A stretch of 64,000 nt of DNA. Source: Gemmatirosa kalamazoonensis. GTDB taxonomy: Bacteria > Gemmatimonadota > Gemmatimonadetes > Gemmatimonadales > Gemmatimonadaceae. The notes below the pieces were generated by a model that did not search any database, was not told the origin of the DNA, and saw only the letters and a program-made list of their open reading frames with translations. Every line of letters begins with the position of its first letter. Positions within the stretch are counted from its first letter, which is position 1. Where the stretch lies: positions 3,084,220 through 3,148,219 of the forward strand of contig NZ_CP007128.1 in the NCBI RefSeq assembly GCF_000522985.1, given 5' to 3'. The position numbers and the translations under genes were made by a program. This document shows positions 1 to 64,000 of this stretch, in pieces.

Positions 1-2992
1 GGTGCAGATCACGCTGCGCGGCGGCACCATCACGCAGAACTTCACGCTGGCCACCGCGCCCGCGCAGCTGTCCGCCGTCGTCGTGACGGGCGCCGGCACG
101 GTGACGACGCGCGAGCGCCTCGGCAACGTCATCAACTCGATCGACACGACGGCGATCCAGCGCGCGTCGGCGCCGCAGAACGTGGTCGCGGCGCTCGCCG
201 GCAAGGCGCCGAACGTCGTCGTGCGCGAGCAGTCGGGCGAGCCGGGGTCGTCGGCCTCGATCAAGATCCGCGGCGTCGCGACGGTGACGGGCGGCGCGAG
301 CAGCCAGCCGCTGTTCGTCGTCGACGGTCAACCGATCGACAACTCGACGGTCTCCACGAACGGCGGTGACCAGAGCACGGTGACGCAGAACCGCGCCGCG
401 GACATCAACCCGAACGACATCGAGTCGATCGAGATCCTGAAGAGCGCCGCCGCCGCCGCGATCTACGGCGCGCGCGCCGCGAACGGGGTCGTGCTCATCA
501 CCACGAAGCGCGGACGCGCGGGCACGACGAGCTACACGCTCAACTCGACGAACACGTTCGACAACATCATGAAGAAGGACATCCTGCAGCGCTCGTACGC
601 GCAGGGTGCGAACGGCACGGCGGCGACGTGCACGGTGCTGAACTGCACCCCCGATCGCCGCTCGTGGGGGCCCGCGGTCAGCGGCCCGACGTTCGATCAC
701 ATCGACGACATCTTCGACACGGGCACGACGTTCGACGAGAACCTCAACGTCACCGGCGGCACCGAGCGCACGCTGTTCTTCGTCTCGGGCGGCCTGACGC
801 GGCAGAACGGGTTCATCGTCGGCCCGAACAACTACTACAACCGCGCGACGGCGCGCCTGAAGGCGTCGCACCGGCTGTTCAACTCGCTGAACGTCGGCGG
901 CAACTTCTACTACGTCGACACCCGCGGCGGCTACGTGCAGAAGGGCTCCAACATCTCGGGGCTGCTTCTCGGCTCGCTGCGCACGCCGCCCAACTTCGAC
1001 AACCGGCAGTACATCGACTCGGCGACGGGCCTGCACCGCTCGTTCCGCTTCCCGCGTCCGGCGCCGACGAGCCTCACGCGGTCGCGCGGCTACGACAACC
1101 CGTTCTTCGTCCTCAACAACCCGGGCAACAAGAGTGAGCTCGGGCGCGTGAACGCGCAGGTCAACCTCGACTGGCGTCCGCTCGACTGGCTCCGCGTCCA
1201 GGAGACGTTCGGCGCGGACAACTACGACGACGATCGCGTCGAGGCGCTGCCGCTGACGTCGTCCAACCGCCCCGACGGTCAGGTCACGCGCTTCCAGCAG
1301 ACGAACCTCGAGATCGACCACAACCTGCTCGTCACCGCGAACTACACGATCCGGCCGAACTGGTGGACCGGCACCGTGTCCGCGGGGCAGGAGCTGAACT
1401 CGCGGCGCTATCGCAGCGTGTACGTGAACGGCGTGACGCTCAACGCGCCCCAGCCGCTCGACCTGCAGAACACGCTCTCGTACCAGCCGAGCGAGTTCCG
1501 CTCGCTGCAGCACATCCAGGGCTACTTCCTGCAGGGCACGGCCGACCTGTGGAACCAGCTCTATCTCACGGGGCTCGTCCGCGACGACGGCTACTCCACG
1601 TTCGGCGCATCGAAGCGCACGGCGCTGTTCCCGAGCGCGAGCGTCGCCTGGTCGTTCTCGCACGCCCTCGGCAACAGCGACGAGCGCGGCGCGTTCAGCT
1701 TCGGCAAGCTGCGCTTCGGCTACGGACAGACCGGGCGTGAGCCGCCGGTGTACGCGACGATCAGCGCGTTCTCGACCGGCAGCGCGTCGCTGAACGAGGG
1801 CTTCGGCAGCGGCTACGGGGACTTCATCAACGCGTCGCAGAGCGGCCAGGGCGGCCTGGTGAACGGCTTCGTGCTCGGCAACAACGACCTGCGCCCGGAG
1901 CGGTCCACGGAGCGCGAGTTCGGCGCGGACCTCGGCTTCCTCGATCAGCGCGTCACGCTCGGTGTCACGTACTACAACAAGCGCTCGACGGACGTCATCA
2001 TCGCGCTGCCGGTGAACGCCGGCCAGACGGGCTCCACGCGCGCGCTGAAGAACGCGGCGACGATCTCCAACAAGGGGCTCGAGGTCGAGTTCAACGCCCG
2101 CATCTACCAGAGCAAGAACCTCGGCTTCGACCTCGGCGCGCAGTTCGGCCGCAACCGCGGTCTCGTCGAGGCGCTCGCCGAGGGGACGGAGTTCATCCCG
2201 TACAACCTCGAGGGCTTCACGGGTGCGATCGGCTCGTCGACGGTCGGCTACGCGCCGGGCGTCATCCGCGGCCTCGACTTCGCGCGCTGCGGCCGCCATC
2301 TCACGATCGAGGGCGTCGGCGACATCGACGCGCTGTGCGGCGCGAACGCGAAGAAGGACGCGCTGTTCCTCGCGGAGGATGGTCTCCCGGTCCCCGATCC
2401 GACGGACCGCGTGATCGCCGACCCGAACCCGAAGTGGACGATGGGCTTCAGCCCGACGCTCCGCGTGTCGCGTCTCACGCTGTCGGCGTTCCTCGACGTC
2501 CGCCGCGGCGGCGAGGTGTGGAACGGCACGAAGGGCATCCTGTACTACTTCGGCACGCACAAGGACACCGACATCCGGAACCAGCAGGGCGCGTACGGCA
2601 AGAACTACATGACGTCGCGCTATCCGGACGTCGCCGGCCCCGGCGCGAACGTGACGCCGTTCAAGACCGCGCAGGACTGGCAGGCGTGGATGAACGGCGA
2701 GGGCGGCGGCTTCGGCACGGTGAGCGGCCAGTTCATCGAGAGCGGCAGCTTCACGAAGCTGCGCGAGGTCTCACTCGCGTACACGGCCGACCAGCCGTGG
2801 GTGCGGCGCTCGCTGGGCGTGAGCAGCATCAACGTCCGCGTGTCGGGTCGCAATGTCGCGCAGTGGACGCCCTACACGGGCTTCGACCCCGAGGCGAACC
2901 TTGGCGGCGCCGAGTTCCTGACGCAGGGCATCGACTACTTCAACAACCCGGTGTCCCGGTCGTTCGTGATCGCGTTCACCGTGAACCGTTAG
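1..2992 (+). CDS. SusC/RagA-family TonB-dependent outer-membrane receptor (5' end outside window)
   Basis: The reading frame is open from the first base, so the start, the signal peptide and most of the N-terminal carboxypeptidase-regulatory-like domain lie upstream of the window. About 996 codons are visible. The plug domain occupies visible residues about 35-170. It includes the SusC signatures IKIRG (about 87-91), LFVVDGQPI (about 104-112) and DIESIEILKSAAAAAIYG (about 139-156) followed by NGVVLITTKRG. The rest alternates aromatic-rich strands as in a 22-stranded barrel and ends SFVIAFTVNR with a terminal aromatic-rich strand. These receptors import oligomers or siderophore-like ligands through the outer membrane with TonB energy. 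The SusD partner starts 14 bases after the stop, so the two form one operon. The substrate cannot be told from sequence. Confidence 0.93.
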   Translation, partial: VQITLRGGTITQNFTLATAPAQLSAVVVTGAGTVTTRERLGNVINSIDTTAIQRASAPQNVVAALAGKAPNVVVREQSGEPGSSASIKIRGVATVTGGASSQPLFVVDGQPIDNSTVSTNGGDQSTVTQNRAADINPNDIESIEILKSAAAAAIYGARAANGVVLITTKRGRAGTTSYTLNSTNTFDNIMKKDILQRSYAQGANGTAATCTVLNCTPDRRSWGPAVSGPTFDHIDDIFDTGTTFDENLNVTGGTERTLFFVSGGLTRQNGFIVGPNNYYNRATARLKASHRLFNSLNVGGNFYYVDTRGGYVQKGSNISGLLLGSLRTPPNFDNRQYIDSATGLHRSFRFPRPAPTSLTRSRGYDNPFFVLNNPGNKSELGRVNAQVNLDWRPLDWLRVQETFGADNYDDDRVEALPLTSSNRPDGQVTRFQQTNLEIDHNLLVTANYTIRPNWWTGTVSAGQELNSRRYRSVYVNGVTLNAPQPLDLQNTLSYQPSEFRSLQHIQGYFLQGTADLWNQLYLTGLVRDDGYSTFGASKRTALFPSASVAWSFSHALGNSDERGAFSFGKLRFGYGQTGREPPVYATISAFSTGSASLNEGFGSGYGDFINASQSGQGGLVNGFVLGNNDLRPERSTEREFGADLGFLDQRVTLGVTYYNKRSTDVIIALPVNAGQTGSTRALKNAATISNKGLEVEFNARIYQSKNLGFDLGAQFGRNRGLVEALAEGTEFIPYNLEGFTGAIGSSTVGYAPGVIRGLDFARCGRHLTIEGVGDIDALCGANAKKDALFLAEDGLPVPDPTDRVIADPNPKWTMGFSPTLRVSRLTLSAFLDVRRGGEVWNGTKGILYYFGTHKDTDIRNQQGAYGKNYMTSRYPDVAGPGANVTPFKTAQDWQAWMNGEGGGFGTVSGQFIESGSFTKLREVSLAYTADQPWVRRSLGVSSINVRVSGRNVAQWTPYTGFDPEANLGGAEFLTQGIDYFNNPVSRSFVIAFTVNR

Positions 2993-3005
2993 TCCAGGAC
3001 TCACC

Positions 3006-4358
3006 GTGCATCGATACAATCGCATCACGACCGCTGCCGCGCTCGTCGCGGCGGCGGCCCTCGCCGGCTGCGGCGACGACTTCCTCACCGGGGGGGAGCT
3101 GAGCACCGACCCGAACAGACCATCGGCGACCACGACGAAGCAGACCTTCGTCGGCGTGCAGTCGAACCTGTGGGCGATCCTCGGCAGCGACCCGTCGCGT
3201 CTGGCGTGCATCATCGTCGAGGGGTGCGCCGGCACCAACGCGCAGTATCAGGCGCTGAGCGAGAGCTTCTCGATCGACGAGAACACGACGAACGGGTTCT
3301 ACACGACGATCTATGCCGGTGGTGGGCTGATCGACGTGCGCCGCGAGCAGCAGCTCGCGCGCGCCGCCGCGGACACGCTCTTCCTCGGCATCGCGCAGGT
3401 GCAGGAGGGGCTGCTCATGGGCACCGCCGCCGACATCTTCGGCGACGTGGTGTACTCGGCCGCGTACTCGGGCCCGAACCCGAAGCTCGACCCGCAGCTC
3501 ACGGTGTACGATTCCGTGCAGGCGGTGCTCTCGCGCGCGATCGTGAACCTGCAGGCGAAGAGCGTGACGAACGTGGGGCCCGGCAGCGCCGACCTCGCGT
3601 ACGGCGGCGACCGCGCGGCATGGACGGCGCTGGCGCACACGCTGAAGGCGCGGTTCTACCTCCACACTGCGGAAGTGCGTCCGGCGGCCTACGCGCAGGC
3701 GCTGTCCGAGGCGCGGCAGGGAATCCAGGGGCCGGCCGGCAACTTCATGGCGACGTTCTCGGGTAACGCGGGCGAGGAGAACTTCCTGTTCCAGTTCGTG
3801 GCCGTGAACCGGCCGGGCTATCTCGCGCCGGGGCCGTTCATCGTGAACCTGCTCGAGCAGCGCAACGATCCGCGCCTCGAGCGCTACTTCCAGCCGGACG
3901 CGTCCGACTTCGCCGACGCGTACGCGTACGATCCGACGACGTCGATGCCGCTCGTGACGGCGCAGGAGAACCTGCTCATCGCGGCGGAGGCGGCGTTCCG
4001 CACGGGCGACGCGGCGTCGGCGCTCACGTTCCTCAACGGGGAGCAGCGGGTCGAGGGCGTGCCGACCACGCCGGCCAGCACGACGGGGAACGCGCTGCTG
4101 CAGGCGATCCTGACCGAGAAGTACATCGCGCTCTACGGCACGCTCGAGCCGTGGAACGACTACAAGCGCACGTGCTTCCCGAACATCGCGCCGCCCGAGT
4201 CGGCCCGCGGGAAGAAGTTCCCGGCGCGCCTGCTCTACGACGCGAACGAGCGGCAGACGAACACGAACATCCCGCCGGCGCAGAGCCAGCCGGCGCGCAA
4301 CGCGAACGATCCGGCGAACGCGACGGATCCGTTCGGCAACAAGTGCCTCGGGCAGTGA
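3006..4358 (+). CDS. SusD/RagB-family outer-membrane lipoprotein
   Basis: This is a 450-residue lipoprotein starting with GTG. Its signal peptide ends in the lipobox LAGC, with the lipidated Cys at residue 22 (AALAGCGDDFL). Downstream is the helical TPR-like body usual for SusD proteins, for example the segments LFLGIAQVQEGLLMGTAADIFGDV and ILTEKYIALYG near the C terminus. SusD proteins cap the SusC barrel on the cell surface and help bind substrate. The gene follows its SusC partner by 14 bases and overlaps the next lipoprotein gene by four bases (GTGA), so all three are probably cotranscribed. Length is slightly below that of many SusD proteins (450-600 aa). The ligand is unknown. Confidence 0.88.
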   Translation: MHRYNRITTAAALVAAAALAGCGDDFLTGGELSTDPNRPSATTTKQTFVGVQSNLWAILGSDPSRLACIIVEGCAGTNAQYQALSESFSIDENTTNGFYTTIYAGGGLIDVRREQQLARAAADTLFLGIAQVQEGLLMGTAADIFGDVVYSAAYSGPNPKLDPQLTVYDSVQAVLSRAIVNLQAKSVTNVGPGSADLAYGGDRAAWTALAHTLKARFYLHTAEVRPAAYAQALSEARQGIQGPAGNFMATFSGNAGEENFLFQFVAVNRPGYLAPGPFIVNLLEQRNDPRLERYFQPDASDFADAYAYDPTTSMPLVTAQENLLIAAEAAFRTGDAASALTFLNGEQRVEGVPTTPASTTGNALLQAILTEKYIALYGTLEPWNDYKRTCFPNIAPPESARGKKFPARLLYDANERQTNTNIPPAQSQPARNANDPANATDPFGNKCLGQ

Positions 4359-4813
4359 TCCGAGGTAGGCGCGTCGCGGCGTCGCTGTTAGGCGCCGCGG
4401 CGCTCGCCGGCTGCTACGCGCAGGTGCCGGCCCCGCTCGACGGCGCGGGGCCGGCTCCGTCGGGGGACGTGCACGTCGTGCTGTCGCCGCAGGGCACCTC
4501 GTCGCTCGTCACCAGCCTCGGCCCGCGCGCCACGGCGCTCGAGGGGCGCGTGGTGAATCGCGCCGACTCGTCGATCACCATGATCGTGCGGAGCGTCGCC
4601 CGCTCCACGGGCACGCAGGAGGACTGGCCGGGCGACCAGCTCACCCTTCCGCTGTCCGCGGTGCAGACGATGCGCGTCCGCAAGCTGTCGGTCGGGCGTA
4701 CGGTCGCGTTCAGCGGCATCGCAGCGGTCGCGGCGTTCCTCATCGGCAACAGCCTGCGCGGCCAGAGCGGCTCGGGCGGCGTCCGCGGCGGGGAGCCCCA
4801 GCAGGGCAAGTGA
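4355..4813 (+). CDS. small lipoprotein of unknown function
   Basis: A 152-residue protein that starts at the GTG inside the GTGA overlap with the SusD stop codon, which suggests translational coupling. The N terminus is a clear lipoprotein signal (VIRGRRVAASLLGAAALAGC; the lipidated Cys is residue 20). A short loop rich in Pro/Ala/Gly follows. Next comes a beta-rich stretch (residues about 60-115), then one hydrophobic helix (TVAFSGIAAVAAFLIG). It ends in a Gly/Arg-rich tail. I do not recognise a family. Its position makes it an accessory of the SusC/SusD system or simply a cotranscribed envelope protein. The leucine before the lipobox is TTA within a GTTAGGC heptamer. The gene ends directly at palindromic element 4814-4902. 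Confidence 0.65.
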   Translation: MIRGRRVAASLLGAAALAGCYAQVPAPLDGAGPAPSGDVHVVLSPQGTSSLVTSLGPRATALEGRVVNRADSSITMIVRSVARSTGTQEDWPGDQLTLPLSAVQTMRVRKLSVGRTVAFSGIAAVAAFLIGNSLRGQSGSGGVRGGEPQQGK

Positions 4814-4902
4814 GAGGGCAGGAGGGCGAGAGGGCAGGAGGGCAGGAGAGTCAGCGGCCCTCCTGCCCTCCTGCCCTCCTGCCCTCTCGCCCTCCTGCCC
4901 TC
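4814..4902. repeat. palindrome of 8-nt tandem repeats (GGAGGGCA family), likely bidirectional terminator
   Basis: The left arm (4814-4848) and right arm (4868-4902) are exact reverse complements over 35 bases, including the irregular units (GGGCGAGAGGG). The right arm side carries one further 8-base unit between the loop and the matched arm. The element begins right after the TGA of the + gene and ends four bases before the TAA of metG on the other strand, so it fills the convergent intergenic space. RNA from either side would form a very stable hairpin. The same family occurs at 57924-58008 and 63205-63312. Confidence 0.85.
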
Positions 4903-4906
4903 CCCG

Positions 4907-6451
4907 TTAGGCCGGGCGCGGGAACAGCGGGGCGCCCTTCGTCACGCGCCACGCCGTGGGGTCGAGCGACGCCAGCTCGTCGAAGCGGACGTCGGCGGCG
5001 CGGGCGCGGCCGGCGGCGGGCGCACCGAGCTGCGTCCACAGCTCCTCCGCCTTCGCGGGCATGAACGGCGCGACGCACACCGTCTGACGCGCGAGCTGCC
5101 GGACGAGCGACGCCATCACGCTCGCCAGCTCGGCGCGCCGCGCCGGGTCCTTCGCCAGCGCCCACGGCGCCGCGCTCTGCACGAACTCGTTCGCGCGCGC
5201 GACCGTGCGCCACACCGCGGCGAGCGCCTCGTGCGGCAGGTAGCCGCGCGTGCCGTCCATCGCGGCGTGGAAGTCGGCGAGATCGGCGAAGTCGGCGTCG
5301 TCGACCACGGTGCGCGCGGCGGCCGGCACCTCGCCGTCGAAGTACTTCTCGACCATCGAGATCACGCGGCTCGCCAGGTTGCCGAACGCGTTCGCGAGAT
5401 CGCTCGTGTAGCGATCGTCGAACCGCTCCCACGAGAAGTTGCCGTCGCCGTCGAACGGCACCTCGCGCAGCAGGAAGTAGCGGAGCGCGTCCACGCCGTA
5501 GCGGTCCATCGCCTCGCCGAGGTCGAGCCGCACGCCGGAGCTCTTGCTGAACCGCTCGCCGCCCAACAGCACGAAGCCGTGCGCCCACACCTGCTGCGGA
5601 ACCGGCAGCCCGGCGGCCTGCAGCATCGCGGGCCACACGATGGTGTGCAGCCGCGTGATGTCCTTGCCGACGACGTGCAGCTGCGCCGGCCAGCGCGACT
5701 CGAAGCCCGCGTCGGGGAAGCCCGTCGCCGTGAGATAGTTAGGCAGCGCGTCGAACCACACCCACGTGCCCTGCGTCTCGCCGCCCGACGACACGAGCGG
5801 GAAGGGGATCGCCCACGCGAGCCGCGAGCGCGTGATGGAGAGATCCTCGAGCCCGAGGTCGAGCAGCGCAAGCATCTCGTTCCGGCGGCTCTCGGGGCGC
5901 AGGAACGTGGGGTTCTCGGTGAGCAGCGCGCGCAGGAAGTCCGCGTACTTCGTCAGGCGGAAGAACCAGTTGCGCTCCTGCGTCCACTGCAGCTCGCGCG
6001 TCGGGTGCAGCACGCAGTGGCCGTTCTCGATCTCGTTGTCGCGCTTGAACAGCTCGCACCCGACGCAGTACCACCCCTCGTACGTCTGCTCGTAGAAGTC
6101 GTCCGGGTTGCGCGCGTGGATGCGCTCGATGAGCGCCTTCACGCCGCGCTTGTGCGCCGCGTCCGTCGTGCGGATGAACTGGTCGTACGAGATCTCGAGC
6201 CGGCCCCACATCCGCTGGAACGCGTCGGCGATCTCGTCGACGAACGCCTGCGGCGGCACGCCGCGCGCCTCGGCAGTCTGTGCGACCTTCTGCCCGTGCT
6301 CGTCGAGCCCCGTGAGGAAGTGCACCTGGCGGCCGGCCTGCCGCATGTAGCGCGCGATCGCGTCGGCGCCGAGCTTCTCGTACGCGTGTCCGTGGTGCGG
6401 CTCGCCGTTCGCGTAGTCGATGGCGGTCGTGATGTAGAACGGCGTGCTCAC
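4907..6451 (-). CDS. metG: methionine--tRNA ligase
   Basis: The product charges tRNA-Met with methionine in the cytoplasm. The 514-residue protein starts at GTG 6451, giving VSTPFYITTAIDYANGEPHH, the expected N terminus. The HIGH-type motif is HHGH at residues 19-22. The zinc knuckle region shows CVGC followed by GHCVLHP. The KMSKS loop reads RFSKS (in GGERFSKSSGVRLD). The C-terminal anticodon-binding helical domain follows, but there is no C-terminal tRNA-binding (EMAP-like) extension, so this is the short form. It lies 20 bases after ricT and is the last gene of dnaE-accA-ricT-metG. The stop TAA lies inside a GCCTAAC heptamer. Confidence 0.95.
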   Translation of the reverse strand: MSTPFYITTAIDYANGEPHHGHAYEKLGADAIARYMRQAGRQVHFLTGLDEHGQKVAQTAEARGVPPQAFVDEIADAFQRMWGRLEISYDQFIRTTDAAHKRGVKALIERIHARNPDDFYEQTYEGWYCVGCELFKRDNEIENGHCVLHPTRELQWTQERNWFFRLTKYADFLRALLTENPTFLRPESRRNEMLALLDLGLEDLSITRSRLAWAIPFPLVSSGGETQGTWVWFDALPNYLTATGFPDAGFESRWPAQLHVVGKDITRLHTIVWPAMLQAAGLPVPQQVWAHGFVLLGGERFSKSSGVRLDLGEAMDRYGVDALRYFLLREVPFDGDGNFSWERFDDRYTSDLANAFGNLASRVISMVEKYFDGEVPAAARTVVDDADFADLADFHAAMDGTRGYLPHEALAAVWRTVARANEFVQSAAPWALAKDPARRAELASVMASLVRQLARQTVCVAPFMPAKAEELWTQLGAPAAGRARAADVRFDELASLDPTAWRVTKGAPLFPRPA

Positions 6452-6471
6452 TCGGTCCCCTCGCTCGATCG

Positions 6472-7755
6472 TTAGGCGGTCGCCGGCGGCTCGCCGGGCG
6501 TGCCGTCCGCCGGTGTGCCGTTGCCCGGTGTGCCGTTGCCCGGCGCGCCGCCCGCGCCGCCACCGCCGCGCCCGCGCCGTCCGCCGCGCCGTCCACGCCG
6601 CCGCCGTGGACGCGTGGGCGCGGTGCCCTCGGCCGTCGTGCCGTCGGTCGGCTCCGCGCTTTCGCCGCCCTCGCTGCCGTCGGCCGCCGGCTCGGCGTCG
6701 CCCGTCTCGTCGTCCACGTCGTCCTCGACGTCGACGTCGATCTCCGCGACGGGCGATGCCTCGACGGGAAGGACGGTCGGCGCGGCGAGGTCGACGAGCG
6801 GGGCTGCCTCGGGTGCGCGACGACGTTCGCCGCGCCGGCGCTCGGGGGCCGCGCTGTCGCTCGGCCGCTCCGGCGTCGCTTCGGTGGCGGGCGACTCGCG
6901 CTCCGACAGCGACGCGAGCTCCTGACGCAGGTCGGCGAGCGGCACGACGCGCATCTCGCCGTCGAGCGCGCGCAGCGTCACGCGGTCGCGGAAGATGTCG
7001 TTCGCGACGACCTTCTCCTCGCCCTTCGCCGTGACGAGCACCTTCCCCTCCTTCGGGAAGCGCTTGCGCGCCTGCACGTAGAACTCGTGCTCGTAGCGCA
7101 GGGAGCACATGAGCCGACCGCACGCGCCGGAGATCTGCGTCGGGTTCAGCGACAGGTGCTGGTCCTTCGCCACGCTCAGGTTCACCGGCCGCAGCTCCGG
7201 AAGCCACGCCGCCGAGCAGTACTCGCGGCCGCACCGGCCCACGCCGCTCAACCGCTTCGCCTCGTCGCGCACGCCGATCTGCTTCAGCTCGATGCGCGTG
7301 CGGAACAACGCCGCGAGGTCGCGCACGAGGTTGCGGAAGTCGACGCGCTTCTCGGCGGTGAAGTACAGCGTGAGCTTGCGGCGGTCCCACTGCCATTCGG
7401 CGTCGGAGACCTTCATCACGAGGCCGTGCGCCTTCACGCGCTCGATCGACTTGCGGCGCGCGCTCTCGTTCTGCTCGGAGAGGTCGGCGCCGCGCCGCAC
7501 CTCGTCCGCGGTCGCGACCCGCAGCGCGCGCTTGGCCGGCTGCGCCGCGCTGCCGCCGCCGAGCAGCGCCGCACCGTGCGCGACGCCCGCGAACCGGTGC
7601 GCCGCCGCCTCCTCCACCGCGTGCACGTGGCCGAGGTCCTCGCCACGGTCACCCTCGACGATGACGGGCACCTTCAGGTGCGGCGGATCGTCGCCGTCCC
7701 AGAGGTAGAACTCCTTGCGGTTGCCCTTGAACGCGACCTCGATGAGATGCGACAT
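6472..7755 (-). CDS. ricT: PSP1-domain protein, RicT (YaaT) homologue with Arg/Gly-rich tail
   Basis: Residues 1-270 are the PSP1/RicT fold, with TLYFTAEKRVDFRNLVRDLA and four conserved cysteines in GRCGREYC (C175, C180) and ACGRLMC (C212, C217). In Bacillus such proteins form the Fe-S cluster-carrying Ric (Y-) complex that helps mRNA maturation by RNase Y. That role is family knowledge, and its partners RicA/RicF are not in this window. Residues about 290-427 are a disordered extension: acidic/proline-rich, then an RRRRGRRGGRRGRGGGG block and GNGTPGNGTP repeats, which could bind RNA. The ATG shares its A with the TGA of accA (TGATG), implying coupling. The stop TAA is within GCCTAAC. An insertion (HGAALLGGGSAAQPAKRAL) around residue 60-78 is unusual. 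Confidence 0.85.
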   Translation of the reverse strand: MSHLIEVAFKGNRKEFYLWDGDDPPHLKVPVIVEGDRGEDLGHVHAVEEAAAHRFAGVAHGAALLGGGSAAQPAKRALRVATADEVRRGADLSEQNESARRKSIERVKAHGLVMKVSDAEWQWDRRKLTLYFTAEKRVDFRNLVRDLAALFRTRIELKQIGVRDEAKRLSGVGRCGREYCSAAWLPELRPVNLSVAKDQHLSLNPTQISGACGRLMCSLRYEHEFYVQARKRFPKEGKVLVTAKGEEKVVANDIFRDRVTLRALDGEMRVVPLADLRQELASLSERESPATEATPERPSDSAAPERRRGERRRAPEAAPLVDLAAPTVLPVEASPVAEIDVDVEDDVDDETGDAEPAADGSEGGESAEPTDGTTAEGTAPTRPRRRRGRRGGRRGRGGGGAGGAPGNGTPGNGTPADGTPGEPPATA

Positions 7756-8720
7756 CAGCCCGTGAACTGCCCCATCTTCAGGTACTTCTCGCGGCGGCGC
7801 CTAACGAGCTTGTCCGGCTTCACGCGCCGCAGCTCGTCGACGTGCTTGCACAGCGCGTCCTTCAGCGCCTTCGCCGTCGTCTCGTGGTCAGCGTGCGCGC
7901 CGCCCGGCGGCTCGGGAACGATCTCGTCGATCACGCGCAGCTCGTAGAGATCCGGCGCCGTGATGCGGAGCGCCGACGCGGCCTTCTCGCGCATCTCGGG
8001 GCTCTTGCCGTCCTTCCACAGGATGGCCGCGCACCCCTCGACGGTGATCACCGAGTAGACCGAGTTCTCGAGCATGAGCACGCGGTCGGCGACGCCGAGG
8101 GCGAGCGCGCCGCCGGAGCCGCCCTCGCCGATCACCGTCGCGATGATGGGCACCTGCAGCCGCGCCATCTCGATGAGGTTGCGCGCGATCGCCTCGCTCT
8201 GCCCACGCTCCTCGGCGCCGAGCCCGGCCCACGCGCCGGGCGTGTCGATGAACGTGAGGACGGGGACCTGGAACTTCTCCGCGAGCTTCATGAGCCGCAG
8301 CGCCTTGCGGTAGCCCTCGGGGTGGGGCATGCCGAAGTTGCGCCGCAGGTTCTCCTTCGTGTCGCGGCCGCGCTGCTGGCCGATGACCATCACCGTCTCG
8401 CCGTCGAGCCGCGCGAAGCCGCCGACGATCGCCGCGTCGTCGCGGAACGCGCGGTCGCCGTGCAGCTCGATCCAGTCGGTGAAGCAGAGCCGTACGTAGT
8501 CGAGCGTGAACGGTCGCCGCGCCGAGCGCGCGACCTGCACGCGCTGCAGCGGGGTGAGGTTGCGATAGATCTCGAGCCGCAGCTCGCCGAGCTTGCGCTC
8601 GAGCGGGGCGATCTCCTCGTGCACGTCGACGGACTGCTCCGCGGCGAGCCGTTTCAGCTCGTCGATCCGTCGCTCGAGATCCGCGATGGGCTTCTCGAAA
8701 TCGAGCGCCGCAGTTGCCAT
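7755..8720 (-). CDS. accA: acetyl-CoA carboxylase carboxyltransferase subunit alpha
   Basis: A 321-residue cytoplasmic protein. With AccD it transfers the carboxyl group from carboxybiotin to acetyl-CoA, giving malonyl-CoA for fatty acid synthesis. The start [20 protein letters not shown] at 8720 is chosen because it matches the family N terminus; the frame continues upstream only into repeat sequence. Typical motifs are [51 protein letters not shown] and [28 protein letters not shown]. The usual length of AccA is about 320. It lies downstream of dnaE, as in many bacteria, separated by element 8733-8818. It is coupled to ricT by a one-base overlap. Confidence 0.96.
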
Positions 8721-8732
8721 TCTATTGGGGTT

Positions 8733-8818
8733 CCTCCACGCTCCACGCTGCACGCTCCACGCTCACGCTGCCGGACGACATGGCGAGCGTGGAGCGTGGA
8801 GCGCGGAGCGTGGAGAGG
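8733..8818. repeat. imperfect palindrome of 7-nt repeats (GTGGAGC family) between dnaE and accA
   Basis: The left arm (8733-8764) consists of CCACGCT units and the right arm (8785-8818) of the complementary GAGCGTG units, with several mismatches and a loop of about 20 bases. It separates two genes read in the same direction (dnaE stop at 8820, accA start at 8720), so it could attenuate read-through from dnaE. Related elements are at 21724-21805, 53031-53114 and 62351-62427. Confidence 0.75.
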
Positions 8819-8819
8819 T

Positions 8820-11800
8820 TCATGCCCTGACCAGGCGTACACGCTCGTCGCCGAGCAGCGCACGCAGCTCGGCCAGCACGGCGTTCGACGGGGCGACGCT
8901 GAGGGAGCGCGAGCGGAAGCGGGCGCTGGCGCGCGAATCGCGCCAGCGAAGCTCGAGCGGGGCGGAGCCCGGGTACGCGTCGCACGTCGCGCGGACGTCG
9001 CGCATCACGCCGGGCGCGAGGCCGGCGCCGGGAGCGAGCTCGATGGCGATCGCCACCTGCCCGCCGACACGCTTCTCGGCGAGCCGGGTCACCTTCTCGA
9101 CGATGAATGTGGGACTCTCCGCTCCCTGATCGCGCTTGGAGTATCCGCCTTCCACGAGCACGGGCACGTCGGTCTTCACGGCATCGCTGAGCGCCGACCA
9201 GGCCTCGGGGAAGACCAGCACCTCGGAAGATCCCGAGAAATCTTCCAGTGTCAACCGGGCGAACTCGGCTCCGCTGCGCTTGGAGATCTGCTTCTTCACC
9301 GCCGTCACCACGCACGCGAGCGTGATCGGCTCCGGCGTCCAGGCACCGAGCTCCGCGACCTTGTGCGTCGCGAAGATCTCCGCCTCCGCGCGGAACGGCT
9401 CCAGCGGATGGCCGGAGACGTAGAAGCCGAGGATCTCCTTCTCGCGCGTGAGGCGATCGCTCTCGCTCCACGCGGGCAGGTTCGGGAGCGTGAGCTTGTG
9501 CGCCGAGCTGCCGGCGTCGTCGGCCGCGGCCGCCTCGCCGAACAGCGACAGCACGCCGCGCTGCTCCTCGTCCTGCTTCAGCGAGGCGGCGGAGATGGCG
9601 GTGTCGAGCGCCGCGAGGTACTGCGCGCGGTGCCCGCCGAGACCGTCCAGCGCGCCCGCGCAGACGAGCGCCTCGAACACGCGCTTGTTGCACGCGCGCA
9701 GGTCCACGCGCTCGACGAAGTCGAAGAAGCTCGTGTACGCGCCGCCCTCGGCGCGGCTCGCGAGCACCGACTGCACCGCGCCCTCGCCGACGTTGCGCAC
9801 GGCGCCGAGGCCGAAGCGGATCCGGTTCTCGCCGACGACCGTGAACTTGTAGCCCGACTCGTTCACGTCCGGCGGCAGCACCTCGATCCCCATCTCGCGC
9901 GCCTCGGCGATGTACTTCACGACGTCCTCCGTTTTGCCGATGCAGCTCGACAGGAGAGCGGCCATGAAGTCCGCGGGATAGTTCGCCTTCAGCCACGCCG
10001 TGTGGTACGAGACGACCGAGTACGCGACCGAGTGCGACTTGTTGAAGCCGTAGCGGCCGAACGTCTCGATCTGCCCGGCGATGTCCTCGATCACGACGCG
10101 GTCGTGCCCCTTCGCGACCGCCTTCTCGATGAACTTGCCGAGCTCCTGCCGGATGAGCTCCGCGTCCTTCTTGCCGACGGCCTTGCGCAGCACGTCCGCT
10201 TCGGCGAGCGAGATGCCCGCGAGCGTCTGCGCGATGCGCATCACCTGCTCCTGATAGGTGATGACGCCCTGCGTCTCGCGCAGGATCGGCTCCATCTCGG
10301 GGAGCTGGTACGTGACCGGCTCCTCGCCGCGCTTCCGCTTGATGTAGACCTTGTGCATCCCGGTATCGAGCGGGCCGGGACGCAGCAGCGCGTTCGACGC
10401 CACGAGGTCGTCGAAGCGGTCGCAGCGCATCTGCCGCAGCACGTCGGTGGCGAGCGGCGACTCGAACTGGAAGACGCCCGCCGTGCGGCCGGAGCGGAGC
10501 ATCTGGTACGTCTTCGGGTCGTCGAACTCCATCGCGTCGAGATCCAGCCACTGGCCGGTGCGCGCCTCGATGGACTTCAACGCGTCGTGGATGACCGTGA
10601 GCGTGGTCAGCCCGAGGAAGTCCATCTTCAACATGCCCGCCTTCTCGAGGCAGTTCATGTCGTACTGCGCGACCGTGATCTTCTCGTCGCCGTCGCCGCC
10701 GGCGCCCTTGGACGACTGCGTGCACACCGGCACGAAGTCGCTCACCGGGCCCGGCGCGATGACGACGCCGGCCGCGTGCACGCCCGTGTGGCGGGAGAGT
10801 CCCTCGAGCGCCTTCGCGTAGTCGAGCAGCTCGGTGTAGCGCGGCTCGGTCTTGTACAGCCGCGCGACGTCGGGCACCTGCTCGATCGCTTCGGCGATCG
10901 TGAGCGAGAAGTTCGGCTGGTTCGGGATGAGCTTCGCGAGCTGGTCCGTCTCAGCAGGAGTGAAGCCGAGCACGCGGCCCACGTCCTTGATGGCGGCGCG
11001 CGACTTCATTGTCCCGAAGGTGACGATCTGACAGACCGACTCCTTGCCGTACTTCTGCCGCACGTAGTCGATCACCTCGCCGCGCCGCTCGAAGCAGAAG
11101 TCGACGTCCACGTCGGGCATCGACACGCGCTCCGGGTTCAGGAAGCGCTCGAACAGGAGATCGAACTTCAGCGGGCAGACGTTCGTGATGCCGAGCGCGT
11201 ACGCGACCAGCGAGCCGGCGGCCGAGCCGCGCCCCGGGCCGACGGGGATGCCGCGGTCGCGCGCCGCCTTGATGAAGTCGGCGACGATGAGGAAGTAGCC
11301 CGAGTAGCCGGTCTGCAGGATGACGCCGAGCTCGTAGTCGAGGCGCTCCTGCACCTCCTTCGGCAGCGGGTCGCCGTAGCGCGCGACCGCGCCGTCGCGG
11401 GCGAGCTTCACGAGGAGGTCGTTCTCCGTCGCCACGCCCTGCGGCAGCGGGAACGACGGCACGTGGTACTTCTTGCCGAACTGGACGTCGACCTCGTCGG
11501 CGATCCGGAGGGTGTTCTCCAGCACGTCCGCGCGCGCCGGGAACCGTTCGGCGATCTCCGCGTGGGTCTTGAAGTAGAGCCCGCGGTCGTAGTGCATCCG
11601 CTTGGCGTCCTCGCGGTCGGCGCCAAGGCCGATGCAGAGGAGGACGTCGTGCGCGTCGTGGTCCTCGCGCTTCAGGAAGTGCGCGTCGTTCGTGGCGATG
11701 ACGGGCAGCCCGAGCTCGTTGCCGAGCCGGAAGATCCGCTCGTTCAGCTGCGCCTGCCCCTCGGAGTCGTGGGCCTGGACCTCGAGGTAGTAGCGGTCCT

Positions 11801-12302
11801 TGAAGACGTTCGCGTACCACTCGGCCGCCTCCCGGGCGGCGTCCCAGCGGTCGTCCATGAGGTGGCCCGCCACCTCGCCGGCGAGGCACGCCGAGGAGAC
11901 GATGAGCCCCTCGCTGTGCGCGGCCAGCAACTCGCGGTCGACCCGTGGCTTGACGTAGAATCCCTCGGTGAAGGCGAGCGAGGACAGCTTCACGAGGTTC
12001 TTGTAACCGACCGCATCGCGCGCGAGTAGCACGAGATGGAAGTACGGCTTGGCGCCCGGCGCCGGCCGGCTCCGGTCGAGACGGGAGCCGGGGGCGACGT
12101 AGGCCTCCATGCCGAGGATCGGCTTGATCTTCGCTTTCTTCGCCTTCTCCTGGAACTCCCACGCGGCGTGCAGGTTACCGTGATCGGTAACGGCCAGCGC
12201 GGGCTGCTCCAACTCGAGGGCTCGCCGGATGAGGTCGTCGATCCGGTTGGCGCCGTCGAGGAGCGAGTACTCGGAGTGGCAGTGCAGGTGTACGAAAGAC
12301 AT
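8820..12302 (-). CDS. dnaE: DNA polymerase III subunit alpha
   Basis: This is the replicative polymerase, 1160 residues, the length of a standard DnaE1. The start MSFVHLHCHSEYSLLDG (12302) is the family N terminus. The PHP domain occupies residues 1-280 with HLHCHSEYSLLDG and VTDHGNLHAAWEF, so its metal ligands look intact. The palm contains the catalytic aspartates in PDVDVDFCFERR (about residue 397-402). The fingers, the helix-hairpin-helix region and the C-terminal OB fold follow. A consensus promoter abuts the ATG, with no Shine-Dalgarno sequence in the few bases left, so translation is probably leaderless. It is the first gene of the dnaE-accA-ricT-metG block. Confidence 0.96.
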   Translation of the reverse strand: MSFVHLHCHSEYSLLDGANRIDDLIRRALELEQPALAVTDHGNLHAAWEFQEKAKKAKIKPILGMEAYVAPGSRLDRSRPAPGAKPYFHLVLLARDAVGYKNLVKLSSLAFTEGFYVKPRVDRELLAAHSEGLIVSSACLAGEVAGHLMDDRWDAAREAAEWYANVFKDRYYLEVQAHDSEGQAQLNERIFRLGNELGLPVIATNDAHFLKREDHDAHDVLLCIGLGADREDAKRMHYDRGLYFKTHAEIAERFPARADVLENTLRIADEVDVQFGKKYHVPSFPLPQGVATENDLLVKLARDGAVARYGDPLPKEVQERLDYELGVILQTGYSGYFLIVADFIKAARDRGIPVGPGRGSAAGSLVAYALGITNVCPLKFDLLFERFLNPERVSMPDVDVDFCFERRGEVIDYVRQKYGKESVCQIVTFGTMKSRAAIKDVGRVLGFTPAETDQLAKLIPNQPNFSLTIAEAIEQVPDVARLYKTEPRYTELLDYAKALEGLSRHTGVHAAGVVIAPGPVSDFVPVCTQSSKGAGGDGDEKITVAQYDMNCLEKAGMLKMDFLGLTTLTVIHDALKSIEARTGQWLDLDAMEFDDPKTYQMLRSGRTAGVFQFESPLATDVLRQMRCDRFDDLVASNALLRPGPLDTGMHKVYIKRKRGEEPVTYQLPEMEPILRETQGVITYQEQVMRIAQTLAGISLAEADVLRKAVGKKDAELIRQELGKFIEKAVAKGHDRVVIEDIAGQIETFGRYGFNKSHSVAYSVVSYHTAWLKANYPADFMAALLSSCIGKTEDVVKYIAEAREMGIEVLPPDVNESGYKFTVVGENRIRFGLGAVRNVGEGAVQSVLASRAEGGAYTSFFDFVERVDLRACNKRVFEALVCAGALDGLGGHRAQYLAALDTAISAASLKQDEEQRGVLSLFGEAAAADDAGSSAHKLTLPNLPAWSESDRLTREKEILGFYVSGHPLEPFRAEAEIFATHKVAELGAWTPEPITLACVVTAVKKQISKRSGAEFARLTLEDFSGSSEVLVFPEAWSALSDAVKTDVPVLVEGGYSKRDQGAESPTFIVEKVTRLAEKRVGGQVAIAIELAPGAGLAPGVMRDVRATCDAYPGSAPLELRWRDSRASARFRSRSLSVAPSNAVLAELRALLGDERVRLVRA

Positions 12303-12310
12303 CGGACTGT

Positions 12311-12338
12311 AGAATAGCGCCGACGTCGGCGCTGTCAA
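12311..12338 (-). promoter_or_regulatory. dnaE promoter with a perfect 16-bp palindrome as its spacer
   Basis: On the minus strand TTGACA (12338-12333) and TATTCT (12316-12311) are separated by 16 bases. The whole spacer, GCGCCGACGTCGGCGC (12317-12332), is a perfect palindrome. The -10 box ends eight bases before the ATG of dnaE, so the transcript should start at or within a few bases of the start codon. A palindrome exactly between -35 and -10 is where a repressor or MerR-like activator would act; the regulator is unknown. Confidence 0.7.
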
Positions 12339-12358
12339 AGCGCCGCGGAGGGCGCCTA

Positions 12359-14656
12359 GTGACCGTAAATAACGGTCTGGCAACACTTTGGAGGACTCTC
12401 ACCGCCCCCGGGCTCGCCGCCCTGTGCACCATCGTGCTCGGGCTGGCGCTCGCGTGCGGCGGCACCGATCCGACCGCGCCGCTCCCTCTGTACACCGTCC
12501 TGCCGATCGGGGGTGTACAGCTCGCGGCCCCGGCGGGGAGCGAGCTCCGACAGCCCATTCAGGTCGAGGTGCGGGAGCCGGACGGCGCGCCGGCGAAGGG
12601 GGTCGCCGTGCGCTTCCGGATCGTCTCCGGACGCGGCGCGGTGCTCACCGACACGCTCGTCGCGACGAACGCCGACGGCGTCGGCCTCACGCGGCTGCGA
12701 CTCGGCGGGACGCGCGACTCGGTGGTCATCGCGGGGAGCGTGCGCGGGCAGGAGGATCGCGGGGTCGAGTTCCGCGTGCTCCCCACCGCCCCCGCCGAGC
12801 TGATCGCGGTGCAGCCGGCGACGTACGCCTCAGGGGATACCATCGTCCTGCGCGGCGCCCGACTCGCCGACGGCGGCTCCGACGTGCTGTTCGGATCGGC
12901 CCGCGGGCGGGTGGTCGGCGCGCCGTCCGACACGCTCGTGCAGGCCGTCGTCCCGCCGTGCCTGCCGTCGGGCGCCGTCTCGGTGGCGGTGCGCACCGGC
13001 TCCGCGACGACGAACAGCGTGCCGACGGTCTCCCTCTCCGCCGACGCGCCGCTCCGGCTGGCGACGGGCGAGGGGATCACGAGCCGCGGCACCGAGGCCG
13101 GGTGTCTCCGACTCCAGACTCCGGGGCAGCGCTACCTCCTCGTGCCGCAGTACGCCTCGTACGCGGACAGCGTTCCGGCCGAGCGCCAGTACGCGCTGGC
13201 GATCGACGGCGCGACGACGGCGACCATGGTGGACGACTCGGCGCGCCGGGCCAGCGTGCAGCCGGCCGCGGGTCGGCTCGACGTGCGCGGCGCGTTCGAG
13301 CAGATGCTGCGCGCCACGGAGCGCGACATCGCGCGTGACGTCGCGCGAGACGCCGCCCCCGCCGAGCCGACCGATCTCGAGGGCGCGCGGGCGGAGGTGC
13401 GGTCGCCCAACACCGCGGCGCTGACCGACCTGCCCCCACCGCCCTCGCTCGGGAGCACGCGCACCTTCCGGGTGCTGTCGCGGCTCGACGGCACCGCGTT
13501 CACCTCGACCACCGCGCGGCTGCGCTACGCGGGGACGAACATCCTGCTGTACGAGGACGTCGGCGCGCCCGCGCCGCTCGCCGACACGACAGTGACGCAG
13601 CTCGGCGACCTGTTCGACCGCACGCTCTACGAGATCGATGCGACGACGTTCGGCACCGAGTCGGACATCGATGGCAACGGTCGGGTCATCGTGCTCATGA
13701 CGCCGCTCGTGAACGCGCTCACGTCGGCCGCGCAGTGCACGTCGCAGGGATACGTGCCGGGCTACTTCTTCGGCGTCGACCTCGACACGCGCAACAAGAA
13801 CTCGAACCGCGGCGAGATCTACTACTCGTTCGTGCCCGACCCGGGCGGTGAGCGCAGCTGCCCGCACCGGCTGGGCGACGTCATGGCGCTGCTCCCGGCG
13901 ACGTTCCTGCACGAGTTCCAGCACATGATCTCGTTCAACCAGCACGTGCTGGTGCGCCGCGGCAGCGTGGAGGCGGTGTGGCTGAACGAGGGGCTGAGTC
14001 ACGTCGCCGAGGAGCTGGGCGCCCGGTACTACGACGTGCGGTACCCGGCGCCCTCGGGACGCACGCAGACGTCGGCGCTGCTTCCCGACTCGGCGGTGCC
14101 GTTCCTGCGCGGGAATCTGGAGAACGCGACGCTGTATCTGTCGTCGCCGACGTCGCACTCGGTCACCGCGTTCCGCGACTTCGGCACGCTGGAGGAGCGC
14201 GGCGCAGCGTGGCTGTTCCTGAAGTGGTTGGGCGCGCAGAAGGGCGACGGCGTGTACGCGCGGCTGGTGCAGACGGGGCTGCGCAGCGGCCAGAACGTGG
14301 AGTCGGCGGCCGGCGAGCCGTTCGCGTCGCTGTTCGGCGACTTCGCGCTCGCGCTCTACGCGGACTCGGTCCCGGGACTGCCGCGGGCCGCGGTGTCGCC
14401 CCGGTACCGCACGGGCACCCGGCCGCTGCGCGAGCTGCTTGCGCGCGGCTTCGGCCTCTCGGGCTACCCGCTCGCGCTGCGCGGTCAGCCGCTCACCGGC
14501 AGCCTCGCGTTCGTGAACATGGTGCAGGGGACGGCGACGTACTTCCTGCTGACGGTGCCGGCGGGCGGCGTGACGGTGCGGCTGACGGGGCCGAACGGCG
14601 GCGCCCTGTCGCCGACGCTCTCGCCGCAGCTCGGCGTGCTGCGCATCTCGCCGTAG
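12359..14656 (+). CDS. secreted lipoprotein metallopeptidase, M30 (hyicolysin)-like, with Ig/IPT-like N-terminal domains
   Basis: A 765-residue protein with a GTG start. The hydrophobic signal (PGLAALCTIVLGLALAC, Cys at about 33) resembles a lipobox. Residues about 50-140 look like a bacterial Ig-like (invasin-type) domain and 140-220 like an IPT/TIG domain (GDTIVLRGARLADGGSDVLFGSARGRVVGAPSDT). The peptidase part has HEFQH at residues 518-522 and a downstream glutamate in WLNEGLSHVAEEL (E544). This HExxH...E arrangement is that of gluzincins, and I place it near M30 by its overall pattern. A role in digesting external protein is inferred. It is divergent from dnaE. Four bases separate its stop from the next gene, another HExxH protein, so the two form an operon. 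Confidence 0.75.
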   Translation: MTVNNGLATLWRTLTAPGLAALCTIVLGLALACGGTDPTAPLPLYTVLPIGGVQLAAPAGSELRQPIQVEVREPDGAPAKGVAVRFRIVSGRGAVLTDTLVATNADGVGLTRLRLGGTRDSVVIAGSVRGQEDRGVEFRVLPTAPAELIAVQPATYASGDTIVLRGARLADGGSDVLFGSARGRVVGAPSDTLVQAVVPPCLPSGAVSVAVRTGSATTNSVPTVSLSADAPLRLATGEGITSRGTEAGCLRLQTPGQRYLLVPQYASYADSVPAERQYALAIDGATTATMVDDSARRASVQPAAGRLDVRGAFEQMLRATERDIARDVARDAAPAEPTDLEGARAEVRSPNTAALTDLPPPPSLGSTRTFRVLSRLDGTAFTSTTARLRYAGTNILLYEDVGAPAPLADTTVTQLGDLFDRTLYEIDATTFGTESDIDGNGRVIVLMTPLVNALTSAAQCTSQGYVPGYFFGVDLDTRNKNSNRGEIYYSFVPDPGGERSCPHRLGDVMALLPATFLHEFQHMISFNQHVLVRRGSVEAVWLNEGLSHVAEELGARYYDVRYPAPSGRTQTSALLPDSAVPFLRGNLENATLYLSSPTSHSVTAFRDFGTLEERGAAWLFLKWLGAQKGDGVYARLVQTGLRSGQNVESAAGEPFASLFGDFALALYADSVPGLPRAAVSPRYRTGTRPLRELLARGFGLSGYPLALRGQPLTGSLAFVNMVQGTATYFLLTVPAGGVTVRLTGPNGGALSPTLSPQLGVLRISP

Positions 14657-14659
14657 CCC

Positions 14660-15769
14660 GTGGCCGGTTCTCCGCGCGCCGCGGCGCGCGCGCGCGGCCG
14701 CGCCATCGCGCGTCGCGTCGCGTTAGGCCTGTTAGGCACGCTGGCCGTGGCGGTCGCCGGCCTGGCGTCGTTCCCGACGGGGCGCTACCTGCTGCGCGCC
14801 GCGTGGGAGGAGGGGCGCATCCTCGCGCGCCGCCGCCCGATCGCCGCGATCGTCGCCGACTCCACCGTGCCCGCGGCGACGCGCGCGAAGCTCCGGCTCG
14901 TGCTCGACGCCCGCCGCTTCGCCGCCGACTCGATCGGGCTCCGCGCCGGCGAGAGCTTCACGCTGTACAGCGACATCGGGCGCGACACGCTGGTGCTCGT
15001 ACTCTCCGGCGCGCGCCGCGACACGCTCGCACCGTACACGTGGTGGTTCCCGATCGTCGGACGCGTCCCGTACAAGGGGTTCTTCGCGTTCGACGCGGCG
15101 CGCCACGCGAAGGCCGACCTGCTGGACGCGGGACTCGACGCGTACCTGCGTCCGTCGCCGGCGTTCAGCACGCTCGGCTGGTTCAACGATCCGCTGCTGA
15201 ACACGACGCTGCGCGAGGACGCAGTGGACCTCGCGAACACGGTGGTGCACGAGCTCACGCACAACACGTTCTATGCGAGCGGTCAGGCGGCGTTCAACGA
15301 GTCGTTCGCGAGCTTCGTGGGCGCACGCGGGTCGGCGTGGCTGTTCCGCGCACGCGGCGACTCGACGGCCGCGGCGGAAGCGGACCGGCGCTGGGGACAG
15401 GAGAAGCGCCTCGCCGCGTTCTGGACGGCGTTAGGCCGCTCGCTCGACTCCGCGTACGCCGCGCACCCGGCCGACAGCACGGCACGCGTCGCGGCGCGCG
15501 ACTCGGTCTACCGGGCCGCACGCGCGGAGCTGGCCACGCGCATCGCCCCGGAGGTCGGCGCGCCGCCGACGTGGGCGGCGCGCGTGCAGCTCGACAACGC
15601 GTCGCTGCTCGCGCGGCTCACCTACGGGCGAGACCTGCCGGTGTTCGACGCGGTGTGGGAGCGCGAGGGACGGGACGTGCGGCGGACGGTGCGGCGGGTG
15701 ATCGAGCTGGCGCGGGGGAAGCGGGATCCGTTCGCGGCGCTGCGCGCCGCGCTGATGAATCGGCGCTGA
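14660..15769 (+). CDS. putative aminopeptidase (PF10023-like), membrane-anchored
   Basis: A 369-residue protein with a GTG start. Residues 18-40 form one N-terminal hydrophobic segment (VALGLLGTLAVAVAGLASF). The metallopeptidase motif HELTH is at 197-201 and the distal glutamate in FNESFASFVG is at 214. This agrees with the predicted aminopeptidase family (HELxH...FNExFAxxVe). The family has not been widely characterised, so the substrate is open. It is cotranscribed with the M30-like lipoprotein upstream (4-base gap). Three TTA codons, all inside GTTAGGC, occur in this gene, two of them nine bases apart in the signal region. Its 3' end merges into palindrome 15768-15878. Confidence 0.75.
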   Translation: MAGSPRAAARARGRAIARRVALGLLGTLAVAVAGLASFPTGRYLLRAAWEEGRILARRRPIAAIVADSTVPAATRAKLRLVLDARRFAADSIGLRAGESFTLYSDIGRDTLVLVLSGARRDTLAPYTWWFPIVGRVPYKGFFAFDAARHAKADLLDAGLDAYLRPSPAFSTLGWFNDPLLNTTLREDAVDLANTVVHELTHNTFYASGQAAFNESFASFVGARGSAWLFRARGDSTAAAEADRRWGQEKRLAAFWTALGRSLDSAYAAHPADSTARVAARDSVYRAARAELATRIAPEVGAPPTWAARVQLDNASLLARLTYGRDLPVFDAVWEREGRDVRRTVRRVIELARGKRDPFAALRAALMNRR

Positions 15770-15878
15770 TACGGCGGCTCTGGATAGTGCGGCGCTGGAA
15801 CGGCGGCGCTGGTAACGCGTGGCGTCAGCGCCGCCGTATCAGAGCCGCCTCCCCGGCGCCGAGGTATCAGCGCCGCCT
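15768..15878. repeat. palindromic array of CGGCGGCGCTGATA-type units between convergent genes
   Basis: Units resembling GGCGCTGATACGGCGGCTCT are repeated in the left half. The inverted units (GCCGCCGTATCAGAGCC, then GTATCAGCGCCGCC) fill the right half. The array starts at the stop of the + aminopeptidase gene and reaches the stop of the - M16 gene. The unit is longer (about 13-15 bases) than in the other families. Probably acts as a two-way terminator. Confidence 0.65.
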
Positions 15879-18697
15879 CACGGCTTCTCCGGCATCAGCG
15901 TGAAATGCGCGTAGTTCGCCGCGTTCAGGTACTTCCGCGCCGCCTCCTGCACGAGCGCCGGCGTGAGCCGCGCGAGCTGCTCGCGCCCGTCGACGATCGT
16001 GCGCGGATCCTCGCCCGACTGCACCGCCTCGGCGAGCGATCCGAGCCACCAGCGGTTCTGCTTCTCCGCCGTCTCCAGCTCGCGCAGGCCGGTCTCGCGC
16101 ACCTTCTGGATCTCGTCCGCCGTCGGACCCTTCGTGCGCATCGAGTCGAGCTCCTGCAGCACCGCCGTCGTCAGCTCGTCGGCGCGGTCGGGCGCCGAGG
16201 TGAAGCCGATCGCGAGCTGGTACGACGGCCACGGCACGCGCTGCGCCGACGCGCTGACGCCGACGCCGTAGGTGCCGCTCAGCGCCTCGCGGATCCGCTC
16301 GCGCAGCCGGATCTCGAGCACCTCGCCTAACGCGCCGAGGGCGACGTGCTCGGCGCGGCTGTACTGCATCGGGCCGGTGAACACGAGCTGCGTCGACGCG
16401 CGCGGCTCGAGCCCCTTGCGCACCGTGCGCTCGACGACGCCCGTCGGCGGACGCATGCCGTCGTCGCGCGCCGAGTCGGGACGCGAGGGGGCAGGGAGCG
16501 ACGCGACGTACTGCTCGACGAGCGGGCGCACCGAGTCGGGCTGGAACGCGCCGACGAGCACGTACGTGAAGCCGCCCGCGCCGGCGAAGCGGTCGCGGTA
16601 GACGCGCATCGCGCGCGGCAGATCGATCTCGCGCACGAGGGCCGGCGTGAGCGGACGCGCGTGCGGGTGGTGCTGCGCCATCGTCACCATCACCGTGTCC
16701 TGGAAGACCGCCTGCGGGCTGTTGCCGCGCGTCGCCAGGAACGCGTCGAGCCGGGCGCGCACCGCGGCGTACGCGGTGGAGTCCGCGCGCGGCGCGGTGA
16801 GCGTGAGATACGCGAGCTCGAACATCGTGCGCAGGTCCTTCGGCGAGCTCGATCCGACGAGCCCCTGCCACCGCGATCCGATGAACGGCGACACCGTGGC
16901 CGCGGTTCCCGCGAGTCGCTTCTGCAGCGCGATGCGGTCGAACGCGCCGAGGCCGCCCTGCGGGACGATCTGCGCGGCGAGCGACGCGGCGACGTAGTCC
17001 GTGTCCCCCACCGCGCTCACGCCGCCAGGCCCGAACGCCTGGAACAGCACCTCGTCCGCCTTGAAGTCGGTCGGCTTCAGCAGCACGCGCGCGCCGTTCG
17101 ACAGCGTCCACTCGGTGACGCCGAGCTCCGGGATCGTGCGCGCGGCCGTGATGCGCCCCGCGGTCGGCATCGTCGGCACGAGCGGCACGTCGCTGGCCGA
17201 ATCGGCGTACGCGGCGAGCGTCGCGCCCGAGACCTGATCGAACACCGCGAGCAGCTGCTCGCGCGTCGGCATGGCGCCCCGCGCGCTCTCGGGACCCTGC
17301 ACGGTGATCACGCGGCTCGCCCCGTCGAGACGCGCGGCGAGGCTCGCGTTCACGTCGGCGAGCGTCACGGCGGGCACCACGCGCTGCGCCTCCGCCCACT
17401 CCCACGCGGGCGACGGCAGCGGGTCGCCGGTGAGCGCGTAGTCCACGAGCCGCGAGACGAGCGCGTCGCTCGACGTCTTGTCGCGCTCCGCGTACTGCTG
17501 CTCGAACGCGCGCAGCAGGTTGCGACGCGCGCGATCCAGCTCCGACGCCGTGAAGCCCGTGCGCCGCACGCGCTCCACCTCGGTGAGCACCGCCGCGAGG
17601 CCGCGCAGCACGCCGTCGTCCCGCACGCGCGCCGACGCCGAGAACAGCTCCGCGCTGCGCACCCACTGGCCGCCCCCGACGCCGGCGCCGAGGTACGGCG
17701 GGTCGGCGCGCTGTGCGATCTCGGAGAGCCGCTCGTTCAGCATGATGTCGGCGAGCGCCTCGACGATCTCGCGCCGCGCGGCGCGCACCGTGCCTAACGG
17801 GCGCGCCGGCTGCTTGTACAGCACCGACACGAGTGTGCTCGTCGCCTCGCGATCCGTCACCACCGACACGAGCGGCGCGGCGTGCGCCGGGACGTCGAAC
17901 GTCGGGCGCGCGCGCGGCGCACGCGGCGCGGGAATGCTGGAGAACTCGCGCGCCACGAGGTCGCGCAGTCGCCGCGGATCCGCGTCGCCGACCGCGATGA
18001 CGGTCATGAGATCCGGCCGGTACCACGTGTCGTAGAATCGGCGCAGTCGCGGCGCGTCGGCGCGCACGATCGTCGCCGTGTCGCCGATCGGCAGACGCAC
18101 GGCGTAGCGTGAGCCCTGCAGCACGATCGGCCGCTGCTGGTTCGCGATGCGCGACCCCGCGCCCTGTCCCTGCCGCCACTCCTCGAGCACCACGCCGCGC
18201 TCGCGCACGACCTCCGCGGAGTCGAACGTGAGACCATGCGCCCAGTCGGCGAGGATCTGCACCGCCGTCTCGAGCACCTTCGCGCTGTCGCTCGGCACGT
18301 CGAGCTGGTAGACCGTCTCGTCGAAGCTCGTGCCGGCGTTCAGGTCGGGACCGAACCGCACGCCGGAGCGCTCGAGGAAGTCGACGATCCCCTGCTTCGC
18401 GAAGCGGCGCGTGCCGTTGAACGCCATGTGCTCCACGAAGTGCGCGAGGCCGCGCTGATCCTCGTCCTCCAGCACCGAGCCGGCGTTCACGGCGAGCCGC
18501 AGCGCCACGCGCTTCTCCGGGCGCCCGTTGCGGCGCAGCAGGTAGCGCACGCCGTTCGGCAGCCGCCCGCTCAGCACCGCGGTGTCGAGCGGCACCGGCG
18601 CGTCCGGCGACGACGGCGCGCGATCCTTCGTGACGGGCTGCGCGCCGGTCGCGGAGGCAATGAGCAGCAGGGCAGCGACGAGACGAAGGCGGAACAT
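15878..18697 (-). CDS. M16 family zinc peptidase (PqqL-like, two tandem M16 repeats), exported
   Basis: A 939-residue protein. The start MFRLRLVAALLLIASATGAQ at 18697 gives a clean signal peptide; the frame runs further upstream but without homology. The inverted zinc motif HFVEH is at residues 86-90 (ligands H86 and H90, catalytic E89), with the downstream glutamate helix around 150-165. The second half (from about 480) is the inactive M16 repeat plus its C-terminal domain. This arrangement is that of periplasmic or secreted pitrilysin-type oligopeptidases. It is convergent with the HExxH gene pair and is the last gene after lpdA-lipB-uvrD, 160 bases below uvrD. Confidence 0.9.
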   Translation of the reverse strand: MFRLRLVAALLLIASATGAQPVTKDRAPSSPDAPVPLDTAVLSGRLPNGVRYLLRRNGRPEKRVALRLAVNAGSVLEDEDQRGLAHFVEHMAFNGTRRFAKQGIVDFLERSGVRFGPDLNAGTSFDETVYQLDVPSDSAKVLETAVQILADWAHGLTFDSAEVVRERGVVLEEWRQGQGAGSRIANQQRPIVLQGSRYAVRLPIGDTATIVRADAPRLRRFYDTWYRPDLMTVIAVGDADPRRLRDLVAREFSSIPAPRAPRARPTFDVPAHAAPLVSVVTDREATSTLVSVLYKQPARPLGTVRAARREIVEALADIMLNERLSEIAQRADPPYLGAGVGGGQWVRSAELFSASARVRDDGVLRGLAAVLTEVERVRRTGFTASELDRARRNLLRAFEQQYAERDKTSSDALVSRLVDYALTGDPLPSPAWEWAEAQRVVPAVTLADVNASLAARLDGASRVITVQGPESARGAMPTREQLLAVFDQVSGATLAAYADSASDVPLVPTMPTAGRITAARTIPELGVTEWTLSNGARVLLKPTDFKADEVLFQAFGPGGVSAVGDTDYVAASLAAQIVPQGGLGAFDRIALQKRLAGTAATVSPFIGSRWQGLVGSSSPKDLRTMFELAYLTLTAPRADSTAYAAVRARLDAFLATRGNSPQAVFQDTVMVTMAQHHPHARPLTPALVREIDLPRAMRVYRDRFAGAGGFTYVLVGAFQPDSVRPLVEQYVASLPAPSRPDSARDDGMRPPTGVVERTVRKGLEPRASTQLVFTGPMQYSRAEHVALGALGEVLEIRLRERIREALSGTYGVGVSASAQRVPWPSYQLAIGFTSAPDRADELTTAVLQELDSMRTKGPTADEIQKVRETGLRELETAEKQNRWWLGSLAEAVQSGEDPRTIVDGREQLARLTPALVQEAARKYLNAANYAHFTLMPEKP

Positions 18698-18746
18698 CGG
18701 ACGGACTGATTGGAGTCGGGGCGCGAGATCGTAGGCGAGTACCATT

Positions 18747-18828
18747 GGGGATCCGACGGCGATCGAAAAGGACATTGTGATAGGCTCGGAGCTCATCGCA
18801 GGATCGTTCCAATCGCCGTTGGATCCCC
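18747..18828. repeat. inverted repeat between uvrD and the M16 gene
   Basis: GGGGATCCGACGGCGATCG (18747-18765) is repeated in inverse orientation at 18810-18828 with two mismatches and a 44-base spacer. It lies within the 160-base gap upstream of the M16 start. It could be a pair of operator half-sites or a large stem; nothing in the neighbourhood decides which. Confidence 0.5.
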
Positions 18829-18857
18829 AGAACGTCCTCGCCTCGCGTCTGACCGCC

Positions 18858-20927
18858 TCATACGCCGAATCGCCCGCGCAGGATCGCCCGCAGATCGACC
18901 GTCGGCGTCGGTCCCGTCGGCGCCGGCGGAGCGGCCGGTTCGTTCTCCGGACCGACCACCACGCGCTGCATCGTCTCGCGCACGCCGCGATCGATGAACC
19001 GCGACAGCTGGTCGAGCGAGTAGTCGGCGGTGTAGCGCGACGGGTACGCGTGGAGCGGGTACGTGACGAGCAGCTCGTTCCGCGCGCGCGTCATCGCGAC
19101 GTACATCAGCCGCCGCTCCTCCTCCAGCTCCGCGGGATCCTCCGTCGCGCGGGCGAGCGGGAAGAAGCCGTCCGCCGCCCACAGCACGAACACGACGTCC
19201 CACTCCTTGCCTTTCGCGGAGTGGACGGTGCTCAGCACGAGCACGTCGTCCTCCGTCGCGCCGCCCTGGGCGAGGTCGCGCGTCGCCGCCGGCGGCTCCA
19301 GCGCGATCGACGACAGGAACGCGGCGCGGTCGGCGTGGCTCGCGGCGATCGTCTGCAGCTGCTCGAGATCGTTCAACCGCGGCTCGGCGTCGTCGTACCG
19401 CTCGCGCAGCAGGTCGTCGTACAGCCGGCGGATGTGGCCGATCTCCGCGCCGAGGTCGAGCGACGGCGCGGCCACGAGCGCGGCGAGCAGCGCGGCGAGC
19501 CGCGTGTGCGCCTCGCGCGCCTTCGGCGGCGGCGTGAAGCCGGCGAGCGACGTCGGGTCCCAGCCGCTCGCCGCGATGTGCTCGATCGCCGAGCGCGCCG
19601 TCACGTCGCCGATGCCGGGAAGCAGCAGCAGCACGCGGTACCAGCTCACCTCGTCCCGCGGGTTCTCCAGCAGCCGCAGGAACGCGAGCACGTCCTTCAC
19701 GTGCGCCGCCTCGAGGAACTTGATGCCGCCCCACTTCTCGAACGGGATGCCGCGCGCCGTGAGCTCGATCTCGAGGTCCGCCGTCATGTAGCCGGCGCGC
19801 ACGAGCACCGCGATCTCCGACAGCGCGGTGCCGGCCTCGTGCAGCTCCAGCACGCGGTCGGCCACGAAGCGCGTCTGCGCGCGCTCGTCCTGACACGCCA
19901 CGAGCCACGGCTTCTCGCCGCCGCCGCGCGCGGTCCACAGGCGCTTGGAGAAGCGCTCCGCGGCGCGCGCGATCACCTCGTTCGTCGTGTCGAGGATCGC
20001 CTGCGTCGAGCGGTAGTTCTGCTCCAGCGTGACGATCGTCGTTCCCTCGAAGTCGGTCGGGAAGTCGAGGATGTTGCGGAAGCTCGCCCCGCGGAACGAG
20101 TAGATGCTCTGCGCGTCGTCGCCGACCGCGGTCACGTTCTTGTGCGCGCGGCACATCCCGCGGAGGATGCGCGCCTGCAGCACGTTCGTGTCCTGATACT
20201 CGTCGACGAGGATGTGGTCGTAGAGCGCCGCGATCTTGTCGGCGAGCGTCGGCGCCTGCTCGAGGATCGCGGACCAGAACAGCAGCAGGTCGTCGTAGTC
20301 GACGAGGTTGCGCTGCGCCTTGCGCTCCGTGTAGTCGGCGAACACGCGCCCGATGTCGCCCAGCCGCTCGGCGAACTGCGGGTACTCCTCGGCGAGGATG
20401 CGCTCCACCGTGTACTCGGTGTTCACGTGCCGCGAGTAGATCGCGTGCAGCGTCTCCTTCTTCGGGAAGCGCTGCTTCTTCTCCGCCAATCCCAGCACGG
20501 CGCGCGAGAGCTGCATGAGATCCTCGGCGTCGCCCTGGTCCATGATCGTGAAGTCCGACGCGATGCCGGCCGCCGGACCGAAGCGGCGGAGCAGGCGGTG
20601 CGCGGTCGCGTGGAACGTCCCGCCGGCCACGCGGTGGCTTGCCGAGCCCACGAGCCGCTCGGCGCGCGCGAGCATCTCCTGCGCGGCGCGACGCGTGAAC
20701 GTGAGCAGGAGGATCCGCTCCGGCGCCGCGCCGCGCGCGATGAGGTGCGCCACGCGGTGCACCAGCGTGCGCGTCTTGCCCGTGCCCGCGCCGGCGATGA
20801 TGAGCAGCGGGCCCTCGCCGTGCTCCGCCGCCGCGCGCTGCTCCGGGTTCAGCGGCGCGCCGCCCTCGCCGGGCGGGCGCACCTCGCGGGGACGCGGGAC
20901 GTAGACGCGGGGCGGCGCCTTCGACAT
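18858..20927 (-). CDS. uvrD: UvrD/PcrA-type superfamily 1 DNA helicase
   Basis: A 3'-5' ATP-dependent helicase of 689 residues. Motif I is AGAGTGKTRTL (residues 45-55), motif Ia is LTFTRRAA, and motif II reads VDEYQDTN. Motif III is around VGDDAQSIYSFRGA and motif IV around LEQNYRST. Motif V is VHSAKGKEWDVVFV and motif VI is YVAMTRARNELLVTYP. The usual length is 650-750. The Pro/Arg-rich N terminus before the Q-motif-like LNPEQRAAAEH is about 25 residues. It starts 19 bases after lipB and probably shares its transcript. It works in nucleotide-excision or mismatch repair; pcrA-like and uvrD-like functions cannot be told apart here. Confidence 0.93.
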   Translation of the reverse strand: MSKAPPRVYVPRPREVRPPGEGGAPLNPEQRAAAEHGEGPLLIIAGAGTGKTRTLVHRVAHLIARGAAPERILLLTFTRRAAQEMLARAERLVGSASHRVAGGTFHATAHRLLRRFGPAAGIASDFTIMDQGDAEDLMQLSRAVLGLAEKKQRFPKKETLHAIYSRHVNTEYTVERILAEEYPQFAERLGDIGRVFADYTERKAQRNLVDYDDLLLFWSAILEQAPTLADKIAALYDHILVDEYQDTNVLQARILRGMCRAHKNVTAVGDDAQSIYSFRGASFRNILDFPTDFEGTTIVTLEQNYRSTQAILDTTNEVIARAAERFSKRLWTARGGGEKPWLVACQDERAQTRFVADRVLELHEAGTALSEIAVLVRAGYMTADLEIELTARGIPFEKWGGIKFLEAAHVKDVLAFLRLLENPRDEVSWYRVLLLLPGIGDVTARSAIEHIAASGWDPTSLAGFTPPPKAREAHTRLAALLAALVAAPSLDLGAEIGHIRRLYDDLLRERYDDAEPRLNDLEQLQTIAASHADRAAFLSSIALEPPAATRDLAQGGATEDDVLVLSTVHSAKGKEWDVVFVLWAADGFFPLARATEDPAELEEERRLMYVAMTRARNELLVTYPLHAYPSRYTADYSLDQLSRFIDRGVRETMQRVVVGPENEPAAPPAPTGPTPTVDLRAILRGRFGV

Positions 20928-20946
20928 GCGCTCGGCCGGCCGCGGG

Positions 20947-21822
20947 TCAGCGCGCGGCCGCGGTGCCTAACGACGCGGCGAGCGCGTCGACGCCCATCGG
21001 CTCGGGCTCGAGCGCGAACAGCGACGCGAATGCGCGCGAGGCCGCCTCGCCCACCTCGGCGAGCGACACGTCGCGTCCGAGCTCGCGCGCGACCGACGTC
21101 ATCTCGACGCCGTGGATGCCGCACGGCACGATGAGGTCGAAGTACGACAGCGACGTGGTGACATTCAGCGCGAAGCCGTGCCATGTCACCCAGTCGCGCG
21201 CGTGGACGCCGATGCTCGCGATCTTGCGCGCCGGGGTTCGGGACTCGGCACTCGGGACTCGGGACTCGGTTGCGGAGGACGAGTCCCGAGTCCTGAGTCC
21301 CGAGTCCCGACTCCCGACCCACACGCCGGTGTACTTCTCGACGCGCCCGCCCGCGATGCCGAACGTCGCCAGCGCGTCGATGAGTGCCTGCTCCACCTGC
21401 CGCAGGTACCAGTGAAGATCCTTCTTGTGCCGCTTGAGGTCCACGATCGGGTAGCCGACGAGCTGTCCCGGCCCGTGGAACGTGACGTCGCCGCCGCGCT
21501 CCACCTCGTGCACCTCCACGCCGCGCGCGCGGATCGCGTCGGCGCTGAGCGGGAGGCTCGTCGCCTTCGTGGACCGGCCCAACGTCACCACCGCCGGGTG
21601 CTCGACGAGGAGCAGCACGTCCTCGTCGAGCGATCCCGCGATCCGCGCGCGCGCGGCCGCGCGCTGCAGCTCCAGCGCCTCGCCGTAGCCCATCCGCCCG
21701 AGATCCACGACGAGCAGCTTTCGCTCGACGCTCTCCGCTCCACGCTCCACGCTCGCTTCCGCGTCCGCCGGAGCGAGCGTGGCGCGTGGAGCGGAGAGCG
21801 TCGAGGGCGTGGCTTCAGGCAT
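20947..21822 (-). CDS. lipB: lipoyl(octanoyl) transferase carrying two repeat-encoded insertions
   Basis: Transfers octanoyl from acyl carrier protein to lipoyl domains, the first step of de novo lipoylation. Family motifs are RGGDVTFHGPGQLVGYP, the catalytic lysine in ARKIASIGV (K200) and the catalytic cysteine in IVPCGIHG (C234). Usual length is 210-230 residues; this protein has 291. The excess is encoded by two palindromes. Residues about 6-33 (STLSAPRATLAP...ASVERGAESVER) come from element 21724-21805. Residues about 169-196 (SRDSGLRTRDSSSATESRVP and following) come from element 21236-21318, directly before the catalytic lysine. The frame stays open through both. The ATG overlaps the lpdA stop by eight bases. 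A start after the first insertion is conceivable, but no good start codon is evident. Confidence 0.92.
   Translation of the reverse strand: MPEATPSTLSAPRATLAPADAEASVERGAESVERKLLVVDLGRMGYGEALELQRAAARARIAGSLDEDVLLLVEHPAVVTLGRSTKATSLPLSADAIRARGVEVHEVERGGDVTFHGPGQLVGYPIVDLKRHKKDLHWYLRQVEQALIDALATFGIAGGRVEKYTGVWVGSRDSGLRTRDSSSATESRVPSAESRTPARKIASIGVHARDWVTWHGFALNVTTSLSYFDLIVPCGIHGVEMTSVARELGRDVSLAEVGEAASRAFASLFALEPEPMGVDALAASLGTAAAR
21236..21318. repeat. palindrome of GACTCGG 7-nt repeats inside lipB
   Basis: The left arm 21236-21268 (GGGACTCGG units) and right arm 21280-21318 (CGAGTCCCGA units) are inverted with a few mismatches and an indel. The element lies wholly inside the lipB coding frame and adds about 28 residues without a stop or frameshift. 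It is the only member of this family in the window. Confidence 0.85.
21724..21805. repeat. palindrome of GTGGAGC-family repeats at the 5' end of lipB
   Basis: Left arm 21724-21758 and right arm 21771-21805 are inverted copies matching at about 33 of 35 positions, with a 12-base loop. Translated as the N terminus of LipB (residues about 6-33). The lpdA stop is only ten bases away, so the element occupies exactly the junction between the two genes. Confidence 0.85.
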
Positions 21823-23218
21823 GGACCATCCGACCGAGCGAATCCATCACCGCCTCGGCGACCGCCTCGGACAGCGTCGGGTGCGCGTGCACGGTGAGCT
21901 CGACCTCCTCCACCGTGAACTCGTTCTCGCGCGCCACCGCGAGCTCGTGGATCATCTCCGTCGCGTGCGCGCCGACGATGTGCGCGCCGAGGATCTCGCC
22001 GTACTTCGCGTCGCGGATGATCTTCACGAACCCCTCGGTCTCGCCCGACGTGCGCGCGCGGCCGTTCGCCGAGAACGGGAACCGGCCGACCTTGTAGTCG
22101 AGCTTCTGCTCCTTGCACTGCTGCTCCGTCAGGCCGATCGACGCGACCTCGGGGTGGCAGTACGTGCAGTTCGGGATGTTGCCGTAGTTCACCGGGTGCG
22201 CGTGCTGACCGGCGAGCTGCTCGGCGAGCACGTGTCCCTCGCGCTCGCCCTTGTGCGCGAGCATCTGCCGGCCGGCGACGTCACCGATCGCGTAGACGCC
22301 CTTCACGTTCGTCTGGAAGTGGTCGTCGATCTTGATGAAGCCGCGCTCCGTGAGCTGGACGCCGATCTCCTTGATGCCGGCGCCCTCGATCACGGGCGCG
22401 CGCCCCGCGGCGACGAGCACCTTCTCGACCGTGAGGTCCTTCTTCGAGCCGCCCGCTTCCACGGTCATCGACACCGCGTCGGCGCCGACCTTCACGTTCG
22501 AGATCTTCGCGCCGGCGAGGACCTCGATCTTCCGCTTCTTGAACGCGCGCTCGACTTCCTTCGAGCTGTCCGCGTCCTCGAGCGGCAGGATGTTCGGCAG
22601 CGCCTCGATGAGCGTGACCTCGCTGCCGAACGCGTTGAAGACGTCGGCGAACTCGCAGCCCACCGCGCCGGCGCCGACGATCGCGATCGTCTTCGGCGCC
22701 TTCTCCAGGATGAGCGCCTCGTCCGACGAGATGACGGCCTTCTTGTCGAGCGAGAGGCCGATCTGCGGCAGCCCCTTCACGCGCGACCCGGTGGCGATGA
22801 CGATCGCCTTCTTCGCGTCGTGCTTCTCCGTCTTGCCGTCGGCGAGCTTCACCTCGAGCTGCTTCGGCGACGTGACGCGCCCCTCGCCGCGGATCCACGC
22901 GATCTTGTTCTTCTTGAACAGGAACTCGACGCCCTTCGAGTTCTGGGTGCTCACGGCGCGCGAGCGCTTCATGGCGACGGCGTAGTCGAACTTCACGCCC
23001 TCCACGGCGACGCCGAAGTCGCCGGCGTGGCGGACCTTGTTCGCCAGCGACGCGCTCTCGAGCAGCGCCTTCGCGGGGATGCACCCCCACAGCACGCAGG
23101 TCCCGCCGAGCCCCTCGCGCTCGACGACGGCGGTGGACAGACCGAGCTGCGCGCAGCGGATGGCGCAGACGTAACCGGCGGGGCCGCCGCCGAGGATGAT
23201 GACGTCGTACGAAGCCAT
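21815..23218 (-). CDS. lpdA: dihydrolipoyl dehydrogenase (E3)
   Basis: A flavoprotein of 467 residues. It reoxidises dihydrolipoamide on PdhC or GcvH with NAD+. The FAD motif GGGPAG is at residues 10-15. The redox-active disulfide is C41/C46 in GGTCVLWGCIPAK. The NAD-binding motif is IVGAGAVGCEFA. The FAD/dimer segment is VYAIGDVAGRQMLAHKG, and the C-terminal active-site histidine is in HAHPTLSEAVAEA. The start at 23218 matches the family (MASYDVIILGGGPAG). It heads the minus-strand unit lpdA-lipB-uvrD and so pairs E3 with a lipoylation enzyme. A 609-base intergenic region lies upstream. Confidence 0.96.
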   Translation of the reverse strand: MASYDVIILGGGPAGYVCAIRCAQLGLSTAVVEREGLGGTCVLWGCIPAKALLESASLANKVRHAGDFGVAVEGVKFDYAVAMKRSRAVSTQNSKGVEFLFKKNKIAWIRGEGRVTSPKQLEVKLADGKTEKHDAKKAIVIATGSRVKGLPQIGLSLDKKAVISSDEALILEKAPKTIAIVGAGAVGCEFADVFNAFGSEVTLIEALPNILPLEDADSSKEVERAFKKRKIEVLAGAKISNVKVGADAVSMTVEAGGSKKDLTVEKVLVAAGRAPVIEGAGIKEIGVQLTERGFIKIDDHFQTNVKGVYAIGDVAGRQMLAHKGEREGHVLAEQLAGQHAHPVNYGNIPNCTYCHPEVASIGLTEQQCKEQKLDYKVGRFPFSANGRARTSGETEGFVKIIRDAKYGEILGAHIVGAHATEMIHELAVARENEFTVEEVELTVHAHPTLSEAVAEAVMDSLGRMVHA

Positions 23219-23827
23219 GTCGGGATCGGGTGGAGGAGGGCCGACCCGCCCGGCCGGCGCCCGCAGGGGCCTCGCGGAGCGTGCGCCCCGGCGCGTCCGG
23301 GGGGGCGCGGCGCCGAAAGATACCGAGGGCGTCCACCCCGGCGTACCCCGGCCGTACCCCCGCCGTACCCCCGACGCTGCCCCGGCCGACCCGCCCGCCC
23401 CATCCCCCACTCGTCCCATCGCGGCGCTGCGTCGTTGCGCGGCCGCCGGGGGGGTGAATAAGCTGTGGCGCTTCGAAATGAGGGTGAGCCGTCAGCTGGC
23501 GGGACGACTCGTCACCCGATGGTGACGCGCCGTCGAGAGACCAGGTCTCTCGTCTGTGTCCGGCTGGCTGCCCACTCGAGCCGGTGCCGCTCGCCGTCGT
23601 CTCGCCATGCTCCCCGCGAGGACGGCGACTGGTGTTGCCGAACGTCGTTTTCCGCGCGCGCGTCGCCGTGGCGGCTCAGGGGAGTCGCCAGAAGATCAAC
23701 GGACGAGGCATCCGAGCGGAGTCAGGCCACGCCGTCCCTGGGACGGGCCCGCCAGGGTCCCCCAGCGGCGCGGACGCGTCCCGATAGGCGGGACGCGGGT
23801 CCGTTCCACTTCAACGAGGACTCACGA
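23219..23827. promoter_or_regulatory. 609-bp divergent intergenic region between lpdA and the second SusC gene
   Basis: No convincing gene lies here; the + frame of the SusC gene is open through its last 363 bases, but the translation has no family character. Three things can be seen. A G/C-rich block with pyrimidine runs lies near lpdA. A perfect 9-1-9 palindrome lies at 23534-23552. A perfect 8-bp hairpin (CGCGTCCC / GGGACGCG, 23775-23782 and 23790-23797) lies 30 bases before the GTG start, after which a GAGG motif serves as ribosome-binding site. A weak -35/-10 pair (TTGCGC at 23435, AATAAG at 23457) would give a leader of about 360 bases. Confidence 0.5.
23534..23552. promoter_or_regulatory. 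operator-like perfect palindrome upstream of the second SusC gene
   Basis: CGAGAGACCAGGTCTCTCG is a perfect inverted repeat of 9-bp arms around a single base. Such a compact dyad suits a dimeric transcription factor better than an RNA hairpin, as the loop would be one base. It lies 276 bases before the SusC start, consistent with regulation of the receptor operon or of lpdA. No regulator gene is adjacent. Confidence 0.45.
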
Positions 23828-26779
23828 GTGAGTCGCATTCGCTTCCTGCTCGTCACGCTGGCATGTCTGGCGCTGAGCGCGACGAGCGCGTCGGCGCAGG
23901 TGCGTCGGGTCACGGGCGTCATCACGGCCACTGGTTCCGGCGAGCCCCTCTCGGCGGCGAGCGTCCAGGTGGTCGGTACGACCACGGGTACGTACACGAA
24001 CGAGCAGGGCCGCTTCTCCATCTCGGTGCCGGCCGGCTCGCAGCAGCTTCGCGTCCGCCGCATCGGGTACCTCGCGAAGGTCGTCCCGGTGACGGCCAAC
24101 CAGACCGACGTCACGGTCACCCTCGACAAGGACGTCCTCCAGCTCGAGACGCAGGTCGTCACGGGCACGGCCACCTCGGTGGCCCGCGCGAACGCCGCGA
24201 ACGCGGTGTCGCAGGTGACCGCCGAGCAGCTCACCCGCGCGCCCGCGCAGACGCTGGACAACGCGCTGCAGGGCAAGATCGCCGGCGCCACCATCACCGT
24301 GAACTCTGGCGCGCCGGGCGGCGGCTCGCAGGTCCAGCTGCGCGGCGTCACGTCGATCAACGCGACGTCCAGCCCGCTCTACGTCGTCGACGGCGTCATC
24401 GTCAGCAACCAGTCGTTCGGCATCGGCCTGAACTCGATCACGAACGCGGGCGGCGGCATCTCGACGAGCCAGGATCAGCAGGTGAACCGCACGGCCGACC
24501 TCAACCCCGAGGACATCGAGTCCATCGAGGTGCTGAAGGGTCCGGCCGCCGGCGCCATCTACGGCTCCAAGGCCTCCAACGGCGTCATCGTCATTCGCAC
24601 GAAGCGCGGCGCGAACGGCCGCACGCAGTTCTCGGCCACGCAGCGCCTCGGCACGTACCAGCTGCAGGGGAACCGCAAGCTCGGTATCCGCTGCTTCTCG
24701 TCGCAGCAGGAGGCGGAGGACTGGTACGGCGGCGCGCTGCCGGCGCCGTACGATCCGACGTGCCACGACTTCGAGTCGGAGTTCTACAAGCCCGACGGGC
24801 CGTCGTACCAGACCGCGCTCTCGCTGCGCGGCGGCACGAACACCGGCACGAACTACTACGTGAGCGGCTTCGCGCAGCGCGACAACGCGATCCAGCGCGG
24901 CAGCTACTACAACAAGCAGTCGCTGCAGGGCAACCTGGGCCAGACGATCGGCAGCAAGCTCACGCTGCAGGCGAACAACAACTTCATCCACACGCTCACC
25001 GATCGCGGCGTCTCGGGCAACGACAACAGCCCGATCATCTCGCCAGGTGACATCTTCTCGACCACGCCGAGCTTCTTCGACCTGAAGTCGGGCGCGCGCA
25101 ACCCGTACATCGGCGAGGGGACGAACCCGTTCCAGACGGCGACGGTCACGAAGGAGCCGGAGGACGTCTACCGCTACATCGGCAACGTCTCGGCCACGTG
25201 GACCGCGTACACGTCGCAGCGCCAGACGTTCGACATCACGGCGTTGGGCGGCATCGATGCGTTCACCGACCACGGCAAGGTCAACTCGCCGTCCATCGCG
25301 TACTACGAGTCGGCGGACGGGCAGCCGGGCACGCTCGTCAACAGCGACGTCACGAGCCAGTACGCGAACCTGAACCTGAGCGGCGTCCATCGCCTCACGA
25401 TGTCGCCGTTCACGGCGACGACGTCGTTCGGTCTGCGCCGCGAGTTCCGGAACAGCGACCAGCTCTGGAACCAGGCGCGCACCGTGCCGGCCGGCGCGCA
25501 GAACATCCGCCTCGGCCTGAACCAGTCGAACACGGAGACGCGCTTCCAGGTGAAGGACCTCGCGTACTTCGCGCAGGAAGAGCTGCTCATGTTCAACGAG
25601 CGGCTGCTGCTCACGGGCGCCGTGAACGCGGAGCGCTCGAGCGTGAACGGCGACGACAAGAAGTTCTACGCGTACCCGAAGTTCGCCGCGTCGTACCGCG
25701 TGCCGTTCCTCCCGCCGCACACCGACGAGGTGAAGCTCCGCTTCGCCTTCGGCCGCGCGGGCAATCAGCCCGGCTTCGGCGCGAAGTACACGACGCTGCC
25801 CGTGTCGCCGTACAGCGGTCAGCTCGGTGGGCTCATCTCCTCGATCGCCGGCAACCCGGACATCAAGCCGGAGACGTCGAACGAGACCGAGGGCGGCATC
25901 GACGTCCAGCTGTTCTCCGGGCGCATGAGCGTGTCCGCGACGCTGTTCCGTGACAGGATCACGGACCTCATCCTGAACGCGGCCGTCGCCCCGTCCACGG
26001 GCTTCTCGAGCAAGACGATCAACGGCGGGGCGATGTTCAAGACCGGCACGGAGCTCGAGCTCCAGGCCACGCCGATCCAGACGAAGGCGCTCACGTGGAC
26101 GTCGCACACGACGTTCTCGAACTACAACAGCCGCGTCACGCGACTCGACGTGCCGTGCTCGAACGGCGGCAGCTTCTTCTCGGTGCGCTACGGCGCGTCG
26201 TGGATCTGCCAGGGCAACTCGATCACGAGCGTCCAGGTGAACCACGCCGGCTTCGACACGACGTTCAGCTCGACCGGTGCGTTCGTGAGCCGCGTGCGCA
26301 AGACGCAGCTGTTCGAGAGCGCGCCCGACTTCCAGATGGGCTTCCAGAACGACTTCACGGTCGGCCGCTTCCGGCTGGGCGGGCTGCTCGACTGGCGCAA
26401 GGGCGGCTACACGGTCAACCTGACCAACAACTACTGGGACGGCACGAACCTGCTCGCGGACACCGCGACGTCGCAGGCGCGCCTGGCGGCGTTCAGCACG
26501 GGCGCCGGCGTGTACCTCGAGAAGGCCACGTTCCTCAAGCTGCGCGAGATCAACCTCTCGTACGGCATCCCGACCAGCGTGGCGCGCCGCGTGTTCGGCT
26601 CCTCGGCGCAGGACGTCCGCCTCGAGTTCGCCGGGCGCAACCTGTACACGTGGGCGCCCTACACCGGCTACGACCCCGAGGTCTCGAACTTCGGCAACCA
26701 GAACATCGGCCGGTTCCAGGACGTCACGCCGTATCCGCCGAGCCGGAGCTTCTTCTTCGCGATCTCCGCGAACTTCTAA
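23828..26779 (+). CDS. SusC/RagA-family TonB-dependent outer-membrane receptor
   Basis: A 983-residue receptor. The GTG at 23828 is chosen because it opens a signal peptide (VSRIRFLLVTLACLALSATS, cleavage after about residue 23) with GAGG ten bases upstream. Domains in order: carboxypeptidase-regulatory-like beta-sandwich (about 26-105, VTGVITATGSGEPLSAASVQ), plug (about 115-245), then a barrel ending in FFFAISANF. Plug signatures are VQLRGVTSINA, LYVVDGVIV, and DIESIEVLKGPAAGAIYG with SNGVIVIRTKRG. It lacks the extra N-terminal anti-sigma-interacting (STN) domain. The SusD partner begins 20 bases downstream. The substrate is unknown. Confidence 0.95.
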   Translation: MSRIRFLLVTLACLALSATSASAQVRRVTGVITATGSGEPLSAASVQVVGTTTGTYTNEQGRFSISVPAGSQQLRVRRIGYLAKVVPVTANQTDVTVTLDKDVLQLETQVVTGTATSVARANAANAVSQVTAEQLTRAPAQTLDNALQGKIAGATITVNSGAPGGGSQVQLRGVTSINATSSPLYVVDGVIVSNQSFGIGLNSITNAGGGISTSQDQQVNRTADLNPEDIESIEVLKGPAAGAIYGSKASNGVIVIRTKRGANGRTQFSATQRLGTYQLQGNRKLGIRCFSSQQEAEDWYGGALPAPYDPTCHDFESEFYKPDGPSYQTALSLRGGTNTGTNYYVSGFAQRDNAIQRGSYYNKQSLQGNLGQTIGSKLTLQANNNFIHTLTDRGVSGNDNSPIISPGDIFSTTPSFFDLKSGARNPYIGEGTNPFQTATVTKEPEDVYRYIGNVSATWTAYTSQRQTFDITALGGIDAFTDHGKVNSPSIAYYESADGQPGTLVNSDVTSQYANLNLSGVHRLTMSPFTATTSFGLRREFRNSDQLWNQARTVPAGAQNIRLGLNQSNTETRFQVKDLAYFAQEELLMFNERLLLTGAVNAERSSVNGDDKKFYAYPKFAASYRVPFLPPHTDEVKLRFAFGRAGNQPGFGAKYTTLPVSPYSGQLGGLISSIAGNPDIKPETSNETEGGIDVQLFSGRMSVSATLFRDRITDLILNAAVAPSTGFSSKTINGGAMFKTGTELELQATPIQTKALTWTSHTTFSNYNSRVTRLDVPCSNGGSFFSVRYGASWICQGNSITSVQVNHAGFDTTFSSTGAFVSRVRKTQLFESAPDFQMGFQNDFTVGRFRLGGLLDWRKGGYTVNLTNNYWDGTNLLADTATSQARLAAFSTGAGVYLEKATFLKLREINLSYGIPTSVARRVFGSSAQDVRLEFAGRNLYTWAPYTGYDPEVSNFGNQNIGRFQDVTPYPPSRSFFFAISANF

Positions 26780-26798
26780 TCGCCCCTCTGCTGACCAC

Positions 26799-28184
26799 GT
26801 GATGCGATACCTCTTCAAGCGTTCCGCGGTCGTGGCCGCGGTGGGGTCGGCGGCGCTGTTCGCCGCCTGCAAGGACTCCACCTCGGTGCCCGACCTCAAC
26901 AACGTCTCCTCCGCGACGATCGCAGGGGGGCTCAACGCCGCGACGGCGCAGCTGCTCCTTTCCGGGCTGCTGAACAACAACCGCACGAACAACGGCTTCC
27001 GCTACCTCGTCTTCGCGGAGACGATGGCGCGCGACGTCTACAACCTCGACCCGGCCGAGTCGCGCTTCATCACCGAGCTGCTCGGCGTGCCGATCGACCC
27101 CAGCGCGTTCACGGGCGGCGGCTCGTGGCTCGGGTACTTCCAGTCCATCCGGACGGGGAAGGCGCTCCTCGAAGGCATCGGGAGCGCGCAGGGGCTGAGC
27201 GCGCAGGAGCAGGCCGGCGTGCGCGGCATCACGCACACGATCATGGCGCTCGAGCTGCTGCGCGCGTGGGAGATGCGCGGCAACAACGGGATCCCGGTGA
27301 CGGTGCCGAACACGATCAACGACCCCGTCTCGCCGATCCTCTGCACGCCGAACGCGCTCGCGGCCATCAGCGCGATCCTCGACTCCGGCGCGACGGATCT
27401 CGCGGCGGCCGGTTCGAGCTTCGGGCAGATCCAGCTGCCGGCGGGCTTCTCGACCAACGGCTCGTTCGACAACCCGGCGGGATTCCTGAAGTTCAACCGC
27501 GCCATCAAGGGGCAGGTCGAGGTGTACCGCGGCCTCGCCGGCAACGCGGCGTCGTTCACGGCGGCGGTCACGGCGCTGAACGCGTCGTTCCTCGACACCA
27601 CGGCGACGACGCTGACGGGCGGCGTGTACTACACGTACAGCACCGCGCCGGGCGAGACGCAGCGCCCGATCGCGGCGTCGACGATCTACCTCAACCCGTC
27701 GGTCGGCGACAGCATCCAGGCCGGCGACCTGCGGGCGGCGAAGATCAAGACCATCGCCCGCGTGACGCGCAACAACGTGCAGACGACGTACACGACGACG
27801 CTCTCGGATCCGGCGAACCTCACCGGTCCGATCCCGATCATCCGCAACGCGGAGCTGATCCTGCTTCGCGCGCAGGCGGAGATCGGCCTCGGCCAGCTGG
27901 ACGCCGCGACGCGTGACCTCAACGTCGTGCGCCGCAAGGAGGGTGGTCTGCCGAACTACGCCACCTTCACGAGCGCCACGGCCGCGATCAACGCGCTGCT
28001 CTACGAGAAGCGGTACTCGCTGCTCCTCGAGGGGGGCGCCCATCGCCTCGTCGACCTGCGCTTCTACAACCGCTTCAACGCGACCAACCTGCGGAAGGAG
28101 CAGTCGGCCGACGCGTTCAACAGCGTGCTGCCGATCCCGAAGACGGAGATCGACCTGCGCGGGGGCAACGTCACCTGCCAGTGA
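26799..28184 (+). CDS. SusD/RagB-family outer-membrane lipoprotein
   Basis: A 461-residue lipoprotein, partner of the receptor just upstream. The start is GTG 26799 or the directly following ATG 26802; both keep the signal peptide and lipobox FAAC (Cys about 24, followed by KDSTSVPDLNN). SusD features include the helix pairs GVRGITHTIMALELLRAWEM and AELILLRAQAEIGLGQLDAA, and the C-terminal EKRYSLLLEGGAHRLVDLRF with LPIPKTEIDLRGG. The last two are the canonical end of SusD proteins. A strong terminator follows 14 bases after the stop, closing the susC-susD operon. Confidence 0.92.
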   Translation: MMRYLFKRSAVVAAVGSAALFAACKDSTSVPDLNNVSSATIAGGLNAATAQLLLSGLLNNNRTNNGFRYLVFAETMARDVYNLDPAESRFITELLGVPIDPSAFTGGGSWLGYFQSIRTGKALLEGIGSAQGLSAQEQAGVRGITHTIMALELLRAWEMRGNNGIPVTVPNTINDPVSPILCTPNALAAISAILDSGATDLAAAGSSFGQIQLPAGFSTNGSFDNPAGFLKFNRAIKGQVEVYRGLAGNAASFTAAVTALNASFLDTTATTLTGGVYYTYSTAPGETQRPIAASTIYLNPSVGDSIQAGDLRAAKIKTIARVTRNNVQTTYTTTLSDPANLTGPIPIIRNAELILLRAQAEIGLGQLDAATRDLNVVRRKEGGLPNYATFTSATAAINALLYEKRYSLLLEGGAHRLVDLRFYNRFNATNLRKEQSADAFNSVLPIPKTEIDLRGGNVTCQ

Positions 28185-28197
28185 TCTGAGACGGCTC

Positions 28198-28231
28198 GAC
28201 GCGGCCCGGGGCTTCGGCTCCGGGCCGCGTC
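28198..28231 (+). terminator. Rho-independent-type terminator with UUCG tetraloop after the second SusC/SusD operon
   Basis: A 12-bp perfect stem (GACGCGGCCCGG / CCGGGCCGCGTC, 28198-28209 and 28220-28231) continues inward through three more pairs to a C(TTCG)G tetraloop at 28213-28216. A short T-containing tract (GCGTTTCC) follows. UUCG-capped stems are exceptionally stable in RNA. Confidence 0.75.
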
Positions 28232-28309
28232 GCGTTTCCGGCCCGCGCGCGCGTTGCGCCCCCCCGTACCGGCGCGCATCCTAGGGTGAGAGCCAGAGGG
28301 AACGGAGCC

Positions 28310-29488
28310 ATGCGCACTCGTCTAACGATTCTCGCCGGGACGCTCGCGCCCGCGCTGCTGTCGTCGCAGCCGGCGCCGCGCTACGTCGTGGCCGGCAACG
28401 TGCGCGGCGCCGACGACGCCCGCCTCGCCGGCGCGATCGTCGAGATGCGCGCCGCCGGCAGCGCGAGCGCGGCGAGGCAGGCGACCACCGACGCCGACGG
28501 CGCGTTCCGCTTCGGCGACGTCGCACCGGGACAGGTGGAGCTGCGCGTGCGGCGCGTCGGCTTCCGTCCCGAGACGCTGCAGGTCGAGGTGCCGCAGGTC
28601 GACGGCGGCGCGGTGATCGTGCCGCTCGAGCGCGCCGCACAGGCGATGGCGGGCGTGGTGGTGCGCGCGCAGTCGCGCGCGACCGCGTCCATCACGCCGT
28701 TCGCGGCGTTCGAGCGACGGCGGGCGGCGGGGCTCGGCCGCTTCGTCACACGGGCCGACATCGACAAGCGGCGCCCGCAGCGAACGTCCGACCTGTTCCG
28801 CTCAGTGCCCGGCGTCGTCCTCGTGCAGGGCGAGGCGGGCACGCTCGTGCCGCAGTTCCGCAACTCGATGTCGGCCGGCACCGCGTCGCGTGGCGCGAGC
28901 AGCCAGGGCGCGTGCACGCCGTTCTACTGGATGGACGGCACCCCGTTAGGCGCCCTCGCGCTCGACCTCGACGCCATCCCGCCGGGCGCGATCGAGGGGA
29001 TCGAGCTGTACAGCGGCATCGCGACCGTGCCGGCGGCGCTGCGCGGCGGCGTGTCGAACGCCGTGTGCGGCGTGATCGCGGTGTGGACGCGCCGCGGCGG
29101 CCCGCGCACCGGCCCGGGAAGCGTGTCGTCGCTGCAGCTCGCGAAGCTCGTCGAGTCGGGGGACGTGTTCACCGCCGACCAGGTGGACGACGCGGCGGTG
29201 ATGCTGCCGGTCGTGCCGTTCACGCCCGAGTACCCGGACGCGCTGCGCAAGACGGCGGGGAAGGTGGTCGCGGAGTTCGTCGTCGACGCGAACGGCGACA
29301 TCGAGGGGGAGACGATCGGCTTCGTCTCGTCCACCGCGCCGGCGTTCAGCGAGTCGGTGCGCGCCGCGCTGTTCGGCCTCCACTTCACCGCGGCGCAGCG
29401 GAAGGGGCACGCCGTGCGGCAGGTGGTGCAGTGGCCGGTCAAGTTCGAGCCGGACGACAAGGGCGCCGCAGTCGTGAAGACGCCCTGA
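28310..29488 (+). CDS. exported plug-domain protein fused to a TonB C-terminal domain (no barrel)
   Basis: A 392-residue protein starting at ATG 28310 (GGAG six bases upstream). It has a signal peptide (about 1-20), then a carboxypeptidase-regulatory-like domain (24-110; DADGAFRFGDVAPGQVELRVRR). Residues 145-262 form a TonB-receptor plug (FVTRADIDKRRPQRTSDLFR, IEGIELYSGIATVPA, CGVIAVWTRRG). Residues 303-385 resemble the TonB C-terminal domain (PEYPDALRKTAGKVVAEFVV through QVVQWPVKFEP). No beta-barrel follows. TonB C-terminal domains normally contact the TonB box of receptors in the periplasm, so a fusion to a plug is unusual. It may act as a periplasmic adaptor. It is monocistronic between two terminator-like structures. 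Confidence 0.75.
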   Translation: MRTRLTILAGTLAPALLSSQPAPRYVVAGNVRGADDARLAGAIVEMRAAGSASAARQATTDADGAFRFGDVAPGQVELRVRRVGFRPETLQVEVPQVDGGAVIVPLERAAQAMAGVVVRAQSRATASITPFAAFERRRAAGLGRFVTRADIDKRRPQRTSDLFRSVPGVVLVQGEAGTLVPQFRNSMSAGTASRGASSQGACTPFYWMDGTPLGALALDLDAIPPGAIEGIELYSGIATVPAALRGGVSNAVCGVIAVWTRRGGPRTGPGSVSSLQLAKLVESGDVFTADQVDDAAVMLPVVPFTPEYPDALRKTAGKVVAEFVVDANGDIEGETIGFVSSTAPAFSESVRAALFGLHFTAAQRKGHAVRQVVQWPVKFEPDDKGAAVVKTP

Positions 29489-29498
29489 CGAGAACGAA

Positions 29499-29568
29499 AC
29501 CGCAGAGGACGCAGAGGGCGCAGCGGAGCCGTTAGGCAGTCCTCTGCGCCCTCTGCGTCCTCTGCGGT
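29499..29568. repeat. palindrome of 9-nt GCAGAGGAC repeats between convergent genes
   Basis: Left arm 29499-29527 and right arm 29540-29568 are 29-base inverted copies with a single mismatch. The 12-base loop contains the heptamer GTTAGGC (29531-29537). The element lies between the plug/TonB gene (+) and pdhC (-), and likely terminates both. A one-unit relative is at 60278-60304. Confidence 0.85.
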
Positions 29569-29576
29569 CCGATCCG

Positions 29577-30986
29577 TCAGAGCATCGAGAGCGGGCTCTC
29601 CACCAGCTTCCGCACCGTCTGCAGGAACTTCGCGCCCAACGCGCCGTCGATCACGCGGTGGTCGCAGCTCATCGTGACGCGCATGCGCTTCGCGACCTTC
29701 ACCTCGCCGTTCACCGCCACCGGCTTGTCCTCGATCGCGCCGATGGCGAGGATCCCCGCCTCGGGCGGGTTGATGATCGCGGTGAACTGGTCGATGCCGA
29801 ACATGCCGAGGTTCGAGACGGAGAACGTCGACCCGGTGTACTCCTCCGGCTTCAGCTTCCGCTCGCGCGCGCGGCCTGCGAGCTCCTTCGCCTCGCGCGA
29901 GATCTGCCCCATGCGCTTCTTGTCGGCGTCGAAGATGACCGGCGTGATGAGCCCGTCCTCGATCGCGACGGCCATCCCGAGGTGCACGCGCCGGTGCTGC
30001 CGGATCTTGTCGCCGAGCCAGTGCGCGTTCACCTCGGGGTGCATCGACAGCGCGACGGCGACCGCCTTCAGCACGATGTCGTTGAACGACACCTTGTACT
30101 CGTCGCCCATCGCCGCGAGCTGCGTGCGCAGCTCCGCGGCGCGCGCCATGTCGAACTCCGCGGTGAGGTAGAACGTCGGCACCGGGCCGATCGACTCGCT
30201 CAGCCGGCGCGCGATCGTCTTGCGGATCTGGGTGAGCGGAACGTCCTGGAAGTCGCCCGGTGCGGCGGCAGCGGGTGCGGCGGGTGCGGCTGCCGCGGGC
30301 TCGGATGCGGCGGCGGGCGCGGCGGACGGTGCGCGGGGCGCGGCGGCCGCGGCCTCCACGTCGCGACGGATGATGCGTCCCCCGGGGCCGGAGCCGCGCA
30401 CTTGCTCGAGCTCGAGCCCCGCTTCGGCCGCCATGCGGCGGGCGAGCGGCGACGAGAGCACGCGGCCGCCGTTGTCGGCGGCGTGCGGCGCCTGCTCCGA
30501 CTCGTGACCGCCGGCCTGCGGCATCGGCGTGCGCGGCGCCGCGCCACCCGCCGCACCCGGCGGCGCGGCGGCGACCTTCTCCTGCGGCGGCGTGGACGCC
30601 TCGCCCTGCGACTGCGACGGCGCACGCGGCACCGACGACGCGCCGGCCTGCTCGCGCTGCTGCGCCACGACTGCCTCGGGCTGCGCGGCGGCAGGCGCCG
30701 CGGCGGGCGCCGGCGCCGCGCCGCCGACGAGCGCGTCGATGTTCTCGTCCGGCGCGGCGATGACGGCGATGAGCTGCCCCACCGGCGTCGACGTGTTCTC
30801 GTCGATGAGCCGCTTGCGCAGCACGCCGTCGCCGCGCGCGACGAGCTCCATGATCGCCTTGTCCGTCTCGACCTCAGCGAGCGTGTCGCCCGTCTTCACC
30901 GCGTCGCCCTCGTTCTTCAGCCACTTGACGAGACGCCCCTCCTCCATCGTCGGGGAGAGCGCCTCCATCATCACTTTCGTCGCCAT
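29577..30986 (-). CDS. pdhC: pyruvate dehydrogenase complex E2, dihydrolipoamide acetyltransferase
   Basis: A 469-residue core enzyme that accepts acetyl on its lipoyl arm and passes it to CoA. The single lipoyl domain (1-80) has its lipoylation lysine in ETDKAIM (K43). A long Ala/Pro/Gln-rich linker (85-170) follows. The peripheral subunit-binding domain is about 178-215 (VLSSPLARRMAAEAGLELEQ, then VRGSGPGGRIIRRDVEAA). After a second Ala/Pro linker comes the catalytic acyltransferase domain (250-469) with DHRVIDGALGAKFL carrying the active-site His and Asp. It is the last gene of lipA-pdhA-pdhB-pdhC. The 82-base gap upstream holds palindrome 31004-31066. Confidence 0.95.
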   Translation of the reverse strand: MATKVMMEALSPTMEEGRLVKWLKNEGDAVKTGDTLAEVETDKAIMELVARGDGVLRKRLIDENTSTPVGQLIAVIAAPDENIDALVGGAAPAPAAAPAAAQPEAVVAQQREQAGASSVPRAPSQSQGEASTPPQEKVAAAPPGAAGGAAPRTPMPQAGGHESEQAPHAADNGGRVLSSPLARRMAAEAGLELEQVRGSGPGGRIIRRDVEAAAAAPRAPSAAPAAASEPAAAAPAAPAAAAPGDFQDVPLTQIRKTIARRLSESIGPVPTFYLTAEFDMARAAELRTQLAAMGDEYKVSFNDIVLKAVAVALSMHPEVNAHWLGDKIRQHRRVHLGMAVAIEDGLITPVIFDADKKRMGQISREAKELAGRARERKLKPEEYTGSTFSVSNLGMFGIDQFTAIINPPEAGILAIGAIEDKPVAVNGEVKVAKRMRVTMSCDHRVIDGALGAKFLQTVRKLVESPLSML

Positions 30987-31003
30987 GGATATCTCTGGTG
31001 TGG

Positions 31004-31066
31004 GCTGCGTGGCTGCGCGCTGCGTGGCTGCGTGACGGTCACCTCCGCAGCCACCCAGCCACGCAG
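31004..31066. repeat. palindrome of GCTGCGTG 8-nt repeats between pdhB and pdhC
   Basis: Left units CTGCGTGG/CTGCGCG (31004-31034) face inverted units CGCAGCCAC/CAGCCACGCAG (31046-31066), imperfectly paired. It lies inside an operon (both flanking genes on the minus strand) and could reduce or tune pdhC relative to pdhB, for example as a processing or attenuation hairpin. Same family as 35911-36009. Confidence 0.7.
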
Positions 31067-31068
31067 GT

Positions 31069-32049
31069 TCACTCCAGGTACAGGACCTTCTTGATCGCGG
31101 CGATCGTCTTCGGCGCGTCGGGCTTCGCCGCCTTCTCGAGGTTCTTCGCGTACGGCATCGGCACGTCTTCCTGGTGCACGCGGATCACCGGCGCGTCGAG
31201 ATGGTCGAAGCACTCGCGCTGCACCGAGTCGGTCACCTGCGCGCCGACGCCGGAGTGCGGCCACCCCTCCTCGAGCACCACGCAGCGGTTCGTCTTGCGC
31301 ACGCTCTCGTAGATCGCCTCGGTGTCCATCGGCCGCACCGTGCGCAGATCCACGACGTCGACGCGGATGCCTTCCTTCGCGAGCTGGTCGGCCGCGTTCA
31401 CGGCGACGAGCGCCATCTTCCCCCACGTGACGATCGTGGCGTGGTCGCCCTCCCGCTTCAGCTCCGCCTTGCCGATCGGGATGACGTACTCCTCCTCGGG
31501 GACCTCGCCCTTGGTGTTGTACAGCATCTCGCCCTCGAGCATGCACACCGGGTTGTCGTCGCGGATGGCCGACTTGAGCAGCCCCTTCGCGTCGTACGGC
31601 GTGCCGGGCGCGACGACCTTGAGCCCCGGGATGTGCGCGAGCCAGCTCTCCCACGCCTGCGAGTGCTGCGCCGAGAGCTGCAGCGCGGCGCCGTTCGGCC
31701 CGCGGAACACGATCGGGATGTTGTACTGGCCGCCCGACATGTAGAGCATCTTCGCGGCGGCGTTCACGACCTGGTCGAGCGCGAGCAGCGCGAAGTTCCA
31801 CGTCATGAACTCGATGACGGGGCGCAGCCCGACCATCGCCGCGCCGACGCCGACGCCGGCGAAGCCGAGCTCCGTGATCGGCGTGTCGACGACGCGCATC
31901 TCGCCGAAGTCCTGGAGGAGCCCCTTGGACACCTTGTAGGCGCCCTGGTAGACGCCCACCTCCTCGCCCATGATGAAGACGCGGTCGTCCCGCTGCATCT
32001 CTTCGCGCAGCGCCTGATTCAGCGCGTCGCGGTACGTAATGACAGGCAT
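31069..32049 (-). CDS. pdhB: pyruvate dehydrogenase E1 component subunit beta
   Basis: A 326-residue beta subunit of the thiamine-diphosphate E1 enzyme. It shows the N-terminal MPVITYRDALNQALREEMQRDDRVFIMGEEVGVYQGAYKVSKGL, the pyrimidine-ring glutamate in GEEVG, and RVVDTPITELGFAGVGVGAAM. The C-terminal transketolase domain has DVVDLRTVRPMDTEAI and VVLEEGWPHSG. Length and motifs are standard. It follows pdhA by 12 bases; the gap contains a GTTAGGC heptamer (32052-32058). Confidence 0.96.
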   Translation of the reverse strand: MPVITYRDALNQALREEMQRDDRVFIMGEEVGVYQGAYKVSKGLLQDFGEMRVVDTPITELGFAGVGVGAAMVGLRPVIEFMTWNFALLALDQVVNAAAKMLYMSGGQYNIPIVFRGPNGAALQLSAQHSQAWESWLAHIPGLKVVAPGTPYDAKGLLKSAIRDDNPVCMLEGEMLYNTKGEVPEEEYVIPIGKAELKREGDHATIVTWGKMALVAVNAADQLAKEGIRVDVVDLRTVRPMDTEAIYESVRKTNRCVVLEEGWPHSGVGAQVTDSVQRECFDHLDAPVIRVHQEDVPMPYAKNLEKAAKPDAPKTIAAIKKVLYLE

Positions 32050-32061
32050 CGGTTAGGCGGG

Positions 32062-33132
<1,071 letters not shown>

Positions 33133-33150
33133 GTGTGAGTCTCTCGGACG

Positions 33151-34068
33151 TTAGGCGGTGGCGGCCTGCGCCGCCTGGACCTGCTCCCAGGCGTGGTAGC
33201 TCGAGCGCACCAGCGGCGCGCTCTCGACGTGCTTGAACCCCAGCGCGAGCCCGACCTCGCGGAACCACCGGAAATCCTCCGGCGTCACGTAGCGGTCGAG
33301 CGCGATGTGCGAGTCGGACGGCCGGAGGTACTGGCCGAGCGTCAGGATGTCGACGTCCACGGCGCGCAGGTCGCGCATCACGGCGACGACCTCCTCGTTC
33401 GTCTCCCCCATCCCGAGGATGATCCCCGTCTTCGTCGGGATGTGCGGGGCGAGTCGCTTGGAGGTGCGGAAGATGTTCATCACGCGCTCGTAGCGGCCGC
33501 CGGGGCGGCACTTCTTGTACAGGCGCGGGACGGTCTCGGTGTTGTGGTTGTAGATGTCCGGCTCTGCCTCCAGCACCGTCCGGATCGACTCCTCGTGCCC
33601 CTGGAAGTCGGGAACGAGCACCTCGACCGACGTCTCGGGGAGCCGGGCCTTGATCTGCCGGATCGTCTCGGCGAACGCCCAGGCCCCGAAGTCGGGAAGG
33701 TCGTCGCGGTCGACGGAGGTGAGCACGACGTGGCGGAGCTGCATCTCGGCGCACGCCTCGGCCACGCGCTCCGGCTCCGCCGGGTCGAACCGCGGCGGGC
33801 GCCCGTGCGCGACCGCGCAGTACGCGCAGTTGCGGGTGCAGACGTCGCCGAGGATCATGAACGTCGCGGTGCCGTGCTCCCAGCACTCGCCGACGTTCGG
33901 GCAGTGCGCCTCCTCACAGACCGTGTGCAGGTCGAGGGAGCGCATCAGCTGCTTGAGCCGGAGGTAGTTCGGGCCGCCCGGCGCCTTCACCTTCAGCCAC
34001 GACGGCTTCCGCTCGGGGAGCGGTTCCGTGCGGTGTCGCCCCAGAATCTGATACAGTGTCTCGGCCAT
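33151..34068 (-). CDS. lipA: lipoyl synthase (radical SAM)
   Basis: Inserts two sulfurs into octanoyl groups on PdhC and GcvH. The auxiliary Fe-S cluster cysteines are C51, C56 and C62 (CEEAHCPNVGEC). The radical-SAM CxxxCxxC is C77, C81 and C84 (CTRNCAYC). The C-terminal APLVRSSYHA supplies the conserved serine ligand. 305 residues is usual. As first gene of lipA-pdhA-pdhB-pdhC it ties cofactor synthesis to the main lipoylated enzyme. The TAA stop is within a GCCTAAC heptamer. Confidence 0.96.
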   Translation of the reverse strand: MAETLYQILGRHRTEPLPERKPSWLKVKAPGGPNYLRLKQLMRSLDLHTVCEEAHCPNVGECWEHGTATFMILGDVCTRNCAYCAVAHGRPPRFDPAEPERVAEACAEMQLRHVVLTSVDRDDLPDFGAWAFAETIRQIKARLPETSVEVLVPDFQGHEESIRTVLEAEPDIYNHNTETVPRLYKKCRPGGRYERVMNIFRTSKRLAPHIPTKTGIILGMGETNEEVVAVMRDLRAVDVDILTLGQYLRPSDSHIALDRYVTPEDFRWFREVGLALGFKHVESAPLVRSSYHAWEQVQAAQAATA

Positions 34069-34306
34069 CGCGCGTTCGCCGGGGAAAGCCCGCGCCGTCG
34101 GTCGGTGCGAGCGGCGCGAAATCTACCGGAGCGCGTCCCCGAGAGGTAGCGAGTGGTAACCGTCCAACGCGCAGAACGGTGGTGCCTTACCCCGGCGACG
34201 CACCGCCGGGAGCCGCATGGGACGGGCCGCGACGCCACCCGCGCCATGAAACCCCACCCCCTGCTCGAGCGTACGAAGGAGCAGCCCTGACAACAGAGAA
34301 TACGAC

Positions 34307-34531
34307 ATGCTGCGCACCGTCTTCACCATCGGCCTCTTCGCCGTCCTCGGCCTGCTCGCCCTGAAGATCGTCTTCGGGATCTTCGGACCGCTGATGGCGC
34401 TGTTCCTCTTCCTCGCCGTCCTGGCGCTCAAGATCGCGTTCGTCGGGTTCATCATCTATCTCATCCTGCGAGTCGTCAGCCCGGGTACGGCGCAACGAAT
34501 CAGGGATCGGTGGTCCGGCAGCTCGTTCTGA
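34307..34531 (+). CDS. small two-helix membrane protein
   Basis: A 74-residue protein starting MLRTVFTIGLFAVLGLLALK, with two long hydrophobic helices (about 3-25 and 27-60) separated by GIFGP. It has a short charged C terminus (RIRDRWSGSSF). No family is recognised. The codon use and the strong terminator immediately downstream support a real gene. It is divergent from lipA over 238 bases. That gap holds a loosely palindromic GGTAACC...GGTGCC stretch and an AAGGAG about 20 bases upstream of the ATG, and nothing else that I can assign. Confidence 0.7.
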   Translation: MLRTVFTIGLFAVLGLLALKIVFGIFGPLMALFLFLAVLALKIAFVGFIIYLILRVVSPGTAQRIRDRWSGSSF

Positions 34532-34558
34532 ACGGCGCGACGGTCGGGGCGAAAGCGG

Positions 34559-34592
34559 AGCGGGGCACGAGGGTTTCTCCTCGTGCCCCGCT
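34559..34592. terminator. bidirectional hairpin terminator
   Basis: A 14-bp perfect stem: AGCGGGGCACGAGG (34559-34572) and its complement (34579-34592), with loop GTTTCT. The right side runs into TTCGTT and the left side is preceded by GCGAAA, so it can act for the + small membrane gene and for the - DUF2306 remnant that ends at 34620. Confidence 0.8.
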
Positions 34593-34619
34593 TTCGTTCG
34601 CGTCGTTCCGGCGGGACGC

Positions 34620-34939
34620 CTACTCCGGCAGAGGCGGCAGCGCCCGCACCAGCGTCCGCAGCACGTTGCGTCCCTGGATCGCGAACTCGGTCAGCAGCAG
34701 CGGGATCGCCCAGCACCCCAGGCGGCGATGGCGACCTGGTCGTCGGGGGTGCCGATCCCGGCCGCGACCACGACGCGGTGTGTCACCCGGAACGCGACGA
34801 ACGCGACCGTGAGCACGTAGCTGCGCACCATCCACTCGCGGTGCTGCGCGATGTTGCCGCGCCGGATGGAGGTGAACGCGATCGCGGTGGCACCGACCCA
34901 CGCGGTGGTCAGTCCCCAGAGCCCGGCGCGATACGCCAT
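34620..34939 (-). pseudogene. truncated, frameshifted DUF2306-type membrane protein
   Basis: The frame from ATG 34939 reads MAYRAGLWGLTTAWVGATAI with HREWMVRSYVLTVAFVAFRV. This is the C-terminal half of a DUF2306 (four-helix membrane) protein. It then derails at a G run near 34715-34722 and stops at 34691. The next frame continues the family pattern (GCWAIPLLLTEFAIQG) to a TAG at 34620. Restoring one G would join them. The N-terminal half of the family is missing too. It lies 14 bases below the deoxyhypusine synthase-like gene. A sequencing error could explain the shift but not the truncation. Confidence 0.65.
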
Positions 34940-34953
34940 GCCCGCGGGACGCG

Positions 34954-35904
34954 CTAGCCGAGCCGCTCCACGACCGCCCACGCGAGCAGCGGCACCATGA
35001 TCTCGTGATGGCCGGTGATCTCGTAGCCGCGGCCGCTCTGCAGCGTGGGGCGCTGTACGACGTTCATGCGCGGCCGGTAGTGGCGCTGCATGTCGAGGTC
35101 GCAGGTCACGAACCCCTGCGGCCGGCCGTCGTGCAGGTTGCGCGCGATGGTGAGCGCCTTCAGAAACACCTCGGGCATGATCACCGCGCTGCCGAGGTTG
35201 AGCACCACGCCGCCGTCGTCGAGGCGCGGAAGGGAGCCGGCGAGCCGGCGGAAGTCGCGGTGGCTCGTGTCGCCGATCGCGGCGCCGTTCGCGGTGGGGT
35301 GCTGGTGGATGATCTCCGCGCCGAGCGCCGCGTGCACCGTCGCGGGAACGCCGAGCCGCCAGGCGTTGAGGATGACGGAGAGCTCCGGGTGCGCGAGCGA
35401 CGGCTCGACGTCGAGCGCGCGGGCGACGCTCTCGCCCATCCCCCAGCCCTCGCGCATGCCCGCGGCGAACGCCTCGTTCAGCCCGCGCCCCGTCTCCTCC
35501 GCCATGCCGAACGTGCCGTCGCGCAGTCCCGCCGCGACGTCCTCCGACGTGCCGCCGAAGCGCGCGATCTCGTAGTCGTGGATCGCCGCCGATCCGTTCA
35601 TCGCGACGTGCGTCACGATGCCGCGCCGGAACAGGTCGACGAGGACCGGCGCGCAGCCGGTCTTCACGACGTGTCCGCCGAGCATCACGACGACGCCCTT
35701 GCCGCCGCGCGCGGCGTCGACCACCGCGTCGACCACGCGCGCGAAGTCGCGCGCCACGAGCACGTCGGGCAGCGAGTCGAGGAAGTCGACGAACGAGTGC
35801 CCGCCCGCTGCCGGCGGCTTCGCGAACTCCTCGGCGCGCACCTTGTTGGGCCGGCGCGCGATCGGGACGGTGCGGACGCGACTCAGGTCGGCTTCGTCGT
35901 ACAT
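34954..35904 (-). CDS. deoxyhypusine synthase-like protein
   Basis: A 316-residue protein with the fold pattern of the deoxyhypusine/homospermidine synthase family: VVMLGGHVVKTGCAPVLVDLFRRG, ATHVAMNGSAAIHDYEIA-like IVTHVAMNGSAAIHDYEIARFGGTSEDVA, and an NAD-binding Gly-rich C-terminal part (DGGVVLNLGSAVIMPEVFLKAL). Bacteria lack eIF5A, so bacterial members usually make or modify polyamines or are uncharacterised. I cannot locate the eukaryotic catalytic lysine with confidence. It stands alone between DUF3108 and the DUF2306 remnant, with palindrome 35911-36009 upstream. Confidence 0.6.
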   Translation of the reverse strand: MYDEADLSRVRTVPIARRPNKVRAEEFAKPPAAGGHSFVDFLDSLPDVLVARDFARVVDAVVDAARGGKGVVVMLGGHVVKTGCAPVLVDLFRRGIVTHVAMNGSAAIHDYEIARFGGTSEDVAAGLRDGTFGMAEETGRGLNEAFAAGMREGWGMGESVARALDVEPSLAHPELSVILNAWRLGVPATVHAALGAEIIHQHPTANGAAIGDTSHRDFRRLAGSLPRLDDGGVVLNLGSAVIMPEVFLKALTIARNLHDGRPQGFVTCDLDMQRHYRPRMNVVQRPTLQSGRGYEITGHHEIMVPLLAWAVVERLG

Positions 35905-35910
35905 GGGAGG

Positions 35911-36009
35911 GCTGCGTGGCTGCGTGGCTGCGTGGCTGCGTGGCTGCGTGGCTGCGTGCTGCGTCGTTGCGTCGGCACGTGCGCGTTACGCAGCGACGGA
36001 GCACGCAGC
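35911..36009. repeat. GCTGCGTG tandem array with a short inverted arm
   Basis: Six nearly perfect head-to-tail GCTGCGTG units fill 35911-35958. The last units plus a diverged tail (35951-35971) pair with 35989-36009 over 21 bases with two mismatches. It lies between the DUF3108 stop and the deoxyhypusine synthase-like start, both on the minus strand. The tandem array is far longer than the inverted arm, unlike the symmetric elements. Confidence 0.8.
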
Positions 36010-36815
36010 TACTTGGTGCCTAACTTCTTCGCTCGCAGGTACAGGTTCAGCGAGCCGAAGGAGAGCGACGATTTCATCTGCACCACGACGCGGTCCGCGT
36101 CGTCGGAGATCCACACCTCGGCGTGCCCGCCCTCGGAGAAGATCCCCTTCGTCTTGATCGTGGGCTGTACGACGATCGTGGGGAACTTGCCGGCCGGCAC
36201 CGAGATCGTGTCGCGGCGCAGCACGCGGATGCGCACCGGGTTGCGGTCGGGGCGGAAGTAGCGATTCAGCTCGTACACGTCGCCGGGACGCAGCGGGAGC
36301 GTGCGCACGAAGTACAGGAACGAGCCGTCGTCGAGCGGGTTGGGCACCGACTTCTGCTCGTCCTTGTCGTCGTTCTCGAGGAAGACCTGGCGCTCGGGAA
36401 ACAGCTCGATGCGCGTGTTGCGGAACTTGCGCCCCTCCTCCTGGTCCTTCACGAAGCGCAGGGAGTACAGCGTGCGCGTGTCGATCCAGCTCTGGAACAC
36501 GTCGTTCACGCTGTACACGATGGTGCCGCCGCGGACGTGGAAGATGGTGCGGTAGGTCTCGTGCCCGCGCACGTCCTCGAGCGAGGCGACCTGCATCGAC
36601 CCGTCGCCGACCTTGAGGGGCCCGAAGCGCACGTCGTAGATCAGCTCCTCACCGACGCCCCACGGCACCGGCGCGCGATCCGCGGCACGCGGCTGTGCGG
36701 CGTCGGCGGTCGCGGGCTGCAGCGCCTGCGGCGCGCGCGCGGGAGGCGTGGACGGCCCGTGCGAGCCAACCGCGACGCCGAACGCGACCAACGAGGAGAG
36801 CAGGCGTCCCGTCAC
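36009..36815 (-). CDS. DUF3108-domain exported protein
   Basis: A 268-residue protein with GTG start inside the GTGA overlap with the glycosyltransferase stop. It has a signal peptide (MTGRLLSSLVAFGVAVGSHG) and a Pro/Ala-rich segment to about residue 50. The DUF3108 beta-sandwich then runs from WGVGEELIYDVRFGPLKVGDGSMQV to the end, including RDTISVPAGKFPTIVVQPTIKTKGIFSEGG and AEVWISDDADRVVVQMKS. DUF3108 proteins are periplasmic with unknown function. Coupling to a glycosyltransferase hints at envelope glycan biogenesis. Confidence 0.85.
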   Translation of the reverse strand: MTGRLLSSLVAFGVAVGSHGPSTPPARAPQALQPATADAAQPRAADRAPVPWGVGEELIYDVRFGPLKVGDGSMQVASLEDVRGHETYRTIFHVRGGTIVYSVNDVFQSWIDTRTLYSLRFVKDQEEGRKFRNTRIELFPERQVFLENDDKDEQKSVPNPLDDGSFLYFVRTLPLRPGDVYELNRYFRPDRNPVRIRVLRRDTISVPAGKFPTIVVQPTIKTKGIFSEGGHAEVWISDDADRVVVQMKSSLSFGSLNLYLRAKKLGTK

Positions 36816-38395
36816 GGCGTCTCGGCGCTCGGCGCGGACGCGGGTGCATCGGGCGCGTCCGACCCGGCGGCGCCCCCATCGGCGCCGTCGCCCCCGGTGC
36901 GCGCCCCGCGCCGCCGGCCGCGCCGCGAGCGACGCGACCGGCGCGCGGGACGATCGCCGCCGTCGGCCGCGCCCTCGTCGGCACCGTCGGTGTCGCGCGG
37001 CGCGGCGTCGCGCGGCGGCGCGTCCTCGCCATCGTCGGCGGGCGTGTCGACAGGCGCGGCGGTCTCCGCGCCCTCGGCGGCGGCCGCGCCCGTCGAGCGC
37101 TTGCGCCGCGATCGGCGCCGGCGCGAGCGGGTCGGCGCGGCCTCGTCGCTCGGCGCGGTCTCGGGATCGCGGGCTTCCGGTGCCGGTCCGGCCTCGATCG
37201 GCGCGGCGTCGGCCGCGGGCGCCTCGGAGGCGGCCAGCGCGCCCTCCGCGCGCTCGCGGCCGGAGCCGCGACGCGACTTGCGGCGCTTGCGGGCCGGCGC
37301 GGCCGGCGAGGCCGGCGTGGCCGTCGACGCGGCGTCGGCCTCGCCGTCGGTCGTGAGAGCCGGCGGCTCGGCGCCGTCGCTCGGGCGCGGACGCTTCGGC
37401 CGCTCGCGCGCGGGGCGCTCGCGGGGGGGCCGCTCGCGGGGGGGCCGCTCGCGGGGGGCGACGCTATCGCGAGAGGCGTCGCCGCGCGGCGCGTCCGAGC
37501 TTCCCTCCCGTCGCGGGCGCTTGCGGCGGCGGGTCGTGTCCGCGTCCACGGGCGGCTCGGCGACGACGAGCTCGCGCTCCTCGCGCCGGCGGATGGCCGG
37601 CGCCTCGTCGGGCTCCGGGGCGACGGGCGGCCGGAGCGGCACCGGTGCGCCGACGCGCGCCGGCGCGGCGCCACGACGGCTCCGCCACCCGAAGCGGGCG
37701 AGCGACAGCGCGTCGGCGAGCGCGCGCACGCGGCTCACGCGCTGCCGCACGTCGTAGCGCGGCTCCACGGGCACGCTCTCGACGCGCCGGAAGTGCGGCG
37801 CGAGCGCGACGAGCAGCTCGGCGTTCGCGGCGGCACCCGGCTCGTTGACGAGGGCGCGATCTCCGCGCTCGCGCAGCGCGTCGCGCACGACGGAGATGCG
37901 GATCAGCCGGTACGCGCTCGTCGGATCGGCGACGCCGTCGACCCGCATGAACGGCCGCAGGATCCACGGCGCGACGCGCCGCAGGCGGCGCACGGGCGCG
38001 GGGTCGGACTCCCCGAAGCGCCGCTCGGTGACGACGACGTCGGCGCCGCCCTCGAAGCGCTTCACCAGCTCGGGAATGTGCTCCGGGCGGTCGGTGAAGT
38101 CGCCCTGCATCACGATCATCGCGTCGCGCCGCGGGTAACGCGTGTGCGCGGCCACGTAGCGCGCGAGCGCGTCGAGCGCGGCGCCGTAGCCCCGGCGCTG
38201 CACGCCCGCGAGCACGGTCAGCGGCAGGACGCGGGTGTACGGCTCGAGGACCTCGGCGGTCGCGTCGGTGCTGCCGTCGTCGTAGACGACCAGCTCGTAG
38301 TCACGCGCGAAGTCCTGGAGCGCTCCCCGGATCTTCCAGAGCAGCACGCCGATCGTCGGCGCCTCGTTGTGAACGGGGATGCAGATGTAGAGCAC
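36812..38395 (-). CDS. family 2 glycosyltransferase with a ~280-residue disordered Arg/Ala/Pro-rich tail
   Basis: Residues 1-215 are a dolichyl-phosphate-mannose-synthase-like GT2 domain: CIPVHNEAPTIGVLLWKI, VVYDDGSTDATAEVL, RRGYGAALDALARY, VMQGDFTDRPEHIPELVKRF (acidic metal site) and ADPTSAYRLIRISVVRD. No C-terminal membrane helices are seen. From about residue 245 the chain is low complexity: RERPPRERPPRERPARERP, then KRRKSRRGSGR and RSRRRRSRRKRS blocks between acidic/Ala segments, ending SAPSAETP. The tail is as long as the enzyme and may bind nucleic acid or polyphosphate. GTG start at 38395 with GAGG upstream. Coupled to DUF3108. Confidence 0.8.
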   Translation of the reverse strand: MLYICIPVHNEAPTIGVLLWKIRGALQDFARDYELVVYDDGSTDATAEVLEPYTRVLPLTVLAGVQRRGYGAALDALARYVAAHTRYPRRDAMIVMQGDFTDRPEHIPELVKRFEGGADVVVTERRFGESDPAPVRRLRRVAPWILRPFMRVDGVADPTSAYRLIRISVVRDALRERGDRALVNEPGAAANAELLVALAPHFRRVESVPVEPRYDVRQRVSRVRALADALSLARFGWRSRRGAAPARVGAPVPLRPPVAPEPDEAPAIRRREERELVVAEPPVDADTTRRRKRPRREGSSDAPRGDASRDSVAPRERPPRERPPRERPARERPKRPRPSDGAEPPALTTDGEADAASTATPASPAAPARKRRKSRRGSGRERAEGALAASEAPAADAAPIEAGPAPEARDPETAPSDEAAPTRSRRRRSRRKRSTGAAAAEGAETAAPVDTPADDGEDAPPRDAAPRDTDGADEGAADGGDRPARRSRRSRRGRRRGARTGGDGADGGAAGSDAPDAPASAPSAETP

Positions 38396-38475
38396 GGATC
38401 CTCGGCGTTATCCCACTGATCGGGCGGAAATTAGGCGTCCGCCGAGTCCCGCCGCCACCCGGCGGTCCGACGCGA

Positions 38476-38502
38476 TTGGCACTCATCGGTCGAGAGTGCC
38501 AC
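38476..38502. promoter_or_regulatory. CIRCE element (HrcA operator)
   Basis: TTGGCACTC (38476-38484), nine bases, then GAGTGCCAC (38494-38502). This matches the CIRCE consensus TTAGCACTC-N9-GAGTGCTAA in arm sequence and in the exact nine-base spacing; only the outer base of the right arm breaks symmetry. CIRCE is bound by the heat-shock repressor HrcA. It lies 111 bases before the + gene at 38614 and 80 bases before the divergent glycosyltransferase. No chaperone gene is adjacent, so one or both neighbours may be HrcA-controlled. Confidence 0.75.
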
Positions 38503-38613
38503 CCAACTCCTTGGCGGCACATCACTTGTGTTGTGGCGATCGCGGCCGCATCGGCCGATACTAGCGGTGTATAGAGAGGCAGACGACGTCGATCTCTTAC
38601 GCGAGGGAGTCCG

Positions 38614-39345
38614 ATGATCCTTGGCACCGTTCGCCGACGACTGGGACGACACGACGCGCAGCTCGCTCTCCGCCTGCTCGCACAGGGACGCAGCGACGAG
38701 CACGCCCGGCTGGAGCGCACGCTCGCCGACGAGGGGCTGGACAGCCTGCTCGACGATCCCCGGCTGCTGGCCGAGCTCCTGCGCGCGCCGGGCGGCGCCC
38801 ATGCCTCGCTGCCGCTGTTCTGCTACGTCGTGGTGCGCCAGGCGCTGCGGAAGCTCGGCGAGGACGACCGCGCGCTCGCGGACTTCGCCGCGGCGATCGT
38901 GCTGCACTTCGGGCTCCGCGACCGCGCGCTCCGCGTGGGCGACGTCGACGACCAGACGTACACGACGCTCGCCGACCTGCTGGCCGACGTGGAGAGCGGC
39001 GACGCGCGCCGCAGCTTCCTCGTGCGCGCGCACCTCGGGCACTACGCGCTGTGGCTCAGCGGGCTGTTTCCCGATCACGTGGAGGCGCGCCGGTGGCGCC
39101 GCGGCGGCCCGGATCTCGACTACTACGAGGAGATGGGGCGGCGAGGCTACCAGCTCGCGGCGAGCCATCGTCTCGCGGCGGAGTACGGGATGGTGGCGCT
39201 GTTCGCGTCGGCGGCGGAGCGGTTCGGCGTGCTGCGCTGCGCGCTGACGCAGATCAGCGACACGGTGCTGTTCCCGCACCATCACACGCCGGAGCGGCTC
39301 ATGCGCCAGGTGCGCGACGAGTCGCGGTACCGTCTCGCCGGCTGA
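38614..39345 (+). CDS. uncharacterised 243-residue protein under a CIRCE-type operator
   Basis: ATG at 38614 has a good ribosome-binding site (GAGGGAG, eight bases away). The product is mostly helical and soluble: MILGTVRRRLGRHDAQLALR at the start, then LPLFCYVVVRQALRKLG and RDRALRVGDVDDQTYTTLADLL in the middle. It ends FPHHHTPERLMRQVRDESRYRLAG with a triple histidine. No signal peptide, no membrane segment and no family that I recognise. The CIRCE operator upstream suggests heat-shock control. Downstream lie a coiled-coil protein and an outer-membrane barrel protein on the same strand. Confidence 0.75.
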   Translation: MILGTVRRRLGRHDAQLALRLLAQGRSDEHARLERTLADEGLDSLLDDPRLLAELLRAPGGAHASLPLFCYVVVRQALRKLGEDDRALADFAAAIVLHFGLRDRALRVGDVDDQTYTTLADLLADVESGDARRSFLVRAHLGHYALWLSGLFPDHVEARRWRRGGPDLDYYEEMGRRGYQLAASHRLAAEYGMVALFASAAERFGVLRCALTQISDTVLFPHHHTPERLMRQVRDESRYRLAG

Positions 39346-39436
39346 TCGGTTGCGATGGCGCGGGACGCGCCCGTAACGTTCGCCGGCGCACGGGCACTCG
39401 GTGCGCCGCGCGTTCTTCCTCCGCTCAACCGCCGAC

Positions 39437-39997
39437 ATGTTCGAACAGCTCCGCGCGTCGCTGCGCAATCTGCTCGACAACGCCAGTCCCGCCGACCGAC
39501 GTGCCGCGCTCACGGATCTGAAGCAGGCGCTCGTGCACGCGCGCATGGGCGTGGACGATCTGCGCACCGGCGTCGCGAAGGCGCGCGAGCGGACGGCCGC
39601 CGCGCAGGAGGAGCTGGAGACGATCCGACGGCGCAAGCGGCTCGCCGAGCAGATCGGCGACGCGGAGACGGTGGCGGTCGCGGACCGGTTCGAGAAGCTG
39701 CAGGCGGAGCGCGTGGACGTGCTCACGCGCAAGCAGGACGCGCAGGAGCGCGAGCTGGCGCTGGCCGAGCACGAGGTGGCGGAGATGAGCGCCGACTTCC
39801 GGCGCGCGGTCGCCGGCGTGGGGAGCGGGGGCCCGGTCGGGGGCGGCGACCCCGAGCGCGCCGCCGCGGCGGAGGTGGACGCGCTGCTCGGCGACGACGA
39901 CGCGTCCGACCGCGAGCGGCGAGCGGCCACCCGCGCGCAGCGCGACGCGGACGCGGACGCGCGGCTGGCGGAGCTGAAGCGCCGCATGGGGAAGTGA
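39437..39997 (+). CDS. coiled-coil protein, weakly PspA/IM30-like
   Basis: A 186-residue protein from ATG 39437 (MFEQLRASLRNLLDNASPAD). It is nearly all alpha-helix with a long heptad-patterned stretch (about 25-130: VDDLRTGVAKARERTAAAQE, LETIRRRKRLAEQIGD and AQERELALAEHEVAEMSADF). An Ala/Gly linker and a short C-terminal helix (ADARLAELKRRMGK) follow. The pattern recalls phage-shock-protein-A proteins, but I cannot be sure of homology. The stop overlaps the next gene by GTGA, so it is coupled to an outer-membrane protein. It may belong to an envelope-stress unit with the CIRCE-preceded gene upstream. Confidence 0.65.
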   Translation: MFEQLRASLRNLLDNASPADRRAALTDLKQALVHARMGVDDLRTGVAKARERTAAAQEELETIRRRKRLAEQIGDAETVAVADRFEKLQAERVDVLTRKQDAQERELALAEHEVAEMSADFRRAVAGVGSGGPVGGGDPERAAAAEVDALLGDDDASDRERRAATRAQRDADADARLAELKRRMGK

Positions 39998-41763
39998 TCC
40001 GGCGGGCCGTCGGTGTGGCGGCCGGTCTCGCGTGTGTGGCGGCAGCCCAGCGGATCGACGCGCAGCCACGAGGTGGCGGACCACCGGGCGCACGCACGCC
40101 GTCGCGCATGCCGGTGCGGTGCGCGGGACAGCGCGTGACCGACGTCGTGGTGCTCACGCAGCCGCCGTACACGAACTCGCTCATCGGCCGCGTGGCGTTC
40201 GTCGAGCGCACCGTGCGCAAGCTGCACGCGACGACGCGGCCCGAGCTGGTCGACCGCTTCCTGCTGCTGCACCCGGGCGATCGGTGCGACGAGCTGCGGC
40301 GCGCGGAGAGCGAGCGCATCCTGCGCGCGCAGCCCTACCTCGTGGACGCGCGCGTCACGTCGTTCGACGATGGACACGGCGGCGTGCGCCTCGAGGTGGA
40401 GACGCGCGACGAGTTCTCGGCGATCGTCGACGCGGCGGCGCGCGCCGAGATGCCGATCGTGACGCATCTGCGCGTGGGCGAGGCGAACCTCGCGGGCAGC
40501 GGGTTGTACGCGTCGGCGGACTGGAAGGACGGCGGCACCGGCTACCGCGACGGCTTCGGCGGCCGCCTGACGAACTACCAGTTCCTCGGGCGGCCGTTCC
40601 AGCTCACGGTGCAGGGCGCGCGCGAGGGGGTGGGGGACAACTGGTGGGGCGACCTCACGCACCCGTTCTACACCGACCTGCAGCGCATCGCCTGGCGCGC
40701 GTCGGTCGGTGGACGCAACGACTTCATCGAGCTGGTGCGGCCGCGCGACGACGACAACGCGCTGTTCTACCGGCGCGCCTACGCGTCGTTAGGCGCCGTG
40801 CTGCGCATCGGCGCGCCGGGGCGACTGAGCCTGTTCGGCGGCTCGCTGTCGACCGAGCGCGCGGAGACGGAGGACCGCGTTGCGGTGCTGAGCGACAGCG
40901 GCGAGGTGCCCGACCTCGGCGAGCCGCTCGGCTTCTCGCCGGCGGAGCACTACAAGCGGCAGCACGCGGTGCGCCTGAACTCCCTGTGGGGGATCCGCAA
41001 CGTGCGCTTCCTCGGCGCGACGGGCTTCGACGCGCTCACCGGCCGCCAGGACGTGCGTCGCGGCTTCCAGCTCAGCACCGTGGTCGGACGCGGGCTCGCC
41101 GCGCTCGGCTCGCGCGACGACGACGTCTTCACGTCGGTGGACATGTACGCGGGGCTCGGCACGGCGCGCGCGTTCGCCGCCGGCGAGGTGCGCGCCGAGG
41201 GCCGCCACGACTACGACACGGGCCGGTGGGACGGCATCGTGGTGAGCGGACGCGCCGCGTGGTACCTCGTGCCCGACGCGTGGTGGCGCACGCAGGCCAG
41301 CGTGGAGGTGGGCGCCGCACGCGCGCCGCGCGTCCCGTTCCAGCTCACGCTCGGCGCGCTGGACGGCGGCGTACGCGGCTTCCGCGCCGCGAGCGCGGCG
41401 GGCGCCGCGCGCGCCGTGGCGCGGCTCGAGCAGCGCCGCGTGCTCGGCACGCCGTTAGGCCTCGGCGACATGGGCGTCGCGGCGTTCGCGGACGTCGGCC
41501 GCACGCTCGCCGGCTCGGCGCCCTACGGCGTGGACTCGGGCACGCAGGCATCGGTCGGCGTCGGCGTGTTAGGCGCGTTCCCACCGCGCTCGCGCCGCCT
41601 GTGGCGCATCGACCTCGCGTTCCCCGTGACGCACAGCCCGGGCGCGAAGTTCGACGTGATCGTCTCCAATCGCGACCTCACGCGGCTGTTCTGGCGCGAG
41701 CCGCGAGACATTCAACGCGCACGCGAGCAGGCCGTGCCCGCGTCGGTCTTCACTTGGCCGTGA
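39994..41763 (+). CDS. outer-membrane beta-barrel protein with one POTRA-like domain (BamA/TamA-like)
   Basis: A 589-residue protein from the GTG in the GTGA overlap. Signal peptide VIRRAVGVAAGLACVAAAQR. Residues about 40-150 resemble a POTRA domain (VDRFLLLHPGDRCDELRRAE, RILRAQPYLVDARVTSFDDG, VRLEVETRDEFSAIVDA). The remainder is a 16-stranded-type barrel with alternating aromatic residues (GTGYRDGFGGRLTNYQFLGR, YRRAYASLGAVLRIGAPGRL). The C-terminal strand ends near LWRIDLAFPVTH with an extra 45-residue tail. Family members insert or secrete envelope proteins or lipids. A single POTRA domain argues against it being BamA itself. Three TTA codons are all inside GTTAGGC. Confidence 0.7.
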   Translation: MIRRAVGVAAGLACVAAAQRIDAQPRGGGPPGARTPSRMPVRCAGQRVTDVVVLTQPPYTNSLIGRVAFVERTVRKLHATTRPELVDRFLLLHPGDRCDELRRAESERILRAQPYLVDARVTSFDDGHGGVRLEVETRDEFSAIVDAAARAEMPIVTHLRVGEANLAGSGLYASADWKDGGTGYRDGFGGRLTNYQFLGRPFQLTVQGAREGVGDNWWGDLTHPFYTDLQRIAWRASVGGRNDFIELVRPRDDDNALFYRRAYASLGAVLRIGAPGRLSLFGGSLSTERAETEDRVAVLSDSGEVPDLGEPLGFSPAEHYKRQHAVRLNSLWGIRNVRFLGATGFDALTGRQDVRRGFQLSTVVGRGLAALGSRDDDVFTSVDMYAGLGTARAFAAGEVRAEGRHDYDTGRWDGIVVSGRAAWYLVPDAWWRTQASVEVGAARAPRVPFQLTLGALDGGVRGFRAASAAGAARAVARLEQRRVLGTPLGLGDMGVAAFADVGRTLAGSAPYGVDSGTQASVGVGVLGAFPPRSRRLWRIDLAFPVTHSPGAKFDVIVSNRDLTRLFWREPRDIQRAREQAVPASVFTWP

Positions 41764-41790
41764 CGGCGCCGCCGCCTCGGCGCCGTCGTC

Positions 41791-43392
41791 CTACGCTTTG
41801 ACGTCCCCCACGTTCGCCATCATGCGGCGAATGGGGATGATGAGCGCGCCGAGCACCGCGGCGGAGGCCAGGAGGGCGATCGTCGTGCCGGTGAACAGCA
41901 CCGGCGTCTGCTCGAGCTTCTCGGGATCCACGCTGCCGCCGACGAGTCCCGCGATCAGGTTGCCGACCGACGCGGCGAGGAACCAGATGCCCATCATCTG
42001 ACCGACGTACTTGCGCGGCGAGAGCTTCGTCATCGACGACAGCCCGACGGGGCTCAGCGACAGCTCGCCGAGCGTCTGCAGCAGGTAGCTGATCGTCAGC
42101 CACCACGCCGAGACCTTCAGCGTGCCGCCGCTCGCGACGATCATGTTCGCGGCGGGGATCATGATCGCGAAGCCGGCGGCGGCGAGCAGCAGGCCGAGCG
42201 TGAACTTCGAGGGGCTCGAGAGCTCCATGCCGCGCTTCGCCATGCCGACCCACACCGCGGCGAACACCGGCGCGAAGATGATGATGAACAGCGAGTTGAT
42301 CGACTGGAACCAGAGCGCGGGGACCTCCCAGCCGAAGAACGTGCGGTTCGTGAAGTCCTTCGCGAACAGGTTGAGCGACGTCGGCGCCTGCTCGAACGCG
42401 CCCCAGAACGCGGAGGCGAACACGAACAGCACGAAGATCACCGCGATGCGCTTCTTCTCGTCGCTCGAGAGGTTGCCCGTCGCGTAGATGCCGGCGAAGT
42501 ACACGACCGCGAGGCCGACGAGCACGTACGTCATGCTCCTGCCGATCGCCTGCGCGTCGATGGTGACCGCGCCGGTGGCGGCAAGCGCGAAGACGAGGGC
42601 GAGCACGCCGAGTCCACCGAACAGGATCATCCTGCCGCGGCTCTTCTGCCGCGCATCGATCACGGGATCCGGGTGGCGCGACGGCTCGGTGCCGAGGTTG
42701 CCGAGCGTGGAGCGCTGCCGCGCGGCGAACGTGAGGAGACCGGCGAGCATGCCGACGCCCGCGGCGCCGAAGCCCCAGTGCCAGCCCACCTTCTCGCCGA
42801 GCGCGCCGGTGACGATCTGGCCGAAGAACGCGCCGAGGTTGATCCCCATGTAGAAGATCGAGAAGCCCGCGTCGCGCCGCGCGCCGCCTTCCGGATACAG
42901 ATCGCCGACGATGGCCGAGATGTTCGGCTTCAGCAGGCCGGTGCCTAACACGATCAGCACGAGGCCGAGGAAGAACGGCACCTTGCTCACCGCGAAGCCG
43001 GACAGCCCGATCGACAGGTGGCCGCAGGTGATCAGCACCGCGCCGAGCATGATCGCGCGCCGCAGCCCGAGCAGCCGGTCCGCGACCCATCCGCCGGGAA
43101 GCGACGCGAGATACACGCACGCCGCGTAGATGCCGACGATGGCCGACGCCTGGCTGCGCTCGAAGCCGAAGCCGCCGTCCGCGAGCGCAGCGGACATGAA
43201 CAGGATGAGCAGCGGCCGCAGCCCGTAGTACGAGAACCGCTCCCACATCTCCGTGAAGAAGACGGTGGGCAGCCCTCGCGGGTGGCCGAAGAAGCTGCGG
43301 TCGGCGCTGGGGAGCGGCGGCGGGCTGTCGGTGGCGACGCCGGTCTCTTGCGCGGCGCGGCGGGGCGGGCGCTCGCTGACGGGTGCGGACAC
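41791..43392 (-). CDS. POT/PTR2 family proton-dependent oligopeptide transporter
   Basis: A 533-residue inner-membrane symporter for di- and tripeptides. The POT signature EMWERFSYYGLRPLL (E, ERF motif) lies at about 48-62, with further family motifs GGWVADRLLGLRRAIMLGA and GTGLLKPNISAIVGDLYPEG, and the second PTR2 signature in FSIFYMGINLGAFFG. About 14 membrane segments. GTG start at 43392. It lies 22 bases after dppF, so the cell makes ATP-driven and proton-driven peptide uptake from one operon. Confidence 0.92.
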   Translation of the reverse strand: MSAPVSERPPRRAAQETGVATDSPPPLPSADRSFFGHPRGLPTVFFTEMWERFSYYGLRPLLILFMSAALADGGFGFERSQASAIVGIYAACVYLASLPGGWVADRLLGLRRAIMLGAVLITCGHLSIGLSGFAVSKVPFFLGLVLIVLGTGLLKPNISAIVGDLYPEGGARRDAGFSIFYMGINLGAFFGQIVTGALGEKVGWHWGFGAAGVGMLAGLLTFAARQRSTLGNLGTEPSRHPDPVIDARQKSRGRMILFGGLGVLALVFALAATGAVTIDAQAIGRSMTYVLVGLAVVYFAGIYATGNLSSDEKKRIAVIFVLFVFASAFWGAFEQAPTSLNLFAKDFTNRTFFGWEVPALWFQSINSLFIIIFAPVFAAVWVGMAKRGMELSSPSKFTLGLLLAAAGFAIMIPAANMIVASGGTLKVSAWWLTISYLLQTLGELSLSPVGLSSMTKLSPRKYVGQMMGIWFLAASVGNLIAGLVGGSVDPEKLEQTPVLFTGTTIALLASAAVLGALIIPIRRMMANVGDVKA

Positions 43393-43414
43393 GGCGATGC
43401 GGGGTGAGGGGGGG

Positions 43415-44517
43415 CTAGGTGGTCTCGACGACCGGGAGGTAGCGCGCTGGAGGGTGCGTACCCCCGGCCGTCTGCTGTTGTGCCCAGTCGACCGTCGTGG
43501 GAGGCTGCTTGATGCATGCCGCCCAGTGGCCGGGCGCCTTCTCCTCGAGCGGCGGCACGATCTTCTGACACGCCGCGTCCTTCGCCGGGTGGAAGCAGCG
43601 CGGGTGGAACACGCAGCCCGACGGCGGGTTCGCCGGCGACGGTGGATCGCCCGCCAGCACGATGCGCTGACGCCGTCCTCCGGGCCGCGCGATCGGGATG
43701 GCCGAGAGCAGCGCCTGCGTGTACGGCATCAGCGGCTCGGTGTACAGCCGCTCCGACGGCGCGAGCTCCACGATGCGGCCGAGGTACATCACCGCGACGC
43801 GGTCGGCCATGTGCTCCACGACGCTCAAGTCGTGGGCGATGAACAGATACGACAGCCCGCGCTGCCGCTGCAGGTCGCGCAGCAGGTTGATGACCTGCGC
43901 CTGCACGCTCACATCGAGCGCGGACACCGGCTCGTCGCACACGATGAGCTTCGGCTCCACGGCGAGCGCGCGCGCGATGCCGACGCGCTGACGCTGGCCG
44001 CCGGAGAACTCGTGCGGGTAGCGCGACGCGTACTCGGGACGCAGGCCGACCTCGTCGAGGAGCTCGCGCACGCGGCGGTCGGCCGCGGCACCCTCGGCGA
44101 GGCCGTGGATCGTTAGGCCCTCGCGCACCGTCGCGCCGATCGTCATGCGCGGGTTGAGCGACGAGAACGGATCCTGGAAGATGATCTGCATCTGCCGGCG
44201 CATGCGCCGCAGCTCGCGCGCGCCCAACCCGAGCACGTCGACGCCGTCGAACTTCACGGTGCCGCCGGTCGGCTCGATGAGACGCAGGATGCAGCGACCC
44301 GTCGTCGTCTTGCCGCAGCCACTCTCGCCGACGACGCCGAGCGTCTCGCCCGGCATGACGTCGAACGACACGCTCTCCACCGCGCGCACCGCGCCGCCGC
44401 CGCGACCGAGGAAGCTCTTGCGGATGGGGAAGTGCTTCGAGAGATCGCGCACCTCGAGCAGCGGCCGGCCAGGCGTCGCGACGCGTAGGAGCAGCTCGGG
44501 GGTCCCGGACGTCGCGG

Positions 44518-44521
<4 letters not shown>
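43415..44521 (-). CDS. dppF: dipeptide/oligopeptide ABC transporter ATP-binding protein (DppF/OppF)
   Basis: A 368-residue ATPase. Start at ATG 44521 overlaps the dppD stop by ATGA. Walker [11 protein letters not shown]-loop [13 protein letters not shown], signature LSGG-variant [13 protein letters not shown], Walker [16 protein letters not shown]-loop [13 protein letters not shown]. The C-terminal oligopeptide-type extension has the cysteine cluster [20 protein letters not shown], typical of the Fe-S-binding OppD/DppF group. It drives uptake of peptides with DppD, DppB, DppC and the binding protein DppA upstream. Confidence 0.93.
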
Positions 44522-45540
<1,019 letters not shown>

Positions 45541-45581
45541 TTCGTGAGGCTAAAGGCTCGCGCGGTCAGTGTCTAGCTGCA

Positions 45582-46454
45582 TCACTCGCGGGGGTCCAGA
45601 GCATCCCGCAGGCCATCGCCCAGCACGTTCACCGCGAGCACCGTGACGACGATGAGGATCCCGGGCGCGGCGGTGGTCCACCATGCGGTGGTCACGTAGT
45701 CGGCGCCGTCCTGCATGATGCTCCCCCAGCTCGCCTGCGGCGGCTGCACGCCGAGGCCGAGGTAGGACAGCCCCGCCTCGAGCGCGATGACGTTGCCGAC
45801 GGCGAGCGTGGCGGCGACGAGGAGCAGCGGGCCGAGATGCGGCACGACGTGGCGCGCGAGCAGCCGCGACTCGCCGGCGCCGAGCGCGCGCGCGGCGTGC
45901 ACGAACTCGCGCTCGCGCAGCGAGCGCACCTCGGCGCGCGCGAGCCGGCTCGTGCCGAACCATCCGGTGCCCGCGATGAGCAGCACGAGCGCGACCGTCG
46001 ACACGTGGCCCCACAGCGCGACCACGGCGAGCAGCAGCAGCACGCGCGGGATGCCGAGGAACGCGTCGACGAGCCGCATCATCGCCGCGTCGGCGAGCCC
46101 GCCGAGCCACGCCGCGATCGCGCCGTACGCCGCGCCGACGGTGGTGGAGAGCAGTGCCGCGAGCACGCCGACGCCGAGCGACACGCGCGCGCCGTAGAGC
46201 ACGCGACTCAGCACGTCGCGGCTGAATGGATCCGTGCCGAGCGGATGGGCGAGCGACGGCGGGCGGTTCTGCAGCGCGACCGGATCCGGCTGCGCCGAGG
46301 GGTTGTACGGCGCGACGAGCGGCGCGAACAGCGCGAGCAGCGCGAACGTCGCCAGCAGGCCGAGTGCCGCGATCGCCGCCGGATCCCGGCGCAGTCGCTG
46401 GAACGCCGCCGCGAGGCGGGTGGCGCGGGTGGCGCGCATCCCGTCGCGCGTCAC
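45582..46454 (-). CDS. dppC: dipeptide/oligopeptide ABC transporter permease (DppC/OppC)
   Basis: A 290-residue inner-membrane permease with six predicted helices. It starts at GTG 46454 in a GTGA overlap with dppB; MRATRATRLAAAFQRLRRDP five codons later is an alternative. It shows the OppC_N segment (AALGLLATFALLALFAPLVAP) and HPLGTDPFSRDVLSRVLYG. The permease EAA-like loop is ARALGAGESRLLARHVVPH, and SYLGLGVQPPQASWGSIM sits near the end. All are family hallmarks. Confidence 0.92.
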   Translation of the reverse strand: MTRDGMRATRATRLAAAFQRLRRDPAAIAALGLLATFALLALFAPLVAPYNPSAQPDPVALQNRPPSLAHPLGTDPFSRDVLSRVLYGARVSLGVGVLAALLSTTVGAAYGAIAAWLGGLADAAMMRLVDAFLGIPRVLLLLAVVALWGHVSTVALVLLIAGTGWFGTSRLARAEVRSLREREFVHAARALGAGESRLLARHVVPHLGPLLLVAATLAVGNVIALEAGLSYLGLGVQPPQASWGSIMQDGADYVTTAWWTTAAPGILIVVTVLAVNVLGDGLRDALDPRE

Positions 46455-47467
46455 GCGGCGCGCCCTCGCGTCTCGCCGCCGATCGCGCGCAGCCGCGGAT
46501 CGACGAGCGCGTGCAGCAGCTCGCTGAGCAGCGCGCCGACGGTGACCGCCACGCTGCCGACGACCACCGCGCCGGTGACGAGTGGATAGTCGCGCTGCGC
46601 GACCGCGTTGATGGCGACGAGTCCCATGCCCGGCCAGCCGAACACCTTCTCGACGAACACCACGCCGCCGACGAGCGCGGGCACCGCGAGGCCGAGCAGC
46701 GTGATGACCGGGATGAGCGCGTTGCGCAGCGCGTGGCGCAGCAGCACCGCGCGCTCGTTCATTCCCTTCGCGCGCGCCGTGCGCAGGTAGTCCTCGCGCG
46801 CCACCTCGAGGAGCGCGGCGCGCTGGTGTCGCGCGACGACGGCGAGCGCGCCCAGCGCGAGCGTGAGCGCCGGCAGCACGAGGTGCTGCGCGCGATCGAC
46901 GAGGCGCTCGATGGGGCTCATGTACTCGTACAGCACCGGGTCGTACGCGCTCGACGACGGCAGCACCGGCAGCAGGAACGTGAACAGCACGAGCAGCGCG
47001 ATCGCCAGCCAGAACTCCGGCAGCGAGAAGAAGAACACCGTCAGCGCGCCGAGCGCGCGGTCGACGGCGCGGCCGCCGCGGGAGCCGCGCACGCGCATCG
47101 ACGCCTGCAGCACGCCGGCGCCGATGCCGACGACGAAGCCGGCGACGAGCGCGGTGCCGACGAGCAGCAGCGTGTTGGGCAGCGCGTCGGCCAGCGCCCG
47201 CGTCACGGGCACCCCGCGCGAATACGACCACCCGAGGTCTCCGCGCGCCGCCGCGGCGATCCACCGCCAGTACTGCTCGAGGAGCGGGCGATCGAGACCG
47301 TAGACGCCGCGCCAGTACGCGCGCACGCTCTCCGGCACGTTCGACGCGTCGAGCGTCGCGGCGATCGGATCGCCGGGCGCGAGGTGCAGCAGCAGGAACG
47401 CGGCGGTGGCGGCGAGGAACACGACGAGCACGCCCTGCAGCAGCCGGCGAACGACGAAGCCGAGCAT
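46451..47467 (-). CDS. dppB: dipeptide/oligopeptide ABC transporter permease (DppB/OppB)
   Basis: A 338-residue permease. N-terminal MLGFVVRRLLQGVLVVFLAA, the GDP motif HLAPGDPIAATLD, and GVYGLDRPLLEQYWRWIAAA with GDLGWSYSRGVPV. The EAA loop is TARAKGMNERAVLLRHALRN, and FGWPGMGLVAINAVAQRDYP is typical. Starts 16 bases after dppA and couples to dppC. Confidence 0.93.
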   Translation of the reverse strand: MLGFVVRRLLQGVLVVFLAATAAFLLLHLAPGDPIAATLDASNVPESVRAYWRGVYGLDRPLLEQYWRWIAAAARGDLGWSYSRGVPVTRALADALPNTLLLVGTALVAGFVVGIGAGVLQASMRVRGSRGGRAVDRALGALTVFFFSLPEFWLAIALLVLFTFLLPVLPSSSAYDPVLYEYMSPIERLVDRAQHLVLPALTLALGALAVVARHQRAALLEVAREDYLRTARAKGMNERAVLLRHALRNALIPVITLLGLAVPALVGGVVFVEKVFGWPGMGLVAINAVAQRDYPLVTGAVVVGSVAVTVGALLSELLHALVDPRLRAIGGETRGRAA

Positions 47468-47483
47468 CGCCGCGCTCGCGACG

Positions 47484-49214
47484 TCAGCGCAGGCCGATCC
47501 GGTCGCGCCCGATGCGGTCGCGCGACGGGATCGACCAGTCGGCGAGCCCCACCCACCAGCCGTCGGCGCGGATGCCGGTCAGCTTGATGCGGCGGTGCGC
47601 GCCGGCGACGAGCCGCGGCTCGAACAGCCACACCGCCGGCGCGTCGTCGAGGATCGTCTGGTAGGCGTGCGCCCAGTACGTGCGCGAGCGCGCCGGGTCG
47701 TACGTCGACAGTGCGCTGTCCACCTGTGCGTCGAACGTCGGGCTCTCGTACGCGCTGAAGTTCGAGCCGTTAGGCATCGCGCCCTGCGAGCCCCACATCT
47801 GCTGGATCGTCGCGCGGTTGGGGTCCATCTGCCAGGCGCCCATCGCCGCGTCGAACAGATGCTGACGTTGCCGGTCGAGGAACGTGTTCAGCTCGAGCTG
47901 CTCGATCTTCACCTCCACGCCCGACGTGCGGAGCTGTTCCTGCAGCAGCACCGCCATGCGCAGCCGCGGCCCGCTCGACGTCGGCACGAGCAGCGAGAAC
48001 GAGAGCTTCACGCCGCCGCGCTCGCGCACGCCGTCGCCGTTCGCGTCGCGCCAGCCGAGCGAGTCGAGCAGCGCCCGCGCCTGTCCCGGGTTGTACGGGA
48101 TCTGCCGCAGCTTCGCCCAGTCGGGGAACAGCGCGCGCACGTTCGGGCCATACGCGACGTAGGCGAGCGAGTCGAACACGCTCTGCACGATGCGCACGCG
48201 ATCCACCGCCATGGAGAGCGCGCGGCGCGTCTCGCGGTCGCCGAAGATGGGGTGCGGGCGCGGCGACCCGTCGGCGGCGCGCAGGTTGAAGCCGAGGAAG
48301 CCGTACGTGAGGCCGGGGTAGGGAACGATGCGCAGCGACCGGTTGCGCGCGAGCTGGCCGATGTAGCTCGGGCTCATCGCCTCGAAGAAGTCGGCCTGCC
48401 CGTTGATCAGGCTGATCGTCGCCGCGCCGAAATCGGGCGCCACGGTCCACACCACGCGGTCGAGGTTCGCGCGGCCGCGGTAGTTGTCCTCGTCGGCGAC
48501 GATCTCGACGCGCTGGCCCGGCGTCCACTCCTCGAAGCGGAACCGCCCGCTGCCGACTGGTTTGCGCCCGAACGGCGACGCGGCGAGGCGATTGTGCGGC
48601 ACCGCGCGCAGCAGGTGCTGCGGGATGATCCACAGCTGGTACGTCGCGTCGAAGAACTGCTGCGGCGTGCGGCGCTTGTACCAGAACACCGCCGTCACCG
48701 AGTCCGGCGTCGAGACCGAGTCGATGTTCGCGAGCAGCGGCGCGGTCGGCGAGCCGGTGGCCGGATCGACGGCGAGGTCGAACGAGAACTTCACGTCGGC
48801 GGCGCGCACCGGCTTGCCGTCGTGCCACTTCGCGCTCGGGTCGAGCGCGAACGCGATCGACAGCGAATCCGGCGCCCACGTCCACTTGCGCGCGAGCCGC
48901 GGCCGGAAGGCGACGTCGCCCACCGTGTTCAGCGAGTCGCCGATCTCCGCCAGCCGGTCGAAGATCTGCGAGACGATCTGCTGCTCCACCGTGTTCGCGG
49001 CGAGCGGCGGCAGCAGCGTCTTCGGCTCGGCGCCGGTGGCGATGATGACCGTTCCGCCGGTCTCGCCGGTCGCGCCGTGCCGGTCCGACTTGCCGGAGCA
49101 GGCGGCGCAGGCGAGGAACGCGAGGCAGAGCGGCAGGCGGCGCCGGACGCGGCGGCGCGGCGAGCGCCGGCGCTCAGCGCCGCCAGGTCCAGTCGGGGTC
49201 GAGATAGCGCTCAC
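47484..49214 (-). CDS. dppA: peptide ABC transporter substrate-binding lipoprotein (SBP family 5)
   Basis: A 576-residue periplasmic binding protein. The start GTG 49214 is preferred: it lies 41 bases inside the 3' end of the LipM-like gene and leads, after a basic stretch, to a hydrophobic core and a Cys (LCLAFLACAACSG) that looks like a non-canonical lipobox. Family features are GGTVIIATGAEPKTLLPPLA, KWTWAPDSLSIAFALDPSAK with WHDGKPVRAADVKFS, YGFLGFNLRA and a C-terminal domain II. It captures peptides for the DppBCDF pore. The frame is open for 40 further codons upstream but over the neighbour's coding sequence. Confidence 0.88.
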   Translation of the reverse strand: MSAISTPTGPGGAERRRSPRRRVRRRLPLCLAFLACAACSGKSDRHGATGETGGTVIIATGAEPKTLLPPLAANTVEQQIVSQIFDRLAEIGDSLNTVGDVAFRPRLARKWTWAPDSLSIAFALDPSAKWHDGKPVRAADVKFSFDLAVDPATGSPTAPLLANIDSVSTPDSVTAVFWYKRRTPQQFFDATYQLWIIPQHLLRAVPHNRLAASPFGRKPVGSGRFRFEEWTPGQRVEIVADEDNYRGRANLDRVVWTVAPDFGAATISLINGQADFFEAMSPSYIGQLARNRSLRIVPYPGLTYGFLGFNLRAADGSPRPHPIFGDRETRRALSMAVDRVRIVQSVFDSLAYVAYGPNVRALFPDWAKLRQIPYNPGQARALLDSLGWRDANGDGVRERGGVKLSFSLLVPTSSGPRLRMAVLLQEQLRTSGVEVKIEQLELNTFLDRQRQHLFDAAMGAWQMDPNRATIQQMWGSQGAMPNGSNFSAYESPTFDAQVDSALSTYDPARSRTYWAHAYQTILDDAPAVWLFEPRLVAGAHRRIKLTGIRADGWWVGLADWSIPSRDRIGRDRIGLR

Positions 49215-49971
49215 GGGTGCGGTCGAGGGCGGCTCGCAGCGGCGGATCGACATCGAGGGGTCGCGGGTCGGGATCTTCGAGCTCTCGCAGCGCGGCATCG
49301 AACGCGGCGGCCGTCTCGGCGAGCGACGGCGCACGGCCGAGCGCCGCTCTCAGCGTCGCCGGCGGCGGCACGTCGGGCAACGGTCGGGCCGTTAGGCGCG
49401 TCACGATCGACTGGTCGTCATCGACGAGTATGGAGCCGTGCTGCAACAGCGCACCCTGCTCCTGCCACTGCGCGCTGCCGACGAGCTTCGCGGCGCCGGC
49501 GGGGCCGTCGAGCACGAGCTCCCCGCCCGTCGGCACCTCGAAGCAGGGCGCTCCGTCGGGATGCGGCGCCCGGCCGACGGGGACCGCCTCGCGCGCGTCG
49601 ACGCCGAGCCTGCGCAGGGCGGCGACGAGCAGGCGGTTGATCCGCGCATACGCGTCGCGCAGCGGCGCGCCGACCGGGGCGAGCGCGCCGAGCGGCGCGG
49701 TGACGCTGTAGGTGATCTCGCGGTGGTGCAGCACGGCGCGCCCGCCCGTCGGCCGACGCACCGTGGACACGCCGCGCTCGGCCAGCCGCGCGGGATCGTA
49801 CAGGCCGCGCGCCTTCTGGTGCCGCCCGAACGACAGCGTGGGAGACGACCACGCGTACAGGCGCAGCACGCACTCGCCCGTCGCCCGCGCGCGGTCGAGC
49901 AGCACGTCGTCGAGCGCCATGTTGTCGGGGCCGGGGAGCGGAGGGGTGACGAGCAGGCGGAAGGGCGGCAC
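49174..49971 (-). CDS. lipoate-protein ligase A / octanoyltransferase LipM-like protein
   Basis: A 265-residue member of the biotin/lipoate protein ligase fold, taken from GTG 49971 ([20 protein letters not shown]), which matches family N termini; an ATG 16 codons later is possible. Motifs are [35 protein letters not shown], and [20 protein letters not shown] with the active lysine (K162). A cysteine in [16 protein letters not shown] (C143) is where octanoyltransferase LipM carries its catalytic Cys, so LipM activity is more likely than ATP-dependent ligation. It lies between the peptide importer and the divergent gcvP. With LipB at 20947 the cell may have two octanoyltransferases. Confidence 0.8.
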
Positions 49972-50116
49972 GGCGGAGAAGTTAGTCGCGAGGCCCCGAG
50001 CGCGGGGAGCGCCGTCGGCGCGCGGCCTCGACGCCGCGGTTAGCTTTCGGGCCGAGGCCGGTCCGCCCGGCTCCCAACGATCGCCGTCACAGGGCTCCGC
50101 GCCCCCCAGCTCCGAT

Positions 50117-53030
<2,914 letters not shown>

Positions 53031-53032
<2 letters not shown>

Positions 53033-53114
53033 GCGAGCGTGGAGCGTCGAGCGGGGAGCGTAGAGTGACCGAGAAGGCCCTCCGCGCTCGCCGCTCGACG
53101 CTCCACGCTCGCTT
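53031..53114. repeat. palindrome of GTGGAGC-family repeats between gcvP and gcvH
   Basis: Left arm 53031-53065 and right arm 53080-53114 are 35-base inverted copies with about four mismatches and a 14-base loop. The left arm begins inside the gcvP stop codon and the right arm ends at the gcvH stop, so it fills the convergent junction and likely terminates both. Confidence 0.85.
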
Positions 53115-53497
53115 TACTCGCCGATGAGGCTCGCGTAGGCGGACGAATCCAGGAGCGCGGATCGATCTCCCGTCACGCGCAGCTTGATCATCCAGCCGTC
53201 GCCGTACGGGTCGCTGTTCACGAGCGCGGGCTCGCCGTCGAGGCGGCCGTTGATCTCGACGACCTCGCCGGCGAGCGGCGAGTACAGCTCGGAGACGGCC
53301 TTCACCGCCTCGATGGTGCCGAACACCTCGTGCGCGTCGAGCGTGCGGCCGACCTCGGGCAGCTCCACGTAGACCACGTCGCCGAGCTCTCCCTGCGCGT
53401 AGTCGGTGATGCCGACGTAGAACACGCCGTCCTCGTCGCTCGCGCGGACGTACTCGTGGTCCTTCGTGTACTGCAGCTCCGACCGGATCTCCGACAC
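53114..53497 (-). CDS. gcvH: glycine cleavage system H protein
   Basis: A 127-residue lipoyl carrier shuttling aminomethyl groups between P, T and L proteins. The lipoylation lysine is K66 in GTIEAVKAVSELYSP; GGITDYAQGELGDVVYVELP-type core is present (VGITDYAQGELGDVVYVELP). GTG start at 53497 with GGAG upstream. The minus-strand sequence CCCCAATAG lies just upstream, as it does before accA. Faces gcvP across palindrome 53031-53114. Confidence 0.97.
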   Translation of the reverse strand: MSEIRSELQYTKDHEYVRASDEDGVFYVGITDYAQGELGDVVYVELPEVGRTLDAHEVFGTIEAVKAVSELYSPLAGEVVEINGRLDGEPALVNSDPYGDGWMIKLRVTGDRSALLDSSAYASLIGE

Positions 53498-53564
53498 GTC
53501 GCGCTCCGCGCTATTGGGGACTGGGATTGGCGCGCGAAAGTCTAGACGGAGCGCGGGAAGGGTG

Positions 53565-54254
53565 TCAAGGAACGTGCGCCTCGTGGTCCACGCGTTCGAC
53601 GCGGCGCACCTCGCGGCGCTCCTCGCGCTGCACCGCGAGCTCCGCGGTGGACTCCATCGCGCGCCGCTGCAGGTCGCCCCACAGCGCGACGACGCGTTCG
53701 GCGAGCACGGCGGGCGTGCCGTCGTTGTCGATCACGACGTCGGCGCGCGCGCGCTTCAGCTCCGCGGGCATCTGCGCGGCGATCATCGCCATCGCGTCGG
53801 TCTCGCGCAGCGCGCGATCGCGGACGAGCCGCTCGAGCCGCACCGCGCGCGGCGCGTCGACGAGCACCACGACGTCGAACTCGTCGACGAGCGTGCGCTC
53901 GAACAGCAGCGGGATGTCGCACACGACGACCTGGTCGCCGCGCTCGTGCGCCGCCGCCACCGCCTCGTCGCGCAGGCGCGCGACCTCCGGATGCACGATC
54001 GCGTTCAGCGCCTCCAGCTCGGCGGGATCGTGGAACACGCGCGAGCGCAGCGCGCCGCGGTCGAGCATCCCATCGGGTGAGAGCACCTCGGAGCCCCACC
54101 GCGCGACGATCCGCTGGAAGGCGGGCGTCCCCGGCCGCACCGCGTCGCGCGCGAGCAGGTCGGCGTCGATGATGGTCGCCCCCTGCGCGGCGAGCAGGCG
54201 GGAGACGGTGGACTTGCCGCTGGCGATGTTGCCGGTGAGCCCGACGAGTAGCAT
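53565..54254 (-). CDS. coaE: dephospho-CoA kinase
   Basis: Last step of CoA synthesis. 229 residues from ATG 54254 (MLLVGLTGNIASGKSTVSRL). P-loop GNIASGKST (about 8-16), substrate region TIIDADLLARDAVRPGTPAF, and VVVCDIPLLFERTLVDEFDVVVLVDAP. The C terminus carries a 25-residue charged extension (REERREVRRVERVDHEAHVP). An upstream in-frame ATG would add nine residues. Standard length otherwise. Confidence 0.95.
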   Translation of the reverse strand: MLLVGLTGNIASGKSTVSRLLAAQGATIIDADLLARDAVRPGTPAFQRIVARWGSEVLSPDGMLDRGALRSRVFHDPAELEALNAIVHPEVARLRDEAVAAAHERGDQVVVCDIPLLFERTLVDEFDVVVLVDAPRAVRLERLVRDRALRETDAMAMIAAQMPAELKRARADVVIDNDGTPAVLAERVVALWGDLQRRAMESTAELAVQREERREVRRVERVDHEAHVP

Positions 54255-54357
54255 GGCAGTCTCTCCGGCCGCCGTCATCACGGCGGCAGTGGGGTCGGTG
54301 GAACGCGCCTAAGCTAGGGGTGCCCCTCCGATCGTCAACCCGCGAGACCGCCTCTGT

Positions 54358-54384
54358 GGCAGCCGCCGTGCCGTTGCGGCTGCC
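54358..54384 (-). terminator. hairpin after tdk
   Basis: Arms GGCAGCCGC (54358-54366) and GCGGCTGCC (54376-54384) with a nine-base loop sit directly after the tdk TAG on the minus strand. There is no U tract, so it may be a Rho-dependent or RNA-stabilising hairpin. Confidence 0.45.
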
Positions 54385-54996
54385 CTAGATCAGTTTGGTC
54401 TGCGCGTCGGACGGCTGCGGCACCTGATGGCAGGCGCGGCACCGGGCCTCGTACGAGTCCGCGGCGCCGACCATGATCGTCGGCGAGTCGTAGGGGGCGG
54501 GGCGGCCGGCGATGAGGCGCTGGTTGCGGCTCGCCGGCGCTCCGCACAGCACGCAGATCGCGTGGAGCTTGTCCACCGACTCGGCGACCGCCATGAGCTG
54601 CGGCATGGCGCCGAACGGCTCGCCGCGGAAGTCGGTGTCGGTGCCCGCGAGGATCACGCGCCGTCCGCGCTCGGCGAGCGTCGTCGCGACGCGCACGATG
54701 CCGTCGTCGAGGAACTGCGCCTCGTCCACCGCGACGACGTGCGCGAGCGGATCGAGGCGCAGCAGCAGCTGCTCCGACGTGTCGATGGGCACCGCCTCGA
54801 CCGTGCGCTGATCGTGGCTCGAGACCGCATACACGCCGGCGTAGCGCGCGTCGAGGTGCGACTTGAAGACCTGCACGCGCTTGCGTGCGATGACCGCGCG
54901 GCGCACGCGCCGGATGAGCTCCTCGCTCTTGCCGCTGAACATCACGCCGGCGATCACCTCGATCCACCCGCCGGACGTCTGGAAGCCGTCGCCCAC
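54385..54996 (-). CDS. tdk: thymidine kinase (type II)
   Basis: Phosphorylates thymidine for salvage. 203 residues, GTG start. P-loop [14 protein letters not shown] (17-30), DEAQF catalytic segment ([16 protein letters not shown]), lasso loop [19 protein letters not shown], and zinc-finger cysteines in [14 protein letters not shown] and CRAC. It starts six bases after the degenerate-helicase gene, so they are cotranscribed. Confidence 0.94.
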
Positions 54997-55002
54997 GATC
55001 GC

Positions 55003-56832
55003 TCAGCTCTCGTCCTGGTCCATGGCGTCGCCCTCGGGCGCACGATCGGCGGCACGGTCGGCCGCGCGATCGGCCGCGCGATCGGCGTCGGCCTCGCCGA
55101 CGTCGCGACGCGAGTTGCGCAGCCGCTCGGCGCGCGCCGCCCACTCGTCGCGCTGCTCGGCGCGCTCGCGCACGCCGCGGTCGTCGGGCGCACCGAAGCC
55201 GCGCGGACCATCGCGCCGAGCGTCGAACGCACGACCGCCACCGCCGCCGCCACCACCGCCCCGCCGCTCGCCGCTGCCGCGGCGCTCCGGTGCGCCCCGC
55301 CGGTCGCCCGCCGGCGCGCGCCGCTCGCCGGCGCCGCCGCCGCTGCCACCCGCGCCGCGCTCGCGCTCCTGCCTAACGGCGGCGCGTCGGCCGCGGATGG
55401 AGATGCCGTTCACCTTCTCGATCACGCGCGCCGCGTCGGCCGACGCGACCTCGACGAGCGAGAACGCGTCGCGCACCTCGATCTTGCCGATGCGATCGCT
55501 CGAGATCCCGGCCTCACCCGCGATCGCGCCGACGAGATCCCCTGGGCGCACGCCGTCCTTGCCGCCGACGCTGACGAACAGCCGCGTCGTGCCGCTCGTC
55601 GATTCCGCCGCCGGCGCGGAGGCGCCGCTCGCCGCGGGCACGCTCGCCGAGGCCCGCCGCGCGCGCTCACGCTCGAGCAGTCGCACGGCCGCGGCGGCGA
55701 GCTGCACGCCGTCGTACTCGTCGAGCAGCGGCTCCAGCGCGACCAGCTCGCGGTGCGGCACGCCCGCGTCGAGCACGAGCCGCAGCTCGGCGCGCAGCGC
55801 GTCGTCGCGGCCGCGCGCGGCGCGCGTGTGGTCGGGGAGGGCGAGCGGTGTGATGGCGCCGCCGGCGAGCGCGCGCAGCGCCTCGAGCTGCCGCGGCTGC
55901 GCGAGCGCGACGATCTGCGCCGGCCGTGCCGTCGCGATGCGGTCGAGCACCGCACGGTCGGTCGGCACGTCGAACAGCACGACGAGCGACACGTTCTCGG
56001 CGAGCGTCGGGTCGGCGCGCACCACGCGCACGTCGGGGCCCGACGTTGCCGCCGCATCGTCAGCGGACGGCTCGCCCGGGCCGTAGCCTAACGCGCGCAG
56101 GGTGCGCCGCGCCTCGGCGTCGGACGCGTCGCTCGTCACGACCACCGTCGCCGACGGTGGGTCGAGCTCGTCGAGCACCCGACGCAGCGCGGCGGGACGC
56201 GCGGCGCTGGTCACCGGGAGGTACGACAGCGCGACCGCGCGCGGTGCCGCGCCCCCCGCCGCCGGAGCGACGCGGCGCGGCCGGCGCAGGTGGCGCTCGA
56301 TGAGCGCCTCGACGTCGGGTGTCATCTCCGTGCTCACGAGCACGCGCGCCGCATCCTTCGGGATCTCGGCGAGCACGGTCTCCAGCTCCGCCGCCGCGGG
56401 CGCGTCGAGGATCGCGTCCGCCCACGCGAAGATCACCGTGCGCACGGCGTCGAGCTTGAGGGCGGACGAGCGCACGAGCGCCGCGAGCGCGTCGGGCGCG
56501 CCGGCGATCGCGGGCGGCGCGCCGACGCGGGCGAGGCGCGCGACGCGCTCGGCGCGCGTCACGGGCACGAGCGCGGGACGCGACGCGGGATCGTCGCGCA
56601 CCGTGAGCGCCGCGCTCGCGACGGCCAGCGCCGTCTCCGCATCCGGCGTCACGACGAGCAGCTGCGTGCCGGCGGCGCCGCGATCCACGCGCTCGAGCGC
56701 CGGCGCGAGGAACTGGGGGATGAGCCCCCAGTCGTGGGGGAGCGTGTACACCACGTTCTGGCTGCGCGACGCGCCGGTCGCGGCAGACGCGGCAGACGCG
56801 GCATCTCGCTCGTCGGGTTGCTGCTGGTCCAC
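55003..56832 (-). CDS. degenerate DEAD-box helicase-like protein with DbpA-type RNA-binding domain and RG-rich tail
   Basis: 609 residues from GTG 56832 (GGAG seven bases upstream). The two-domain RecA-like layout of a DEAD-box helicase is traceable: LLVVTPDAETALAVASAAL (motif Ia region), APDALAALVRSSALKLDAVR (the GTPgR/motif Ib region), VIFAWADAILD (residues 133-143, where VLDEADRMLD is expected) and VLVSTEM (where SAT is expected). But there is no Walker A GxGKT, and DEAD reads AWAD, so ATP hydrolysis is unlikely. Residues 417-488 are an intact DbpA-type RRM (LFVSVGGKDGVRPGDLVGAI, VEVASADAARVIEKVNGISI). An Arg/Gly-rich tail with ADRAADRAADRAADRAPEG ends it. Probably an RNA-binding pseudo-helicase. 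Confidence 0.75.
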   Translation of the reverse strand: MDQQQPDERDAASAASAATGASRSQNVVYTLPHDWGLIPQFLAPALERVDRGAAGTQLLVVTPDAETALAVASAALTVRDDPASRPALVPVTRAERVARLARVGAPPAIAGAPDALAALVRSSALKLDAVRTVIFAWADAILDAPAAAELETVLAEIPKDAARVLVSTEMTPDVEALIERHLRRPRRVAPAAGGAAPRAVALSYLPVTSAARPAALRRVLDELDPPSATVVVTSDASDAEARRTLRALGYGPGEPSADDAAATSGPDVRVVRADPTLAENVSLVVLFDVPTDRAVLDRIATARPAQIVALAQPRQLEALRALAGGAITPLALPDHTRAARGRDDALRAELRLVLDAGVPHRELVALEPLLDEYDGVQLAAAAVRLLERERARRASASVPAASGASAPAAESTSGTTRLFVSVGGKDGVRPGDLVGAIAGEAGISSDRIGKIEVRDAFSLVEVASADAARVIEKVNGISIRGRRAAVRQERERGAGGSGGGAGERRAPAGDRRGAPERRGSGERRGGGGGGGGGRAFDARRDGPRGFGAPDDRGVRERAEQRDEWAARAERLRNSRRDVGEADADRAADRAADRAADRAPEGDAMDQDES

Positions 56833-56934
56833 GTGTTCACTCCACGGGCGGCTCGCACGTCCGCGCGTCGCCGCCGTGTGACGACGACGTGACACGCGGG
56901 CGTCACGATGGAAGGCATGCTGTCAAACAGAGAC

Positions 56935-56957
56935 GTGCGCGAATTATAGCCGCGCAC
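56935..56957 (-). promoter_or_regulatory. consensus -10 box inside a 7-bp inverted repeat
   Basis: On the minus strand TATAAT (56948-56943) sits in the loop of GTGCGCG (56935-56941) / CGCGCAC (56951-56957). No good -35 is visible. Transcripts would start about 104 bases before the degenerate-helicase gene. Overlap with a weaker + strand box (CTGTCA / AATTAT) towards the gene at 57086 is possible. Confidence 0.4.
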
Positions 56958-57085
56958 CACACGCGAGGGAGTCGGATTGCGACCTCGGCCGTGCATGCGG
57001 CGTGCGTTTGTCGCACGCGTGCCACACCTCTAACGAACTCGCACGCGGAGATGTAGATCGGTGAGACCCGAACCAGGAGTGCATC

Positions 57086-57649
57086 GTGCGTGACTCTGAC
57101 GCGATGCCCAACGCGCTCTCCGGACCACGCAACCGACGGCGCCTCACGAGCGTCACGTTCGCCGTCGCGCCGCACGACGACGTCGCGGCGCCGGTGCGGT
57201 TCCGCTGGGACGCCGACACGGAGATCCTGTCGGCGAGCATCGTCGACCGCCGGGGAGGCGGCAGCGTCGCGACCACGGTGGAGCTCGAGGGCAACGATGG
57301 CTCGTGGGTCACGCTCGAGCTGCGTGCGGGGCGCCTGTGCGGGATCGAGGTCGCCGTGTGGCCGCCGGTGAAAGCGCGCTCGATCCTCACGCCGCCGAGC
57401 GTCACGACGAGCGGCCACGCGACGCTGCCGAGCGCCGTCCTCGGCGCGACGATCAGCGACGTGGAGGTGGACACGCTGCTGGCGGCGGAGTCGGACCGGC
57501 TCGAGCGCACGTTCCATCTGCGCGTCGGGCAGCCGCGTCGCTCGCGCGCGGTGCGCGTGGGGCAGAGTATCTTGCTGGAGCTCGACGACGCCGATCAGCT
57601 CGCGGGCCTCTGGCTGCTCAACGTTCCCCCCGTGCCCCTGCACTCGTGA
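57086..57649 (+). CDS. uncharacterised 187-residue protein
   Basis: GTG start at 57086 (VRDSDAMPNALSGPRNRRRL). A predicted soluble protein rich in beta strands, in two parts. The N-terminal part (20-100) includes FRWDADTEILSASIVDRRGG and VTLELRAGRLCGIEVAVWPP. The C-terminal part (120-180) includes ISDVEVDTLLAAESDRLERT and ILLELDDADQLAGLWLLNVP. No signal peptide. I do not recognise a family. It couples to the RAM-domain gene downstream through GTGA. Confidence 0.65.
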   Translation: MRDSDAMPNALSGPRNRRRLTSVTFAVAPHDDVAAPVRFRWDADTEILSASIVDRRGGGSVATTVELEGNDGSWVTLELRAGRLCGIEVAVWPPVKARSILTPPSVTTSGHATLPSAVLGATISDVEVDTLLAAESDRLERTFHLRVGQPRRSRAVRVGQSILLELDDADQLAGLWLLNVPPVPLHS

Positions 57650-57924
57650 TCACGACGATCGTCCTCATGAAGGCGGAGCCGAAGACGCTCACGCAGGCCG
57701 CGACGCGCATCGCGGGATTCGAGGGCGTGCAGGAGGTCTACTCGGTGTCGGGCGAGTGGGACCTCGTGGCGATCGTGCGCGTGACCGAGTACGAGAAGAT
57801 CGCCGACGTCGTGACGCACCAGATCGCGAGCGTGCCCGGCATCGAGCGCACGATGACGCTCACCGCGTTCCGCGCGTACTCGAAGAAGGACCTGGAGCAG
57901 GCCTGGGACATCGGCGTCGAGTAG
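57646..57924 (+). CDS. stand-alone Lrp/AsnC ligand-binding (RAM) domain protein
   Basis: 92 residues from the GTG in the GTGA overlap. The whole protein is a RAM domain: VITTIVLMKAEPKTLTQAAT, GVQEVYSVSGEWDLVAIVRV, IADVVTHQIASVPGIERTMT. It lacks the DNA-binding helix-turn-helix of Lrp/AsnC regulators. Such proteins bind small molecules, often amino acids, as oligomers and may modulate full-length Lrp proteins. Ends at palindrome 57924-58008. Confidence 0.85.
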   Translation: MITTIVLMKAEPKTLTQAATRIAGFEGVQEVYSVSGEWDLVAIVRVTEYEKIADVVTHQIASVPGIERTMTLTAFRAYSKKDLEQAWDIGVE

Positions 57925-58008
57925 CGAGGGCAGGAGGGCAAGAGGGCAGGAGGGCAGGAGATTCATTGACTCTCCTGCCCTCCTGCCCTCTTGCCCTCCT
58001 GCCCTCGC
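57924..58008. repeat. perfect palindrome of GGAGGGCA-family repeats between convergent genes
   Basis: Left arm 57924-57961 and right arm 57971-58008 are perfect reverse complements over 38 bases, including the irregular GGCAAGAGGG unit. The loop is TTCATTGAC. The left arm starts at the last base of the RAM gene stop codon. The right arm ends six bases before the GTTAGGC (58014-58020) that contains the TAA of the PEP-CTERM gene. Confidence 0.9.
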
Positions 58009-58014
58009 CGTTCG

Positions 58015-58869
58015 TTAGGCGCGACGACGGCGCAGGGCGCCGAGGCTCAGAAGGGCGAGGCCGCCGCCGAGGAGCGAGGTGGTCATCGGCTCCGGCACCG
58101 TGCCGCAGTTGACGCCGTTGACGCCGCAGCCGCGCGCCGTCAGGCCGCCCACCGCGTCGATCTCGTTGTCGCCGTCACGCTGGATCGCGCCGGGGCCGCC
58201 CCACGTCACCGAGGCGTAGCGGAACGTCGCACCGCCGGCGAGCTGGTAGACGGCGACGAAGCCGTCCGCGATGTTCGGGTCGGGCGACCAGCCGCCCCCG
58301 TACACGTGGACGAGCGATGCCTGGGTCCACCCGGCGTCCGCCGCGTTCGGGTCGTTCGACAGCCACGCGGTGTTCTCCAGCACTTCCAGCGGGATCGGCC
58401 CGTGGTCGACGAACACGAAGACCGCGAGCTGGTTCGCCTGGCCGCCGAGGTCCCAGATGATCCCGTTCGACGGGCAGTTGCCGCCGACGCCGCCGTAGCT
58501 GCCGCAGCCGCCGACGTCCTGCACCCAGTAGAAGTCGCGGGCATTCGCGTTCGCGGCGATCGATCCCAGATTCGCTCCGTTGTACGCGCCGAGCGACGTC
58601 GGGTCGTACCCGAAGCCGGCTCCTTCGGCCCCCTTCACGTAGCTGCCGAAGACGAAGCCCGACGGGTCGGTCCACAGCCCGTTCTCGATGCACGTCGTGT
58701 TCGGGTCGATGCCTAGCCCGATGAACGTGCCCACGGTGGCACCCAGCGCCGGATTCCCGACCTGAGTGCCGGCGTTGGTCAGGCACTGCGCGCTCGCCCG
58801 ACTCGCCATCGCGAAGAGTGCGACGGCCACGCCCAGCCCGATCTGCTGCGCTCTCCTGAGTCGATTCAT
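58015..58869 (-). CDS. PEP-CTERM sorting-domain secreted protein
   Basis: 284 residues from ATG 58869 (MNRLRRAQQIGLGVAVALFA, signal peptide to about residue 28, SRASAQC). The body is Gly/Asn/Tyr-rich and beta-rich, with several Cys. The C terminus is a PEP-CTERM anchor: VPEPMTTS, hydrophobic LLGGGLALLSLGAL, then RRRRA. Such proteins are processed by exosortase and often join extracellular matrix or biofilm. No exosortase gene is in the window. The passenger domain is not recognised. It has its own promoter (59099-59127) with a leader of about 220 bases. Confidence 0.88.
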   Translation of the reverse strand: MNRLRRAQQIGLGVAVALFAMASRASAQCLTNAGTQVGNPALGATVGTFIGLGIDPNTTCIENGLWTDPSGFVFGSYVKGAEGAGFGYDPTSLGAYNGANLGSIAANANARDFYWVQDVGGCGSYGGVGGNCPSNGIIWDLGGQANQLAVFVFVDHGPIPLEVLENTAWLSNDPNAADAGWTQASLVHVYGGGWSPDPNIADGFVAVYQLAGGATFRYASVTWGGPGAIQRDGDNEIDAVGGLTARGCGVNGVNCGTVPEPMTTSLLGGGLALLSLGALRRRRA

Positions 58870-59277
58870 GATCGTACCCCCATCGTGTGCGTGGGACGGC
58901 ACCAGCGGGCCGGCTTGGCGGCGCCGCAGGCAGAACCCGAGCGAGTGCGATGACTCCGAGGGCCGACGTCCCGGGATCGTGCTGCGTCGTCCGGTGGCGG
59001 TGGGGCTCTCCGACGCGTCACGTCAGCGTCGACATCGGCGGCGATGCGCATGGCGTCGCGACACGCGCGGACGCCATTGGGGGGTGCGCAGTAGCCCCCA
59101 ATTACACGTTCCGTTCATGCATGTCAAGCCTGAGTCCGCGCCGCTCCGTCCCGGCGATCGCGCGATCCGGTCGCGCGGGGTCCCGGAACGGCGCTTTCGG
59201 CTTGTCTTCGCATCTCGCGCGCAGTACGATGGACCCCGAGGCGTGCGACACGCGGGACCCGAATCGACGGAGGACGG
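58870..59277. other. 408-bp divergent intergenic region between the PEP-CTERM gene and nurA
   Basis: Contains the long 5' leader of the PEP-CTERM transcript, its promoter with an overlapping dyad, and about 150 bases upstream of nurA ending in a clear GGAGG five bases before ATG 59278. The leader is GC-rich and could fold, but I do not recognise a riboswitch. No gene is supported here. Confidence 0.5.
59076..59127 (-). promoter_or_regulatory. sigma-70-type promoter of the PEP-CTERM gene with overlapping dyad
   Basis: On the minus strand TTGACA (59127-59122), 17 bases, TAATTG (59104-59099). The inverted repeat ATTGGGGG (59076-59083) / CCCCCAAT (59095-59102) overlaps the -10 box and the start region, with an 11-base spacer. 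This is the layout of a repressor operator. Alternatively the same arms form a hairpin near the RNA 5' end. Confidence 0.6.
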
Positions 59278-60279
59278 ATGACGCAACCTATGCACGCGAG
59301 CCCGGGTGACGCGGGCTTCCGCAGCGTGCAGCGGCGTCTGGCAGGGCTCCTCGGCGGGGTCGGGATGGAGATGGGCGGGGCGCCGCTGGAGGCGCTCCAC
59401 GTGAGCGCGGCCGAGCCGCCGCGACTCCGCGCGTCACCGGTGATCGAGGGACACGCGCTGCGCGCGGTGCGCGTCGGCGATCCGACGCCCGGCTTCGGAG
59501 CGTTCCTCGACGGCACGCAGGCGAGCCGCGTCGTCGGCTACTGCGACGGCATGCCGATCGTGTTCGGCTCGGTGGCGGGGGTGGTGCGCGTGCGGCGCAA
59601 CCGGCGGCACGTCACGTGGGCGCGCGGCCCCATCGTGCAGCGGCGGCTGTACGCGCCGCTCGGCTTCCTGCCGAACGGCATCTGCGACGCGCTCCGCGAC
59701 GACGGCGTCGAGGTGGTGGACACGAGCCAGCCCGACGAGCACGGCGAGCGGCCCGGCACGCACCCGTTCTCGCTGCTCGAGCGCGCCGTGCACTTCGTGC
59801 AGGCCGACCGCGAGCGCGTGGAGCGGCAGCTCGCGGAGGAGTGGTGCGCTCGCGAGCGCGACGCGCTGTTCGTCGACGGCGGCATCCAGGGGAGCGAGGC
59901 GGTCGCCGCGTCGCACTGCGTCGTCGGCGTGGTGAAGAGCCACCGCACGCTGTACGTGGAGGGCGACGCGCTGCGCGTGGTGCTCGGCCTCCGCGCCGGC
60001 CACCGCTCGACGGCGTTCCGCATCGCCGCGCCGCGCCGCGCGCCGGTCGCGAGCTGGTACCTTCGCCTGCGCGATCCCGCGGGCCGCGACCCGATGTGGG
60101 GATTGGTGCGCGTGGAGGCCGCGGTGCCTAACGCGGGCGAGGATCTCGCGGCGCGCGCGGACCGCATCTCGCGCTGGATCCTCGCCGAGGCCTCGCCGAT
60201 CGCGCTGCCGGATTCCCGGTGGGACAAGATGGTGTACGGGATCCGCGACTGTGAGCAGTTCCTTGCTGCCGTGTGTTGA
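59278..60279 (+). CDS. nurA: NurA-like 5'-3' nuclease
   Basis: 333 residues with a strong GGAGG ribosome-binding site. The NurA (RNase H-like) pattern is visible. A first acidic site lies in GAFLDGTQASRVVGYCDG (D78). A second is ALFVDGGIQGSEAVAASH (about residue 199). The C-terminal part has HRSTAFRI, ASWYLRLRDP and WGLVRVEAA. The family resects DNA 5' ends together with the HerA translocase. Assignment leans on these motifs and on the herA gene 41 bases downstream, which in turn precedes an Mre11-like gene. Confidence 0.65.
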   Translation: MTQPMHASPGDAGFRSVQRRLAGLLGGVGMEMGGAPLEALHVSAAEPPRLRASPVIEGHALRAVRVGDPTPGFGAFLDGTQASRVVGYCDGMPIVFGSVAGVVRVRRNRRHVTWARGPIVQRRLYAPLGFLPNGICDALRDDGVEVVDTSQPDEHGERPGTHPFSLLERAVHFVQADRERVERQLAEEWCARERDALFVDGGIQGSEAVAASHCVVGVVKSHRTLYVEGDALRVVLGLRAGHRSTAFRIAAPRRAPVASWYLRLRDPAGRDPMWGLVRVEAAVPNAGEDLAARADRISRWILAEASPIALPDSRWDKMVYGIRDCEQFLAAVC

Positions 60280-60304
60280 ACCGCAGCTCGGTCCTCTGCG
60301 GTTC
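60278..60304. repeat. minimal palindrome related to the GCAGAGGAC family
   Basis: GAACCGCAG (60278-60286) and CTGCGGTTC (60296-60304) pair perfectly around a nine-base loop that includes TCCT. Same outer ends as the larger element at 29499-29568. It starts inside the nurA stop codon and ends 16 bases before herA. Confidence 0.6.
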
Positions 60305-60320
60305 ATTCTCTCGAGATACC

Positions 60321-62294
60321 GTGACTGAATCGACTCCCGTCGGCCGCGTCGTCGCGACCGAGCGAAAGCCCAACACCGCGTTCGAGTTCCACTTCTGGAC
60401 GGCGCTCGACGCGAGCGTCGGCATCGGGACGATCGTGAAGGTCGTCGGCCGCACGCCGGTGGAGGGACAGATCCCGACGGTGTACGGCGTCGTCACCGAG
60501 GGGTTCGCGTACACCGACCTCCAGACACCGCTGCACGACGTGCTGGGGCACGACGGCACGCCCGACGCCGCGAGCTGGGTGACGAGCGACCGTGCGGAGA
60601 TCCGGCTGTACACCGCCGCGGTGCTGCGACAGGTGCCGGAGGAGCCGTTGCAGCCGGTGCCGATGGGCGACGTGTTCGTGGCCGACGACGCGGACGTCGC
60701 GATCGCGCTGCGCATGGACGGCTACCTGAAGGACGGCGCGCGCACCGCGATCCCGGTCGGCCTCTATCGCTCCGGCGGCACCGAGAGCCCCGTGTACCTC
60801 GACGCCGACTTCCTCGTCGGGCCGGAAGCGGCGCACCTCAACATCACGGGCGTGTCCGGACTCGCGACGAAGACGAGCGCCGTCGAGTGGCTGCTGTCGT
60901 CGCTGTTCACGCACTTCCCGGCGCAGAAAGGGTCGATCGCGGCGGTGTGCTTCAACGTGAAGGGACCCGACCTGCTGTTCATGGACCAGCCGCCGGCGCC
61001 CGGGCGGCTCGACGAGAAGGACCTCGCGCTGTACGAGCGACTCGAGGTGCCGGCGACGCCGTTCGACCGCGTGCGCTACTTCGCGCCGTACTCGGCGAAG
61101 GGCTTCACGCTCGCCACGCTGCGATCGAACGACGCGCTGCAGGACAACGTGAGCCCGCTCACGTGGGGGCTGCGCGAGGTGCTGCAGTTCGCCGAGGTGC
61201 TGCTGAACAAGGACGACGTCGACGCGAAGGCGGACGCGCTGATCGACTTCATCAAGGAGCGCGTGATCGACCGCGAGTTCACCGACGGGCTCCTGAAGCG
61301 CCCGTACCGCGTGACGACGTTCGCCGAGCTGGAGGAGTGGTTCCGCGACCTGCTGATCGCGATCGAGGGGAAGGGGGGCGGCGACACCTGGCGCACGCAC
61401 CACGTGGCGACGATCCGCAAGGTGCGCAACCGACTCACGAACATCGCGCTCCGCTGCCAGGGGCTCGTCTCCGACGGCGGCGAGGTGTCGGACCTCCCGT
61501 TCGGGAGCTTCGAGGACCGAGCGGTGTACGTCATCGACGTCGCGAACCTCGAGGAGGACGCGCAGGACCTCATCTTCGCGCGCGTCGTCTCCAAGCTCCG
61601 CGAGCACCTGGAGCGGCGCGACCTCGGGGTGAAGCACGTCGTCGTCTTCGTCGACGAGTTGAACAAGTACGCGCCCGGCGACGGCCCGGACACCTACGTC
61701 CGGAAGATGCTCCTCGACATCGCGGAGCGCGGCCGGTACCTGGGACTCGTGCTGTTCAGCGCCCAGCAGTTCCGGTCGCAGGTGCACCGGCGCGTGGTGG
61801 GCAACTCGGGGACGGCGCTCTACGGCCGCATGGACGGCGACGAGCTCGCGACGCCGGGCTACGCGGTGCTGAGCCCGGCCGTGAAGACGAAGCTCGCGAC
61901 GCTCGACAAGGGCCAGCTGATGATCCGCCACCCGCACTTCACGCAGCCGATCTTCGTGCGCTTCCCGCGTCCCGCCGTGATGACGGGACGCGACGGCGCG
62001 GAGCGCTTCCCGCAGGCCGAGGAGCCGACGCTCGAGGCCAGCGTGACGCGCGCGCTGCGGCGGCTGGATGCGAGCGTGACGCTCGACTGGGTGAAGGACA
62101 CGATCGCGTTCTACGACGAGCGCGAGGTGCTGAAGGCGCGCGACCGGACGCTGCACGCGCGGCCGTCGGACGTGCGCGCGTTCTTCAAGTCGCAGTTCCG
62201 CGCCGTGGTGCCGCCGAAGGCCGCCGCGGTGCCGGCGGCGCCCGGGGTGTCGCGGCTCCGCTCGACGCCGTCGGACGACCCGTACGGGTTCTGA
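60321..62294 (+). CDS. herA: HerA-type FtsK-like hexameric DNA translocase
   Basis: 657 residues from GTG 60321. The N-terminal barrel (HAS-like, about 5-130) contains GTIVKVVGRTPVEGQIPTVY and VLRQVPEEPLQPVPMGDVF. The RecA-like ATPase has a variant P-loop, LNITGVSGLATKTSAVEW (K184), instead of GxxGxGKS. Walker B is VVVFVDELNKYAP (about 443-453), followed by LVLFSAQQFRSQVH (sensor region) and NSGTALYGRMDGDEL. HerA pumps DNA into NurA for end resection. It sits between nurA and an Mre11-like gene and overlaps the next gene by one base (TGATG). Confidence 0.85.
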   Translation: MTESTPVGRVVATERKPNTAFEFHFWTALDASVGIGTIVKVVGRTPVEGQIPTVYGVVTEGFAYTDLQTPLHDVLGHDGTPDAASWVTSDRAEIRLYTAAVLRQVPEEPLQPVPMGDVFVADDADVAIALRMDGYLKDGARTAIPVGLYRSGGTESPVYLDADFLVGPEAAHLNITGVSGLATKTSAVEWLLSSLFTHFPAQKGSIAAVCFNVKGPDLLFMDQPPAPGRLDEKDLALYERLEVPATPFDRVRYFAPYSAKGFTLATLRSNDALQDNVSPLTWGLREVLQFAEVLLNKDDVDAKADALIDFIKERVIDREFTDGLLKRPYRVTTFAELEEWFRDLLIAIEGKGGGDTWRTHHVATIRKVRNRLTNIALRCQGLVSDGGEVSDLPFGSFEDRAVYVIDVANLEEDAQDLIFARVVSKLREHLERRDLGVKHVVVFVDELNKYAPGDGPDTYVRKMLLDIAERGRYLGLVLFSAQQFRSQVHRRVVGNSGTALYGRMDGDELATPGYAVLSPAVKTKLATLDKGQLMIRHPHFTQPIFVRFPRPAVMTGRDGAERFPQAEEPTLEASVTRALRRLDASVTLDWVKDTIAFYDEREVLKARDRTLHARPSDVRAFFKSQFRAVVPPKAAAVPAAPGVSRLRSTPSDDPYGF

Positions 62295-63202
62295 TGATCC
62301 GTCGATGGAGCGCGCTGCTCCTCGTGCCCTTGCTCGCGACGGCGCGGGGCGAGCGGAGCGTGGAGCGGGGAGCGTGGAGCGTGGAGAGCCAGTCCGCTCC
62401 ACGCTCCACGCTCCACGCTCCACGCTCGGCCAGTCAGCCGAGGAAGGTCGCGCTGCGCATCAAGCCGCGCGTCGGCGACACGCTGCGCATGCGCTTCGAC
62501 CAGGTCGTGCAGTCGGCCGGCCCGGCGCCGCCGAGCGACCCGGTGGCGTCGCGGTCGAGCGCGATGCACGTCATGTCGCGCTCCGTGGTCGAGCGCTCGG
62601 ACGACGCCGGCGCGGTGGTGCTGACGATCACCGACTCCGCGACGTTCGAGGCGCCGGGGATCGACCCGCGGCAGGTGGACGCGGCGCGGCGCGCGCTGCG
62701 CGGGCGGTGGGCACGGCTGCGCGTGTCCCCGGTCGGCGCCATGGAGATGGTGGACGCGCGCCCGGGCGACGTGCAGGGCAGCACGGTCGCCGCGTTCTCG
62801 CGCCTGCCGGGGACGCTCCCGGAGTCGCCGGTGAAGGTGGGGGAGACGTGGACGCGCGACCTCGCCCTGCCGTGGGGCGCCGGCGGCGGGACGTCGCCGT
62901 TCAGCGCGGGGGGGAAGGTGCAGGTGATCTTCCGCCTCGACTCGATCGCCTCCGGCGGCTCGCACGCGTACGTGTCGATGCGCGGCGCGCTCGCGCGCAG
63001 CGGCGTGGCGCAGGGGGGCACGCACGTCACCACGCGCGGGACGATGACCGGCACGCTGCTCGTCGACCTGAAGCGCGGCTGGATGACCGACTCGCGCGCG
63101 GAGTTCGCGATGGTGACGACGTGGCTCCCGATCGCCGGCACGAAGGCGAGGCCGATGCAGCTGCGCGTCACGGTCACGCAACGGCTGCACTGCGACGACT
63201 GA
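62294..63202 (+). CDS. exported protein of unknown function with a repeat-encoded insertion after the signal peptide
   Basis: 302 residues from ATG 62294, coupled to herA. Signal peptide MIRRWSALLLVPLLATARG, then residues about 20-45 (ERSVERGAWSVE...[10 protein letters not shown]) encoded by palindrome 62351-62427. The mature protein is beta-rich: LRIKPRVGDTLRMRFDQVVQ, AVVLTITDSATFEAPGIDPR, PVKVGETWTRDLALPW and RGTMTGTLLVDLKRGWMTDS. This resembles DUF6263-type lipocalin-like periplasmic proteins, though I am not sure. Its place between herA and sbcD looks fortuitous functionally, but it shares their transcript. Confidence 0.7.
   Translation: MIRRWSALLLVPLLATARGERSVERGAWSVESQSAPRSTLHAPRSASQPRKVALRIKPRVGDTLRMRFDQVVQSAGPAPPSDPVASRSSAMHVMSRSVVERSDDAGAVVLTITDSATFEAPGIDPRQVDAARRALRGRWARLRVSPVGAMEMVDARPGDVQGSTVAAFSRLPGTLPESPVKVGETWTRDLALPWGAGGGTSPFSAGGKVQVIFRLDSIASGGSHAYVSMRGALARSGVAQGGTHVTTRGTMTGTLLVDLKRGWMTDSRAEFAMVTTWLPIAGTKARPMQLRVTVTQRLHCDD
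62351..62427. repeat. palindrome of GTGGAGC-family repeats inside the gene at 62294
   Basis: Left arm about 62351-62386 (GAGCGTG units) and right arm about 62396-62427 (four CCACGCT units) are inverted, with small differences in unit number. Read in frame it adds about 26 residues just behind the predicted signal peptidase site. Confidence 0.8.
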
Positions 63203-63204
63203 AC

Positions 63205-63312
63205 AGGGCAGGAGGGCAAGAGAGCAGGAGGGCAGGAGGGCACGAGCGACATTACCTTTCCGGAGTCTCCTCCTGCCCTCACGCGCTCCTGCCCTCCTGC
63301 CCTCCTGCCCTC
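63205..63312. repeat. imperfect palindrome of GGAGGGCA-family repeats upstream of sbcD
   Basis: Left units GGGCAGGA (63205-63246) and inverted CTCCTGCCCT units (63268-63312) with several irregularities and a 20-base AT-richer centre. It sits between two same-strand genes and ends nine bases before the sbcD ATG, so it may set sbcD expression. Confidence 0.75.
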
Positions 63313-63320
63313 GGTAGTAG

Positions 63321-64000
63321 ATGCGGCTCGTCCACCTCTCCGACCTGCACCTCGGGTTCCGCCAGTATCAGCGGCTGACGCCCGCCGGGATCAATCAGCG
63401 CGAGGCCGACGTCGCGCTGAGCTTCCGGCGCGCGATCGATCGCACGATCGAGCTGCGCCCGGAGCTCGTGCTGATCGCCGGAGACGTGTTCCACACGGTG
63501 CGGCCGTCGAACCCCGCGATCCTCGCCGCGTTCCAGCAGTTCGTGCGGCTGCGCGCCGCGCTCCCCGACGCGCTCGTCGTCATGGTCGCCGGCAACCACG
63601 ACGCGCCGCGCACGCGCGAGACGGGATGCATCCTGCGGCTGTTCCGCGAGACCGGCGTCGAGGTCGTCGACGAGGAGGCGCAGCGACTCACGTACGCGGA
63701 CCGCAACCTGTCGATCCTCGCCGTGCCGGACACGCCCGGGATGACGCGCCCGAAGCTGGAGCCGGACCCGGCGTGGAAGTACAACGTGCTGCTGCTGCAC
63801 GGCGAGATCGCCGGCGTGCTGCCGAAGGAAGCGACGCCGCTCGACCGCGCCGCGGTGGAGATCTCGCGCGAGGAGCTCGGCGCCGCGCGGTGGGACTACG
63901 TCGCGTTAGGCCACTACCACGTGTACCGCGCGGTGGAGGCGAACGCGTACTACTCGGGCTCCATCGACTACACGAGCGCGAACGCGTGGGGGGAGCTCGT
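63321..64000 (+). CDS. sbcD: SbcD/Mre11-type DNA double-strand-break repair exonuclease (3' end outside window)
   Basis: The first 226 codons are visible from ATG 63321. The metallophosphoesterase motifs are complete so far: SDLHLG (D8, H10), AGDVFH (D54), AGNHDAP (N91-H92), LHGEI and GHYHVY. With an SbcC/Rad50 partner, expected downstream, it trims DNA ends and opens hairpins. Placement after nurA-herA mirrors archaeal mre11-rad50-herA-nurA operons. The Leu codon in VALGHYH is TTA inside GTTAGGC. Preceded closely by palindrome 63205-63312. Confidence 0.92.
   Translation, partial: MRLVHLSDLHLGFRQYQRLTPAGINQREADVALSFRRAIDRTIELRPELVLIAGDVFHTVRPSNPAILAAFQQFVRLRAALPDALVVMVAGNHDAPRTRETGCILRLFRETGVEVVDEEAQRLTYADRNLSILAVPDTPGMTRPKLEPDPAWKYNVLLLHGEIAGVLPKEATPLDRAAVEISREELGAARWDYVALGHYHVYRAVEANAYYSGSIDYTSANAWGEL

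Follow-up and report, generated by a model that had tools for sequence, protein, structure and literature searches.

Genes around the inverted repeat

The window, a stretch of 64,000 nucleotides from the genome of Gemmatirosa kalamazoonensis, carries at positions 38476-38502 an inverted repeat whose complete sequence is TTGGCACTC-ATCGGTCGA-GAGTGCCAC. We predict this repeat (TTGGCACTC-N9-GAGTGCCAC, no strand assigned) to be a CIRCE operator, the binding site of HrcA. CIRCE normally controls bacterial chaperone genes, and HrcA regulons usually comprise a few chaperone operons (groESL, hrcA-grpE-dnaKJ). The repeat sits between the start of a leftward glycosyltransferase gene (38395) and that of a rightward gene encoding a 243-residue protein, hereafter P243 (38614), at 80 bp from the former and 111 bp from the start codon of the latter. 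Compared with the consensus TTAGCACTC-N9-GAGTGCTAA, the arms show three mismatches in 18 positions, the spacer has the consensus length, no mismatch falls in the inner core GCACTC-N9-GAGTGC, and eight of the nine arm pairs are complementary. The sequence quoted in the original prediction was found at these positions exactly as given. Its claim of exact arms and spacing stands for the spacing of 9 bp and for the 6 + 6 core, whereas the arms agree with the consensus at only 15 of 18 positions.

The neighbouring genes are also those that had been named. On the minus strand, positions 36812-38395 encode a GT2-family glycosyltransferase (PF00535, E = 9.3e-20) of 527 residues, in which the Pfam match stops at residue 171 and a long Arg/Pro/Ala-rich tail with RERPP repeats is present. 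On the plus strand, P243 (38614-39345) belongs to an uncharacterised Gemmatimonadota family and is the conserved neighbour of the site and its inferred target. It is followed on the same strand by a coiled-coil protein (39437-39997, the start being taken at the ATG at 39437) and by a probable outer-membrane beta-barrel protein (approximately 40072-41763), named as a barrel by eye and conserved downstream. Searches of Pfam and NCBIfam with the barrel reading frame gave no match. The coiled-coil protein, a conserved neighbour that is not reliably co-transcribed with P243, has no Pfam family above the cut-off, only weak scattered matches, and no match in the PDB. By eye it looked PspA-like, an assignment that we rejected as no PspA family was among its matches.

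CIRCE and hrcA in the genome and in the class

The source genome (7.48 Mb, four contigs) contains a single hrcA gene (Pfam E = 3.9e-49), and by eye dnaJ comes next on that strand. A second similarity of the hrcA product, to the HrcA DNA-binding domain, scores just below the Pfam cut-off. Across the 7.48 Mb, the bare core GCACTC-N9-GAGTGC occurs in two places only, the site at 38476-38502 and a position 44 bp before groES. The search for hrcA and for other CIRCE sites that had been proposed as a check of the original prediction thus returned a single hrcA gene and, as the sole other core match, the groES operator.

We then extended this search to 246 genomes of the class. The hrcA gene is present in 229 of them, and CIRCE was found with at most two mismatches in 219, mostly once per genome. 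It occurs in 214 of the 229 genomes with hrcA versus 5 of the 17 without (Fisher test, P = 1e-9, the genomes being treated as independent with kinship uncorrected). Moreover, 30 loci were retrieved from this class-wide scan, and groES adjoins CIRCE in 27 of them. Since the pattern lies beside groES and tracks hrcA, it has the distribution of an HrcA operator in the class, with groESL as its standard target. For the delta-proteobacteria, groESL is described as the only constant HrcA target (PMC545781).

Some genomes depart from this general picture. One genome (G148, 93% complete) has CIRCE at both P243 and groES but no hrcA match. In one family (f10), all eight sampled genomes (G040, G043, G049, G055, G073, G088, G106, and G131) are without hrcA and CIRCE, and P243 is found in seven of them. 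Two genomes (G084 and G102) carry a tandem pair of CIRCE sites before groES (L247:1914-2020 and L158:155-239). One genome that lacks P243 has a CIRCE matching the TTR...YAA form at every position (L244:1458-1484, i.e. G039:C1:217457-217483), 173 bp before a putative type I restriction-modification gene, hsdM, named by eye from its translation.

Conservation of the site upstream of P243 homologues

About 126 P243 matches were listed in the class, of which 110 loci were fetched for a scan of the upstream regions, five more being added later and 11 left out. From the 110 loci, 107 could be oriented; the remaining three (L057, L060, and L062) were left out because their regions were too short within the gene. 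In this first set, 10 of the 107 oriented homologues had a site with at most three mismatches in the 450 bp preceding P243. Nine of these come from the 32 homologues of the window's own family, and the tenth, from the 75 homologues elsewhere, precedes a relative with 30% identity. By comparison, none of 230,813 control positions in the same loci matched, even at up to four mismatches. A further set, of 80 named loci from genomes partly overlapping those of the first, yielded the site in 18 loci, against none of 688,659 control positions at up to three mismatches. One of these 18 sites (L240, three mismatches, at -357) was discounted as off position and is absent from the tree described below. 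The site is thus conserved upstream of P243 orthologues, in a minority of the homologues and far above the controls.

To build a tree, 30 loci from the class-wide P243 search and 61 of the 80 named loci were combined, leaving 74 distinct homologues after the removal of identical rows. A CIRCE-like site (at most three mismatches) precedes 20 of these 74, distributed across many clades, and starts 126-207 bp upstream of the P243 start codon. The presence of the site requires at least 9 changes on the tree, versus 17.7 with shuffled labels. This distribution indicates that the site is scattered over the family, through repeated losses or gains. No clear site precedes the other 54 homologues, so P243 does not generally require CIRCE. 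Three loci scored as negative look decayed or variant, namely L205 and L010 (four mismatches each) and L168 (five mismatches, with matching changes in both arms).

The closest comparison is with the sister locus L008. Between the two loci, the arms are identical at nine of nine and eight of nine positions, versus one of nine in the spacer and 16 of 60 and 24 of 90 in the flanks. To judge from this alignment, the site is a clean footprint in surroundings that look random. When 23 sites are compared pairwise, identity averages 0.77-0.79 for the arms, against 0.35 for the spacer and 0.28-0.30 for the flanks; the value for the arms is partly circular because the sites were picked by their arms.

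A further group of sites precedes distant relatives of P243. In three genomes of one genus (G004, G048, and G213; family f2), CIRCE is found 157-190 bp before a relative with 28-30% identity to P243. The same near-perfect sites (L241:4567-4593, L242:4399-4425, and L243:4078-4104) lie 26 bp before the gene for elongation factor P, on the other strand. Three other f2 relatives of that branch have neither CIRCE nor efp in the fetched stretches. Elongation factor P may be an HrcA target in this genus, and since CIRCE may serve efp there, these sites were not counted as proof for P243.

Which neighbour is the target

The main alternative for the target is that the site controls the divergent glycosyltransferase gene, which the original prediction had also considered, or both genes from the sequence between them. 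By position alone the glycosyltransferase would be preferred, being the nearer of the two genes in the window (80 bp versus 111 bp), and it is also the adjacent divergent gene in L164, L179, L183, L196, and L208. However, 12 loci of the named set carry an M28 peptidase gene, on the strand of P243, between the glycosyltransferase gene and P243 (this assignment was checked against Pfam in one other locus, L248). In 11 of these 12 loci, the site is beside P243 and the glycosyltransferase gene starts at least 1.8 kb before P243. As the site stays with P243 when the two genes are separated, we consider control of the glycosyltransferase quite unlikely, and the gene is probably not the target.

The arrangement downstream of P243 varies as well. 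In L163, P243 and the coiled-coil gene are separated by a convergent Peptidase_C26 gene, and similar minus-strand reading frames follow P243 in L166, L169, and L183 (by eye). With such a gene in between, co-transcription of P243 with the two genes for the coiled-coil protein and the barrel is hard to envisage in these loci, which argues against an operon of the three genes. On this comparison of gene orders, P243 itself is the conserved partner of the site, and in some genomes the response would be limited to it and would not extend to the coiled-coil or barrel genes.

Position of the site relative to a putative promoter

A scan for the sigma-70 consensus upstream of P243 found no promoter. 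Between CIRCE and the P243 start (38503-38613 in the window, and the equivalent regions in L161-L216), a recurrent motif, TCGTCRC / CGATACT, was observed about 20-60 bp downstream of CIRCE. This motif was derived from the CIRCE-positive set. It is also found in 15 of the 54 CIRCE-negative homologues, versus 1.6 expected from shuffles, one of the 15 being L205, which was in the training set. The motif may represent an unusual promoter element, and the GATACT that it contains (38557-38562, plus strand) is a tentative -10 element of the P243 promoter.

If the motif is part of a promoter, CIRCE lies upstream of that promoter. If GATACT is the -10 box, CIRCE would be centred about 80 bp upstream of the transcription start, which would be unusual for HrcA. 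From the end of CIRCE to the start codon, the distance is 111 bp at P243 versus 44 bp at groES in the same genome. For the delta-proteobacteria, HrcA sites are tabulated at -45 to -99 (PMC545781), and Campylobacter HrcA sites are reported to overlap the transcription start (PMC7464140).

This position leaves some room for another regulator that recognises the repeat, or for HrcA acting in a non-classical way, for instance from upstream. The possible core promoter lies downstream of the site and, in L170, L172, and L173, a terminator-like hairpin ends close before CIRCE (by eye), so that little room is left there for a promoter further upstream. However, the promoter assignment is only putative. 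Moreover, the same consensus marks groES in 27 of 30 loci and follows the presence of hrcA in the class, which makes HrcA the simplest binder. Another regulator, or another mode of action, appears distinctly improbable to us, and classical control of P243 by HrcA is retained in what follows.

Chance occurrence of the pattern

In shuffled versions of the window, 0.00 matches are expected at up to three mismatches. The whole genome searched with the reversed pattern is a harsher control than these shuffles. At up to three mismatches, the reversed pattern gave five matches per strand in this genome versus three for the real one, the third real match (C2:5028155) being taken as chance. For the TTR...YAA form at up to two mismatches, the control and the real pattern gave two matches each, and for the bare core one and two, respectively. 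Across the class, GGCACTC-N9-GAGTGCC matched in 14 of the 246 genomes, against 15 control matches counted. Whole-genome counting was therefore dropped as proof of the site. With the reversed pattern matching at a frequency similar to that of the real one, a single site in this genome is not clearly beyond chance, and the comparison between genomes had to decide. The control counts would allow the palindrome to be a functionless chance match in this genome, but we hold this to be very improbable, since similar placement before a homologous gene in other genera, with random spacer and flanks, is not expected by chance. Judged by its conservation upstream of homologous genes, the inverted repeat at 38476-38502 is a genuine CIRCE operator.

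The P243 protein

Homologues of P243 were found in 123 of the 246 genomes of the class. In a phylum-wide search, the protein was detected in 29 of 61 genomes and in none of the six genomes outside the class. P243 itself had no match in Pfam, NCBIfam, PHROG, or the PDB sequences. When 51 relatives were compared with Pfam, no family was matched by more than two of them (best E = 0.0033), and the family profile gave a single chance-level match in the PDB (E = 0.98). As for known chaperone and heat-shock families, P243 shows no sequence match to a curated family or a solved structure.

An AlphaFold model based on an alignment of 51 sequences is all-helical (mean pLDDT 90.7, pTM 0.88), and Foldseek returned no match for it at an E-value of 0.001 or better. 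With VIA-align, the best hit (Z = 6.0) was to helical repeats and covered residues 103-243 of P243 only. At Z = 4-6, the hits, again restricted to the C-terminal part, include TPR proteins, BamD, and 14-3-3, scores that the tool's own note describes as middling for helical proteins. Invariant residues of the family include L146-W147, G150, F152-P153-D154, D112-D113, R133, and H140. By eye, no obvious signal peptide or membrane segment is present and the protein is probably soluble. The role in envelope maintenance that had been suggested for the locus found no support. One can also imagine that P243 assists GroEL/GroES in Gemmatimonadota as a lineage-specific partner, be it a holdase, a co-chaperone, or an adaptor. 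Sharing the HrcA titration circuit with the chaperonin would then ensure its synthesis each time GroEL is overloaded; we regard this as conceivable, if unlikely.

P243 as a candidate member of the HrcA regulon

Taking these results together, we consider it likely that P243 belongs to the HrcA/CIRCE regulon as a lineage-specific member, repressed by HrcA and induced with groESL under stress. The idea of a new regulon member without a known chaperone role, put forward in the original prediction, is supported by the presence of hrcA, the operator at groES, and the conservation of the site upstream of P243. HrcA binding, repression, and stress induction are what we infer from the known HrcA/CIRCE system. 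In the titration model of that system, overload of GroEL releases repression (PMC6032397). Applied to P243, HrcA from the single hrcA gene would bind the site and limit P243 transcription in unstressed cells. Under heat or another stress, GroEL would become loaded with unfolded protein and HrcA would lose activity, and P243 would then be induced together with groESL. Read from the genomes, this arrangement suggests that P243 is part of the heat-shock response in these bacteria.

The locus resembles the classic HrcA/CIRCE regulon in its consensus core and 9-bp spacing, in a genome that also contains hrcA and an operator at groES. It differs in its non-chaperone target, in three arm changes, and in the distance to the start codon (111 bp, instead of 44 bp at groES). 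CIRCE before lineage-specific genes is already known from Waddlia and, as candidates, from Chlamydia. In Waddlia, CIRCE lies between the divergent genes wcw_0502 and wcw_0503, where HrcA occupancy was reported by ChIP-qPCR (PMC12038028). As described there, that site shares with ours its place between divergent genes, its conservation in the lineage, and its position before a lineage-specific gene. However, it belongs to another phylum and to an unrelated type III secretion effector gene, and the proof is experimental in Waddlia, whereas our evidence comes from sequence comparison. In Chlamydia trachomatis, 13 genes with a revised CIRCE motif are reported as upregulated on heat shock (PMC8762339). 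These candidates likewise widen the HrcA regulon beyond chaperones by motif search, with a looser motif (TAGCA-N15-TGCTAA) and transcript data, whereas here the motif is near-consensus and the evidence comparative.

A limited literature search turned up no study of regulation by HrcA or CIRCE in Gemmatimonadota. These bacteria form an abundant, little-studied soil phylum. A conserved additional HrcA target, from an uncharacterised family present in half of the class genomes (123 of 246), suggests that the stress response of Gemmatimonadota has a component not recognised before.

Follow-up and report, generated by a model that had tools for sequence, protein, structure and literature searches.

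What kind of protein is encoded by a gene that has the outline of a DEAD-box RNA helicase, an open frame and none of the catalytic motifs of these enzymes? The question is raised by a locus of the soil bacterium Gemmatirosa kalamazoonensis, located in a window (i.e., the whole stretch of DNA that was analysed) of 64,000 nucleotides, G000:C2:3084220-3148219, where G000 designates the genome of the window. The answer that we favour, and that we regard as probable, is an ancient DEAD-box-derived pseudohelicase that would bind RNA as a dimeric scaffold or chaperone, independently of ATP. The features of the locus are collected in Table 1. The frame is uninterrupted over its 609 codons, as the sequence-only reading of this DNA had stated, with a stop codon at 55003-55005 and no internal stop in the 609-residue product.

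Table 1. Features of the pseudohelicase locus (positions in the window; residues of the encoded protein in brackets)
Feature	Position	Strand	Basis
Pseudohelicase gene	55003..56832	minus	Uninterrupted ORF, GTG start, 609 codons and stop; dN/dS 0.08-0.15 in close orthologue pairs
RecA-like domain 1 (26-190), without Walker A, DEAD, SAT	56263..56757	minus	pLDDT mostly >85; VIA Z ~22 to single RecA1 domains
Walker A position, reads PHDWGLI (32-38)	56719..56739	minus	Alignment to intact paralogue
Motif II position, reads AWAD (136-139)	56416..56427	minus	Sequence, alignment, motif table
Motif III position, reads STE (167-169)	56326..56334	minus	Sequence, alignment, motif table
RecA-like domain 2 (197-335), motifs V and VI lost	55828..56244	minus	VIA Z ~14 to RecA2 of Hera, YxiN, DbpA and CshA; motif table
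Predicted helical dimerization domain like Hera/CsdA/CshA (336-392)	55657..55827	minus	Foldseek of the RecA2+helices model; residues 355-388 most conserved
DbpA-type RNA-binding domain (417-487)	55372..55584	minus	Pfam PF03880; pLDDT ~96
Arg/Gly-rich, probably disordered tail (489-609)	55006..55368	minus	Composition
tdk, thymidine kinase, next operon gene	54385..54996	minus	ORF; follows the pseudohelicase in nearly all f1-f3 loci with enough flank
coaE, dephospho-CoA kinase, conserved downstream	53565..54281	minus	ORF and synteny
TATAAT, possible -10 box of the operon	56943..56948	minus	Sequence

Hydrolysis of ATP in DEAD-box proteins requires the Walker A motif, the DEAD sequence of motif II and the arginines of motif VI. 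A search of the 609-residue protein for GxGK[ST] found none, PHDWGLI standing in the Walker A place, and the AWAD and STE readings of motifs II and III were confirmed at their residues. Indeed, the loss is wider than the sequence-only reading claimed, as the motif table indicates that motifs Q, Ia, Ib, V and VI, all missing from its list, are also gone. Set against what characterizes a DEAD-box enzyme, the protein thus retains two RecA-like domains and lacks Walker A, the DEAD motif II and the arginine-finger motif VI. Since the three missing elements are needed for hydrolysis, catalysis is very unlikely; the protein is very likely a pseudoenzyme, and we infer from its motifs that it has no ATPase activity. 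It also combines two of the properties by which pseudohelicases are recognized (PMC9539457), namely non-functional helicase motifs and a helicase fold, the latter in the predicted model; as to the remaining one, a biological role in a protein devoid of ATPase and unwinding activity, such a role is supported indirectly, by dN/dS and by conservation.

The relatives of this gene were sought in 150 genomes of the phylum and sorted into family-level groups, where f1 is the family of the window, f2 and f3 belong to the same order, f4-f7 to other orders of the same class, and f9 to another class. A strong match to the pseudohelicase profile was found in 52 of the 53 f1 genomes (the last, G130, shows only intact helicases), and the gene is also present in f2, f3 and f4-f7, with a few genomes lacking it. 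The six f9 genomes displayed only intact helicases or weak partial matches. Scanning genome contigs with the single protein gave no match, and a tighter family alignment retrieved 30 loci, all titled Gemmatimonadota, its patterns being narrow and hence uninformative on other phyla.

Structure prediction bears out the two-RecA layout proposed earlier. The AlphaFold2 model of the full-length protein, built with 31 sequences, reached a mean pLDDT of 85.6, with values above 85 for RecA1 and most of RecA2 and of ~96 for the DbpA domain, and its pTM of 0.54 leaves the relative placement of the domains uncertain. Both RecA folds are present in this model, so that the absence of a RecA fold, named beforehand as an argument against the layout, did not arise. 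The best Foldseek matches of the full model are DbpA (1.1e-18) and CshA (9e-17); VIA-align superposed it on CshA with a Z of 23.9 over 287 residues (rmsd 7.2), and matched single RecA1 domains with Z ~22 and rmsd 2.2-3. At the sequence level, phmmer aligned residues 34-389 to CshA (1.4e-13). Note that the Pfam profiles gave a divided result: DbpA was clearly detected, whereas DEAD, over residues 41-173, remained below its cut-off (18.9 against 26).

A second model, restricted to RecA2 and the helices that follow it, was predicted with a pLDDT of 85.7, and its ten best Foldseek matches are all chains of Hera, CsdA or CshA over ~200-220 columns; among them is 5gi4, which we take to be CsdA (its entry title reads DEAD-box RNA helicase). 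The VIA alignment of this second model ended at the end of RecA2 and did not cover the helices, so the support for a dimerization domain comes from Foldseek and from the phmmer alignment, which runs through residue 389 of the protein. A small hydrophobic helical dimerization domain is common to Hera, CsdA and CshA (PMC7721647). Judged by fold and sequence likeness, the pseudohelicase carries after RecA2 the helical domain that marks this dimeric subfamily; the domain thus seems to be retained, and the protein would form dimers. In addition, conservation among the DbpA-bearing f1 members peaks in the core of these helices (residues 355-388), with a mean pairwise identity of 0.52 compared to 0.48 for the DbpA domain, 0.38 for RecA1 and 0.34 for RecA2.

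The DbpA-type domain of the window's protein is strongly detected, with 85.8 bits against a gathering cut-off of 25.6 (PF03880, 2.1e-24), and it keeps the I-G-x-I of the guanine loop, compared here with the YxiN guanine-loop residues (PMC3695512). The earlier statement that this domain is well conserved holds for the protein itself, and the weight given to the domain calls for correction, since several f1 relatives have lost it and end in an Arg/Gly-rich tail with a net positive charge. Pseudohelicases without DbpA domain and with a terminal Arg/Gly-rich tail include, among others, L013, L015, L017, L020-L022, L026, L083, L089 and L103. A scan of the f1 genomes G006, G012 and G016 found no DbpA domain anywhere in the genome, and ~25 genomes of f2, f3, f4, f5 and f7 have one Pfam DbpA domain each, that of the pseudohelicase (coordinates compared by eye). 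Thus, in some lineages the gene can do without a DbpA domain of its own, and in others without a DbpA-type paralogue. Where the DbpA domain is lost, the RecA core, the dimerization helices and the Arg/Gly tail are kept; common to the family are the RecA pair and the predicted dimerization helices, to which an Arg-rich tail is added in the members inspected. The tail of the window's protein is Arg/Gly-rich by composition, as previously described (27 R and 26 G of 121 residues), yet it holds 27 D/E and is consequently not net basic in this species; the RNA affinity that the sequence-only reading ascribed to the tail does not follow from this composition. It should be noticed that the protein is not a DbpA orthologue, a candidate ruled out by its motif loss and by the NCBIfam DbpA equivalog NF008744 (87.4 against a cut-off of 524 bits).

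The genome of the window also carries an intact DbpA-domain DEAD-box paralogue (C2:1946062) with GTGKT, DEAD, SAT and HRIGRTGR. In this paralogue (L003, G000:C2:1944562-1948728), the helicase core and the DbpA domain lie in different frames, with a GGGGGCCCCCCCC run between them; both the run and the frame change are located between about L003:2800 and 2960, and the change could be genuine, stem from slippage or reflect an error of sequencing. A quick IQ-TREE analysis (short search, 42 pseudo-sequences sampled, some rows of unusual composition) placed all 42 pseudo-sequences in one clade (SH-aLRT 100), which adjoins the intact DbpA-domain paralogues L003, L081 and L130 (support 91), apart from other DEAD-box helicases.

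This paralogue is the basis of the main rival explanation, in which the pseudohelicase would heterodimerize through the shared dimerization domain with the intact enzyme and modulate or titrate it. Pseudoenzymes are known to regulate active relatives (PMC9539457), and the dimerization helices, which are conserved more than any other segment, can also be aligned in the intact paralogue. However, not every genome offers an intact partner with a DbpA domain, given the ~25 genomes in which no Pfam DbpA domain lies outside the pseudohelicase; another helicase could take its place, and on balance we consider this explanation unlikely.

The extent of motif loss was measured on 123 distinct aligned sequences, from which 15 (intact helicases or a fragment of such a helicase) were set aside, leaving 108 relatives in seven family-level groups. 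Motif VI (HRxGR) is absent from all 108, with the alignment of motifs V and VI being uncertain owing to deletions; GK[ST] is lost in 106 and kept in two (L080 and L082, both f6), DEAD is lost in 107 and kept in one (L124, f7), SAT is kept in one, and motif Q in 21, distributed over f4, f5 and f6. The loss is class-wide and old. No orthologue with intact motifs, which would have pointed to a recent decay, was found among those examined in f1-f3, and in the other orders single motifs are all that persists, namely Walker A in f6 and DEAD in one f7 genome. The Walker-A-bearing f6 sequences fall inside the pseudohelicase clade, beside f4, which argues for several separate losses of Walker A and not for a single one.

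These survivors differ in what they keep. L080 (G054:C10) and L082 (G071:C222) have a full Walker A, GSGSGKT and SAGSGKT, together with DGAA or DGAS at motif II and no motif VI; by their sequences, they are possible nucleotide binders without hydrolysis. L124 (G142:C1:1278975-1280483) displays the reverse pattern, with a perfect DEAD and GAGSGHE at Walker A.

A second alternative would be that nucleotide is bound in a remodelled pocket and acts as a switch without hydrolysis, a reading in favour of which stand the two f6 Walker A sequences and the 21 relatives with motif Q. We regard it as improbable, since no examined member of the window's order (f1-f3) retains Walker A or motif Q.

Regarding the neighbourhood, tdk starts 6 bp past the stop codon of the pseudohelicase, and the order pseudohelicase, tdk, coaE, gcvH is found in nearly all f1-f3 loci with enough flank. 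The sequence-only reading had placed the gene and tdk in one operon behind a consensus -10 box: the operon is conserved and the TATAAT is present, whereas the promoter scan found no -35/-10 pair, the hexamer lacking a -35 partner. Upstream, a divergent pair on the plus strand, formed by an uncharacterised ORF (57086-57649) and a short ORF resembling an Lrp/AsnC effector domain (57646-57924), lies beside the pseudohelicase in many f1 loci. The linkage to tdk, coaE and gcvH is limited to the order; the neighbourhoods examined in other orders differ, some lying near an aminotransferase-like ORF. As the surroundings change in this way, operon partners were dropped as a functional clue, and no function is drawn from them.

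In close orthologue pairs, dN/dS is 0.08-0.15 for the pseudohelicase and 0.01-0.06 for tdk in the same pairs; the pseudohelicase is thus under purifying selection, with a looser constraint than that of a core enzyme. The disappearance of every catalytic motif and the faster evolution of the RecA domains relative to tdk might suggest a helicase gene that decays towards loss; this reading is rejected, because it is contradicted by this selection, by intact frames in 52 of the 53 f1 genomes and throughout the class, and by the conserved operon. Together with the class-wide and old motif loss, these results support the earlier view of an evolved non-ATPase.

For the dimeric scaffold or chaperone that we favour, the following course may be proposed. 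The gene would have arisen, probably, by duplication of a Hera/CsdA-like helicase bearing a DbpA domain, and would have been passed down vertically through the class; the arginine-finger motif VI would have been lost early, and Walker A and DEAD later and to differing degrees by lineage, while the RecA pair, the helical dimerization domain, usually the DbpA-type domain, and the Arg/Gly-rich tail would have been kept. Motifs Ia and Ib, through which a RecA core normally touches RNA, are lost; the RecA core would therefore provide contacts between proteins and set the geometry of the dimer, leaving the binding of RNA to the DbpA domain and the tail. The ATP-free dimer would most likely hold together two RNA segments or RNA-bound partners. 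In the lineages where the DbpA domain and its guanine-reading loop are kept, ribosomal RNA is a plausible target, although the related domain of Hera reads a different part of that RNA; the members are unlikely to share a single fixed rRNA target, since several f1 relatives have no DbpA domain. Further points against the scaffold are that the tail of the window's species is not net basic, that the relative placement of the domains is uncertain, and that the f6 relatives that keep Walker A may still bind nucleotide.

Several known systems share parts of this architecture. In Hera, CsdA (DeaD) and CshA, a helical dimerization domain comes after the two RecA folds, and Hera and CsdA also have a DbpA-type domain (PMC7721647, PMC3695512); they are active ATPases with all motifs, whereas the window's protein has none. 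DbpA and YxiN bind RNA through a domain that belongs to the Pfam family found here and whose guanine-loop residues are conserved, but are again active ATPases. Among pseudohelicases, the eukaryotic Utp25/Def has a conserved DEAD-box fold with lost catalytic motifs and an RNA context; unlike the window's protein, it belongs to the SSU processome, has an N-terminal disordered region and no described DbpA domain, and its function was tested by mutation (PMC9539457). The PriA of Deinococcus radiodurans is a bacterial helicase with degenerate motifs kept over a lineage, for which assays showed no ATPase or unwinding activity (PMC4504706), but it serves in the restart of DNA replication and belongs to an SF2 family other than the DEAD-box proteins.

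Utp25 and this PriA were the only two proposed pseudohelicases in a 2022 count (PMC9539457). Our literature search, whose coverage omits most subscription papers, found no earlier class-conserved bacterial DEAD-box pseudohelicase and nothing relevant on helicases of Gemmatimonas or Gemmatimonadetes. Pseudohelicases are thus already known as a small kind. The full proposal, to which we give about an even chance, is a class-wide DEAD-box pseudohelicase family with a visible order of motor death (the arginine finger at first, then Walker A and DEAD, each on its own) that now works without ATP as a dimeric RNA chaperone or as a platform for ribosome assembly. If true, the family would have no precedent among bacterial DEAD-box families in the literature searched. 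A motor-less bacterial DEAD-box family under purifying selection, with its fold and a predicted dimerization domain retained, would allow the role of the DEAD-box scaffold to be asked directly; since intermediates survive, with Walker A in f6 and DEAD in one f7 genome, the route by which a pseudoenzyme arises is open to experiment.
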